A DNA stretch of 64,000 bases from Liolophura sinensis (Eukaryota > Mollusca > Polyplacophora > Chitonida > Chitonidae), in the NCBI RefSeq assembly GCF_032854445.1, contig NC_088306.1, forward strand, positions 21,921,764 through 21,985,763, in the 5' to 3' direction. The notes under the pieces were generated by a model. That model did no database searches. It saw only the letters and a program-made list of their open reading frames with translations, and was not told the origin of the DNA. The position numbers and the translations under genes are program-made. This document shows, one piece after another, positions 1 through 64,000 of the stretch; within the stretch, counting starts at the first letter, position 1; the number at the start of each line of letters is the position of its first letter.

Positions 1-973
1 ACATATACATATTAGAATTTTACGCCTTTAATTCAATTAAAACGGCCTCAATTCATTGTTTTATTTTTTTGGTGCCAAAAACATGGCTTGACTCAAGTAA
101 CTCTTCACAATTAAGAAATTTTCTTGAAATTTTTGTACTGCATTTATTCATAGAGAAAACGTTTGTAGACACAGTCTAAATTCGGGCTTATTCCAGAATT
201 GAGCTGTTCACTGCTGAATGTAAATCAGTGGTGAAGAACACAAGATTCTATGTGCAGGGATATATTTTGAGTCACTTTGGTTCTAGAAAACATTTGGGTT
301 CCCAAACGGTTGGCCGCCCAATCAAACAAGCTGTTTTAAAACTAACAAGTAAATTAAACAAAATATGATGGTTTTACCAATAAAAAGTTATGTTTGTATA
401 TGAATTTCTTAAACGCTCTTAGAAAGCATAATTTTTAGTTGCATTTTTAAAATTTCTTAATGTACAGTCTCAATGTCACCATTGAAGTTTGAGATCAGAA
501 CCTTTAATGTTTTTCTAGATGTGGCTCTGACTTGCCATGATGTTTTTGTAGCAACCTGATCTTAAGCTGTGTTAAGGCATATATTATTGTAGTTAGCAGA
601 GGTGTGGATATTTGTAATGGTTGTCATCATTGTGTTGTCAAGAATGTTGAAAATGTTTAAGAAGTCTCCTTTCTTTTCTTCTTTACCCAAAAAATTTGTT
701 GGCTGGTATGTAATGTGGCAGTCTTGACCTAACAACTTTCTCTGGAGGCGGCGATTTCAGAAAAGTCACCATATGCTATTAAATTTCCAGCCTTATTTGT
801 ACATACCTGCTGAAAAATGTCTAGATATTCTGCCCTTGCTTTTTCCACTAAGAAAAATAAAACAACAAACCAAAATGCTCTTCACATGTGTTGTCTGATC
901 CACCCTGAAAAAACTAACCTTGTGCTTTGCTTCTCTTTTTTTTTTTTTTTTTTTCCTCTCTTGTATCTTTTAG
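1..973 (+). other. Intron of the muscleblind gene (5' part off-window)
   Basis: No coding segment is recognised here. The stretch is AT-rich and ends with a long T tract and the acceptor ctttTAG at 971-973, directly before the ZnF3-4 exon. The exons for the first CCCH pair and the start codon must lie upstream of the window. Confidence 0.7.
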
Positions 974-1216
974 GTATGTCGAGAGTTTCAAAGAGGTACA
1001 TGTACGCGACAACCTAGTGAGTGTCGCTTCGCGCACCCTCCAGAAAACGTAACAGTAGACAGTTGCGACAACCAAGTAACGGTGTGTATGGATTACATCA
1101 AGGGGAAATGTTCGAGGGACTCTTGTAGATATTTTCACCCGCCTCTCCATCTGCAGGCACAGATAAAAGCTGCTCAACAACGAGCTAACGTTGCAACTGT
1201 GCAAGCCCAAGCTATG
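974..1216 (+). CDS. MBNL: MBNL exon: CCCH fingers 3 and 4
   Basis: The exon is 81 codons, phase 0 at both ends, between ctttTAG and ATG|gtaggg. It starts at [10 protein letters not shown], so the whole tandem finger pair sits in one exon, as in vertebrates. First finger: CX7CX6CX3H (ends RFAH). Second: CX7CX4CX3H (ends RYFH). A basic helical tail, QAQIKAAQQ, follows. This is the best conserved part of the gene in the window. Confidence 0.95.
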
Positions 1217-4200
1217 GTAGGGTAAAAGCACCTGCTTTACATCTACTTAAATTCCCTATCTTTTCTGTCTCTCCTTGTATTTACACTGTATCCTAATTTT
1301 AGTTTTTTTTTTTTGGCTCTTTTTTTTTGTTAACCCTACTTACATATCTGTTTATTATTATTTTATGTTTTTTTTGGGATTCTTTTGTTCATCAAGTATC
1401 CCTTTTTGGCTTTTGAAACTTTGATGCATTGATGATCTGTATTCGTAATTTAGTTGAATAATAAGCTTTTTTTTATTTTTCATTTGTTTTTTTTATATTA
1501 ATTATATCTCTTAACGTTGGGGTGAGTTGAACTGTCTGCACCCATTAACAGATAGATTCTCTTGATTTCTCTGTGGTTGTTTTTAATTTTTACTTTGACC
1601 TGTTTATAATTTTAACATCTCTGTGACAACTGCAGTAATCTGCCCAGAGTTCACATGTCTTGCTGACTCTGGCATGTCAAACTCTACTCTGCAATGCTGC
1701 GACATAGCTTCTCTAGCTCAGAAATGCTTTCAGATTTTTTTTATAATTAGAGTTGAACATTTTTTTTTTGTCATTATTATTACTAAATTTCTCTCTTTTT
1801 TGTCCTTTTTCATTATTATTTTTATTTTTTATTTTTATGTCTGTCTGTCCAAACGTCTGTGCACTCATCTATCTGCTTTTGGTCGCAAAGTTAACCAATC
1901 ATGAAGGTGCTAGAAGGTCAGGGGATTTAACTGCGTGGAAAAGGGCTAAAACGACATCTGGTGATAGAAAGTTGCGATCATTCTGCAAACTGCCTCTGCC
2001 TTCGGTACCTTCTGCGCAAGGCATTGTGCTCAAACCCACCGCTCCCAGCAGTCGGGCCAGTGAATCTGAGGGAGCAGAATGACAAACTCTACATCGCCTA
2101 ATCGCTTTCTTTATATACCTTGGCTACTTTTTTTCTTTCTGACACCTTGTGATGACTTATAGTGGTGAAAAACTCTGGCTTTTTCCATCCCCCCGGCATA
2201 TTTGCGAGTTTTGTAGATCTCTCAGAGCCATAGTTTTGAAGTTGTCATTGGTGTTTATAGCAACACTACTACCTGTGGCCCTGTTTTACTAATTGCCATC
2301 TTAGGTATACACCATATTAGAAGTGACTCCTGTGTATTTATGATTGTATCTGTATGTACTTGTACATGCCATACAAGAGCCTGCTCTTTTTATACTGTCC
2401 TTCACTCAACTATCTATGTACGTACACTTGCCTCAGTGGTCACGTTTATACTTCGAGGTATGTCTCTTACTTGGCCTGCTTTCTAGAAGTACTCGTAGCC
2501 CTTTTAACAGCTTTAGCTTCTTGTTCAAACTTTGTATTAGCCGTATGCTAGATTTGGTGAGTGGGCTGAACACCTCAGGGGAAATAACTCTATCCTGTGT
2601 AGGAGATGTAGCACCGCTGTCCTCGGCATGTGTTTTAGTTTGACCGAGAGTTCGGCTTTGCCCTGTCTCCCCCCTGATGTAATTTATACACAAACCGTCG
2701 ACCTTGACATGACCTTCCTCCTGTGACATGACCTTGACCTTTGACCTTGACCTTCACTGAAAAAAAAAGAAAAGAAAAGAAAGATACCATACAGACAGAA
2801 CACAATCACACTCACACATACACATTCACAACGAGCCGACTGATGTTATTCTTGACCCGTGACAAGAACACGCCGCTGACCGTTGATAGCCCTGTCCGAT
2901 CACGCCTGCAGATAAAGACAGGACTGGTACCCATGGTCGCAGTATGTATGGAACAAATAGGCTCAGCCAACCTCATGTTTCAGCTTCCTTGTCTTTATGT
3001 TTTGTGAGGGGGACAGTCTTACTCATTTTGAAGGCGCACTCTCGCTTGAACTGGTGAACTGGGTCTGTGCTTTACGATTTTTTGGGCTGGGGGGTAGGGG
3101 GGTGGGGTAGTAAAACCTGTGTTGTAATTGACTTGTTTTAATATAGTGCACCAACTCTTCCGCCTAGTGTGAAATTTTCTGTACCACGCTTGATGTTGAT
3201 TTAGTGTTGTCCTAAAGCCCAATCAAGGACTTATGTCCAGCACTCATATGCCCATCAAAATTATTAATTTGCGAAATGTTAGATCAACAAAATGAAATTT
3301 CTAGGGGAAAAAACTTCATCACACCTAGAAGACAGGAAGCCCGTTGAAACATTGGCACGAAACATGATGTTGGTATGGCCTGATCTTATTTTAAGCGTCT
3401 TAAGCGTAAGATATGAGAAGCATTAAGCTGAATTTAGCTCTGATTTGTGAAATTTGATTATTGACACTGATCAGGGTAATTTATTTGATTTCTGTGCAAA
3501 CTTTACTTCACATAATGTAAATTTAGAAAATCTTTAAAACTTTTTAAGAATTCTTCAGCTGGTTACCATGATGATGGTGAATAGTAAATAGATGTTTTAA
3601 CATTCCTGAAGCTCTTCACTAGTGTTTTTACTTTTGTTTTGTTTTATTTGTATACTTTCTCTATTCTATCTTTATATTTTACTTTCTAGATCTGTTTGTA
3701 TAGCTGGAGAGTTTTCCGTTCCAAGTGTTTTACTTCCTCTGTCAAAATTCACCTTCTTGATGCTAAGTCTGATCACCTCACTTAGCCAAGAACGCGTTGC
3801 TATAAAGGGTTTATGATTTTGTTTTGAAAAGGAAAAAAAATACTTTTTGTTTTGTTTTTGGTTGGTTAGGGCTTTGTTCAGTCAGAATTCTAGAAAAGCG
3901 ACACTATAAAGAGAGCGAAGATGCCAAATGATGCTGATCGACTTTTGACTGGGTGGGGCATTACAATCAGTGACTAGTGTTTTAGCGAAGAGCATGTTAA
4001 CCAGTTCGAGTGGGGAAATCTTCTAGCTTTTGTAAACATTGTATAAACTATTTGAATATAAAAAATGCATGTTGGTTTATCTTTACCAATGGTGCTTTTT
4101 TTTTTTTATTTTCATTACCCATCATGCATTGCTGCTTGCTGTTGTCATGTGCCGCCATCCCTGCCATGCTGCCATTTCATTGGCCAATCGCCATCATGTG

Positions 4201-7200
4201 CTCTGCATACTAATTAGCCGCAAGTGGTTGAGGTCTTGACAGGAAAGAAGAGACCTCGTGACCCGCAAGACGATCTCGTACTGGTACTATTCCCATGATG
4301 CTTTGCATGTAGCTGTAGTGTGCTATTATTTAAAGATGAGAAGGATATATTGCACAGTCACATGACGTTTTTACCAGCTGTCTTTTTCTGCTTCCTAGGA
4401 TTATTTTTTCGTCTCCTTATAATCACACACCTCATACTGATTTGGTCGTTTTATTCGTCAGCTTCCACACGGAGCATTTTGACACTGTTGCATGAGGTCT
4501 TTCGGCTGCTTGTACGTCTCTATGGAAACCCTGATTTGGACAGTAACCTTGGATTGTACTTTTTTTTTTTTTACTGTCATGTGATTATGCAATTATTTCT
4601 ACTTCAGACAAAAAAAAAGAAAAAAAGGAGATTGTAAAGAATTAAAGTTTGTAATGGCTGATACCTCTGTAATGATCTTAATGTAAACCTTGTTCCTTCA
4701 GTCTTTTTTCTGCCTTTCTAAGCTACTGATGTGCTTTAAGGATTGGCACAGCTGCCTAACAGCTACATTTGGCGAAGCAAATTTCAAAACCAGAATCTTA
4801 AAGCTTAACAACTTTTTTTTTTCCACAAAAACGCAGATCTTCAAAACACATTTTCATAACATCCTAAGCACATTGTCTTGAGGACAGCAAAAAAAAAAAA
4901 AAAAAAAAAAGAATGAAAAATAAATGTCTTCTTCAAAACAGAAATTATTGTTTGGTCTGGCCATTTTTTTTTTTTTCTTTTTATGGTTTGGGTCTTTTCG
5001 GCAAAAATAAGAATGTTTGTTTTTGAAGCAATTTTTTGTAGGTGAGAAGGTTTAACACTTCGTATGTTTTACCTTCGTTGCCCACAGAACTCTATCCCGG
5101 GAATGGTCCCTTATGCAAAACGCATGGCTGTAACCGACAATAAGAGTGGAGTGCCAATGTATCAACCAGCAGGCCTGGCCAGCTATCAACAAGCTCTCGC
5201 TGCCATGCAACTACAACAGCAACCCTATATCCCTGTCACTTGTAAGTATACCTTTATATATGTTGTGTCATCTCCGTTGTTGTTGTTATTTGGTTGTATA
5301 TATGCACTGTTCTTTTTTTTTTTTTTTTAACCCTACTAATTCTTAATTTTTCTTCAATCGTAGAAGGCGTGTTAGTATATTGGTTTGGCTTTATGCGCGT
5401 AGTTTGATAGGCCTGGAAAATGAGAAGAATAAATACAAAAAAAACTTGGATGTTAGGGCATTGCTTTGTGGGGTACCATAGGAAGATTTATACAAGATAA
5501 CAATGCTAACAGGGATTTTGTTATGCAACACCGACAGCAGTAAAGACAGACACTTCCACAAAGTCATTTCTTATTTATTATTAGAGTCAATATTTATAAC
5601 CTGTTCAGAATGCTTAGTTTTTGGCTTTTGAAGTTGAAATTTTGACACATTTGTCATAAAATAATATTGATGATGAGATCAAAGTTTTAATTTGTCGAAA
5701 CATAAGGTCTAAAAGTGTATTTCAAACTCTGTCACAAAGGGCTTTGTGGAATCAGCACTTGGGGCCTGAAATGTGTTTAAGCCACTTATTTCTAATCATG
5801 AGTTTTCGCCCCTCGCTGCTGCATATGTTGTTTTCTATCTGTCTATGCTTAATTGCTTCTTGTTTCTTTCAACTTTGTCACTTACAGAATCATCTTAGCT
5901 GTCAGATTTTCTGCTCTTTTCATTTCAACAAAGTGATTAGTGTCTGAGATAGCCCAGAGCCAGACTGAGCTACTGTCTCTTCCAGCAAACACAATAAAAC
6001 ATTTACTTTATTTATGTTTAGTAAAGCTTATTAGCATGGGCCATATTGGAAGAGAAATATTTTAAAATTTGCGAGAAAGGACAAAGAAAGTTATGGTCGT
6101 AGTTTTCCACTTTTATAATTTGCATAAGAGCAGCCAAGATGTACTTCGAAATCAAAATCACAAGGTGAGAAAATTTAGGAAGTCTGGCTCATATCTGGTA
6201 TTCAAGAAAAACAGATAAATCCTTTCAGTATATAATTATTCAAAATGGTTCAAATGTAATACTTTGACTTTTCACACATGTTATGGACATTAGACATCGT
6301 TCATAAAAACTTCCAAGCATCTTACATGACGTATAGTAAAATATATACAGCAACAAATGTTAAAGTGTGTGCCAGAAATGTACAGTGTCATACAGAATAG
6401 TATAAAGTGTCCGGGCCAGTTGTAAGTGGGAAGGTCTGCCAGCATCCTGTGGATGGTCGTGGGTTTCCCCAAGGCTCTTCCTCCCACCATAATGCTGGCT
6501 GCCGATTGTGTAAGTGATACACTTATCTCTTGCTCTTGAGTACAGCGTAAAATACCAGTGAAATAAATAAACCGTCTGGCTGTGCCCAGTTTCCCCCCAC
6601 CATAATGCTGTCCGCCTTTGTATAAGTTCTTGAGAACTGTGTAAAACACCAATGAAATAAATAAATAAATAAACTGCCTGGATGTTCCTCCGGTGTCTAC
6701 ATGGTTGCTATATCAACTGCCATGCTCCTTTTAGTGTGTTACTGTTTTAGTAGTACTTCACCTGTGGGGCTGAAGTTTTCATAAGAAGTGTTTAGTATCC
6801 ATTGAACAGTATGTGTGATATGTCAAAATCTTACACTTAAAACATTTTTAATAATTGCATTTTTAGGACTGTAATTGTTTTTTCTGGCCCACTCGATATA
6901 TGAAAAGATACTTGCTTCATGGAAAAGAGCAAATTATAGCCTCCAAATATGAAACAGTCTTCTTCATTTTTTAACCTTGTAGACTGCTAAAATGGTTTCC
7001 TAACGTTATTGCAATTTGGATTCATGCAGCTGGCAAATTGCCATGTTTGTTGAAGGAATTCCTAGACCAAAATCTGTCCAATTTTTTAACCAACACTGAG
7101 TGATATCTTGAAGTACGGTTTCTTGGACTGCAAAGGACACGTTGCATCTCCCAGTCAAAATCCAGTATTTTAAATTGAGGCAATTTTTTGTTTCTGGAAA

Positions 7201-10200
7201 CAAAGGGCATTTTGTTATTTTGAACAATATTGTATAAAAACACTTCTTGTAAATGTGGGTAAGAAAATGTCAAAGGCTTCAAAAGAATCGCTGTATTTAA
7301 GGCTTTGTCTCTTTACATAGATGATAGGCCTCGTTCTGATTAAAACTTTGAAATTTACGATTATTAAGTGTTCCAGGATTAAATTCTTTTTTTTCTTTTT
7401 GGCCTTTTAATTTGTGTATTTTTAAATAATAACTTCCAAATAACCTGATCACGGGTAGTTTATCTGGCAACACTTGAAATTTTGGTACATGTTTTTGCTG
7501 TTTCACATTTTTATAGAAATCAGATTGCTCAACTACACTGTTTTCACTGCCGAGTCTGAATTTAACCTTGGTTTAATCCTGGAACATTTGCTGAGTGAAT
7601 TAAACTGTTGAACAGGAAATAATGTCCTTGGACAGGAGATGGCTGGGTGATGAAACAAAGCCTTTCCAATCAAGATCAGCAGATAAACAATGCAACATAA
7701 TATAAAATGAAAAAACCTGAACCTAAAACTTGGTACCAAGTTTTTTTTGAATTTTTGATAATTATTCTGCACTGTATTTCCTGAATCGTTGACAGCAGAG
7801 CCAGCCTCTTTTCCAAAGACACTATCTTTGACCTTGGGTTAACCTTGAATGTTGTGTCCTCACTAACCTCCACGTGGTTTGTGTTTTGTCTCTTTCATGC
7901 CCTCTCACCTACTTCCTGTCGCTTGTCTCTCCACCCTTCTGCATGTTAACAACCGCTTCACCTCACCCGCTGGGCTTTGCGCACTGTTTCCATGGTAACC
8001 CTGTGCAGTAGGCTCGCTGATGGCGCCGCAGGTTGCAGCTGCCGTCACCACCGCCCCAGTGACGGTTGCACCGCTCGACTCTTTGGCCACTAACCTCGCT
8101 AGTGTTAATTACTTCGATGAAAATGACAAGGTAGTTGTGCTGGATTTGAGACTTCTTCATATTGCCTTCATCGAAACCTGCCTAAACTGATCCAGCCATG
8201 AAGGAAAGATGTGGATGTATAGCTTCAAGCGTCTTGCTTAAATCTGGACAACAGCTGCCATTTACATTCATTTAACAGACAAAATCGATTCCAGCTTCGG
8301 TTTAAAAGGAAATCCAGATGGATTCAGTGGGAATGACAGTTAAATTCTTTTGAAAAATGTATCGAAGAATGTGGCTGAAAATGTGGGTTTCTTTTCATAC
8401 AACTGAATGCATGCTTACATCTGTTGAGAAGAGAATTTGGCATTTTTTGAGTTGAAGCTTCCAGAGTGTATTTGCCAAATGCCCTCGTGACTTAGTAATG
8501 GAGCAGTCCATACTTTGAACATCGGCTACCATGATTATAATGGGAAATTCAGAATAACACGAAACTTTTCATTTGTTCCATTCATGCATTAATTGATTTA
8601 GGCAGGTTTCTTGTGTTGGGAAGTCATTTATTCTGGATAATGGATTCATTTTTTCTCATTTTAATACTCAAGTTTTCTCCATGTTTGTAGTCGGTCTACA
8701 AAACGAATACATAATTAGTTCATCTACATATTATTTCCAAGTAATTGTAATAGTACAAAACAAAAACACAGAAAAGAAAACCCCATTAATGTTAGGGCCT
8801 CTTGCACAAAAGTCACTGTAACCTTGTAACCTTTTCCTGCAAATGATGTTGTTTATAGGCCATAAGGAGGCAGGATTTACTAGGAAAATTACGAAAAAAT
8901 GGTTGACAAAGTTTTGTGAAAGTGGTCCCTGATCTCTTCATGGTTATTCACTAACAGCCTCATTGTAATCACAGTTGTTGAGTATCAGACAAGACGGCAC
9001 CTCTGCCTGGCCGTTGTCATGTAGAATTTAATTGTAACCTGCTTAATTGCACCTTCAGGGGTTGTCATAAAACTAGATTTAGGAAAGTGATATTAGACGT
9101 TGCAGACCCTGTACCTCTACTTTTTACCTGTTTTTTTATGAACCCTAAGAAAACCTATCCTCAAGATGCTGTAAAGTTGCAATTAGGACAGATAAGCAGT
9201 TAAGTCCTGGTGTCTCAATAGGCTCAAAATAAAAGTCCTATTTTTTTTTTTGGGTACGATCAGACACGATTTACGGTTAAAGGCATTGTAACTGCGAGGA
9301 TTAGAAACCCATTACCACAGGTAGTAGAACAGAGCTACATGTATACTGTAACATCTTTGTTCCCCTTGGCTGAAATCTTTCAAATGTTTTTGAAAACCAT
9401 GGAGAAGTTCCTGAAAGTATTTGATTTTCAATATTAAATGTCTATTAAATATTGAAATACTGGAACGCAGACAATATTTGCTGTTCATTTTGCCTGCACA
9501 AAGCATTTTCTTTCATGTGTGAGAATGTTACAACATAACGACATTGGCTGTAGACATTGCAGCAGCATGGTACATTGCACAGTCCTTTCTCAGAGGGCTT
9601 TGTTGGCTCAGATGGTTGAAAGGCTGGCTACTGACCACAATCAGGCCCTTGGTGTGTGGATTTTGTGGGTTCAAATCCAGCTGTCACTGCCCACCTTTGC
9701 CTTTATTTTTAAGACCAGATATTTGACGGGCATCTGGCGAAGGTTGGTGGTTCACTCGGTGCACTTTGGTTTCCTTCCCCTCCTATACATGTACCTGACC
9801 GCCATCCTAACAGTGAAAAATTGTTGAAAACAGTGTTAAGCACCTATCAGTCAATTGGGTTTATGGTCAGCAGTATTACTATATCAACAAAGGTTTACTT
9901 GTCTATTTGATGACCAAAACAAAGATGAGCATATTTATATACATGTATGTTACATGAAATATTCCTTCCAATCAGTGAAAAAGTGGAGAATTAGGTTAAT
10001 CACATGAGAAATTTGACTAAATCTTTCTGTCTGCCTTTGTCATTGCTTCTTGGTTTCATCTTTTTTTTTTTTTTTTTTTTTTGATTCTTTGTTTTTCATA
10101 TAGCTTGTTACATTTATCTTTTATTTTGTCAGTTGCTTTGCCTTGATTTATCACCACCCTGTAACGTGTATGGTTATGGTTTAAAAATCTTAATTCCTTT

Positions 10201-13200
10201 TATGAGTTCAGACTGAAGTACAAATTTTTTTCCAGCATAACACACACCAATTTGTAGACTGTTTCCTGGAAAAAAATAAATTCGTCCTCATTTAACACTG
10301 CCACTAGTTCTAGGATTTTGGAGGTTACTTCTTTGAACCTAGCTTTTTCTGGCTCACTGGGAGAAAGGCTGATCAATTTTGTACTTCATGTAAGCACATA
10401 TGAAATTGCTCAGTATTTTAAACTGTCTAATCTTTTACAGGGATGACCTTCATACATCTTGACTTAAATACAACACATATATACGCTTTCACACATGTGT
10501 ATGAGATCATTATTAAATACTTGATGTGATGTTCAGGAAGTCTTCTGTAAATCTTATACAGAAGATTTTCATATTAATCATATTATCGCACAATGACATT
10601 GCATTTCTTAAACTCATTTCACGTACATGTAGGGTATTGGCCTTTCTTGAAACGTGCAGTATTTTAACAATATTATGTGGCATAGTTAAGAGAACAGATG
10701 ATTTGCCTAATTTTGAGTTAATTGGCTACTACATACAGTAATCTTGATTGTTGTGTTTTCTTTACAGTTACTGGCCACCCTCCAAGTGTGCCGCGATTTT
10801 AGGTCAGGCCAGTGCCAAAGGCCTCAGTGCAAGTACGTACATTTATTGGATGGTAAGTGTCAATCAAAGTTGTTGTTTCACACTCTGGGTTCAGTATACC
10901 CATAGCATAGCTTGCCGAGTGGCTCACGGCACTTTCACAGGTACATTTGCCTCTGTGTGACGACCAGGTTGTTTGATTTAGTTCACTTTCAGCTGACTTT
11001 TCTCTACTATACATCTACATGAAGATCTCTACTATACTTATACATGAAGGTCCCTACTATACATATACATGAATGTCTCTACTATACATATACATGAATG
11101 TCTCCACTATACATATACATGAATGTCTCTACTGAATGTCTCTACTATACATATACATGAATGTCTCTACTATACATTTACACGAAGGTCTCTACTATAC
11201 ATCTACATGAAGATCTCTACTATACTTATACATGAAGGTCTCTACTATACATATACATGAATGTCTCTACTATACATATACATGAATGTCTCTACTATAC
11301 ATATACATGAATGTCTCTACTGAATGTCTCTACTATACATATACATGAATGTCTCTACTATACATCTACATGAATGTCTACTATACATCTACATGAAGAT
11401 CTCTACTATACTTATACATGAAGGTCCCTACTATACATATACATGAAGGTCTCTACTATACTTATACATGAAGGTCTCTACTATACATATACATGAATGT
11501 CTCTACTATACATCTACATGAAGGTCTCTACTATACATATACATGAAGGTCTCTACTATACATATACATGAAGGTCCCTACTATACATATACATGAATGT
11601 CTCTACTATACATATACATGAATGTCTCTACTGAATGTCTCTACTATACATATACATGAATGTCTCTACTATACATCTACATGAAGATCTCTACTATACT
11701 TATACATGAAGGTCTCTACTATACATATACATGAAGGTCTCTACTATACTTATACATGAAGGTCTCTACTATACATATACATGAATGTCTCTACTATACA
11801 TATACATGAAGGTGTCTACTATACATATACATGAAGATCTCTACTATACATCTACATGAATGTCTCTACTATACATCTACATGAAGATCTCTACTATACT
11901 TCTACATGAATGTCTCTACTATACATCTACATGAAGGTCTCTACTATACATATACATGAATGTCTCTACTATACATATACATGAAGGTCTCTACTATACA
12001 TATACATGAAGATCTCTACTATACATCTACATGAAGATCTCTACTATACATCTACATGAATGTCTCTACTATACATCTACATGAAGGTCTCTACTATACA
12101 TATACATGAATGTCTCTACTATACCTCTATATGAAGGTCTCTACTATACATATACATGAAGGTCTCTACTATACTTATACATGAAGGTCTCTACTATACA
12201 TATACATGAAGATCTCTACTATACATCTACATGAATGTCTCTACTATACATCTACATGAAGGTCTCTACTATACATATACATGAATGTCTCTACTATACA
12301 TATACATGAATGTCTCTACTATACATCTACATGAATGTCTCTACTATGCATCTACATGAAGGTCTCTACTATACATATACATGAATGTCTCTACTATACA
12401 TATACATGAATGTCTCTACTATACATATACATGAAGGTCTCTACTATACATATACATGAAGGTCTCTACTATACATATACATGAAGGTCTCTACTATACA
12501 TCTACATGAATGTCTCCACTATACATATACATGAAGGTCTCTACTATACATCTACATGAAGGTCTCTACTATACTTATACATGAAGGTCTCTACTATACA
12601 TATACATGAAGGTCTCTACTATACATATACATGAAGGTCTCTACTATACTTATACATGAAGGTGTCTACTATACATATACATGAATGTCTCTACTGTACA
12701 TCTACATGAATGTCTCTACTATACATCTACATGAAGATCTCTACTATACATCTACATGAATGTCTCTACTATACATATACATGAATGTCTCTACTATACA
12801 TATACATGAAGGTCTCTACTATACATATACATGAAGGTCTCTACTATACATATACATGAAGATCTCTACTATACATATACATGAATGTCTCTACCATACA
12901 TATACATGAAGGTCTCTACTATACATATACACGTACATGCATGCACATGCAGGTTTGTTTGATTTTAACAAACTGTGGCTCTCATTTCCTCCACCCCCAA
13001 AACTCGAGATCCATTGTGAAGTGGAAAATTCCATGGGCAAAATTGAGGGCATAAATCTCTTAAATTTGCCAAATAATATTAATTTGTAGTTGAAATGTAG
13101 TAACTCCTACCTGGTGTTTGGCTTAAGTGTGGGGAGACTTGCCGGCTTATTTGGCTAAACACAGCTCTCGCCACAGCATCTTGAATGTTGAGATTTCTGG

Positions 13201-15407
13201 GACTTGGACTTTAAATCAGGATGTTTTTCTGCTTCCTGACAGGGGTTTACTCGTAAAAGAAAAATTCAGGATTGCAGCATTTAACACCTTAGGAATAAAA
13301 TCTCCCCCACCACCAATTGAGTATTCCCGGGCCCAACAGTTGCCAAAGTTCATGCCGATATATCACACGGTAGCTGTCTAGAAACCACATTGTGCAACTG
13401 TACCACCAATTGAGTATTCCCAGGCCCAACAGTTGCCAATGTTCATGCCGATATATCACACGGTAGCTGTCTAGAAACCACATTGTGCAACTGTACCACC
13501 AATTGAGTATTCCCAGGCCCAACAGTTGCCAATGTTCATGCCGATATATCACACGGTAGCTGTCTAGAAACCACATTGTGCAACTGTACCACCAATTGAG
13601 TATTCCCAGGCCCAACAGTTGCCAATGTTCATGCCGATATATCACACGGTAGCTGTCTAGAAACCACATTGTGCAACTGTACCACCAATTGATGGAGTTC
13701 TGGGCCTGCTTATACCATGGCATCTAATTGTTTATAGTGTTAAGATGGCTCTGTGCAGGTGGACCCAAACCTGGGTTGTGGCCAAGGGCTGAAACCTTTG
13801 AACTGTTTTTAATCTGACAATGCCAAAAGGTCTTAATGGATTTTGTCAAGTCATGACAAACTGAGGCTGTGAGTTTTTCTCCAGTTACACCCGTAGGGAC
13901 TGTGTGTGTGTATGTGTGTGTGTGTGTTGTGTTGTGAGATCAAGCAGATGACATTTGTGAAACCACTCAGAATATGTGGATATCATTCTGCGTCACTATC
14001 AAGTCAAAACGGCTGCGGCCTTGCTCAGAATAGACGCACGTAATTCAGATTCTAGAGAGAATGGCTCCCATGCTGAGCAAACCTGGTATTGCCAGCTCAG
14101 TCAAGCGTTCTAAAGTTTTCCTCTTGTGAACCTCTCAGCCACCACTCAGAATTGTTTCCGCCGTGCCAGAAGCCATTTTTTTGTGCACCCCCTGAATTTT
14201 CCTCCTCTTTACTCCTGGTCCAATTCTTCCTGGCTATTCTGGGATGTTAACCCCTTCATTCCCATAATTCCCTCTAGTGTAGAGATATTTCCTGGTTATT
14301 CTACAGTTCCACATACATGGTAAAGATTCTGTTTGTTTTGCTGATAGTCACCACATGGCCTGTGTTTCCCCCCAGCTGACTGATACAGGAGCTATGTTTG
14401 TACAGTGCTGTATCCCCTGTTTGCCACACAGCTCATTATAATGCCTGTTGTTGTTGTAACAAACAAAGCCCCTGTTGACTCACGAGGCATTTTGAAAATT
14501 CAAACTGTTCTTTTGGAAACGCCCTGTTTTGCATGTGCGCATCCTATTTTTCTGTGGACAGCTAAGTGGTGTGTTTTCACATATAAACATCTTGATCTAT
14601 TTCCAAGGAGTGTTGCCAACAGTTGGCTTAACCTGCCTTGTGTCAGGCGCCAAACTGTAACTAAGACACTGTTCATCTTCAGAAAAGTTTTGCATGTTTT
14701 CCATCATGTTTGTGTAAACACATAAAATTTATCATTACCAAAGTTGAATGACTGCAGTTTTTGTATGGTTTACATTTGTATAGTAATTTGTGTAGTAATC
14801 GTACTGGAGACTGGTTCAAAGTGTGCAAAAATCATAAATACTTGTACACGGGAGATACAAGGACATATATGCCAGTAATTCAGTTGTGATTGTTACCCTG
14901 AAAGTCTGTCAGGCACCTGCCATTGGGCAGTGTTATTTCCCCAGATTTCCCCTGTTCCCTTCACTCCTAAATGTGACCTTTGCCAAATGTGTGAAATGTT
15001 AAGTATTTCATTAAACAGCAGTAGAATAAAGTAGGTACAGCAGTCATGATGGAAATCTTGATATGCTTTCACCTTTAAGGACACATCTGAAAACTCAGCT
15101 TGAGTGTCATGAAATTAAACATGCTGTGGTATCGTGAAAATGATGAAGTTGGAAGATTGCAGCTTGAGACTGCACATTAAATTTTGTTGTTTTTATTCGT
15201 GTTTTTGAAAGAATTATTATATTGATGTTGGCTTAACATCAGCTTGCAGCCTTATGAAGAATGTTTCGTTTTTTTTTTCTGTTCACAGATCAAGTCGATG
15301 TGAGCGATGGCAAAGTGACTGTTTGTCGAGATGCTATAAAAGGAAGATGTAAACGTCACATGTGTCGCTATTATCATATCCCTCTCGTGCCATTGGCTCT
15401 TTGTTGA
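974..15407 (+). CDS. MBNL: Muscleblind-like splicing regulator, 3' part (five exons)
   Basis: Muscleblind proteins are CCCH zinc-finger RNA-binding proteins that bind YGCY-type motifs and control alternative splicing, polyadenylation and RNA localisation. The exons are 974-1216, 5088-5241, 8009-8130, 10768-10852 and 15289-15407; they join without a frame break to 240 codons plus TGA. Residues 1-81 carry the family's ZnF3-4 pair (CX7CX6CX3H then CX7CX4CX3H, with [11 protein letters not shown] and [14 protein letters not shown]). Residues 82-173 are the linker, with the family motif [13 protein letters not shown]. Residues 174-240 hold another CCCH pair (both CX7CX4CX3H) ending PLVPLALC. Fingers 1-2 and the start are off-window. 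The extra C-terminal pair is not in vertebrate MBNL1-3, which have four fingers. Exons were placed by splice consensus, phase and family similarity, not transcript data; alternative exons are expected in this family. Confidence 0.9.
1890..2082 (+). CDS. Possible alternative 3'-terminal MBNL exon
   Basis: After a weak acceptor (tcgcaAAG near 1889) a phase-0 frame of about 63 codons runs to a TGA at 2080-2082. It would splice directly onto the phase-0 end of the ZnF3-4 exon. The composition looks coding: less T-rich than its surroundings, with a basic segment ([14 protein letters not shown]) and then a proline/serine-rich acidic end. Muscleblind genes are known for alternative C-termini, and a basic KR-rich segment follows ZnF4 in vertebrate MBNL1. 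I find no direct sequence match, and the polypyrimidine tract is interrupted by purines. It could be a chance ORF. Confidence 0.3.
2691..2758 (-). promoter_or_regulatory. Cluster of AGGTCA nuclear-receptor-like half-sites
   Basis: Read on the minus strand, AGGTCA occurs five times in 60 bases, several as TCAAGGTCA, plus one AGGTCG. The spacings include direct repeats with 0 and 1 base between. AGGTCA is the nuclear-receptor half-site, and TCAAGGTCA is the ERR/FTZ-F1 extended form. It may equally be a short degenerate tandem repeat; a related run is at 18240-18460. Confidence 0.3.
5088..5241 (+). CDS. MBNL: MBNL linker exon with [13 protein letters not shown]
   Basis: The exon is 154 bases between gcccacAG and ACTT|gtaagt, in phase 0 and out phase 1. 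It encodes [19 protein letters not shown] and then [19 protein letters not shown]. The latter matches the conserved block after ZnF4 in vertebrate MBNL (QYQQALANMQLQQ), which identifies the gene independently of the fingers. Confidence 0.93.
5549..5767. mobile_element. Inverted-repeat element, family B (diverged copy)
   Basis: The left end (acttCCACAAAGtcatttct) and the reverse complement of the right end (ctgattCCACAAAGccct) are similar. The right end also matches the ends of the copies at 19666-19884 and 33162-33382. The length, about 220 bases, is the same. It has no coding capacity, so it is a MITE-like non-autonomous element. The left boundary is approximate. Confidence 0.5.
6408..6675 (+). 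mobile_element. RUDI/V-SINE-like element, head-truncated
   Basis: This stretch shares the SINE body found many times in the window: the purine-rich run before gtcgtgggtttcccc, the segment ccaccataatgctgg, and an AATAAA-repeat tail. The ccaccataatgctg segment occurs twice (about 6485 and 6598), so the tail end is partly duplicated or two copies are nested. The tRNA-like head is missing. Confidence 0.7.
7986..7999. promoter_or_regulatory. Palindromic X-box (RFX-type) sequence
   Basis: GTTTCCATGGTAAC matches the RFX X-box consensus of two inverted half-sites. It lies nine bases before the splice acceptor of the next MBNL exon, so it also occupies the polypyrimidine-tract position. A functional role is inference. 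Confidence 0.35.
8009..8130 (+). CDS. MBNL: MBNL linker exon (Ala/Val/Thr-rich)
   Basis: The exon is 122 bases, in phase 1 and out phase 0, ending GACAAG|gtagtt. It encodes [20 protein letters not shown] and then [19 protein letters not shown]. The Ala/Val/Thr-rich part resembles the low-complexity region after the YQQAL block in vertebrate MBNL. The acceptor is a tandem CAGTAG, so the exon may start at 8009 (Leu-Gly-Ser) or 8012 (Cys-Ser). Confidence 0.8.
8131..10767 (+). other. MBNL intron, 2.6 kb
   Basis: It holds a small element with similar inverted ends (about 8788-8941: left gggcctcttgcacaaaagt; right end, reverse-complemented, gggaccactttcacaaaac) and a tRNA-derived SINE (9593-9855). 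No exon is recognised. Confidence 0.6.
9593..9855 (+). mobile_element. tRNA-derived SINE, plus orientation (family D)
   Basis: The head has A-box-like TGGCTCAGATGG and B-box-like GGTTCAAATCC with tRNA-like spacing (about 9603-9682). The tail, with ggttggtggttcactc and tttccttcccctcc, matches the 3' parts of copies near 22450, 25600, 60575 and 62795. No clear target-site duplication is seen. Confidence 0.65.
10768..10852 (+). CDS. MBNL: MBNL exon: extra CCCH finger (ZnF5)
   Basis: The exon is 85 bases between tctttacAG and GATG|gtaagt, in phase 0 and out phase 1. It encodes [20 protein letters not shown] and then CKYVHLLD, a CX7CX4CX3H finger. Unlike the first finger of each vertebrate MBNL pair (CX7CX6CX3H) it lacks two residues between the second and third cysteine. 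Confidence 0.9.
11015..12930. repeat. 25-base minisatellite, about 75 copies
   Basis: The unit is tctctactatacatatacat plus gaagg or gaatg. Copies vary mainly at three places: tatac/tctac, gaatg/gaagg/gaaga, and cat/ctt. A shortened unit (tctctactgaatg) recurs at about 11127, 11318 and 11629, showing that blocks of several units were duplicated together. The array lies inside the intron between the exons for the last two zinc fingers. Confidence 0.95.
13312..13690. repeat. 93-base tandem repeat, four copies
   Basis: The start accaattgagtattccc recurs at 13312, 13405, 13498 and 13591 with a stub at 13684, an exact 93-base period and near-identical copies. Since 93 is 31 codons, the array is open on the minus strand as a four-fold 31-residue repeat. 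There is no sign that it is translated. Confidence 0.95.
15289..15407 (+). CDS. MBNL: MBNL terminal coding exon: extra CCCH finger (ZnF6)
   Basis: The exon is 119 bases after gttcacAG, in phase 1, ending at TGA (15405-15407). It encodes [20 protein letters not shown] and then [19 protein letters not shown]. The finger is CX7CX4CX3[16 protein letters not shown] mirrors the second finger of the other pairs ([12 protein letters not shown] in this gene), so ZnF5-6 is a tandem pair like ZnF1-2 and ZnF3-4. Confidence 0.92.
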
Positions 15408-18239
15408 CAATTGACAGCCATCGTGTTTATGTGGGCAGGACTTGTGTAGGGTAGAGAGTCAATGATGATTGGATGATAGGCAGTCATGTGACAGTTTTCA
15501 ATCCAAAGAAATTAAAACATGGGAGATATGAACCGCAGATGGAAGAGGAGTACTACCATTTACTAATTTTTTTATCAAAAAAACAAGACTGATTTATAAT
15601 TTTGAACTGGGGTGAAGACAAAGTCCATTGTTCACGGATGTTAAGTGAGGACAACTTTTATTGGTGCAAATATTTTCTAAAGGGGACATGCATGGAAGAT
15701 GCTGTTGTGAAAACTTGCTGAGGATTACCATGGAAATCCACTGACTCCTTTTTGGACTTTGTGGGATATCGAGAAGAAAAAAAAAAGGACAAACTATATC
15801 ATTATGTTTTTATTACGTATATCTATTTGTCTGTTTATTTTTTAAGTTAGACAGGATTTTTAATCACTTGGAACATTTTTATGGCAGACCTAGCCGTATG
15901 GTGCTCTCTCTGTGTTAACTGTTCTCACCATATCATGGGTGGGGAAAAAGGTGGAGCTCTTGCAGCAACAAGTCTCTGATATAATGTAACACATTCCTTT
16001 TTTTTAAACACAGTGCTCCAAAAGTGCTATAAGACAGCACCTCACTGGATAAATTGGAAGTCATCAGCTACATGTAGCATTGTCCTGCAGAGCCTGCAAG
16101 ATGCTTACTTTATGGCTGCTGCAGCAAATTGGTGCAGCAGATTTGCAGTTGTCAATTTTAAACATTGTTCTGACTCTTCTTACCTATTTTGAGTGCTAAT
16201 TATCAAAAAGTCGCTATTTAGGAATGTCTCATCATAACATTTTATCCTATATTTTCCTGGGTCAGAAATGTTCTCCTTAAACATGGTTTTAACTATTTTT
16301 CAACCCATTGGTGCATCCATGGGGGCAAAAAGAGACACAATTGATTTTACATCTACACAAATTTTTATACTCACCAACATTTTGATGTTGGCTCTTATAT
16401 TTTAATCTCTCATATAAAAATTAACCTTATTATAAATTATAAAGTGAAACACATCTTGCAAATTTTTTTTCTCTTTTGTTATAGTTGAAAGATGTACTGT
16501 AGATTGTGCCAACAGTGCTAAAGGTCTGCTGTTCATCAAATTTTGGTTTGCTGGTAATGTTTTTTTAAAAAGTCTTAAGATTTTTAAGTTCCTTGCAGGC
16601 ACCCAGCGGCTGTATTTATCCTGTTTTGACAAAGTAAATATCCATGTGTATACATAAGAAAGTGACATTTGTGTAGGGGGTGGGGGTGGGGATAGAGGCA
16701 AAGTGGTTCCGTCAGCCTTCCACATATGGAACAAAAACCGAGGCTGAAATGAGAAAAAGTGCCATATGATGATGTTTTTTTTGTGTATATTAGTGTTTTT
16801 AGTAGACATCGTCTGTTACATATAAAAAATCAGACGATGTTTATTTTGACTTTTAAATGCATTTATTGTCACATAAATTCCTTGTTACTGTACACAATGT
16901 AACGTTTTTTTTTTCTGTTCAACACAGTTAAGTGCTGTACAAACACTGGCAGTTCCTCTGGCATGGCTATACTGTACAAAAATTGCTACTTGTATTTTGC
17001 ACCTTTGCAGAGAACTGAGATGTGTTCAAGACTGAGCCTTGTGAACTTGGCTGCATCAAACATGTTTTTGTCCTTAAAAAGTCACCCAATGTGGTGTCTT
17101 GACACGACAAACTTCTGCATCTGCTCGTGCCATTGACATTGCTAATGCACTCAACATTGTTGTATGGTGGCACTACCGCTGCTGCAGAATGGCACTGTTT
17201 GTGCTTAGAACATTGTCACGTGGTGGCACTACTAATACTTGAAACACTATAACCTAGCGTGGAACTGTTAGTGCTGAAAGCATTGTCAAACAGGTAATAT
17301 TTGGTTCTGATCTTCAGTAGTGTTATCGTCATCATCTTCATGAAGAAGAACTTAAAGTGCTTCTGACGCTGTATGGTGTGGCGGCACTATTTGGGACAGC
17401 TAGTGCAGTGCTGAAAGTGCTTTTTGCTGTGTGTGGAATGTGACACTCTGGAGACACTATTACCTTGGGACACTTCCACAGTCTGCCGTGAGATGATTCA
17501 AAACCCGGTGTCTAAAATCTGTGTCAAATATCGTGACACGTGAAGCACAAGTGTCCAATTCAGTCTCACCTATGACAGGACAAGCATAAACCTACTACAA
17601 GTACAGCTACTACTATTTACTACTAACATTTCTAAAATGTTCACCATTGTGTCATGAGCTGTCTGCCATATTGTACATAGGTATTTCATATTTAAAGGGA
17701 GATTGAAAAAAAATAAAAAAGTTTTTTTTTTTTTTTTGATCGGAGGATATCTTGACATATCACACCATGTCTCAGATCATTGGAGAATGATGTTGTTGTT
17801 GTAATGTTTGAGGAAAAACATATGATTGTGAAAACATTTTTGTTGCTATTTTGTGATTTTTTTTTTTGTAGCTGTTTTGTAGGTGGAGATAGTATATTTG
17901 TACTTCAATGGTGGGTTAACACCACCTATATTGTAACCATGTGATTCTTAAAACCATTTCTGGGCAGGTGGGAAGTGGGAGAGGGTTGGGAAAACTTCTC
18001 TTACATATTTAAAGGGTCGGGATTGTGTGCCGTTGCAGGAGAGGAAACACCATTCTGGACTACGATGTGACTGTTGAGCATAATCAGGAATTTAGAACTA
18101 ATGGCGTCTTACAGAGGGAGATTATTCTTAATGACTTTGAACTCACCTTGAATATCAAAGCTAAGATCGTTGTGAACATAAAAGTTGAAACAGTGGTATT
18201 GGAACCCTGAGTGAGTCTGGAATGATAATTACTGTGACT

Positions 18240-18460
18240 TTGGCTCGGTGGTGACCTTGTATTGAGCGTAACCTTGGCTCCATGATGACCATGTAATGAC
18301 CGTGACCTTGTCAGTGATCGTGACTTTGGCTCTTTGGTGACTTTGTCATAGTGATCGTGACCCTGGTTATATAGTGACCTTGTCATAGTGATGGTGACCT
18401 TGGCTCTGTGGTGACTGTCATAGTGACCGTGACCTTTGCTCTGTAGCGGTGACCTTCCCA
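18240..18460. repeat. Degenerate repeat rich in gtgacctt
   Basis: The words gtgaccttg, tgaccgtgacc and ggctctgtggtgac recur about every 25-50 bases. Read in reverse it contains many CAAGGTCAC words, so it resembles a run of extended nuclear-receptor half-sites, but the regular recurrence suggests a decayed tandem repeat. Confidence 0.5.
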
Positions 18461-19665
18461 AAAAACCTTACCACTTGGTTGATTCTAATCTTGCAAGAAT
18501 GACCAAACGAGTGCGCGACAAATTCTGCTCAGATGCCAAATTGATTCTCTGGGTGTCCAGTGTGATGGGGTGTTTTCCTCAACTGTGACGGCGCTTTTTT
18601 TTTTTTTTGATTGTACAAAATTTTGTGTGGGCTCTTGTAACAGGGGAAGGCAGATCAGCTGTTGATTTTTCTTGACGATATAAGGGGCCCTTGAAAATAT
18701 TTGCTGTTATGCAAAAATACACAAGGTCTGGGAGGGATCGGTCATGTGATACTATTCCAGTGAAAACCATTGTATATCTTAATGTAAATTCATGGTCAGA
18801 TCATATTCTTTGTTTTTTAGAACCCCTTATTTTTTTTCTGTTTTCTTTTTTTTTTTTTTTTCTTACTTTCCTCCTCTGTTTTTTTGTCATGTATGACTGT
18901 TAAGCCCTAATGGAGGTAGGGTGTACCACTACTTATTAATGAAAGACTGTTACGGTACTGTTTGTCATGGAGATGTAGTTCAGTCTTAGTTGCTAGAAAC
19001 GTATAAGTCACAGAAAACTCGGCATGCCATGAGCCCTGCTGAAACTCTAGGATGTCTGTAGGTAACTGGTTAACAGTACATGGTTACACCGAAGGCAATG
19101 CATTAACTATTAAAGCATACGCTTGGTATTTTTATAGTGTATCAAAGGTGTGGTTCTTGGCAGTACTTATAAAGTGTTACCAATGAGGTGTGATTATAGT
19201 GTTACAAGATTGTCTGATTGTGAATGTCACTGTAATATTAATTATGACACGTGTTGTTGACTAGTGATGAACTAATGGGGCAGACATATTCTATCTGGTT
19301 GTACATGCTGATCTGTGAAATCTGTCAGAAACGAGGGTTCTAAAGATTTTCTTTTGAAATGATTATACACGGCCTTTGTTAATGTGCATTTTTTTTACAC
19401 ATGTTCTGACTCATTTTAACTGTTACATTTGTAACAAGTTTCGGATTCAAATGTAAAAAGAAATTGTATCCTTTTTTTCGACTTAAAAAGCATATTCGAA
19501 AGCATTAATTATTCATACGTTTTGGAAACGTTTTATCGGAAGAGATAAAATTGTATTGGCAGTCTGCAGTACAAATTCAGTTCTAATCCAGGTAAAATCA
19601 ACATGGATGGTGTCTCTCTATCGAAGAGAAGAGAATATAGTGCAGAAGCGAAGTATTGGTAACCA

Positions 19666-19884
19666 GGGGCCGATTGTACAAAACCATTTCTGACTAAAAC
19701 CAAGAAATAAAATGCGATCTTGAAGATTATTTTCCGGCTTTAGAGAATCAAATTTTGTCAACCTTATCAGTGTGATCTTAAGATGAATGTGTCTAAATTT
19801 CAACTTTCAGTACCCAAAGCTGAACATTGTGAACAGGATTTAAGTTTTGACTTAAGTCAGAAATGGCTTTGTGAAATCAGCTCC
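19666..19884. mobile_element. Inverted-repeat element, family B
   Basis: The left end (ggggccgattgtacaaaacc, then atttctgact) is the inverse of the right end (gacttaagtcagaaatggct, then ttgtgaaatcagctcc). The element is about 219 bases without coding potential. Copies are at 33162-33382 and, diverged, 5549-5767. This is the structure of a MITE. Confidence 0.75.
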
Positions 19885-20969
19885 AGTTCTGAACGACCGT
19901 TACGTTGTGTAAATGATCTCGAGCTGTGACAATAGGAACAATGTTGTTGTATACATGTATGTATGTAGTGAGGTGTAAACAATTACTTAGACAAGCTGGA
20001 GAGTTGCGTAGAACTTTGTCCAGGTATTCTTGTACAACTTTTATTATTATTATTTTTATTATTATTATTATTTTCCTTCCCCTCCCCTCTGTTTTTTTGT
20101 CTTTGTTGTTAGAGAGACCTATTGGACAATGGCGGGGGTGACCCCGTGTCAAACACGGCGGTGTGCCCCGTCACTGTGTGTTTGTTACTGACACGACTTT
20201 GTTTATTTTTGGTGAGCCAAAACCTTAAAAGGACATCAAATGTTCCTTGTTTGAAGAACTACAATTTAGGACAGTATATGTAGAGGTGTATCTGTTCTTT
20301 GCGGCGCTTTTAGCTTTCGTGTTACGCAGATGTCGCCAGAACTGTCAAACAGTTCGCCCGCAGGTTTATATCCAGTTTGTATCTATTGCCCTTTAATACT
20401 ATCCACAATGTGTATTCGGTTAACCTCTGTCTGGTTTATGTGTCTGTGCCCAATCTCGGAGAGGAAAAAAGAAATTATCCAAGTTTAACTGTGCAGGTCG
20501 TAGAAGTTTTCAACAAAAACAACAATGTTGAAGCGCTTTCTCCAAAGGTGCTAAAACAATGCTGTGCCAGCTTTTTGTGTGCATGCTGTAATCATAGCAA
20601 CCTAAGGGTTTTAGAAGACCCGAGAATATACGGCATTCCTAGGACAGTCCATGGCCCTAGTTGTAAATGTTCCTAGGACTTAATTGCTCTGGCTGTACAG
20701 TTGACCGTAGGACTTCATGACCTAGTGTGTGTGCGTGAATGGTCCTAGGCCAGCAGTTGTATGATGTAAGAGAGGGGTCAGCCATTGCTACAATGCACAT
20801 GGCGGGGTCATTATTCGCTGTATTCGTAACAAGGTTGATTTTGAACGCTTTCGCTTTTTAGCCACAATCCGCAGGTGTTTGTACCGTGTATACTATTTTG
20901 ACTACTGCTTACCTTTCGTGCCTGTCTGCAAGCCTATAGCTGTGTCCTACAATAATCCATCGGTTGATC

Positions 20970-20975
20970 AATAAA
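20970..20975 (+). terminator. Candidate MBNL poly(A) signal
   Basis: AATAAA followed by an A run. It is one of three candidates in the presumed 3' UTR and has no independent support. Confidence 0.2.
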
Positions 20976-21868
20976 AAAAACTAAAATGACTACTCTCCCC
21001 TGCAATGTGTTTTTTGCTTTGACCAAGCCTGCTGTAGATTACAATCTTGAAATCCTTTATACGTTGGTGTTATTATTATTATTATTATTTTGGTTGTTAA
21101 CGGATTCATAGGCCTACATATACTACTTCCTCCCAATCTTTCATGATCTATGCCGAATGCCTTCTTTTTTGACAACAAGAAAACGGTTCCTTAATAGCTT
21201 TTTTTTCCTCTCTTTTTTTTTTTTTTTGGTTTTAAACCTTTAGATTTCTGGAACATTTTTTTTTTTTTTTTTTTTTTGCACCCGGTGAATATATCATTTG
21301 TTTCTTTCAAAAAGAATCGCCGCGTAATAATTAGGACAAAGGAACTGTTTTCTTAGGTGGAAGTAGAAGGCTGGTAGTTATAACCTGGAGTAGTAATTTC
21401 CCATCATGCTTTGCACTCGAGCTTTGATATATGACATCATCAAACTGGCTTTGTGTTCTTCTTCACTAGAAACACCGTTTTACACTGTCTAGCCAAATAA
21501 ACTGCACCTCTTTTGAAACGCTTGGTTATTCAACGACATACATTGCATTGTGGGCAATTATGATACAGACAGGGACCACGGACTAAAGGGTTGGTTTACA
21601 TTTATACGTTTTAGCTGCTGATGCGATCCTGGTTGGACCCATGCGTTCTGCTTGTTCACTGTTTTCTTCTGCTATACGCCTGCGCCCAAGCCACTTGAAT
21701 TTGATCAACCGTATCAAAGATAACTCGCTTCCTGCGCTGCTTAGCCCTTGTTGGTATATAGATATATATAGAATTAAAAGTATACATGCGTAAATACAAG
21801 CGTAAATTTATATATATTTATAGACCTGTCTGAAGGACAATTAGAGACAGATAAGGTGTGGGCAAAGT

Positions 21869-21882
21869 GTTGCCATGGAAAC
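21869..21882. promoter_or_regulatory. X-box (RFX-type) palindrome
   Basis: GTTGCCATGGAAAC is a close match to the RFX X-box consensus. A second, GTTTCCATGGAAAC, lies 308 bases further on. Neither is next to a recognised promoter. Confidence 0.35.
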
Positions 21883-22141
21883 CGGTGACAGCTAAATGTG
21901 AACCAAAGTCCGTCTTCCAGCCAATCCTGTAGTCAATATTTTTGGTCGTTACAGTGTTCCCTTTTTTTTCAAAGAAAAAGAAAAAACAACCATAATGTTG
22001 TACTTGTTTTTTTATGATTTTTTTTATCGTTGTTTTAATACAAATTTTGTTAACATTTGTACATATATAGATATTTGGGGTTCTTACAAAGACGAAAAAC
22101 TTTTCATTTTTTTATTGAAAAAACTTCTACACTGGTGGTGT

Positions 22142-22147
22142 AATAAA
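22142..22147 (+). terminator. Candidate distal MBNL poly(A) signal
   Basis: AATAAA followed by tgtattttta. It falls where the T-tract bias of the MBNL strand ends, which makes it the best placed of the candidates, but only by that argument. Confidence 0.25.
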
Positions 22148-22176
22148 TGTATTTTTAAAACCACTGCTCAAAATGC

Positions 22177-22190
22177 GTTTCCATGGAAAC
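22177..22190. promoter_or_regulatory. X-box (RFX-type) perfect palindrome
   Basis: GTTTCCATGGAAAC is a perfect 14-base palindrome of the RFX type. It lies 30 bases after the AATAAA at 22142. Confidence 0.35.
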
Positions 22191-22449
22191 TACTTTCTGA
22201 ATTGTAGTATAGCTCAAACGTGAACACAATTCCCAAAATTCTTTTCTGTAATAATTGTAATGGAAAGTTTGCCAAGACAGTGAATGGCAACTTGAAACGC
22301 TGCAAAGATGCAACTCCACGTAAGCCTCGTTCAAACGGTGCGATATGTCGTATGGACATCGAATGGAAATGAGAGCAGCTATATTTCGTACGATTTGTAC
22401 CTTTGGACTAAACAGTTCGTGAAGGGATAATTATTTTGTGGACTGCTCT

Positions 22450-22660
22450 GCACTCGCTGTACATATATGATGCCTGTGAGATCAGTGAGCGGGCGACGAC
22501 GCTCGTTGAGGACCATTTGTCTTTCGCCAGTTTGGTGTGCTTATATGTTCGTCACACGTGGGAAAGTTCATCAAAATTTCAGAAAAAAAAGAAAAAGATA
22601 ACCGATGCATGGTTCACCCCAGGCACACCGGTTTCCTCCTCCCAAAAATGCACAAAAAAA
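22450..22660 (+). mobile_element. SINE fragment (family D body)
   Basis: The words cgttgaggaccatttgtctt, ggtgtgcttatatgt and cacacgtgggaaagttc, and a tail with ggttcaccccaggc and ggtttcctcctccc, recur in diverged copies at 25600-25790, 32745-32870 and 62795-62995. Confidence 0.6.
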
Positions 22661-23022
22661 AAAAATCTTAAATGCTCAACATTGAAATAAATGAAAAATC
22701 GATTGATATTTAACATGATTTAGATGAATTCTAAACGTCCGTATACGACAAATCGCACCTTAGACCAAGGCTGAGTACTTAAATAGCTTGTGGTGCAGTT
22801 TTACTGATTTGACACATTTGTATTTACCAGGACCATGTCACTGTCTACAATATCGCCTTACAAATTTCATCCCTGTGGCTAAAATTCAAAAAGAAAAAAA
22901 AGTTTCTGCAAACGTTTTGAAAATTATCTGGTTCGTATGGAGGAAATCGACAATAAAATCAAAGGACAATGTAGTAGTACAAATGCCCAAAATCCTGATT
23001 GAGGCCAGTCTGATATTAAAAT

Positions 23023-23278
23023 TACACTGAAAAAATTATCCTGTTAATTTTAACAGAACGTTAAGAGTGATGCTGGAATATACTCTGTTATTGAAGCAGG
23101 TTACAGGTTGCTCTGTTAAATATAACACATATTCTATTAATTCAACATAAAGATTCTGTTAGACCAACAGAACATTGTGTTGAATGTCTGAATATTATGT
23201 TAATAATAACAATACATTCTAGCCTCATTCAGACAACAGACTTTCTGTTAAAATTAAGAGATTAATTTTTTGAGTGTA
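23023..23278. mobile_element. Inverted-repeat (MITE-like) element, about 256 bases
   Basis: The left end reads tacactgaaaaaattatcct and gttaattttaacaga; the right end, reverse-complemented, reads tacactcaaaaaattaatct and cttaattttaacaga. The interior repeats ctgtta/ttaaca words. There is no coding capacity. TA may be the target duplication. Confidence 0.75.
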
Positions 23279-25599
23279 CGTTGCCAATACCCGATGTGAT
23301 AATAACATTTTTAACACATCTCCAAATGTCCTGTTTATGATGTGTATGGAAAACAAATAATACAAGCAATAAAACTTGATCTTGGGTCTCTACACGACGA
23401 TGCAGCTAGAAAGATGAGACCAATCTAGTGACCCCACAGAGAGCCCTGAAACCCGACAGGGTTTGTTGTGTCTGCAAATCGATTTGTTGATGGAAACGAT
23501 GGATAAGTGTAATTGCAACATGGGACTGACTAGCGATTAAAACGTAAAGAGTGGTGAAAACAACAACAACAGAGGAATGTGTCTTTACAAAAATGCGGCG
23601 AAGAATTATGTGCCATAGCCAGATGAGAATGACACAGGCGTCGAAACAAAACTTTGTATACCAGCCGTCAACAACCATAATAGACGTTCAGGCTCAACAC
23701 TCGCACTGGACAAATTGTCAAAAACATTTAGCACAAACGGACTAAAAAGCAGAACAAAAAGAATAAAGTACAAATTAGGTAGCATTAATCAAAAGATAAG
23801 CAACGATAACGGAATGACGCCAGAAAGTGATCTCCATGAGAATAGAGTAAATCAGGCTGGTAGGCCTATATACCCAAATCGTTTACCCTGCTAATTCATA
23901 AGTTGTCGGAAATGAACATATGTGTTTAAGCTTCGGTTGGATCTGTTATTATATTATCAAGTCTTGGCAACGCTGCGTTACATTTAATAAGGTGACGTAA
24001 GCAATTTCTATAAGACCGCCAGGAAGTTTGTAATCATGTGATCTCTCACTCTGGCGTTCATGCTCCTCACAGCGCACGCGTCGCTGTCTATGCATTCGCG
24101 TTTCATCACATACCACTAACTGCAAATTTTGTACAAAAATCTTGAACAAGGGGTCACAGTGATGAGACAGGAAAGGATGTCAGAAAACACACATAATCCG
24201 TCTCAGCCATTCTTTCTAAAACCACTTTGTACACATGCATCCTCTTTACCTGTACAACATGAATCTAACCAAACCTGAAACAATTTGCTAATTTGCTAAC
24301 AGTGAATGCTAATTAAACAGTTCCGCCACAGGATACAAATAATGAGGCTATACCAAAGAACGTACGTACGTCTCACAGCTCCAAAGGTCAAGCTTGTCTA
24401 GTGATGGCAGTGATGTAAAGCGAGCGTAAAGAGCGGCACATGCGCTGTGAAGAGGATGCCTGGCGTGGGCGAAAGCAAAATGCCCACTCTTTGTCGAAGC
24501 ACAGGAAAAAAGGCCCATATGTTTGCCATTCCGTCAGCGGTTGTACAAGAACACATCACGGAAGTTCTACAAAAATACTCAGAGTATCTGGAATGTTGAA
24601 AATCACACAAAATGAAGGACAGGGGTTCAAAAATATATAGGCATTTTCATACGCTATAACATTTAGGACAATTGTCTTCGTCAACACCGTCTGTTGCTAG
24701 ATCTCGTACCGTCTACCTTCCTAGCCGTCTAACAGAATGTCCTTGTCACACACGCTTTAATGGATGTTGAACCAGGGATATCCTCCTTATACCGGACCCT
24801 GAATTCAAAGTTTGTAGTTCATTCAACTTTATGATAGGATTTTTCAAACTTTACTTGTTTTATATATACCGGGACTGTAGTCTTTAATTGTACAGTCATG
24901 ACATGTAAACAATCAAGGCCTCTGACGGGCCTGCGTTAGATACCTATATATACTGGCCTTTAGGTGCATGTTTTGAAATTTATTGCCACGTGTGTATTGA
25001 CGCCCTTGGCAGTGGATAGTGAAATACGAAATCAAAATGGAATGCTTATATCTGCAAGGTTAATTGTCTTGTCGATCTTTCTGCAGTTTTCTGTGGAGTT
25101 TAATATGTATTTCGTGATTAAAGAAATAAAAAAAAAAAGAAAATTCTATAGCCTACATTATAATATTGACTCTATAGATGGTATTGTTACGCAAACCTCC
25201 CAAATCCCGACTCTGAACAGCGAATGTGTGAAATCAAGTGCTCTCACCGTTCATGAGGCATTCTGTTAAACGTGTATGACAACACAGCATTTTGAGTAAT
25301 TCTAGACTAGTGATGTATAAATTGCAGTCTACATCACTGCATATTTTTGTGTGGGCGTGTGGGTGGGTGGGGGGTGTTACCTAATTGTAAAAAAGCCATG
25401 GTGTTATAGGGTGAGTCTAATTTGCTACTGATTAAGCTGTTACATGAACCGTTTGATTAAAATCCTCAAGTAAACTGACAAGACACCATATTTCACCGGT
25501 TACGTGTGATCATTTGTCAACTATCACCCAATCGTGGATGATCTGGTTATTCTCTCTGTGCTGTATATACGTGCTAATTATGTTTGTGAAAATAAACAG

Positions 25600-25790
25600 T
25601 CGACGATGGTCGTGTGGCCACTTGCGCAGTTTACCTTGGTTGAAGACCACCTGTCTTTCATCACTAAATGGCTTGCATATCTGTACGTGGAAAGGTTCCG
25701 CAGCAACTTGCCAATGGTTCATGGTTTACCCCGAGCACTGGTTTCTCCCACCAATATAAAATCCCACCGTCGAATGTAAGTAATAAATCA
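25600..25790 (+). mobile_element. SINE fragment (family D body)
   Basis: It shares ggttgaagaccacctgtctt, gcatatctgtacgtg and a tail with ggtttaccccgagcactggt and ttctcccaccaataaa with the other family D copies. The head is missing. Confidence 0.6.
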
Positions 25791-26279
25791 TCGAGAACTC
25801 TCGACAACAGCAACCAAATAAATAAATATTAGCTAGTCCGTCCTTTTCCAAAATCCATGAAACACAGTGCGATGGGCGGAATATTATTATGACGAACGTT
25901 TTGGTGCATTTGTTCTCAAAATATCTTCTTAACTGGTGAAGAAGCAATTCTTTTTAACTTATCTAACAAAGCCTTGCAAAACAGTTCAGTCTCTCTTTCT
26001 CCAGTATCAGTCTCCTTTCTGGAGACTTGGAAAAAAATCTTGCACATGGCACAGGCCTAGTGATATGTTCTGACAAATGTTCCCCTAAATAGCTCAGACC
26101 GTAAACTTTTCATAGCAAACTGGTTTAATCTCCAAAACATTTGCTTGAATCGTATTTCCGATTTCTTTACGCAAACCACTCAGTAACAATTCAGAGATGT
26201 TCTTATGAAATAAATGTTCAGATACTTCTTCTGTACACTCGGATGTCTGCTGGTCCAAGATCGAGACGCCTTTCAAATG

Positions 26280-26368
26280 AATGAATGAATGAATATGTCT
26301 TAACGCCACATTAGCAATATTTCAGCCATATCGTCGGGGCGCCTTTCGAATACAGCTTGACCGATCCC
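26280..26368. mobile_element. SINE tail fragment interrupted by another SINE
   Basis: A gaat repeat is followed by tcttaacgccacattagcaa and tatttcagccatatcg. It is flanked by an imperfect duplication (cgcctttcaaat before, cgcctttcgaat after). Family C then begins just downstream. Confidence 0.45.
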
Positions 26369-26383
26369 CTATGTAGAATTATG

Positions 26384-26646
26384 CATGTATGTATGCATCG
26401 GGTATAAAGTCGGACTCGGCGGGGCGAGTCCATGGTGCCAACCACAGAAGTACCAGACATGACACCTCACCCAGTCACATTATACTGACACCGGGCCAAC
26501 CAGTCATGTTTCCTTGCTCTAACTTCTCAATGCTGAGCGCCTAGCGAGGCAGCAGCAAGTACCACTTTATAAGTCTGTGGTATGCCCCCACCCGTGTTTT
26601 ATCTTGAATCTCCTGACTTCCAGGTGGAAACTCTAACCATTAGGCT
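26384..26646 (-). mobile_element. tRNA-derived SINE (family C) with 15-base TSD
   Basis: The element is bounded by an exact duplication, ctatgtagaattatg, at 26369-26383 and 26647-26661. Read on the minus strand it starts AGCCTAATGGTTAGAG, an A-box-like tRNA head, with a B-box-like GGAGATTCAAG further on. The target duplication shows insertion by retrotransposition. Confidence 0.8.
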
Positions 26647-26749
26647 CTATGTAGAATTATGTTTCTGGATGAAAGTGTGGAAATCTTCAAAATGCCAAGT
26701 TGACGTAAATTCTCTTTCTGGTGTTACCTGGCGCTCATCAGGCAGTATG

Positions 26750-27025
26750 GTATGTTTATTTTATTTATTTATTGATTGGTGTTTTACGCCGTACTCAAGA
26801 ATATTTCACTTATACGACGGCGGTCAGCATTATGGTAGGTGAAAACCGGGCAGAGCCCGGGGGAAACCCACGACCATCCGCAGGCTGCTGTCAGACCTTC
26901 CCACGTACGGCTGGAGAGGAAGCCAGCATGAGCTGGACTTGAACTCACATCGACCGCATTGGTGAGAGACTCCTGGGTCATCACGCTGCGCTAGCTCGCT
27001 AACCGACTGAGCCACAGAGGCCCCT
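26750..27025 (-). mobile_element. RUDI/V-SINE-like element, near full length
   Basis: Read on the minus strand it has a tRNA-like head (GGCCTCTGTGGCTCAGTCGG with an A box, and GAGTTCAAGTCC as B box), the conserved body (ccataatgctgaccgccgtc, gaaatattcttgagtacggc) and a TAAA-repeat tail. The body occurs over ten times in the window. The name rests on recall of the molluscan V-SINE, not on a search. Confidence 0.8.
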
Positions 27026-27209
27026 CAGTAAGGTATGTGGGACCGTTTTTAGGAAGCTTAATATGTATTACGTCATGTCATGTTATATTTGGGTTAACTG
27101 TTGTTTGATATAGCTGTTGGATAGTTGGACGGCATCTATAACGGGACAGTAGACGGATTTGTGATATGATATTTATAATATTTCTGCAATGGGCTACTGC
27201 AACACACCG

Positions 27210-27465
27210 CGTATTTATTTCATTGTTTTTTTTTTTTACGGCGTACTCAAGAATATTTCACTTACACGACGCCGAACAGCATTATTGTGGGAGGAAACTG
27301 GGCACATCTCGGGAGAAACTCACGACCATCAGCAGGTGGCTACTAGACCTTCCCAAGTATGGCCGACGAGGAAGCCAGCTTGAGCTGGACACGAACTTAG
27401 AGCGACCATATTCGTTAGAGGCTTGTTGGTCATTGCGCCGCGCTGGCACGCTAACCAACATGCGT
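27210..27465 (-). mobile_element. RUDI/V-SINE-like element, diverged
   Basis: It has the same body and head as the copy at 26750-27025 but about 20 percent diverged by eye, with the tail reduced to a T tract. It lies only 190 bases from the previous copy in the same orientation. Confidence 0.75.
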
Positions 27466-28244
27466 TTCTAATCAGGAAGTCAAGATCGACATTTCTTTCA
27501 AATCTTTTCTACTAGGCCCACATTAATTATTTTATCACGACGAGAGAGAAAGAGTTAGAGATAATAATTTCCGGTAACAAACAAATAAAATAATATTCAT
27601 TAACAATAATTATGGGAAGATAAATTCATTGCTTTTATGTTCTTTTGTGGACTTGGGAGTCACAGCGACCGCACTGAAGGCTCCTGTCATTGCTCCGCGC
27701 AGGCGCGCTAAAACACTGGGCTGGCTCACCTGATAAATATAAGGATGCGAAAAGGGAAAGCGGCATTGAGAATTATGATTGTCGCTTCAGTAGTTCAGAA
27801 GGAGCACGTATCGTGAAGTTATAAATATTTAAATATTTATTTGACTGGAGTTTATGTCTTTCTCAAAATTATTGCATTCCATACGAAAACAGTCGTTTTA
27901 CTAGGTTACGCAGGAAATGTCTTCATACAGGGCTTGCATATATACATTATTTTGTGGAAACAAGCGAAGGATCATTTTCTTTTCGGTTCTTAAAACTGAC
28001 TCACACTCTTTCACTGTTGAAGTGCACTACAAAGCGAAGTGACATGCTACAGTTAAAGTCTGGCCTTTGGAACGCTAAAATAGAGAACAAAAGCAGGATG
28101 CTGGAAGGTCAAGAACAAGTGGACATGCCTAAAGAAATCCACTGACTCTTGCGACTCATCTTGTAATATTTAAAAATCGTTAGTGGAAGAAGGATTTAGC
28201 TAGTGATAGTCGTAATATAGTTTAGACAAATGCATAAACGGTAT

Positions 28245-28365
28245 TTCAGCAACCTGCAGGTTGTGGGCTCTGCCCGGTTTCTTCCCACCGGAATGCTGGC
28301 CGGCATCGTACAAATGAAATATTTGTGAATACGACGTAAAACAACAATCAAATTAATAAATCAAT
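28245..28365 (+). mobile_element. RUDI/V-SINE-like 3' fragment
   Basis: Only the body and tail remain: gcaacctgcaggttgtggg, tctgcccggtttcttcccac, and a tail of aataaat words. Confidence 0.65.
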
Positions 28366-29686
28366 ATAGAGTAAGCCAAAACGGCTTGCCATGCCTCACT
28401 CATTCAGAGTGATAAATGTGACCACGACGGTATTAAATTTACGCTTTCAGGATGTGATGTCCTTATTTATCGCGGTTCGGCTATGTAGTCTACAAGTCTG
28501 CAGACAAACTATAGCTGCCATGCGACCGGTGATGGGAGCGTTAACACTAATAGACATATCCGAGATCTGTGACGGCCATAATACCAGACAGGACGTAATA
28601 CATCCAGAAAAGCAAACAATCTCTAATGCGAGGCCACGGGGGGAAAGTTGGGAAGTGAATTAGACACCGTTTGATGTAGACGCATCCTCCGTCAGAGTGA
28701 AGGACAAATGAGCCCCCGGGATTGGGGATTATATACCCTGGAGAAACATGGAATCGTCTGTGACACAAATCGTGTTAAGCCGGGGCGACGGAGTCTGTCT
28801 GCCGCTGGTCGTGACGGCCTGGGGTTACTACTTGGTATATACCCCATGATGTCCCCATACGTCAGCATTATGTGTGACGCCTGAGCGGTAAATGATGATG
28901 TTTGACGGTGTATACCATATATCCTATATCTATACGACCTTACGCAAAACATTAATATATTAGTAAGTAAATTAATAAATGCAGCCGCATGCAGTTAGAA
29001 TATCCATAAGTCCCTGAAGGAATGTGAAGTATTAAATGGCAATTTCTGCAAAATGAAAATAAAACTGATCACGCAATATGTAGGCTACATTATATGTGCA
29101 CTTCTGCAATGAAAGTTTGGGTTGCGCTGACTGTTCCATCTATCAACCATACTCCCTCGTATTTTGGTGGGCTAATTGGCTCCGACCAGCTCATCATAGG
29201 ACAGATGCTAGAAATTTAGGATCCATGATGGGTTAGGTGCCGTAACATGTACACTGTTGTAAAGCCAGATTTTTTTGGTTAACAAGCTGTTATCAAAGAA
29301 AAATTAAGAAAACTATTTTTTCTCCCACTTAAACACCTGTCGCAGTGAATACTGTTTTACACCATATTTCCCCCAGATGTGAATTTTAGTTATATCACGA
29401 CACTGTAACCTATTAGCAAACCGATCCCACAGTCAACATCTAGTGTTTCCTCACTTGGAAGCCATGCCGAAGACGCCAGACATTATGGTTTATACTCGGC
29501 ATATCACATCGGTAGTGCATAGATACAATTCAAGTTGAGAAAAGATTGCCGTGATGCAGTAAACAATCAACGAATTCGTGTTACCAGTAACGTATAACTT
29601 CAGATGAATACAGATGAAGTCCCCAAAATTCTGAAAACAAAAATGTATTGTTCCGGTGAGTGTGGCGAGGAGCACGAAGGAACAGT

Positions 29687-29808
29687 AAAGACCTTTAGTT
29701 AGAAGTTACAAGCTTGTTACTTGTAACTTCAGTGTAGAATTAGTTTACCTATTCTAGTTTTGAAGTTACAAGTTACAAGTGGAACTCATAACTTGTAACT
29801 AAAGGTCT
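29687..29808. mobile_element. Short inverted-repeat element, about 120 bases
   Basis: The left end agacctttagttagaagtta is the inverse of the right end, which reverse-complemented reads agacctttagttacaagtta. Both ends continue into repeated gttacaag words, so the whole stretch can fold into a hairpin. Confidence 0.7.
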
Positions 29809-32744
29809 CTATTAACTGATTAACTTGGAAAGATTGATGCGACAAATGGAGACATATACGGACAGGAAACAATAACGCTATATGCCAATCACACAGAATA
29901 CCACGAAGGACTTGAAGGAAGCTTCAGGCATGATCTGATAAGAGAAAATGAATGTTTCCTTCCGCTGGAAATGTGAAATATGAATTATTAATTATGAAGT
30001 ATTTTATAAATTTTTAAAGTGAATCAGTCGGCTTGTAGTATTTAAGGTGGCAGATCTCCTGATGATGCTTTCTGACCACTGGATCACGAAGCGATCTTCC
30101 CCTTTAGGCAAAATTTCGTATCACTTCAAAATTGTTATTTATTTCATAACAAGGTCAAAATATTGCTTGACAATGTAAACTCTGGGTAATATGATCACGA
30201 GTTCGATTCATAGAAGTGCATAGTGTTGTTTAGTGCTTAACAAAGTGAGGTAATGTGTGTGTGTGTGTGGGGGGGGGGGGTCGATGAATTTGAACTACAC
30301 ATGAAATTCTTTTTATATATTTATCCATATATCTTGTTGTCAAGCAATATGTGAATAAGTTCAAATGTATTATTGTAAATCCATACTGATTACATACAGT
30401 ATTCTTTCAATAAAAGCTCAACGCTATTTACTTCAGCTAACAGCATATTGTACAAATAAATTAAGAAAGGAGCACCTGTTCATCAATTTAACTTCGTAAT
30501 AAATGTCTATTAAAGACATTGTGATATATTCACGGTATAATTCGTAAGACAAAACTTGTTTCAAATACCAACGATAGGCAGAGAAGGATATTATCCTATC
30601 TATGAAGTCGATGGTTAGCAACGAATATTTTAGCTGGGCATATTCCATCGGCTACACCTATTGCATAACAACTTTAAACACAATCCGGGGAAGCCCTTGC
30701 GTCAATTCACAGATTAACTATCACTGTAAGCATGTTTGCAATCGACCTCAGCGACAGGGGGTGCGATTTCCCATCTCGTTGCAAGGGGTCCTTTCAGCTA
30801 AAATAAAAGGAAAGGAACACATCAAATTTAATGATTGAAATGCTGACTTGTCTAAGAACGCATCGTGATCCCGGGGCCTAGTTACATTTTGAACACAATA
30901 CTAATTAATGACAACTAAGAAATAGTTGCGACAGTAACCCGGCAACTGCATATCTCAGAAATCACACCAAAGTAGAACCCCAGCGCTGGACCTTCCACAC
31001 TGCATGTAGATGCTTTTATGTTCCCCGAATCCATTCTGATCGTGTTAAACGTCGAAAACAGTAGAATTTGGTGACCAAACATCAGAAAATCTACTTCGCT
31101 ACGATCGAGCCATGAGACGTCACGGGTGGTGCATTCTATGCCGGCATGTGAGGCTTTCTCTACGTGCACAACACAACACCGATCACAGGATACAATCGCT
31201 ATACTTTTACAACTACTTTCGAGATTATTCTGTGTCCAAGGGTGGTTTGCGACAGCAGTAACACAACACAACGATACCGTAAAGTTACATACATGGCGTA
31301 AAAATGCCACAAATTGAGAAAATATGGACCAGATCTCATCAAAAACACCCCTTCATTAAAGAGGACTCGGTCGTAGTCGTATGAGACTTGCTATAGGTTT
31401 ATATCTGTCTCCCCACTCCATCCTTCCAAAAAAAAAAAAAAGAAAGAAAAAAAAAAAAAAAGAAAAAAAATTCCAAACGAGAACTGGAAAGAAGAGAAGT
31501 CCTGGAATGCAGAAGTTGTTTAGTTATTTGCTTGTTTGAAACAGCAGGCTGTGTGACACGAACTGTAGGCAGCCGCCAGCCTTTTCCCTACAACGGCCAC
31601 GAGAATGCAGTGCGGTTCCACGGCTCAGTTTACACCTCGTCTGCAGGCCGCTGTGGGCGCGTGATACCCTACAGTATGCCGTACCTTGCAGCCCGTCACA
31701 GGAACTGAGAGAAAATTTAAAATGGCATTTCTATGTGTTACCAATCGGTGTTTCCATTTATTTATTTTTGGCGGTGATACTCGCTGGTGTTGAGCTACAG
31801 AGCATTCTCGCCATTGCAAATCCCTATCAGCTGGCCCCACTGCATGGATGTTGCAGCCGGTAGGCTTATCGCTCGACTTAGCTATAACAAATACATTCTG
31901 TGGACTGCGAAACGGCGCCAAATTCTCCGCGGGTATTACCATAATTCCACGCATGTCCAATTCGTGTCAGACAAACCAGACGGGAATGCACTTGAGCCAT
32001 CTGCGGCGGCGGGTATGTGAGCGATAATCGGTCATCGTATCGCTCAGTCGCTATGCTGTACACGCTTTTCCAGGATCTAGTACAACTCCGGTATCTTTCA
32101 AAATATTTGCTGTAAAACTGTTTTACTTATATGATTTTCAGGGTTCTAATTAAGAGGTGTACACCTAGGGGTAATTATAGATTTAGTTATACGATAGCTG
32201 CAGGAAGAGCACACATGGGGGTAGGCGTAATAATGCATCGATTCGTCAACGCTTTGCAGGTCTTTTCAGTACATAATCCCGGCAGGTCATCACGGCAGGA
32301 CTCCACCCGACCAGAGTTCCGAGGCAGACGATCCAACTTTAACGCTTTTTTTTAAGTGGAACGAACGAAAATAGTATGTTTTGAAAAACAGTTTATATAC
32401 TAACATAGCAAAAATAATGTGTCTTGGAAATATTTGGTATGAAAATAAAGGCGTTGGGGTTCTCCTTTAAAGACATGACTTATCATTTGCATTATTGTTT
32501 GTCGCTAATTTCTCCTGGACATCGACTCAGATATTTCATCTTTTCTTCGCCTCCTATAAAGGTTTTCGACCTTTGCTAACGACATTAGTGATGACTTTTA
32601 TCACTGTTCAGTTATTACACAGGCTTTTCTGGTCGTTGCTTACAGTTTTCCTGTTGTTCTCAGCGAATTGCTATTCCTCCTCTCTCACACTGTGTTGAGA
32701 AGCGTCTCCTCACCCAAATGTCCGTGACGCTTGTCTGGCCGTTT

Positions 32745-32870
32745 ATCCGTTCTAACGTTTGTTGAAGATTACTTGTCTCTCTCCGTTGTGGTGTGCATAT
32801 CTGTACGTCACACACGGGAAAGTCCGTCAGTAAGTTACCATGTGCATTCCAGATTCATCCACCCATCAAA
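32745..32870 (+). mobile_element. SINE fragment (family D body)
   Basis: It has tgttgaagattacttgtctc, ggtgtgcatatctgtacgtc and acacacgggaaagtc, as in the copies at 22450 and 62795. Confidence 0.55.
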
Positions 32871-33161
32871 AAAATGACTACATTTACTGCGAGTTATCCT
32901 ATTGTTACTTAGAGCTCTCCATGCAGTCACTGGTTAACGCTGTCCTGGTGTTACCCAAGAACCTCCAGTCATTTCTTTTCGGCACTAATATCAAGAATTC
33001 TCCATACAGTCATTGATGAAGTTTTTAAAACTGTTTCCGATGATTATATAGCTCTTTGTCATTGTTGGAATACTACTCTAGCCATTCCTTTAGGAGTTTA
33101 AAAGTTTTATGTTGTTGATTAGGGTTCGCCGGTTGTTGCTTAGAATTTTTCCTGTGTTACT

Positions 33162-33382
33162 GGAGTCGATTCCACAAATCCATTTCTGACTTCAGTCAAA
33201 CTTTCAAAGCTTATTTTGGGGTTTTAGAACATTTAAAATTTTGTACCCTATCAATTTTGTATCATCAATGTTATCTTAAGAAAAATGTGTCCAAATGTCA
33301 CCTTCCAGTACTAAAAAACTAAACATCGCACAGTTTTAAAATTTTTGACTTTAGTCAGAAAGGGTTTTGTGTAATTGGCGCC
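33162..33382. mobile_element. Inverted-repeat element, family B
   Basis: The left end ggagtcgattccacaaatcc and the right end ttgtgtaattggcgcc are inverted copies, with atttctgacttcagtcaaac and gactttagtcagaaagg just inside. It is the same family as 19666-19884. Confidence 0.7.
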
Positions 33383-33479
33383 TGAGTGGGGATTGCAAGT
33401 TATTACTTAGTTTTACTTTTGTTCCTAAGGGTTCTGGACTTATTTCTGTTTCCTTGCTATGGCTAAGGGATCACAAGTT

Positions 33480-34930
33480 ATAGCTTACAGTTTTCCTGTT
33501 GTTGATCAGTTATCCCGTTGTAGCTTACAGTTTTCCTGTTGTTGATCAGAGTTATTCATTTATAACTTACAGTTTTCCTGTTTTTGATCAGAGTTATTCA
33601 TTTATAGCTAACAGTTTTCCTGTTGTTGATCGGCGTTATCCAGTTATAGATTACAGTTTTCTTGTTGTTGCTCAGGGTTATCCAGTTATAGCTTACAGTT
33701 TTCTTGTTGTTGCTCAGGGTTATCCAGTTATAGCTTACAGTTTTCCTGTTGTTGCTCAGGGTTATCCAGTTATAGCTTACAGTTTTCCTGTTGTTGCCTA
33801 GATTTCTGTAACCGTATTGTTTTGCAGGTTTCCCTTAGGGTTATAACTTGGATTTGTTGTTGCTTTATCTTCTCTATTTATTATAATCTTCCTTTTTTGC
33901 TTAAGGCTGTGCAGTTGTATTGGTTTAGCTTTTCGGTTTTCTCGGCTTTCCTGTTTTTTTTTTCTCTGGGTTATCTAGTTACATCTTAGTCTTCATGTGG
34001 TTGCTTAGGTTCTATGTTGCTTAGAGTTCTCCAGTCATTGCTGATAGTTTTCATGTTTAAGGTTCTCCGGTTATTGCTTAGTTTTCTTATTGCTAGGGTA
34101 TCTCCGGTTATTCTTGCTTAGGATTCTCCAGTTATTGCTTATACACCTAGTTGTCATGTTGCTTTGGGATTGCCGTTTACAGCTTACAGTTGTCTTGTTG
34201 CTTAAGGTTCTCCAGTCATTACTTATAGTTTTCTTGTTGTTTAGGGTTCTCTGGTTATTCCGTAGTTTTCCTGTTACTTAGGGTATTCCAGTTATTGCTT
34301 ACAGATATCTTGTTGCTTAGGGTTCTCCAGGATTCACTAGTTATTGCTTAGTTTTCATGTTGCTTTGGGTACTTCAATTATTGCTTACAGTGGTCTTGCT
34401 GCTTAGGGTTCTTTGGTTACTGCTTACAGTTGTCTTGCTGTTTAGGGTTCTCCAGTTATTGCTTACAGTTTCCTTGTTGCTTACGGTTCTCCAGTTATCG
34501 GTATTTTGCTTACAGTTTTCATGTTGCTTTGAGTTCTCCAGTTATTGCTTACTGTTTCCTTGTTGCTTAGGGTTCTCCAGTTATCGGTATTTTGCTTACA
34601 GTTTCTTTGTTGCTTAGGGTTCTCCAGTTATCGGTATTTTGCTTACAGTTTCCTTGTTGCTTAGGGTTCTCCAGTTATCTGTATTTTGCTTACAGTTTCC
34701 TTGTTGCTTAGGGTTCTCGAGTTATCTGTATTTTGCTTACAGTTTCCTTGTTGCTTAGGGTTCTCGAGTTATCGGTATTTTGCTTACAGTTTCCTTATTG
34801 CTTAGGGTTCTCCAGTTATCTGTATTTTGCTTACAGTTTCCTTGTTGCTTAGGGTTCTCCAGTTATCTGCATTTTGCTTACAGTTTCCTTGTTGCTTAGA
34901 GTTTTGCCGTTATTGCTTACTGTTGCTTAG
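33480..34930. repeat. Degenerate minisatellite, 42-48-base units, with TTAGGG words
   Basis: The first part (33480-33800) repeats agcttacagttttcctgttg with ttgctcagggttatccagtt, 42 bases. The last part (34490-34900) repeats cttacagtttccttgttgct with tagggttctccagttatc and a gtattttg spacer, 47 bases. The section between is a decayed mixture. GCTTAGGGTTCT, containing one TTAGGG, recurs more than ten times. An open plus-strand frame over the 42-base part is a by-product of the period. Confidence 0.85.
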
Positions 34931-35315
34931 GGTTCTAGGTTAAATCAGGACTGTATATGTGAATAACCAGTAAATCCGTCTTTGAAATTAGTTTACCTTG
35001 GCCCAGTAGTTTTTGAGATAATGTGTAATAGAATGTATGTGAATAAGGTGGAATATTCCACTTGAGATAAGCTCCTGTTTAACAGCTCATAAACCTGCTT
35101 AGAATTATCCCTTCTCAAGACTGGACAATCTACACAACAAAGTCAGCTGAGAGGTTAAGAGAAAACAAAACAAAAAAGAAAATCCCATAAAACAAGAAGT
35201 AAAATAAATAATGACACTTTTAATTGGATGGTTTTCAAACAGTTCAGATAATACAATAAAGACATAATATTCAAATGGCACCTGAACTTCCTGACCTCGC
35301 ACACAAATCTGAAGT

Positions 35316-35531
35316 ACGTATTTATTTATTTATTTATCTGATTGGTGTTTTACGCCGTAATCAAGAATATTTCACTTATACGACAGCGGCCAGCATTATG
35401 GTGAGAGAAAACCAGCACAGCCCGGGGGAAACCCACAACCCTCCGCAGGTTGCTGCAAGCCCTTCCCACGTACGGTCTGAGAGGAAGCCAGCATGAGCTG
35501 GACTTGAACTCACAGCGACCTCACTGGTGAT
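35316..35531 (-). mobile_element. RUDI/V-SINE-like element, head-truncated
   Basis: A TTTA-repeat tail, then gattggtgttttacgccgt, the conserved body, and a B-box-like GAGTTCAAGTCC on the minus strand. The A-box end is missing. Confidence 0.75.
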
Positions 35532-37988
35532 GGATGTATGTACAATATAACATTATATTTCTGCGAGTCGATCACTCTAACATTATACACCTATGTACAG
35601 AAGCTTCAGCTAAAGCAGTAACTCGCATGCCACTACAGACCAAGCAAATGGGAAGCTGTTCATGAGTTGTACGTGTGCACTATGACACTTCAGTTTAGTA
35701 GCAAAGCTACCAAAGAGCCCGCCTGTAGAAGACACAATGTATGCAAAACTTCAGTTCAATAAATGAAGTACTGAATTTTAAAATTTGGTACTTAATATGC
35801 ACACAGTGCTTCAGCAATGGAACATCCCCATCTGTGTCACTGTACTATACATGTATGCAAAACCTCAGTTCAATACATGCAGTACTTTTTGAAATACCAC
35901 CCTCTAACATTTCCTTTAACAAGGATTCTAATACACAATATACCAATTTGGAAATTTTGTAATTTATGGCATTTAATATGCTCACAGTGAATTAACGATA
36001 GACCATCCCAATATGACATAAGCTATGCCTGTACTTTGCACAAGCGAGCTAAAAACATGGTGTAACCAATACTTTACAAGCAGAAATGGTTCAGCTAATT
36101 TATCAAGAAGAAAAACATGGAAGAGTGGTAAAACAAAAACAGCTGCCAGAGAAAGTGTTTTAAATGTACTGGTGTTATATGATGGTACTAAGATTTTCAT
36201 CACAAATGTGAACAGATATTTTTATCTTTCGTTGCAGCTTCAATGGTCAGCGTATCTCAAAGAATGTAGGCCTTCTACAACCACAACAACAAATGGGCAT
36301 ACCAGTACAATGAAATCGGTATCTAATACGCAACAAATAGCTCTTGATGAGATCGGGTGACTGCATATGAACGATCATCCAACTTCTTTTCTCCTCTTAC
36401 ACATACAACAGAACAATGTACAACAAAATATTTACCTACAACTTAAATCAGGGCAACACCTTAGACTTATGTTCATATTAACTATGAAAGTATATTTTTC
36501 TGGTGGTTCATGCCACGATCTTCGTTTATCATTTTCAGTCGGATAAAAAATGGAACCCAATGGATGGGTAGTATGTGACCTATTCAGTCTACACTGTAGC
36601 AGAACAAGACCCGGAACAAGATAATCAAAAATCTCTAAATTACCATTAAATTGTCATCCTAATACCTGAATGAACCTCAATAGGGGAATTCCGAGCCTGA
36701 ACTATTTTTAAAGTATCGCCCTCAAAACTCCTTCGGCACAATGCAACCTGCCAGAATTGTCAGGCAACTCCTTTTGATTACAATAATTATAATATGGGCA
36801 TTAGAAAAGAAAGTTTCCTAAAAAGGTAGAGTAGATGAAGACAACTGAGGAACGGAACATCTGTGAACTTTTGACCTTTAGCAACAAAAGAGTTTCATCC
36901 CAAAACTCCCCCAGTACACGATGTGGATTTCTAAGGGATACAGAGCCAAGCCTCATTGGCTGGCAACAAAGATAACAGATCCTGGGTTTAAGTGTCTATC
37001 AAACTAAGGTCACAAACTGTACACAATGAATATAAAATCTACAGAAACTAAAATCTAAATTTAGACTGAGCTTTGCCTACTTGATTCTGCACTGAATTAA
37101 ATCAGCAGTGATTCTGAATATCTTTCAGATCCCTAATATTGGTTGTTTCCTATAAATAATGCGTTTGAATATCTGCATTGGATCAGATCTGGGATCAAAT
37201 TACACAAAGCTAATTTTATAACTGAAACTGAGTTACAATTGAAAAACTTTGCTATAATTTCATACTCAATAGTTCAAACTAATATTGGTTCCTCGTAACA
37301 TAGCACTTACTTGAGTGTCATAAATTTACACTGATGTTTTAACTTCAGTCTTGCTATGTGGAATAGGCCTTGGCCTGCTTGAGTCAGCTAACTTACCTGA
37401 CTTAAACATAGGGTAAAGGCATGGAACAGGACACTCCTGGGCAATGGTAAAAAAACACTGAATATTCTCTCTACATATAGTTGTTAGCTGAAATCTAATG
37501 GATTTTGAAGAATATGAATGCAGGCTCACCCACGAGTGATAGGCACCTTTCCTGCATGCTTCATTTATTGGTTAAGAAAAATCAAGCCTATCACAGCCAA
37601 GGAATTTCAGACATACGTCTGGTAGGTTCCAACACCTTTTGTTTTGTTTCATAAATAAAACACTTTATATGTAAAAACTGATTTTCAATAACAAATTCAA
37701 GCCCAGAGCCAGATAATACTTCCTCCCCTATGGGGAGCTTGAGGCCAAATGGTCACATTTGGACAGGGCCCGTGTTATTTTTCAGGGGAAGAAAAGGAAC
37801 TTCAGGTTTACATAATATATTACAAATTTGCTGATTAATAATTTATCTGAAAATCTGAAGTCTCTCGATTTTACCCTGTGTGTACATCACAGACTACATT
37901 GTATCAGATCCAGAAAATGTAAGGACATTAATTCCTTGAGATTCTACCTATGAATATTTTACGCTTTAAAGCATATTAACAGTTTAGG

Positions 37989-37994
37989 TTTATT
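37989..37994 (-). terminator. Candidate IFT80 poly(A) signal
   Basis: AATAAA on the minus strand, about 125 bases after the IFT80 stop. It would give a short 3' UTR. It is the first such hexamer I see downstream of the stop. Confidence 0.45.
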
Positions 37995-38117
37995 GTGAGC
38001 CAGCGTAAGTTTATAGCTCAACCCTAATAAACGTCAAACTAAACACAATACAAGTTTAGGTTTCTGTGGGCTTGTATTCACAATGATGTCCATGTCCTGA
38101 CTTCACCCCAACACAGG

Positions 38118-38234
38118 TCATCGCATCTTACTGGCTCTTCCCGACTCTGACGAACCATGTGCCACAGGCCTCTCACGTTCTTTTTGATATTCCATCTCTA
38201 TCTTTGCATTGACCTTCTCCCAGTCTACCTCCAC
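38118..38234 (-). CDS. IFT80: IFT80 exon 19 (C-terminal)
   Basis: 39 codons with the stop. It encodes [20 protein letters not shown], matching the conserved DWEKI.AKIEMEI end of IFT80, then a short serine-rich tail. The acceptor is gatgtAG; phase 0. Confidence 0.92.
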   Translation of the reverse strand: MEVDWEKVNAKIEMEYQKERERPVAHGSSESGRASKMR

Positions 38235-41200
38235 CTACATCAAACAAACCACATCAACATTATTAAGAAACAAGCATTCTGAAAATATTGCTTTCGCAAC
38301 ATATATATCCTACAGATCTCCAGACTTGACCCATCAGAATAATATCTCTGTGTATATGCATGCCAAATTCCACAACAGAACAACAATAGGTGCAATTTTG
38401 CCACAAACCGACAAAATGGCCCAAAAAACTTGAAATTGGTCTGAAACCCATCATAGTGAAGCCATGTCAGTGTCAATTCAATATGGAAAAAGTCCGGAAA
38501 GCTGTTTCTTGATAAACTGACAGACAAGAGATAAATTCTCGAACTAGTACTGGGCCCATAACAAGGTGTTCAGCCCAACACAATTTAAGGATTATAATAG
38601 AATATAAATTGAACATTCATACTTTTTACGTATCTGTACAAAAAGAAAATGAATATTAGAACAGATACAAAACTGTGTCCATGTAGTCCTGCTTATTAAC
38701 ATGAAGTACATGTACTTGTTCACCTGTAAAAACAGTGTCTCCTCTTTAATACTAAAATTCTTCAAACCTTTTCGCATGTTTGCAAGGTGTTTATTCAACC
38801 ATATTCTGAAGGTATTATTCTATGCTGACAGATAAAATTATCGTTTTTTTCATGCCCTGAAATTGGCCAATGCAACCAATGTAGTTTTGTCTCCAAAATC
38901 AAATGGAAAATGTGTATAAATTGCACTGAAAATGACTCTTTTCATATGTGAAAAGGTGAAGGAATTAAAACAACTAAATTAATCCCATGACTGGACACAT
39001 ACCTGGCCATTTAATAGTTCAAAGCTGAACTCAGGTTTTACTGTTAACATGCACAAACTATTTTGGAAAACAAAAAATGAGTTTATTCATTGAACCCGCT
39101 ACAGTGACATGCAGAGGAAATTCTGCTTTAGCTGGGAACTAACATGTCACGTGTGGAGATATGAGATTAAATCTCTGTCTCACCACTGCGGTAAAGCCTT
39201 CAACAACAACAAACGTAAATAAAGGATACGTGAAAAGGTACCATAAAATGGAGAGTGAAAATTTTTCTCCTCTAATGCTGAGGCATATGTTTTCATGCAT
39301 ATGTATGTTTTCCGCCAATTGTCGGAAAAGCCTAGCGCCCCAAATATGGGCTCTGACCCTCAAAAACAAAGTTGTTTTGACAGCTATATTTATTGGCATC
39401 ATCACATCAGACTATTTGAGTTTCTTAGCTGACAAAGACTGGGGAGTGAGGAAAACTCTCATTTAAAGCCACACAACAAGCTCAGAAGCTTTTTTCGTAA
39501 TTTCATGTGTTATGCCACATCGTGAACTCATCGTGAATTACGAAACGAAAACCTAGTGTTTCATGTATCCTTAAGCCTGATGATCATGTGACATACCCCT
39601 TCACTGTATTGCAGGAACCTCTTATTGGTCTCTCTCTTGTCAAAGTTCTCCAGGTAGCGTGCTCTAAAGCCAAGCACAGTGTCCACATGTGTTTTGTGTT
39701 TGACCGCCAGCTCGAGTGCTCTGAAACAGTAACAGTAACGAGATGGAGGAGTTTTAGCCAAACCCAGCTGGTCTGATATTCAAGTCACCCACCTGTCCCA
39801 GTTGTACAGTTGTACATTCAGTAGAATTTCCCTCAACACCAGTCACATTCAGTCACCCACCTGTCCCAGTTGTACAGTTGTACATTCAGTAGGCTGGCTC
39901 TACACACCAGTTACATTCAGTCACCCACCTGTCCCAGTTGTACAATCAGTAGGGTTTCCCTAAAGAAACCAGTCACATTCAGTCACCCACCTGTCCCAGT
40001 TGTACCGTTGTACATTCAGTAGGTTTGCTCTACACACCAGTTACATTCAGTCACCCACCTGTCCCAGTTGTACAATCAGTAGGATTGCCCCAAACACCAG
40101 TCACATTCACATCACACATTGACTTTCAGTCATCCACCTGTCCCAGTTGTACAATTGTACATTTAGTAGGATTGCTCTAAACACCAGTCACATTCACAGC
40201 ACACACTGACCTTTGGTCACCCACCTGTCCTAGCTGTACAGATGTACATTAAGTAGGATTGCCCCAAACACCAGTCACATTCACACCACACATTAACCTT
40301 CAGTCACCCACCTGTTCCAGTTGTACAACTGTACATTCAGTAAGATTGCTCTAAACACCAGTCACATTCACAGCACACACTGACCTTTGGTCACCCACCT
40401 GTCCTAGCTGTACAGCTGTACATTAAGTAGGATTGCCCCAAACACCAGTCACATTCATATCGCACATTAACCTGCAGTCACCCACCTGTTCCAGTTGTAC
40501 AACTGTACATTCAGTAAGATTGCTCTAAACACCAGTCACATTCACAGCACACACTGACCTTTGGTCACCCACCTGTCCTAGCTGTACAGCTGTACATTAA
40601 GTAGGATTGCCCCAAACACCAGTCACATTCATATCGCACATTAACCTGCAGTCACCCACCTGTCCTACCTGTTCCAGTTGTACATTCAGTAGGCTTGCTC
40701 TAAACACCAGTCACATCCAGTCACCCACCTGTTCCAGTTGTACATTCAGTAGAATTGCCCTAAACACCTGTCACCCACCTGTCCCAGTTGTACATACAGT
40801 AGGTTTTCCCTAAACACCAGTCACATTCACATCACACATTAACCTTCAGTCACCCACCTGTCCCAGTTGTACAGTTGTACATTCAGTAGAATTGCCCTAA
40901 ACACCAGCCCAGCCTGTAAAAGGATAGCCTCAGCATCCAGAGGGTTCCCACACAGCAGAGCCATCTCTGCATTCCTAGCCTCCTTCACAGGTATTTCCTT
41001 GATATTGATGATATACTGCACTTTGCTGGCCTGAGGAAATGATAATAAATAATAGTTATAGAACAGAAATTATTAATAAACAAATGCTGTTGAATTCAAA
41101 GTTCTAGGTGATAGGATACAGAAATATATGGTGTCACTAACCTCTGTATCACACTTGTTTCAAGATAGTTATAACAGTATTGGAAGTTAAATTAATTTTT

Positions 41201-44200
41201 AAAAATGGTACCTTGTAGTAGTAAGGTCTAATAAGCACTGATGTGAATAGTTATTCACTGCTTGTAAGAGGACTCTAACAAACAAACAAGCCGTTCCCAT
41301 CTGGCATGGTACATGTAGCTCTCTAGGGTGGAGGGACCAGACAAACTAAGTTGTGAGTTCAAGTCTCACTTGAGCCAGTCTTTTCACTGGTCTCGAGACA
41401 GTTATTTCACTGTCGGAAATTCAATATACACTGATGTATTCCCTGATGATGAGGGCAACAGCTTGATATACTATGATGCCTTTTGGACACCTGGGCTGCT
41501 ATGGCCTAGTGGCTAGCATGCTGGCTACCTCTCCGGGCCATACGTGGTAAGGTCTGTAAGCAGCGTGCGGATGGTTGTGGGTTTCCCCCGGGCTGTGCCA
41601 GCATTCTTCCCGTCATAATGCTGGTTGTCGTCTTAAAAGTGAAATATTCTTAAGTACGATGTAGAAAAACAAACAAATAAACCACAAAAAAAATATCTGA
41701 TACCTAAGCTCAAAAAGTTTCAGTTCACAAAGCAAAAGTTGAATTGCTTACAATGGAATGCATCCTAAATGAATAAACTCACAACAGAACCTCCCCCCAT
41801 TTAGTAATGGTAAATGTGGCAAAAAAAAAAAAAAAAATAAATAAAAAACAGAAGAAAAGAACATTCTGGGCTTTTCTCACAACATTCTGGGCACAGAGCA
41901 GTGACTGTGGCATTGATTTTTTTTTTTTTTTTTTTTTTTTTTGATTGGTGTTTTACGCCGTACTCAAGAATATTTCACTTATACGACAGCAGCCAGCATT
42001 ATGGTGGGTGGAAACCGGGCACAGCCCGGGGGAAACCCACGACCATCCGCAGGTTGCTGGCCAACCTTCCCACTTACAGCCGGAGAGGAAGCCAGCATAA
42101 GCTGGACTTGAACTCACAGCGACCGCATTGGTGAGAGGCTCCTGGGTCATTACGCTGCGCTAGGGCGCTAACCGACTGAGCCACGGAGGCCCCCTGTGGC
42201 ATTGAAAGTTGGATTCAAACTCGTAGTCGTTTTCGTATGACTGAAAAATTGTTAAGTACGATGTTAAACCCCAAGCACATGTACTCAAACTCGAAGACTC
42301 TGCCAGTTATTCCCCTGCCCTCTGTCTTACCTCACATATAGCAGCATAAGCAACCTCTGCTGTGGCCAGGTCTTTAGCATATGAAGCCATGGCAGCCAGG
42401 CACGCCCACAACACATCATCCTGGTGATCAAAAACTTAACAGTTAGGAATTAAATTGATGTATTTGATGAACGTTTCATACACCAGACAAAATGACTTTC
42501 ATTCCAGTCTGTGTGCTAGCAAAAAAAAGGTTAATAAACATTAACTTGATTTACACATGTTTGCAAACAATAGTTTACAAACAGAACAGGAACCTCCTGC
42601 AGTTTCATGGCTTCCAAACAGTCTTCACAACTTGTTTTCAGCTTCTGCTAGAGTGCTGATCAGTTTTGGGACAACAATGTTTGTAAAAGTCATGAATAAA
42701 TGGTGAGCTTTCTGTGGTACTGTTTTTTTTTTACAGGGTACTTTGTTCGGATGACCTTTTCCTTTATGACATTTATTTACCTCTAATAATGCACTTTTGG
42801 GTCAAAAATAACATCGTTCTCATGAAGAAGGTTTGAAGGAAGTCACAAAAAGTCGCCACAGTGCAGGAAAAGTACTCATTACAATTCAAAATGTTGTTGG
42901 AAGACCAAATAACCTTTTCCTATTAACCGTGTGAAATTTGGTCACCTTTGTTTTTAGATTAGTATGTACTTACAATACTTTCGTCGTCATATGACTGAAA
43001 AATTGTTGAGAACGACGTTAAACCCCAAGCACTCACTCACTCACTTACAATACTAAAAATATGTGGTGTCTGGATGCACCATACAATATGCTTTCTATTT
43101 CTTAATTACTAGTAATTGATTTTTTGCAGTGCCACCTACTCAAAAATTAATACATTACTACATCTAAAACAAATGGAAGTACTTTCCCTTTGTCTATCTA
43201 CATGCAACAGACAAGTGAGCCATGCCTAAAACTGTTTCAAAATTTGGGCTTTACCATTTTCCTACACAAAACGGTAAATAAATTATAAAACATCCAATGA
43301 ATACTTTTGTGGAATTATGTAGGGTACTATATGTAATACTCTAACAACATGAACAAAACATATTACCCTAATTTCTCAGCCTTTACACATAGGAAAGAGC
43401 AACTTTCAGGGCAATTTACACACACACACTCATCAATTTGATTTTGAAGACAAACCTACATTGGTTGGATTGACCAGTGTCCTGTCTTTACAAAAAGTAT
43501 AATTTTATCAGTCAACACAGAAAAATGCAGTGAGAATATGCTTGAATAAAGACCTTACAAACATGTGAAAATGTTGAAGGATTGCAGTAAGCTGTGTCTG
43601 AGTTTGAAAAAAAATTCCGACAATAAATTTCTGCATGTACAATGTATATTCTCCAGTTGGCGTGTACATATATTCTTGAATTGGAACATATATTGCGTAA
43701 TTAACAAACCCTCTTTCCAGAAGTGGACACTTTCCATTACTGGACAATTAATAATTCACCATACAAGCCTACACAAATTACGTCTTCCCTCTCTAAAAAG
43801 CATTTCAATTGCCCTTTTATTTGATTTTTATCTTTATTCATCAGACTGGAATTAGAAGCAGGATGCTATCACTGAAACACTCAGCACTTAATAGCATGCA
43901 TAGCAGTAGAGCTACACATAATTACCAGACTCACTGAATGTAGATAGACTGACAAGGATGTACAGACGGGCACTTCTTAAAGGTGTCAAATTGCAAAATT
44001 AATCTTCCACCTTTTACAAGATGACTGCCACTTTCATGATAATTAAATATTAACAGTTCTATCACGCTCTCACTTTCTTTCTGTCCAAGTACACTCTTTA
44101 AAAAGAAACAGCAAAGCACCGTTTTCTGCTGACAGTAAAAGAACCAGTCCAAGTAAGCCGTTGCAATTTTCATGACTTTCTGTATATTTTGACACATTCT

Positions 44201-44280
44201 GATAAGATCATACCTTAGACACATCCATATTTCAAACAATTTAAGAACTTAAGGAAAAAGTTTTTGAATATATGTTTTTC

Positions 44281-44335
<55 letters not shown>

Positions 44336-47300
44336 TTTATAATACTTCTGATGGCTGGTATGTTTGTAAACTTGATAAAATCACAAACTAATTATTTAAC
44401 AGATTTTAAAATTTTTTGAAAAGCTATGTCATCAGATGATTTTCAGCCACTTTGTTTGATGATCAGATGAAGACAAAAACTAACATAGACCACACACTAT
44501 TCTATCTTTGCAACCTGGTCACATACCAAAAGAAATCTACAGTATTTGTAACCATGACAATCGGATCTGTATTTGGTTTGTCTGTCTGTTGGGTGGTCAA
44601 TGTTTGACGTCCTATCATTTAACTTGAGCCATTCAGTTTACAAAAGATCTGAGTGTACAGTGACATTGACCTTCAGCATTAGTTGACACCAAAAAGCATG
44701 TGAACAGGAAAATGTAAAATCTTGATAGAAAGCGTACATGAACAAAAAAAAAAAACAACAGAAAACAAATAAAAAAACCAAAAAAAAAAACCACCCACAC
44801 ACAGAGAAGAGAATGAAAACCTATGGCCAAGTCCAACAGTAACTCTCCAGTAAGTAAATCACTTCATATTATGGCACACAATTTTTGCCAGGTATCAAGA
44901 AACACCCCGGCCAAAATCACAGCTAAAGCAAGCCAGATATAACACATGCCTTCTTGTCCAAGACTGAGTGGCCTTCCAGGAGAACCCATTAGATAAAGTG
45001 GCAAGCATGGCACAGTGTTCACGTGGCTATGGAACTGCGTTGATCTTTTGGCAGGACATAAGCATAGTTTTACCTTGACAAAGCGACACAGTCTGACAGC
45101 ATCGCTCCAGCGGGCTGAGGACACATAGTCATGGAGGATGGCTGGGTAAGGGGAGACTAATGTGCTGACAAGTGAACCCTCTGCACGACGAATGATCAAG
45201 TGATTACCTACGAAGTTCACAAGCTGGGGATTCTTCCCAAATTCACTGGAGAAAGAGAGAAACAAAAATCTGATGCTAATTCACTTTGGCACAAGTCTAT
45301 TCCTTTTAACACCTTAAAATTAGGGACAAAAGTACATTCCAGCTTTTCAAGAAGAATACTTTCATCAGTATCATAGTTGACTACTGTCTTCTTGCGTACA
45401 GCGTAAATGTGGTTAAATTTAGAAAGTATGTTTTAGCGATTTTTTTTAACTCAAACAATGTTTTACCTATTACGAAACACACACACTTTTTTAGAATGCA
45501 TGTTTGATAACTTGAACATTTTTCAAAATAAATACATAGCATTTATATATATATACATAAGACATCACACGGTGGTTTGCTAAACTATTTTACCTTGCAT
45601 CTTTGACAAACAGTGTCTTTGGCAGAATGTCTTTGTCGACGTAGACAGCATTAGGATAATACCAAACAGTAAACTTGTTATCTGTCAGGGCTGAGAGCAT
45701 GTTTGTGCTGTCATTCCAGCTCAAGGAATGCACCATCGTACCTGTATATGTACAACACAGATTGACTGACTGATTGACGGACAGAATGCATGTTTGTGCT
45801 GTCAACTGTATAAATACAAGATTGACTGATTGATCAAATGCGTGTTTGTGCTGTCATTCCATATCAGGGAATGCACCACCATACCTGTATATGTACAAGA
45901 TAGATTGATAGAAAACATCTTTGTGATTTCATCTGCATAAATTCAAAATTGATTGATTGATTGATCGAATGCATGGTTGTGCGGTTATTCCAGCTCAGGG
46001 AACTGTACCAGTATAAAAAGGATATTGATTGACTGTGTCACTAACAAGCAAACAAAGCGAATACCATATATCACATAACATTACGACAAAGCTATACTTA
46101 GTTGATTTAATATTTTCCCTTGAAAAAGAAAACTGATTGTTTTTGAGCCTGATCTCTCTCTGCACAAGAAGAACAGAAACACGAGGGCACCACATGAAGA
46201 TTGTGAATTGTGAGAAATACATGTACACAGCCGTGGAAAAAAAAGAAATTTAGATATATTTGAACTTATTATGGAAAATGAAAACGTAAAACGAAAAATA
46301 AATCCGTGTTTCTTGGAAACGCCTGTGTTTCATTCTGACCTAGTTTGATGATTTTCCTGTCCGTGCCGAATACCCTGACAGAGGTGATGTACAGGTCTCT
46401 GTTCTTGTCCACGATCACAAGTCGTCTCTCGTTGGAGGTGCCACACTGGTCCAGAGCTATCTCCATCACCTCTAACTGACAACAACATACAACTTGTACG
46501 ATTACTTTGGTTTTCATTTATCACTTTCAGAGTTGACAAATTAACTTGATGGATTCAACAAGTTTTGAATTTCTGAACCGTCCATTTTAAAAACCATGTG
46601 AGATGCTGTTAGTGTCTTACTCTTTTTTTCCCTTATTAAAATAATTTAAAGGGCTTCTGATCCTTGCTCAACACCCCGTCCCTGAATTTAATTAATGGCA
46701 ATGGAAATGGGTTGAGGAAACTATCCACCTTTGACAAGTTAGTGACAAACTTTCAAACTCACTTTAATACTGACTTGCAAGCCATGTTGGTAGAACAAAT
46801 GCCCCATGTGTGCCGTTGGTTGCTTACTGTCACAACAACAGTCACTGACAAGGAGCGCTTAAGGACTTCTGCCATGGTTCTCAGGATAACTAGCACATGT
46901 ATTACCTCATCTTGGTTTTCTATGGTGTGGCCAACTTCCTTCATCCAAACACATTTACACAAAACACCAATCACATGAATATCATTTTAGACATCTTATG
47001 AAACTTATGAAAAATGACCTCAATATACATATGTTGTACTTAACCCTTTTTCATATGTGTGTATATATACTGTGTGTTCTTGTGGCAGGGCAAGTTCATG
47101 CTGCCAAGGTGCTGCCACCACTGAGGCATCTTGCTGAAGACACCACACATCATACAGCAACAAGTACCATTTATAAAGTTTTTGGTGTGACCCAACCCAG
47201 GTTTGATCCCAATCTCCAGACTTCGAGGAAAATTCTGTAACCATTGACAAACTCTCTACTGAAGGAATCTTACTGGTTTCTGTAACTAGGAGTAAAATGT

Positions 47301-50300
47301 TACCTTATGCGTAATCTTCCCGTCTCCTACAGCTTTCCCAGTCAATGCCTCAAATAGGTATATCACTGCAACAACACAAGACACATCATAAATAATGTCA
47401 ACTGCATGAGCAAACAGACTACTGCAAGTCCTCAAACCTTTTCCATGTTTGTAGGGTGTTTATTTAACCAAATTCTGAGGGCATTATTCTGTGTAGACTG
47501 ATAAAATTATACTTTTTGTGAAGCCCTGAAACTGGCCAATCCAACCAATGTAGTTATGTCTCCAAACACAAATAAATATCATATGAATAAATTGCACTGA
47601 AAGTTGCTCTTTCATATACAAAAAGGTTGAGGAATAGGGTACACATGTGAATTTCATATACTTGCTGACAATGGTACGCCGTTAAAATTGTGAAGATATT
47701 ACATCATTTTTGTGACAACAAGCTTCAACAGCGTCATATCACAGTGAGTACACAATATATACGTCAGATGGAAATGCAGCACGCAACATACTTGGCGTAG
47801 AGAAACACAAATCTTATGACATGGAAACTCCACTTTACGTTGCATTTCAAGGCAGTGCAATGTGTTACACAAGGAAAATCCGTCGCCACATATGTCGCCG
47901 AACAATGTGTTACACAAGGAAAATCTGTCGCCACATATGTCGCCGAACAATGTGTTACACAAGGAAAATCTGTCGCCACATATGTCGCCGAACAATGTGT
48001 TACACAAGGAAAATCTGTCGCCACATATGTCGCCGAACAATGTGTTACACAAGGAAAATCTGTCGCCACATATGTCGCCGAACAATGTGTTACACAAGAA
48101 AAATCTGTCGCCACATATGTCGCCGAACTTCTGGAATGATTCATCCACAACACGCCTTCAAATGAAAAGATGTGAAAGGAGTCCTTATTGTTGACATTAA
48201 CTGTTAACTCTAAGGTTGGCAATCAACCGTAGAGAGGATCCTTATGTGGAACTACATACAAGGGGAAGCTGAAATGTTCTTGGCTATGTTCTATGTTTGT
48301 TAAAGGTGGAGAAAACATAAAAATGATGATGAAAGTTCAGATGAAAGAGCGCAAAAAGTTATTCCTAAATGTGGTCTTCAATATTTTTTCAAATTTTTCC
48401 TTAAAAAGAAAAAGGCACTTGAAAATAATTTTTGTATGGTGGGTATTTGGGACCACCTTTTGGTATTTAAAGTCTTTGTTTAATAATGTCATAAATGAGG
48501 ATGTAATACAGGTTTATTAAAAATTTTTGCACTGGAATTTGTTCTTTTCAGCTTACAAATGTATTAAACCTCAATTTGGATCATATTTATATTTTTAATA
48601 TCTTCATAAATATTATCATAATTTAGGTTAAATGCATGTTTCGAGATAAACAACAAATTTACATTCAAATAAATTTATTAGACAAGCATCACATCATTAT
48701 TTAGGACGTTGTTATGCAACAACGATAAATACCAAAAGCTGGTCCCAAATACCCACCATACAAAAATATTTTCAAATACCCTTTTCTCTTCAAAAAAAAA
48801 AAAAAATCCAAAAACTTAATAAAAGCTCATATTTGGAAATAAGTTTTGATGCTCTTTCATCTGATTTTGGCATCATTTTTTATGTTTCCTTCTCCTTTAA
48901 TGCTACTTGAGCACCTCCCTATCTACTGGCTTATACAATTGAATATAGTACCAGTCACTGAGATGATTACACTTTGAGTAACTGAACAAGAAACATCGCC
49001 CTGTCTGAACATCAGGCTGAGAATATTTCAGCCTTCCTTGGTTTGGTGAAACTCTGTGTAAGAAATAATAAATAAGAAAGATTTATGCTCACCTTTCTCA
49101 TCAGTTTTATCCCTGATGGCCACAGTGTCATTGCTGAGAGAGATAGTCTGAGCGTTGAGCGTGTTGGCACGGAGGGTTGGATATTTAGGGGTGGACACCA
49201 GACGGCCATCATATGTGTATACATAAACGCCTGCACCGTCCACCATCAGGAAGTGTCTACAAGTAGTGCCATGTACATTTGTATGCAAGAAAAGTATAAA
49301 CACATAGCACATCAGACAGACATCATATGTGTATACATAAACACCTGCACCATCCACCATCAAGAAGTGTCTAAAGGTAGTGTCATGTACATTTGTATGC
49401 AAGAAAAGTATAAACACATAGCACATCAGACAGACATCATATGTGTATACATAAACGCCTGCACCGTCCACCATCAGGAAGTGTCTAAAGGTAGTGTCAT
49501 GTACATTTGTATGCAAGAAAAGTATAAACACATAGCACATCAGACAGACATCATACGTGTATACATAAACGCCTGCACCGTCCACCATCAAGAAGCGTCT
49601 AAAGGTAGTGTCATGTACATTTGTATGCAAGAAAAGTATAAACACATAGCACATCAGACAGACATCATATGTGTATACATACACGCCTGCACCGTCCACC
49701 ATAAAGAAGTGTCTAAAGGTAGTGTCATGTACATTTGTATGCAAGAAAAGTATAAACACATAGCACATCAGACAGACATCATATGTGTATACATACACGC
49801 CTGCACCGTCCACCATAAAGAAGTGTCTAAAGGTAGTGTCATGTACATTTGTATGCAAGAAAAGTATAAACACATAGCACATCAGACAGACATCATATGT
49901 GTATACATACACGCCTGCACCGTCCACCATCAAGAAGTGTCTAAAGGTAGTGTCATGTACATTTGTATGCAAGAAAAGTATAAACACATAGCACATCAGA
50001 CAGACATCATATGTGTATACATACACGCCTGCACTGTCCACCATCAGGAAGTGTCTACAAGTAGTGTCATGTACATTTGTATGCAAGAAAAGTATAAACA
50101 CATAGCACATCAGGCGGATGTAATATGTGTATACATACACGCCTGCACTGTCCACCATAGGGAATGTTTACAACTATATGTTGTCATGTATGAAGTTTTG
50201 AAGCCTTTGGTATGACCAGACTTGGGTTTGATCCATGTATGTAGGCTAACTGACACAACAGGCAGCAAAAACGAGCACATGCATACACACAACCACTTTC

Positions 50301-53300
50301 GCAACAAACAGGTAGTGTTCACCACAGAATTACACTGTCCTGTGTTGATTATAGAAAAGTGTCCCAGTTTTACTCCCCTCGAGTATATTGGCTTTTGTCA
50401 CCGCACTAAAAAATATTTCACTTACACCGCGGCGCCAGCATTATGGTGGGAGGTAACTGGTCGAGCATGGGGGAAACCACAACCATCTGGTTCCCTATGT
50501 TATTTATTTATTTATTTGATTGGTGTTTTCTTGTACTCAAGAATATTTCACTTATACAATGGCGGGAGGCATTACTGTGGTAGGAAACTGGGCAAAGCCA
50601 AGGAAAAACCCATGACCATCCTCAGGTTGTTGCAAACCTTCCCGCATGACTGGAGAGGAATCTTTGTAGCATGTGGGTACAACTTACTTCTCTGCTTGCA
50701 GAATCAGTGTGACATTTCCTTCTCTCAGGTCAAAGATCATGGGTGTGTTCCAGTTACGAACTCTACAACAGGAAACATCAAATCAGGAATAGTTCAGAAG
50801 TTCTCTTCATGTAAGTGGAAACTATGTGTATTAAACATCTTGATTAATGTAATGTTGTACATTGATTTGATCCTTAAATATATACTGTACTGTAAGTCTC
50901 TAACCTTTCTGAATATGGTATTATTCTGTGTAGATAGACAAAATTACACTTTCAGTGATACCCGGAAATTGGCCGAGCCAAGCAATGTGGATATGAGACC
51001 AAAGGCAAGTTAAAAGGGTCCATGAAGTGCACTGAAAGTTGCTCCTTTGTATGCGAAAAGGTTGAGAAATTAGGTACATATTTTGAAAAAACAGTATTAA
51101 AATTGGAATGGGTTTGTGTGGTATGATGAGTGTCTACAGACTCTGAGGAAAAAAGTAGGCTTGGCCTGAATTAACCAAGTTATGCCTCTGTGGCTAATAA
51201 AACGGGTGTAGAATCGAGCCATAGAGACAATCAGGGTCTAGCGTAGACACTGTAATGTGATCCCTTACGAGTAGACATAGCACTGGGCTGACGTGGCTAC
51301 TATCAGGTGTCCAAATGACAGGGAGGTCTTGATGACACGATCCCTGAAGTCCAGCTTCTCCTCAGCATTATTCATGACATTCCGGGCCAGGATCCTCTTG
51401 TTTCCCGCCAGAGTCACCTCAAAGTTTTTCCACTCCAGACGCCTGAGGAAGAAATTGACAATAAAGCAAAGAGGGCTATTTCATTTTATTAAAGCTTATT
51501 GATTTTATTTTATTGGGGTGTTATGCCATACTCAAGAATATTTCACTTATATGACGGCAGCCAGCATTGGTGTGGAGGAAATCAGGGAGAGCCCTGCGGA
51601 AACCTACGACCATCCGCAGGTTGCTAGCAAATCTTCCCACAGATGGCCGGAGTGTAAGTGAACAGGGAGTCTCCTGGGTAAACACGGTGCTGGCATGCTA
51701 ACCCTCTCAACCAACACAGGCCCCTATTTGATTTATTAAAGCTTATTTATCAGACATAATGCAATGTGATATTTAATATTGAAAAATCAAGTATTTTTAG
51801 GGAGTTGTCCCAAAGTGAACTCATTTTTAAAGGAATTTCAAGATATCAAAAACATTGCAGCAAAACTTACACACTTTCACAGATTTCTAAGACAGTTGGG
51901 AAAATGTCTATCGCTTGACCTATCCATCAACTCAATATAATTCCTGAAACCTTGTCTTTTGGTGTCTGTTATCAGTTATCTATTATAGCAGTCACACCCA
52001 CCTCTCTACAATATTGGCAATGATGACCTGTCCGTTACCACAAGCCCCGCCCACTTGTGTACCATCACTAGACCAGGCCAGGGCAAATATACTGCCGGTC
52101 GTTGGTTTCTCTAATGCATAGGACCACTGAAAAACATGTAAGATCAACTGATGTCTTGGGTATAATGTCGTAATGTTGGGGCATTTCAAAGTGAATTAAT
52201 GTTCTCTCCTTAGGCTGGCTAAGTACACATAAGATCACACAGCTGCTGCTTCAGATTAATCAAACCAAGGAATTATGAGGCTGGGCTTCTTAAGAGCAAA
52301 GCTGGCATAAATTGCTGAATCCATCGCGTCCTCCATCTTTAACACCCTGTAATTTCTGCTAGGGGTGTGATGCCTCTCAGCCAATGAGGGTCGTTAAAAC
52401 TGCTGGCTTGTTGGTGTAAACTCGGAACCTACATTCAACATTCCGGTTTCCCGATCGTGAAGCAGAAGAGTTCAAGTGGAAGAGGTCTACCGGAAATGTA
52501 CGAACTGCACTTCGGCGGTTTCCGACGGCATTTCTCCTCCTAACACGGAAGACTTCAGGACTAGTTCTTAGGCAAAATGGAGTCGCCCACAGCAGATTTT
52601 GGCCCTGTCTTTATGTATAAATTATCAACTTGAGGTACATATTAGATTTTTTTATGGTATGCACCTGCGAGGAAATGCATGCTCTTTTCAATGGTATTTG
52701 ACTGATATTTAAATTTTCTTTTCCTTTAGGCACTGAGGTGGTAAACAAATGACCACATCAAGTGGCCCAGGGGAGACAACTGCCAAGTAGAAGACATGTT
52801 TCTCTTAAATTTCCTCTGCAATATGTGACGATGCAAAAACATTGTCACTTAATCAAGGCAATAAAACCATGTTGTAATTCTCAAAACAAAAAATTCCTAT
52901 GCATCATCCTTCAGAAAATATTCTTCATTTCACCCTATTTGGCTAGTGTTAGCATGTTTTAAATGTTGTATATTACAACAAACCAGTTCTCAATTCAAAA
53001 AGTGTTTCACTTTAATACTTAGTAATGTTTGTTAAATATTTTTGTTTAAATAAGTTTAAAATCCTTCAAGTACATGTAGTAACACAACATTTTATCAGGA
53101 GACCTCTTGAAGTCGTTTATTGGATTATTATTTTATGGATTATTATTAATATTCCTTAAGTTTTTATCTCAAAAACTGGTAAAGGTAGCAAAACCAAACT
53201 TTACATTTTTAATAATGAACACATGAAGCGTTTACCCATCATTTGATGCATTCATTCTAAGATTTAAAAGAAAACATTTAAACATCACGTTAAAGGCCAT

Positions 53301-56300
53301 TCTGTGCTGAATCCAAATATGGTCTCCATTATTTTTGGCATTTTTCTTCACAGCGATAAAAATGGAAATTAAGGCTGAATTATTATGGTGGACTTTTTGG
53401 ACCATAATAAAGCACTCTGACATCAAAGGCTTTTTTTTTTGTTTTGGCAGCTAACCTTGCTGTAACTGTTAGACTCTCACATTTAATACGGATACAGTTA
53501 TTCCACTATATATAGCAGAAATATAGCAATCAGTAGATGTGTAGCAGGTAAACTCAATCAGTGACATCACTGTGCTTCAGTTTGTTCAATACGGTTCAAA
53601 ATGTCCACCCTAGCACCTCACTATTTATTTCCATTTTGATCACTGGAATAAATGCCAAATTATAATGAAAACTATATTTGAAATCAAAATACCTTCTTAG
53701 ATGATGCACATTTTAGTTAAAATGTGATCTGAACAACAAAACTGGTTTCAAACCTGTGACTTTTGCCATAGATCCATGAGATATGAAACTTTGGCCAAAC
53801 AACACTTACCCCTGCCTTGTCACACAGCCTGAGTGTGTTGAAGGAGCCAATGGCAAACAGTTCCCCATCTGGCGTCCAGGCCACGGATGTTATGGGGTAC
53901 TCATGGGCTGAGCTAGTGTACAACACACGACCATATGTGTCCCAGACCTACATGAAACAACAACAACATGGGTAAAGAGACTTCCAATTTTTACTGTGAG
54001 AAGGAACAGACTTCCCTTTTTTTATAATAAGCAAAAAATTTACCTTAAAGATACCTTATAGATAGCTAATGGAATAATAATCCATCAAGGATATTTTGTT
54101 TCTATGTTCATAGAAAATTTTCTTCAACTTTTTAGTCTGTGAAATAGGAAGTTAAAATTCTTACATAAGCAAACATAACAAAATGCAGTGTGATAACTGG
54201 CTACTAACCTTGTACCTACAATCCTCTGCTCCAGACAGTATCAAGTTGTTACCTGGGTTCCAGTCTATGTTCAGAATCACACCTTCATGGGCTTTCCACT
54301 AGCAGAAGAAAATGTAACATAAGGAATGTACATGAAATGAAAGCATGAAGGACTTAATAATATTGGGGAACACTGATAAGTGAAAATGAAGGCTATATAT
54401 ACATGTACAGATATGTACCTGAATGAATGTGATTGGCAATAATGAATACCAAAATTTTTTAACCCATATGTAGGAAGAGTAAGAGAACAGGACTGACACC
54501 ATTTTAGTTTGGTACAATTGTGAAATGATGTCAGCACAAATTAGGCAGATAGGACCTGACAAAATACAATTTTGCTTGAATGATGTCAAAAACACTGTCA
54601 ACTGAGTGTGGTTTGGACTATATGTGAGGGCTGGTCAATGTGTTGTCTTCCTGCTTCATAACACCAGGCAAAATATTCGGAAAATATTGTTCTCATACCA
54701 TCCTCCAAAAAATGCAAACCAGGCGTTGATAATGATAATGTAAGAAAGTAATTCAGATTATCTCAACTCTTATAAAATTTTACGCTTGGCTTAACACACA
54801 AAGGCTTCAGAACTGGAGTAGCTCTTAGAGAGTGTGAAAGTACCACCATACATGACTCACCACAGTGGGTTTGGAGTTGGCCTGCAGAGGTTTGATCACC
54901 AACTGTCTTCCATTCGTGAACAGTACCTGATCTGAGTTAGGTCCCCAGGACACAGCATACACTGGCATACCTGGTGTAAAGAGGTAGACAAATATATGAA
55001 CAACACCTGAGTTAGGTCCCCAGGATACAGCATACACCAGCACACTTGGTGTAAAGAGGTAGACAAATATATGAACAGCACCTGAGTTAGGTGTCCAGGA
55101 TACAGCATACACCGGCATACCTGGTGTAAAGAGGTAGACAAATATATGAACAACACCTGAGTTAGGTGACCAGGATACAGCATACACCAGCACACTTGGT
55201 GTAAAGAGGTAGACAAATATATGAACAGCACCTGAGTTAGGTGGCCAGGATACAGCATACACCGGCATACCTGGTGTAAAGAGGTAGACAAATATATGAA
55301 CAACACCTGAGTTAGGTGGCCAGGATACAGCATACACCGGCATACCTGGTGTAAAGAGGTAGACAAATATATGAACAACACCTGAGTTAGGTGGCCAGGA
55401 TACAGCATACACCGGCATACCTGGTGTAAAGAGGTAGACAAATATATGAACAACACCTGAGTTAGGTGGCCAGGATACAGCATACACCGGCATACCTGGT
55501 GTAAAGAGGTAGACAAATATATGAACAACAGCTGAGTTAGGTGGCCAGGACACAGCATACACCGGCATACCTGGTGTAAAGAGGTAGACAAATATATGAA
55601 CAACAGCTGAGTTAGGTGGCCAGGACACAGCATACACTGGCATACCTGGTGTAAAGAGGTAGACAAATATATGAACAACGCCTGAGTTAGGTGGCCAGGA
55701 CACAGCATACACTGGCATACCTGGTGTAAAGAGGTAGACAAATATATGAACAACACCTGAGTTAGGTGGCCAGGACACAGCATACACTGGCATACCTGGT
55801 GTAAAGAGGTAGACAAATATATGAACAACACCTGAGTTAGGTGGCCACGACACAGCATACACTTGGTGTAAAGAGGTAGACAAATACATGAACAACACCT
55901 GATCTAAGTGTCTGTCTTCTCTTGGTTGAAACTCTTTAAACTCTTTAACATCACTTCCCACACAAGCTTATGAATACCGTGAAGAAATTCTTATTCTGAT
56001 AATCGCAGAATACTTACTTTATAACAGAAAGTCTAATTTTCATCTGCTAAATGAAAATATGCAGATCTGTGAACTCCTTTCGGACAAGTTGTTTTGATTA
56101 TGAGAAAAATGAAATATTACTAATAGGTATTTTAACTCACTATTCTGTGCCAGTGTGTTCCTTAGCATTCCACTTCTTGACCAGATTTTCACCTGGCCAT
56201 CCTCCCCAGCTGTAACACAAACAAACAGAACATAAACATAGACATCACACCTCCATCATAATTCAGTGAAAGAACTTCAACTCCATTTTTTTTATAGATT

Positions 56301-59300
56301 ATATTACATGTATTTTAATTTTAGGATGCACTGTAAAGTTCATCAACTCAGAAACTTTGCATATGGTAGATGATAACTGAGTTAATGGCAGTTTTATTCC
56401 ATGGGAAAACAATGAAAATTCTGTCAACTATTATGAAAATAGCAGAACCCAGCCCACATTGTGGGTGTGCCTCTGTCAGCCAGTGAGAGACCTGCACAAG
56501 TTTTTCATGCATGACTTGCAAACTGAATAAACTGGTCACTAGCTATCCCAGGTCACACACTCTTTATCAATGCATAGCAAGCCTGTTACATGCTTTTTAG
56601 TGTAGTGGCTCACTATCTTCACAGATGTGTCAGTTCCAAACAGGCATATGATATAACACATTCTCAGTCTGGTTGACCCAGAGGATAGAGTTAAACACAC
56701 ACCTGTGACAATATCACTACCATCATGACTCCACTTCCCACAGAGTACTGCCCCCTTGTGCGCTTCAACCTTCTTCTCCAGGCGACCTCCCTTACTGATC
56801 AGGTGAAAACTACCTACGAGGTCAAAGGTCAAGAGGTCAGACGAATGTAGTATCACTCAGTATTGATACAGGCAGAGGTAACATTTTAAATCTTGCATAT
56901 CTCAGGCACCTACAATCAGTTGTGCCGTATGTTTGAAATGTGCTACCAGACATTTTCCACACTGGTTTTGAATTCAGAATCATTATCAGAGTTCTTAAAG
57001 TGTCAGAACTGAGACTATATTCACTCATATAACAAAACATACGACTTCCCAATTCTACATTTAAATACCACTTTAAACACTTCAGGTTTGATGTGATCAA
57101 AAGGCGTTTAATGCGTAACTCACAACCCAAATATGTTTAACTCAATATACTTGAAGGCAGCCGTCAAATCTGTTTCTTAAGTGTGACAAAATGCCAGGTC
57201 TTTTCCAAGGTAGACTCAAACAGGCAAGCTTTCTGGTCAGGTGTGTGGCTTGATTAAGCTGTATAATTTTTACTTGTAATTAAAGCTGTCAGTTTAAAGA
57301 TTTATATACAGTAATTCCTCAACATTTTCGCATATGAAAGAGCTACATTCAGTGCAATTTATGTGCACATTTAATATGATTTTGAAGAAAAAAACTATAT
57401 TGGTCATGTAGGCCAATTTCAGGGTTTCACAAAAAGCATAATATTATCAGTCTACACAGGATAATGCTTTCTGAATATGCTTGAATTAACACCTTGCAAA
57501 CATACAAATAGGCTCATGAATTATAGTATATGTGAACAACACAAAAATATGAAAATGTTTCCACTTGGGATCAGAAGCTTTTCGCCCACTAAACCCATTT
57601 GACAGGTTAAAAAACAGCACGAATGCCATCCCTTGCCTTCAATACTACATACTATATCATGTACATTGCATAAATTTGTAGATCACAAATCAGCACACAT
57701 GCATCCATACCATCAGCTGATGTTAAGATGAAGACATCAGATGTCCCTTTCTTACTGCCCCCTGAACCTTTAGGACTCCACTGTATACTGGTGGGGAATA
57801 CCTCAGGGGGCAGTTTCATCAGGGTTGTTGTCTCACTGGTCAAAAGGTTCCATTTCAAGATTTTGAAATCGTCAGCTGCTGTGTAGAGTTCATCAGGGGA
57901 TGTCCATCCCACACCGCTGACCAGTTCTGAGTGTGAGGTCAGTTAAGGAATAACCCTATCCAATGTTAAATTTCTCATTTCCTTTTTATGAATGTTTTTA
58001 ACCCCTATGCTATTCATGTGAAAACATTTGCTAAATTTACAGAAAATTTTACCCGAAAAATTTCAGTTGGCAGGTGTTACACCTGATATGAAAACCTTTC
58101 ATGTACAGGCTTTTAAAGGAGAGCCAACTTGTAAAATGAAATTTCCCTGGACTGTCAATTAATATCAATGCCTTCATAAATTTCAGACCAATATTTTCAG
58201 GGTATGCTGATGTCAGAAAGTTTTCACACAAATCTTGGTTAATAATAAAAATAGCACAACAATAAAAGGCTCAGAATAATAATGATGAAACAGCCAATAT
58301 ATGCAATATACATGAAAATGATACCAAGCCATCAATAATTAAGATTTATCTAATTTATACAATAGAATGGACTAAACATGCATATCTCTTCTTTTTCTCA
58401 TACACATGTATAAATTATGATGTAAAACAATCCTCAGGTGTCCATCTATAGCACCCCACCTGCACCTTTTGAAAATATTACATTTTGTACCACTAAACAG
58501 CAAAAGATATGTAAGTGAAATAAACAAATAATTTGATGTTGCTATTGTCAGTAATGTCATAAACTGTGGACAGGGTGCCCTAGAGGTTTGTGGTTGTATG
58601 GAGTAAAATTTATTTATTTCCTCTTTTAAGCCATACTCAAGAATATTTCACTTGTACGACAGCAACCAGCATTATGGTGGGAGGAAAACGGGGAAACACA
58701 TGACCATCCACAGGCTGCCAGCAGACCTTCCCAGAGGAAGCCAGCATGAGCTGGACAAAATCACAGCGACCACATTGGTGAGAGTCTCAAGCATTGGTTA
58801 TTTTTTCTGTATACCTACTAAGTCAAGCATACACGTACCAATCAAGAGCAATTCTCATCAACAATGTTCCAGTCGACATCTTTTTTTGCCTTCATTTCCA
58901 AAAGAGTTTTAATGATTAAGCCATTAACATCAACAAAATGTGGAAACACTTCCTTCTGAGATAATTAAATTATACACCATTGCAAACTGAACTGAAAATG
59001 ACTATTTAATAGCTCGCATATTCTCTCAGCTCAATGAAGATTCCAGGCCCTCTGCTCTCCTCTTCTTCTCATCATGTGAATCTTTACGTGTGTTTTCCAC
59101 CTCACAGCAGCAAAGCATTTGTGAAAACACTGCGTGCTAAAGTGCCAATATTAATTCAAGATACATGTCAGTTGTCTGCAATGCTCTTCGCTGTGATAAA
59201 TTTGTTATACCAGAGTATTGCATCGGTATAATGCCTAATATTTTTTTCGATAAGATCAATATTTTCACAAGTCATAAGAGCAAGAAGAAATATTTTATCA

Positions 59301-59497
59301 TTGAGGCGAAATATGAGGCCGTATACTCACAGATGTAAAAACGTATTGATGCACACATGTTCAACACGTTGGTATAACTTATAATATCAATCATATTCAA
59401 TTTACAACAACAACAAATGCAACACAGCACACATGGACAATGTTTGTCGTTCAAGGATATGTTTTGGCTCTTTCTGTAAAGTAGTTTCGAACCTCAT
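38118..59497 (-). CDS. IFT80: Intraflagellar transport protein 80 (IFT80), complete
   Basis: IFT80 is a WD-repeat subunit of intraflagellar transport complex B, which carries tubulin and membrane cargo along ciliary microtubules. Nineteen coding exons join with consistent phases to 2337 bases, 778 residues plus TGA; human IFT80 has 777. The start is [12 protein letters not shown] and the end is ESGRASKMR. Residues 13 to about 300 form the first WD propeller ([52 protein letters not shown]). About 300-555 form a second ([55 protein letters not shown]). From about 585 the helical TPR-like tail follows ([54 protein letters not shown]). Every exon aligns collinearly with the vertebrate protein as I remember it. 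The gene is head-to-head with a CXorf58-like gene. Four junctions are tandemly duplicated into introns. Confidence 0.96.
38235..39596 (-). other. IFT80 intron 18
   Basis: It contains one copy of the inverted-repeat family A (38756-38966). Nothing else is recognised. Confidence 0.7.
38756..38966. mobile_element. Inverted-repeat element, family A (copy 1)
   Basis: It starts aattcttcaaaccttttcgc and ends gtgaaaaggtgaaggaatt, inverted copies of each other. The interior has ttggccaatgcaaccaatgt and aaattgcactgaaaatgac, shared with copies at 43371, 47428, 50898 and 57313. Confidence 0.75.
39597..39720 (-). CDS. IFT80: IFT80 exon 18
   Basis: It encodes [20 protein letters not shown] and then [21 protein letters not shown]. 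In human the corresponding block is [16 protein letters not shown]. The acceptor is gtttcAG and the donor GGG|gtatgt; in phase 2, out phase 0. Confidence 0.95.
39786..40857. repeat. Tandem array of the exon 17 donor junction, about 14 extra copies
   Basis: Read on the minus strand each unit holds the last bases of exon 17 (gaatgtacaactg...gggacag) followed by the donor GTGGGTGAC. The donor word (cacccacctg on the plus strand; catccacctg at 40131) occurs at 39786, 39854, 39922, 39984, 40052, 40131, 40218, 40305, 40392, 40479, 40566, 40653, 40722 and 40772, and as the real site at 40851. Spacing is 50 to 87 bases, with a regular 87-base block in the middle. Confidence 0.93.
40858..41030 (-). 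CDS. IFT80: IFT80 exon 17
   Basis: It encodes [20 protein letters not shown], then [20 protein letters not shown] and [18 protein letters not shown], part of the helical repeat tail. The acceptor is ttcctcAG and the donor GACAG|gtgggt; in phase 0, out phase 2. Its last bases are the seed of the array that follows in the intron. Confidence 0.95.
41490..41690 (+). mobile_element. SINE, tRNA-like head joined to a RUDI-type tail
   Basis: A tRNA-like head (ATGGCCTAGTGGCTAGCATG) is followed by the body gatggttgtgggtttccccc, ccgtcataatgctggttgtc and gtgaaatattcttaagtacg, with an A-rich end. The head differs from that of the full RUDI-like copies. Confidence 0.65.
41917..42193 (-). mobile_element. 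RUDI/V-SINE-like element, full length, 12-base TSD
   Basis: It is flanked by ctgtggcattga at 41905-41916 and 42194-42205. On the minus strand the head reads GGCCTCCGTGGCTCAGTCGG and the B box GAGTTCAAGTCC; the tail is a 25-base T tract on the plus strand. It is the best preserved copy of the family here. It sits in IFT80 intron 16, 140 bases from exon 16. Confidence 0.88.
42215..42285 (+). mobile_element. SINE tail fragment (family E)
   Basis: The words atgactgaaaaattgttaag and tacgatgttaaaccccaagc are the inverse of the start of the element at 61729-62095. The RUDI-like copy at 41917 inserted next to it. A second fragment is at 42975-43047. Confidence 0.65.
42331..42420 (-). CDS. IFT80: IFT80 exon 16
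   Basis: 30 codons, phase 0 both ends: [20 protein letters not shown] and [10 protein letters not shown]. Human has [28 protein letters not shown] here. The acceptor is atcaccAG and the donor GAG|gtaaga. Confidence 0.95.
42975..43047 (+). mobile_element. SINE tail fragment (family E)
   Basis: It reads cgtcgtcatatgactgaaaa, attgttgagaacgacgttaa and accccaagcactcactcact, the inverse of the 5' part of the copy at 61729. Confidence 0.65.
43371..43583. mobile_element. Inverted-repeat element, family A (copy 2)
   Basis: It starts atttctcagcctttacacat and ends catgtgaaaatgttgaagga. It is in the same orientation as the copy at 57313 and inverted relative to those at 38756, 47428 and 50898. Confidence 0.65.
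44286..44335. repeat. AT microsatellite
   Basis: About 24 uninterrupted AT units in IFT80 intron 15. Confidence 0.95.
45074..45245 (-). CDS. IFT80: IFT80 exon 15
   Basis: It encodes [40 protein letters not shown] and [17 protein letters not shown], collinear with the end of the second propeller and start of the helical tail. The acceptor is tctccAG and the donor AAG|gtaaaa; in phase 2, out phase 0. Confidence 0.95.
45594..45741 (-). CDS. IFT80: IFT80 exon 14
   Basis: It encodes [20 protein letters not shown] and [20 protein letters not shown], with KTLFVKDA. The acceptor is atatacAG and the donor GCAAG|gtaaaa; in phase 1, out phase 2. Its acceptor region is duplicated upstream. Confidence 0.95.
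45742..46010. repeat. Degenerate duplications of the exon 14 acceptor region
   Basis: The exon 14 start and its upstream intron (plus strand: tgtttgtgctgtcattccag, ggaatgcaccatcgtacctg) reappear diverged at about 45842-45903 and, weaker, 45972-46010, separated by gattgattgact words. The first copy keeps the acceptor (cctgtatatgtac on the plus strand). Confidence 0.75.
46340..46475 (-). CDS. IFT80: IFT80 exon 13
   Basis: It encodes [20 protein letters not shown] and [20 protein letters not shown], with KIIKL. The acceptor is tgtcAG; the donor CTAG|gtcaga is weak. In phase 0, out phase 1. Confidence 0.93.
46476..47303 (-). other. IFT80 intron 12
   Basis: 828 bases in which I recognise no repeat, element or conserved peptide. 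Confidence 0.6.
47304..47365 (-). CDS. IFT80: IFT80 exon 12
   Basis: A 62-base exon encoding [21 protein letters not shown]; human has IIFLFEASTGKPLGDGK. The acceptor is gttgcAG and the donor AAG|gtaaca; in phase 1, out phase 0. Confidence 0.93.
47428..47635. mobile_element. Inverted-repeat element, family A (copy 3)
   Basis: It starts tcctcaaaccttttccatgt and ends catatacaaaaaggttgagg, inverted copies. The interior words match copies 1 and 4. Confidence 0.75.
47858..48128. repeat. 45-base tandem repeat, about six copies
   Basis: The unit is aatgtgttacacaaggaaaa, tctgtcgccacatatgtcgc, cgaac (45 bases). Copies are almost identical: the first has ccgtcgcc and the last aagaaaaat. Because 45 is 15 codons and the unit has few stops, several frames on both strands read through. 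No exon similarity is seen, unlike the other IFT80 arrays. Confidence 0.95.
48299..48903. repeat. Foldback: imperfect inverted repeat with arms of about 180 bases
   Basis: The left arm (48299-48473: ttaaaggtggagaaaacata, cagatgaaagagcgcaaaa, gtatggtgggtatttgggac) is the imperfect inverse of the right arm (48720-48903: gtcccaaatacccaccatac, gctctttcatctgattttgg, tatgtttccttctcctttaa). A spacer of about 245 bases lies between. It may be a foldback transposon or a diverged head-to-head pair of elements. Confidence 0.8.
49093..49256 (-). CDS. IFT80: IFT80 exon 11
   Basis: It encodes [40 protein letters not shown] and [15 protein letters not shown]; human has LLVDGSSIYLYSYEGRF and [23 protein letters not shown]. 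The acceptor is cttgtAG at 49257-49258 and the donor AAAG|gtgagc; in phase 2, out phase 1. The first 50 bases are repeated eight times upstream. Confidence 0.95.
49257..50170. repeat. 114-base tandem array of the exon 11 acceptor junction, eight extra copies
   Basis: The word aagtgtct (exon start plus acceptor, plus strand) recurs at 49251 (real), 49365, 49479, 49593, 49707, 49821, 49935, 50049 and, mutated, 50163: an exact 114-base period. Each unit carries intron 3' end, acceptor (ctacctttAG or cttgtAG) and about 50 bases of exon 11. The frame of exon 11 stays open on the minus strand through the whole array (114 = 38 codons). Confidence 0.95.
50395..50665 (-). mobile_element. Two adjacent RUDI/V-SINE-like fragments
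   Basis: 50395-50490 is a body fragment (aatatttcacttacaccgcg, ccagcattatggtgggaggt). 50497-50665 is a second one with its own tail (tttatttatttatttgattg) and body. Both are in the same orientation in IFT80 intron 10. Together with unique DNA they create a 263-codon plus-strand ORF that is not a gene. Confidence 0.7.
50688..50762 (-). CDS. IFT80: IFT80 exon 10
   Basis: 75 bases encoding [20 protein letters not shown] and LQAEK; human has [23 protein letters not shown]. The acceptor is gttgtAG and the donor GAGAA|gtaagt; in phase 2, out phase 2. Confidence 0.94.
50898..51070. mobile_element. Inverted-repeat element, family A (copy 4, 5'-deleted)
   Basis: It shares ttctgaatatggtattattc, attggccgagccaagcaatg and the right end gcgaaaaggttgagaaatta with the other copies. 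The left inverted repeat is mostly missing. Confidence 0.65.
51269..51442 (-). CDS. IFT80: IFT80 exon 9
   Basis: 174 bases encoding [40 protein letters not shown] and [18 protein letters not shown]. Human has [20 protein letters not shown]. The acceptor is ttcctcAG and the donor TACTC|gtaagg; in and out phase 2. Confidence 0.95.
51501..51725 (-). mobile_element. RUDI/V-SINE-like element, diverged
   Basis: Tail tattttattggggtgttatg, body catactcaagaatatttcac and ccatccgcaggttgctagca, and a decayed head. It lies in IFT80 intron 8. Confidence 0.7.
52002..52126 (-). CDS. IFT80: IFT80 exon 8
   Basis: It encodes [20 protein letters not shown] and [20 protein letters not shown]; human has [34 protein letters not shown]. 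The acceptor is tttttcAG and the donor GAGAG|gtgggt; in phase 0, out phase 2. Confidence 0.96.
52127..53809 (-). other. IFT80 intron 7, 1.7 kb
   Basis: No repeat, element or conserved peptide is recognised. Confidence 0.6.
53810..53947 (-). CDS. IFT80: IFT80 exon 7
   Basis: 46 codons, phase 0 both ends: [40 protein letters not shown] and LCDKAG. Human has [32 protein letters not shown]. The acceptor is catgtAG and the donor GGG|gtaagt. Confidence 0.96.
54209..54298 (-). CDS. IFT80: IFT80 exon 6
   Basis: 30 codons, phase 0 both ends: [20 protein letters not shown] and [10 protein letters not shown]. The acceptor is ctgctAG and the donor AAG|gttagt. Confidence 0.95.
54299..54860 (-). other. 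IFT80 intron 5
   Basis: 562 bases in which no repeat or element is recognised. Confidence 0.6.
54861..54970 (-). CDS. IFT80: IFT80 exon 5
   Basis: It encodes [20 protein letters not shown] and [16 protein letters not shown]; human has [29 protein letters not shown]. The acceptor is acaccAG and the donor GTG|gtgagt; in phase 1, out phase 0. Its first 39 bases are repeated in the upstream array. Confidence 0.95.
54971..55870. repeat. 75-base tandem array of the exon 5 acceptor junction, 12 copies
   Basis: ggtgtaaagaggtagacaaa recurs every 75 bases from 54973 (54973, 55048, 55123 ... 55798) and a shortened unit ends the array near 55865. Each unit holds the intron 3' end with acceptor (ctctttacaccAG on the minus strand) and 39 bases of exon 5 up to CCTAACTCAG. 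Two units (near 55045 and 55195) have a mutated acceptor (caccaAG). The frame of exon 5 stays open throughout (75 = 25 codons). Confidence 0.96.
56141..56209 (-). CDS. IFT80: IFT80 exon 4
   Basis: 69 bases encoding [23 protein letters not shown]; human has [21 protein letters not shown]. The acceptor is gttacAG and the donor AATA|gtgagt; in and out phase 1. Confidence 0.95.
56703..56813 (-). CDS. IFT80: IFT80 exon 3
   Basis: It encodes [20 protein letters not shown] and [16 protein letters not shown]; human has [27 protein letters not shown]. The acceptor is ctcgtAG and the donor ACAG|gtgtgt; in and out phase 1. Confidence 0.95.
57313..57522. mobile_element. Inverted-repeat element, family A (copy 5)
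   Basis: It starts aattcctcaacattttcgca and ends aataggctcatgaatt. The interior has gagctacattcagtgcaatt and ttggtcatgtaggccaattt, as in copy 2. It lies in IFT80 intron 2. Confidence 0.75.
57711..57932 (-). CDS. IFT80: IFT80 exon 2
   Basis: 222 bases encoding [60 protein letters not shown] and [14 protein letters not shown]. The donor is GATG|gtatgg. Its 5' end was set at 57932 because only then does exon 1 join in frame as [14 protein letters not shown], matching vertebrate KEPKHQELVS; the intron then ends in AC, not AG. Confidence 0.93.
57933..59460 (-). other. IFT80 intron 1: U12-type AT-AC intron
   Basis: The minus strand reads exon 1 ...CCAAAAC|ATATCCTTG at the 5' end and TTCCTTAAC (57942-57950) then TGACCTCAC|AC at the 3' end. 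ATATCCTT is the U12-type AT-AC 5' splice consensus, and TTCCTTAAC is the exact U12 branch-site consensus, about 10 bases before the junction. No GT-AG pair in this region joins exon 1 in frame. It also contains a SINE copy (58606-58790). Confidence 0.88.
58606..58790 (-). mobile_element. RUDI/V-SINE-like element, internally deleted
   Basis: Tail tttatttatttcctctttta, body catactcaagaatatttcac and cagcattatggtgggaggaa, and part of the head (gaagccagcatgagctggac). Several internal gaps. It sits inside the AT-AC intron. Confidence 0.75.
59461..59497 (-). CDS. IFT80: IFT80 exon 1 (start codon)
   Basis: 37 coding bases: [12 protein letters not shown] plus the first base of the next codon. Human starts MRLKISLLKEPKHQE. 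The ATG is at 59497-59495. The exon ends at the U12-type 5' splice site. The 5' UTR start is not known. Confidence 0.9.
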
Positions 59498-60112
59498 CTT
59501 GCTCTGTATTTTCCCTTTGAGACAGTTATTTTAGAATGGCTTTCATTCGCCAGCAGAGTTTACAAACGATCCTTGTCAATTTGTTTGTCGGCTGCTAACA
59601 GAGGAATGTCAACCGGAACTTACCCCAGTTCCAGGAGCCCTGTCGTATTTGTCACAAGTTTCCTATGTTTATAACAATATTGCCTGTTTATGGGAATAGG
59701 GTACAGAGGCATTGTGGGTAAATATCACTAGGCTCACGCCATATTTGTTTTGGGTGGAAACGCAAATCTTGCACATTGTGATGTTCTGTAGATCATCATT
59801 ATGTTCTTCAAGTGGTGAAATATGTGAAATATTTTATACTGTGTCGTGCCACGGAGATCTTCTCTCCACACAACCATTGTTTGTTTTGTGTGCTTGCGAA
59901 GGACAAAAAGAACGGCCTGTAGGTTTTTTGCTGGTGCGCGCTACAACAACACCACCTTGAGAACATGGGCATGTGTTGACATTTCAGTGAATGTCACATT
60001 GAACTATTTTTGATCGAACTTACAGACATTGACGTTAAATCGGGAGAACAATCATGCGTCATATGAGTGTGAAATTGTCTTTTTAGGTTGGATCTCTGTT
60101 TTTAAGTACGCA
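59498..60112. promoter_or_regulatory. Divergent promoter region of IFT80 and the CXorf58-like gene
   Basis: 615 bases separate the two start codons on opposite strands, so regulatory sequence is probably shared. A ZNF143/STAF-like word (GCATTGTGGG, reverse CCCACAATGC) is at 59709-59718. I looked for an RFX X-box, common at ciliary genes, and saw no good one. An acceptor-like ctttttAG at 60085 suggests the CXorf58-like gene may have a noncoding first exon here. Confidence 0.5.
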
Positions 60113-60444
60113 ATGGATAGGCCTTGCAGCCAAGAGGGCTTCAACCGCAGAAATGCCCCTAAAAGTGGAGCAAGCAGAACGTCTATCAGCGTTAAACTAC
60201 CAACAGCAGGCGAAGATGGCCGAAAATCGGCTGAAAGTGAACATTTAAGCACAGCAGCTCCAAAAGAGTCACTACCTCTGGGTCTAGGTGGTCTGCCTGG
60301 AAATATTGTAATAAATGAACCATTCCCATCTCCAACCAGTGGGTTGAACTTTCCACAACATTTTCCTGCTACAGACTATACACACCGTTATTCATCCTCA
60401 GACTTCCCCAACCAGCCACGCAGGTCCTCTATCCAGGAAAGAAA
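60113..60444 (+). CDS. CXorf58-like exon 1
   Basis: It encodes MDRPCSQEGFNRRNAPKSGA and a Ser/Pro-rich stretch ending RRSSIQERK. The donor is AGAAA|gtaagt, out phase 2. The start is uncertain: 60113 or an upstream in-frame ATG at 60029. Confidence 0.75.
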
Positions 60445-63210
60445 GTAAGTTGTGTGATCATTCTTGTTCATGAAGATCCCAATAAGAAAAAACATGTGGA
60501 AAGAACAAAATATAATCTAGCAACAGTTAATGATATTTCACCTGCAAATGTGTACATAACACATATATTCTTATTGAGAGTGGGTCGAGGTGTAGAGGTT
60601 AGTGGTACTTGCCTTTCAATTTATTAGGACACATGAGGTGTGAGCTTAAAACCACCCAAGGAAGGGATTTGTAGAATCTCAGTACTGAGGCCTTGATGAA
60701 AATGAGTGGCCGTTTACGCGATGTGACTAATGTTACTTAAAGACCACTTGTATGGGGTGCACATTGGGACATTACATGTGTGTTTATTGGAAAGTTTGTT
60801 AGTAATGTGCCAAAGGTTATTGGTTTGCTCTGGTTCCCTCCACCAATAAAGGTAACTGTCATTAAACAGCAGTGAAATAAAATCTTTTCCTTCCATTAAA
60901 TATTGATAAGAATAATTTATCAGTTCATTTTGTGTATTGTATGTAATATTTCACATGTACTATTTTTGTCTAATCTTCCTCAGGTTATTAGAGCAGACTG
61001 CAGCAAGCATCATTGAGAGAGCCTGGATATCTTACCGTGACCGTCACATGTTTAGACTCCTTAAACATGCTGTGTGTGCAGCTGTAAGTCTTAACTATTT
61101 ACCTAGGATGTCATTTGAAAATCTGTGCATCCTTCTGATCAACAATCCGTCACAAAAACCGTATTCTATTACATAGCCCAGAAGTTGGAGAAATGTGTGA
61201 TTGCCTTAGCGTGGGCTAAGCAAAATGGTCACCCCATGTTTAATTGTGTACCATAATGGATAAAGGCTCATGAATGCAGCTCGGTAAATGATCAGGTTAC
61301 ACAGACTTGTACATAATATGACATGTGTGATGTGTTGTACGATGTCATGGTGTGCTGCGTAACATGACAATGTTACTGGTTATCAAAGTCATAGTATGAC
61401 ATCATCCTGCTGATCTCAGATTAGAACGTCTTAAAACAAAATGTGTTGTGTGTGATGTAATGGCATCTGGTGGTGAAATATCAAAATGTAATAACAAGTG
61501 TGATATCTAACATATGAAATAACACTCTTATCAGTGAAAAATGTCCAGACATTTTACCTATGTATTAAATTTGTGTCTGTGTGTTCAGAATTTTTTTATT
61601 TTATTTTCTCTTTTGTAGGAAAACTCTCTGACCAGTGAAATATTAAGAAAGGTTTCCCCAAAAGAGGCCTCTCTCTTGACAGACAAAAGTTTACAAATCC
61701 GTGTAAGATTTAGGTAAATTTTATATGAGTGAGTGAGTGAGTGAGTGAGTGCTTGGGGTTTAACATAGTACTGAACAATTTTTCAGTCATATGACGACGA
61801 AGGAATCCTTAGGGTGTATGTAATGTGCCTCATTGTTGCAAGACAGATTTCCACCGCTCTTTTATCCAGTGCTGCTTCACTAAGACGACTTACTGAGGGC
61901 AAGTAAGCCGCCCCGCCCAAGCCATTATACTGATACAGGTCTACCAGTCGTTGCACTATTCCCTTCATGCTGAACGCCAAGTGAGGAAGTTACAATTTCC
62001 TCTTTTAAAGTCTTAGGTGTGACTCGACCCAGGATTGATCCTGCATCTACCGCTCCCCAAGCAGACGCTCTGCCAACTGTACTATCCAGGCCAGTAATTT
62101 TATATGAAGTCTGATGCAGTAAGAAATGATCTCGTCATGACATATCTTTTTTTTTGTGATGAATTTATGAACTATCCCTGTGCTCCTTACTCTGACTGGT
62201 CCTGTGGTGGAAGGGATCTAGAAATAGAGACCACACCCCCTTAACCAGTTTTCATGTTCATATTCAGGTTTTGTAGGCTTGACTATTTAAGGTTTTACTT
62301 TGTGTCACAGATAAACCCATTAGCAAGTGGTTACATACAGCCACACTACAGAAAGTTCATAACAGTCATACCAGTTTGTTTTTCTTGTGCAAGTCTTCAA
62401 CTGGGGAGGTGGCATATTTTTTAATCCGCTAAGGTGGTGCTAGTGTTATGCAGGAGCTTGCGCCATTGTTACGTCAGAAATGATTGTTGCGCAACCTCAG
62501 TTATGTTGCAGAGTATTAGTTTCTACTGTAATGTGGTTCTGTCTTTATCGTGTTGTCGTGATGACAAGCTGGGAAACGAACGTTTGACGTCAATAAAATA
62601 AAAGGTCCTACTGCCAGGCGTTTGGCATGTCCCCATTTCTCCATTGATGTTTTGTCTAAATGGTGAAAAGGCTGTGGTCTGCATGTTTAATACTGAATAA
62701 TGAATCACTATAATAGTCAGGAGAGTCAAGGTGCAGATTCATTCTTGTTGATTTACAGGGAATTTATGGGTTCTTCACCTGATGTTCCTGCAGCCATTTG
62801 TGTGGTCAAACGTTCACTGAAGACCACTTTGTCTTCTACCCATATGGTGCGCATATCCGTACGTCACACTGTCACATTTGAGAACGTTTGTCCGTAACTT
62901 GCCACAGATCAGTGATTTCCTCTGGGTACCCTGGTTTCCTCCAGGCATAAAACTGAAAGTGAAAAGTTCTTAAGTATAGCATTAAACAACATTAAATGGA
63001 ATACATAGAAATAAAGTGGATCACTCCTGTGATTTTTTTCAGTTGTTTTTAATTTGAATTGTTATCATTCATATATAATTTATCTGTGAAACTTTCAGAT
63101 TTGGAGGTTGTGAATTCCCCCCCATGATTTTCTTCAAGATCTTCATGCACACAAATGGTACTGGCGTCAAGTACATCAGTGGCAAGAGAGTGATAAAACC
63201 AGACACTGAG
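60113..63210 (+). CDS. CXorf58-like protein, first four coding exons (truncated by window end)
   Basis: The exons are 60113-60444, 60984-61083, 61619-61713 and 63099-63210, joining in frame to 213 codons; the rest lies beyond the window. Residues 1-111 are low-complexity, rich in Ser and Pro. Then LLEQTAASIIERAWISYRDR and HMFRLLKHAVCAA match the human CXorf58 block IIQRAWLSHTNKMIFRLLKHAICAAE as I recall it, followed by SEILRKVSPKEASLL, IRVRFRFGGCEFPPMIFFKI and FMHTNGTGVKYISGKRV. The IERAW segment looks like an IQ-type helix; related segments occur in C11orf65/MFI. The molecular function is not established to my knowledge. An in-frame ATG at 60029 is also possible; 60113 is preferred because an acceptor-like site lies between. 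Confidence 0.85.
60575..60885 (+). mobile_element. tRNA-derived SINE, plus orientation (family D)
   Basis: The head has GGTGTAGAGGTTAGTGGTAC (A-box-like), then the body with aagaccacttgtatggggtg and a tail with ggttattggtttgctctggt and tccctccaccaataaa. It lies in the first CXorf58-like intron. Confidence 0.6.
60984..61083 (+). CDS. CXorf58-like exon 2 (IQ-like helix)
   Basis: It encodes LLEQTAASIIERAWISYRDR and HMFRLLKHAVCAA. The acceptor is ttcctcAG and the donor GCAGCT|gtaagt; in phase 2, out phase 0. It is the strongest family match of the gene. Confidence 0.92.
61084..61618 (+). other. CXorf58-like intron 2
   Basis: 535 bases with no recognised repeat. Confidence 0.6.
61619..61713 (+). 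CDS. CXorf58-like exon 3
   Basis: It encodes ENSLTSEILRKVSPKEASLL and TDKSLQIRVRF. The acceptor is ttttgtAG and the donor TTTAG|gtaaat; in phase 0, out phase 2. A SINE starts 15 bases after the donor. Confidence 0.92.
61729..62095 (-). mobile_element. tRNA-derived SINE (family E), full length, 12-base TSD
   Basis: It is flanked by aattttatatga at 61717-61728 and 62096-62107. Read on the minus strand the head has GATAGTACAGTTGGCAGAGC (A-box-like) and, further on, GGATCAATCC (B-box-like); the 3' end on the plus strand is a gtga repeat. Tail fragments of the family are at 42215 and 42975. Confidence 0.88.
62795..62995 (+). mobile_element. SINE fragment (family D body and tail)
   Basis: It has tgaagaccactttgtcttct, ggtgcgcatatccgtacgtc, ggtttcctccaggcataaaa and aagttcttaagtatagcatt. 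The tRNA head is not clear. Confidence 0.6.
63099..63210 (+). CDS. CXorf58-like exon 4
   Basis: It encodes FGGCEFPPMIFFKIFMHTNG and TGVKYISGKRVIKPDTE; human CXorf58 has FPPFIVFKIFLHTDGHGYKYFSGKNV. The acceptor is actttcAG and the donor GAG|gtattt; in phase 2, out phase 0. Confidence 0.92.
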
Positions 63211-64000
63211 GTATTTCATGTAATAGATGATATGATATAATCATTCATAAACACACAAGAGGATAACTGACCAAATGTCCTCGTGCCAAAATCTAAAGCT
63301 GAAGACACTTCTATACACTGTCATTTTTCATCTCCTCAGTTTCATTAAGATATAGAAATATACACGTAGCATACACAAATAGTTGGCTACTTATTTATGT
63401 ATTTGATTGGTGTTTTTTCGCTTTACTGGGGAATATTTCAATTACACGACGGCAGCCGGCATTATGGTGAGATTAAACCATGCAGAGGCCAGTGGAACTG
63501 AGGATTTGAAATCATTGTGACATTACTAGGATAATATTTAGGTCATACTGATAAGAAAGTAGAAAAACCTGACATCATTCTCAGCATAACATTTTCTGGG
63601 AGATGATGTCTCATTAACCTTAAATGGCTTGCAAGCTAGGTCAAAATATTTACTGTAAGATAAAATGAAATAGGGTATTGGTTTTGGCCCTATGCAGATC
63701 AAGGGAGACCACTTTGTAACCAAGGGAGAGCAGTCCGTTCAATTACCCTTTTGTTTCATTCTTTTGCATAACTGGTATGAATGTTTTAGAGCTCAAAGGG
63801 TAAAAGTTATTGTGCGAGTTAGAATTCTCCAGATTTAAATAACATTGCTTAATCAATGTTGTTTCTCCATAATACCTGGATACCTGGCAATGTTCATGTA
63901 TTTTTATATGAAGGCAATTTTTGTTCATTTTCTGTTTGATCACACCTGACTATAGAACCCTTCTCGTCAGTGAAAGCTTTTGATAACCATTCAGTGTTCT
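63211..64000 (+). other. CXorf58-like intron 4 (runs off the window)
   Basis: It contains a short RUDI/V-SINE-like fragment at about 63390-63480 (attggtgttttttcgcttta, gacggcagccggcattatgg). No further exon is recognised. Confidence 0.6.

Follow-up and report, generated by a model that had tools for sequence, protein, structure and literature searches.

A tandem array in intron 4 of a chiton IFT80 gene repeats the end of the intron, the splice acceptor and the start of exon 5 as one unit, raising the question of whether the additional acceptors contribute to the protein or are discarded with the intron. We examined this array within the window, i.e., the whole stretch of 64,000 nucleotides of Liolophura sinensis DNA that was analysed; the species of the assembly was first published as Liolophura japonica and later corrected to L. 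sinensis (PMC12441733). With a probability of about 0.78, we consider the array to be an ordinary splice-junction minisatellite of the type called a 'mirage' in amphioxus, which is removed with intron 4 when exon 4 is spliced to position 54971 and which is without demonstrated function.

IFT80 gene model

The minus strand of the window encodes IFT80. Exons were placed by tblastn with human IFT80 as the query; the exon numbering was taken from a preliminary description of this DNA, and our gene model begins at exon 2. Exons 2–19, joined at GT-AG sites, yielded one unbroken IFT80 reading frame that ended in a stop and included no array unit. When pieces of the gene were searched against the PDB, the best whole-sequence E-value was that of 2ymu, a 13-repeat WD40 protein, followed by the IFT80 structures 8bd7_I and 5n4a_A, which showed a strong single stretch across the exon 4/5 junction (i-Evalue 1.7e-14). 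This match, together with the continuous frame, confirmed the identity initially proposed for the gene. The following exons adjoin the arrays described below.

56141..56209, minus strand: IFT80 exon 4, donor ATA/GTGAGT (gene model)
54861..54970, minus strand: IFT80 exon 5, the real exon, 110 nt, donor GTG/GTGAGT (gene model and homology)
49093..49256, minus strand: IFT80 exon 11 (gene model)
40858..41030, minus strand: IFT80 exon 17 (gene model)

Exon 5 is joined to exon 4 in phase 1, and intron 4 measures 1170 nt, approximately 80% of which is array. Copies of a dispersed repeat (GTACTCAAGAATATTTCACTTATAC...), possibly a short interspersed element, were also seen in IFT80 introns at 41960-42059, 50533-50632 and 51528-51627 of the window.

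Anatomy of the exon 5 array

The array and its acceptors were located as follows.

54932..55898, minus strand: 3' splice-site array spanning the junction of IFT80 exon 5, 13 copies, 12 being 75 nt and one 67 nt long
54971 (real), 55121, 55271, 55346, 55421, 55496, 55571, 55646, 55721, 55796, minus strand: acceptors reading CAG
55045, 55195, 55862, minus strand: acceptors reading AAG

TRF returned a 75-nt period with 13.1 copies and 95% matches at 54932-55902, and splitting the array at the acceptor gave 13 acceptor copies, namely the real one at 54971 and 12 upstream. The two approaches agree with each other and with the twelvefold upstream repetition of a 75-base unit (intron end, acceptor and exon 5 start) that had been described. 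Eleven upstream units are 75 nt long, and the outermost is 67 nt long owing to an 8-nt deletion in its exon part. A unit consists of 36 nt of intron end and 39 nt of exon 5 start, equivalent to 25 codons; the innermost copy is the real junction, the exon copy of which is intact.

Nine of the 12 upstream acceptors read CAG/GTATGC, as does the real site, so that full CAG units start with GTATGC and end with CAG. The remaining three read CAAG/TG. The preliminary description had counted two units as having lost the AG context; there are actually three (55862, 55195 and 55045), and each of these still has its AG, displaced by a single base. All 13 copies share an identical 23-nt stretch that reaches the splice site with the letters CACCA. 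Judged by eye, three central units are identical and the units close to either edge diverge. A genome-wide search of this assembly, which represents a single haplotype, with one 75-nt unit gave at least 14 matches, and those listed all lay within the array or its edge.

The edge on the intron side reads ...GATCAG/GTGTTG (55898) and that on the exon side ...ACTCAG/ATCAGG (54932). Because TCAG precedes both edges, the founding event was probably a single tandem duplication that joined two sites, each after TCAG. The pattern of the units suggests that the array then grew via unequal exchange or replication slippage and was partially homogenised.

Acceptor strength and reading frame

We scored splice sites using crude matrices built from the 17 sites of IFT80 alone. 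The real acceptor scored 0.13, the third weakest of the 17; its score was equalled by the nine upstream CAG sites, identical to it across the scored 25 nt, and slightly exceeded by the three CAAG sites (1.59). Simple scanning for the first AG would favour an upstream acceptor over 54971, which counts against removal of the array with the intron. Nevertheless, 54971 is probably the main site, since it is the sole acceptor that adjoins a complete 110-nt exon with a donor and since the conserved protein match crosses the joint of exons 4 and 5.

The mRNAs that would result from each upstream acceptor were then scripted (exons 2–18). It had been claimed that use of any upstream acceptor would add multiples of 25 residues. 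Ten of the 12 acceptors did keep the frame without a stop, whereas 55195 and 55045 broke it, with a stop after 233 or 183 residues (partial model from exon 2). Use of the outermost acceptor would add 891 nt, which is in frame, yet is not a multiple of 75.

The unit was also correctly described as free of stops in the exon frame over its 25 codons, but two of the three minus-strand frames of the array lack stops, the exon frame being one of them. Furthermore, among the 11 full upstream units, seven of the 10 variable columns fell at codon positions 1–2, with no bias to silent sites. Given the second open frame and this variation, the open frame of the array is not evidence of coding, and nothing shows selection on the peptide that the array would add.

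Other junction arrays in IFT80

Two further arrays cross splice junctions of the same gene.

49195..50158, minus strand: second 3' splice-site array, 114 nt x 8.5, comprising an intron end, TAG/ACACTTC and the start of exon 11
39778..40857, minus strand: 5' splice-site array of 87-nt and odd-length units, comprising the end of exon 17 and CAG/GTGGGTGAC

A pattern search of the exon 11 array recovered seven upstream acceptors, all at distances of 3n from the real one, and only the exon frame was free of stops. In the exon 17 array, the real donor is one of 16 donor-like copies, 14 of which read CAG/GTGGGT, and the array accounts for approximately 95% of intron 17; read-through past its first donor encounters a stop. 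The chance of frame neutrality, computed by hand, was approximately 0.24 and 0.10 for the two 3' splice-site arrays of IFT80. That both are frame-neutral counts against our preferred reading, since IFT80 may have been under some selection to avoid arrays that break the frame.

Other tandem arrays were present in the window. One (47858-48128, 45 nt x 6, 99%) lies in IFT80 intron 11, clear of the exons, and is spanned by a minus-strand ORF of 152 residues. The top-scoring array of the window, at 11001-12931, has a 25/50-nt period and approximately 76 copies, with no recognised gene. Another, at 13309-13692 (93 nt x 4.1, 99%), has a minus-strand open frame of 144 residues, and a plus-strand ORF at 13127-13378 enters its left edge. 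Inspection of ORFs revealed no recognisable exon at the edges of the arrays between 11001 and 34924.

Junction arrays in dynein genes

A family search was used to sample other loci of the genome; the 90 AAA_6 matches listed were assigned, from their positions, to 18 dynein heavy-chain genes. We examined a 50-kb region at each of four of these genes (g1–g4) and 10-kb slices of two more (L037 and L038). Seven junction arrays were found in two of the four regions, which contain a DNAH10-like gene (g3) and a DNAH2-like gene (g4).

DNAH10-like gene: three 5' splice-site arrays, 34, 86 and 53 nt
DNAH2-like gene, L034:4121-4940: 5' splice-site array, 83 nt x 9.9, running straight into an N stretch
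DNAH2-like gene: 5' splice-site array, irregular, 35–79 nt
DNAH2-like gene: 3' splice-site array, 91/92 nt, with stops
DNAH2-like gene, L034:7385-8835: 3' splice-site array, 66 nt x 22

No junction array was recognised in the 50-kb regions g1 and g2 or in the two 10-kb slices; the negative result in two of four dynein regions weighs against our preferred reading. With those of IFT80, the junction arrays total 10, four at 3' and six at 5' splice sites; therefore, they are not a device specific to IFT80. By inspection, the unit boundary reads AG/GT in four of the 10.

Frame neutrality did not extend to the dynein arrays. We considered the possibility that 3' splice-site arrays are selected to be 3n in length and free of stops, which fitted the first arrays (75, 114, an apparent 183 and 66 nt). 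It was refuted, since the apparent 183-nt unit proved to be a 91/92-nt unit with stops and the 66-nt units carry a stop, which lies just ahead of the acceptor in the exon frame in each of the last six. Only two of the 10 arrays, the 75-nt and 114-nt arrays of IFT80, are 3n and stop-free. Thus, the preliminary description of the exon 5 array as a frame-neutral set of competing acceptors is supported as to the intact acceptor copies, and neutrality as the point of the structure is not supported.

Several related features were noted in the sampled regions. An array of 24 nt x 5 in the DNAH10-like gene (L028:419-540) contains only a pyrimidine-rich intron end and stops before the acceptor AG of the coding exon; it was left out of the junction count because it repeats intron sequence alone. 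A probable 5' splice-site array with a 27-nt unit, AAAT/GTGAGTA, occurs at L039:8493-8937 on the minus strand, where an open frame close to kinase exons ends; it is without homology support and was likewise left out of the 10. In L037, a two-copy 68-nt repeat adjoins an open frame, and two divergent copies of one dynein AAA1 exon (1585-1698 and 2265-2372) lie approximately 680 nt apart, which are possible mutually exclusive alternative exons.

Enrichment of arrays at splice junctions

In tests that were all chosen post hoc, with the data already seen, three of the four arrays of IFT80 crossed a junction (P = 0.0076). For the dynein genes, we retained arrays with a period of at least 24 and a score of at least 150 within the conserved span of the four regions and dropped smaller ones; the automatic test placed five of 15 at junctions versus 2.84 expected (P = 0.13), an expectation that was raised because multiples (258 and 183) were used for two of the units. 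Adding two arrays assigned by eye, the exons of which match dyneins, gave seven of 15, or 10 of 19 with IFT80. At assumed chance rates of 0.15–0.30, these correspond to P values of 0.004 to 0.13 and 0.0001 to 0.03, respectively. TRF scores, compared post hoc as well, were higher for the 10 junction arrays than for the nine others (Mann-Whitney P = 0.002). The enrichment of tandem arrays at splice junctions is suggestive only.

Interpretation of the exon 5 array

As a splice-junction minisatellite, the array would normally lie inside intron 4 and be lost when exon 4 is spliced to 54971; its main effect would be to lengthen the intron from approximately 240 to 1170 nt. We propose that it is tolerated because the exon copy is kept and because splicing to a wrong acceptor would do little harm or could be put right: most of the upstream sites are in frame, and retained GTATGC...CAG units could leave as a GT-AG intron, which would restore the normal mRNA. 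In a rival proposal, the units serve as tandem zero-exon (dual 3'/5') splice sites; intron 4 would be taken out in steps, or retained units would leave as introns of 75n nt, so that the array would remove itself from the message. CAG/GTATGC, which nine of the 12 upstream acceptors carry, has a donor score of 7.27, the real donor of intron 4 reaching 7.26 in the same matrix, and TTCAT, a branch-site-like word, stands 27 nt ahead of the unit end. Owing to this native-like donor score and branch-like word, a run of CAG units is a potential GT-AG intron, the removal of which would restore the mRNA. A potato gene reportedly gained an intron from a duplication across an intron-exon boundary, according to the available part of that report (PMC4974935), and the proposal may be likened to intron gain by tandem duplication and to recursive splicing. 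However, the donor regenerated on joining to exon 4, ATA/GTATGC, reaches a score of only 2.43, the real donor having 5.87 in that matrix, an intron of 75 nt would be very short, and an AG/GT boundary in only four of the 10 arrays implies no general requirement for it. We regard self-erasing dual sites as unlikely.

It is more improbable still that the copies are true alternative acceptors, giving IFT80 isoforms in which 25-residue segments separate two strands of the propeller and copy number does the tuning. Nine of the 12 upstream acceptors do score as the real one and three score higher, 10 are in frame, and the exon frame is free of stops throughout the array. Against this, eight of the 10 junction arrays are not frame-neutral, the exon 5 array has its second open frame and varies without silent-site bias, and the insert would presumably put a hydrophobic segment, VVHIFVYLF, into a conserved WD propeller. 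By analogy, amphioxus mirages reportedly leave the mRNA unaltered, as stated in the available sections of the description (PMC3087553). An assembly artefact, with the array collapsed or expanded, appears very improbable. Tandem arrays are error-prone, and an N run terminates one of the junction arrays of the DNAH2-like gene; nevertheless, the HiFi reads of the L. sinensis assembly, given in the accessible part of its report as 8,347 bp on average at 14x (PMC11068029), far exceed 967 nt, the units carry ordered private differences, and similar arrays occur at other loci. Removal of the exon 5 array with intron 4 as an ordinary minisatellite accordingly remains our preferred reading.

Comparison with known systems

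The available portions of two reports describe mirages in amphioxus as tandem repeats across exon-intron boundaries in Adh3, TnC (troponin C) and the globins BflGb6 and BflGb9, and by analogy in PGBD5, with regular splicing reported as undisturbed (PMC3087553, PMC3902484). Mirage clusters vary in length (PMC3087553, same portion). Unit lengths are given there as 10–72 nt in Adh3 and 150–160 nt in the globins, and the units of BflGb6 are 81–100% alike (PMC3087553, PMC3902484). As far as these portions go, mirages and the chiton arrays share units that straddle an exon-intron boundary together with its splice signals, involvement of both 3' and 5' boundaries, and many copies that keep AG/GT. The 75-nt unit of exon 5 falls between the Adh3 and globin ranges, and the mirage feature of a homogenised centre with divergent edge units is present, by eye, in the exon 5 array. 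Unlike mirages, which are found in cephalochordates, the chiton arrays occur in a mollusc, reach approximately 22 copies and number three in one gene.

Recursive, or zero-exon, splice sites are juxtaposed 3' and 5' sites that are used stepwise. They resemble the putative dual sites of the exon 5 array in placing CAG/GT in an intron; in the chiton there would be nine such sites, 75 or 150 nt apart, within a short intron. The intron gain in potato RdRp, as presented in the available text (PMC4974935), has in common with the exon 5 array a duplication that crosses an intron-exon boundary and repeats that contain a donor, a branch-like word, a pyrimidine tract and an acceptor. Unlike those of potato RdRp, the copies at exon 5 stay inside an existing intron, where the duplicated sites would bound only a candidate new intron.

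We found no report of splice-junction minisatellites in molluscs in the literature searched, which leaves out most subscription journals. Neither 'minisatellite' nor 'tandem repeat' occurs in the main text of a study comparing chiton genomes (PMC12005716), and nothing comparable appears in the accessible part of a study of gastropod haemocyanin introns (PMC7931591). All reports of splice-junction minisatellites that we found are from lancelets, and the chiton shows them at several junctions in several genes. This wide occurrence is the interesting part, several arrays having appeared already in a small sample, and it suggests a recurrent route for intron growth and possible intron gain. It is possible, although doubtful, that chitons have, independently of lancelets, a process acting throughout the genome by which minisatellites expand with a preference for splice junctions, so that introns grow from either end. 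Arrays with an AG/GT boundary would then form self-erasing chains of spliceable mini-introns, a lasting supply from which new introns and alternative exons could be drawn. Identical tandem splice sites also provide natural tests of how the spliceosome chooses among equals.

Mitochondrial sequence in the assembly

The gene order of the mitochondrial contig is the one known from chitons, and an origin of this DNA in amphioxus, to which the mirage literature had pointed, was rejected. Contig C99 contains at least seven COX1 matches approximately 15.5 kb apart; it appears to be a mitochondrial genome concatemer, perhaps an assembly artefact. A single mitochondrial copy of 15,209 nt is present as contig C632.
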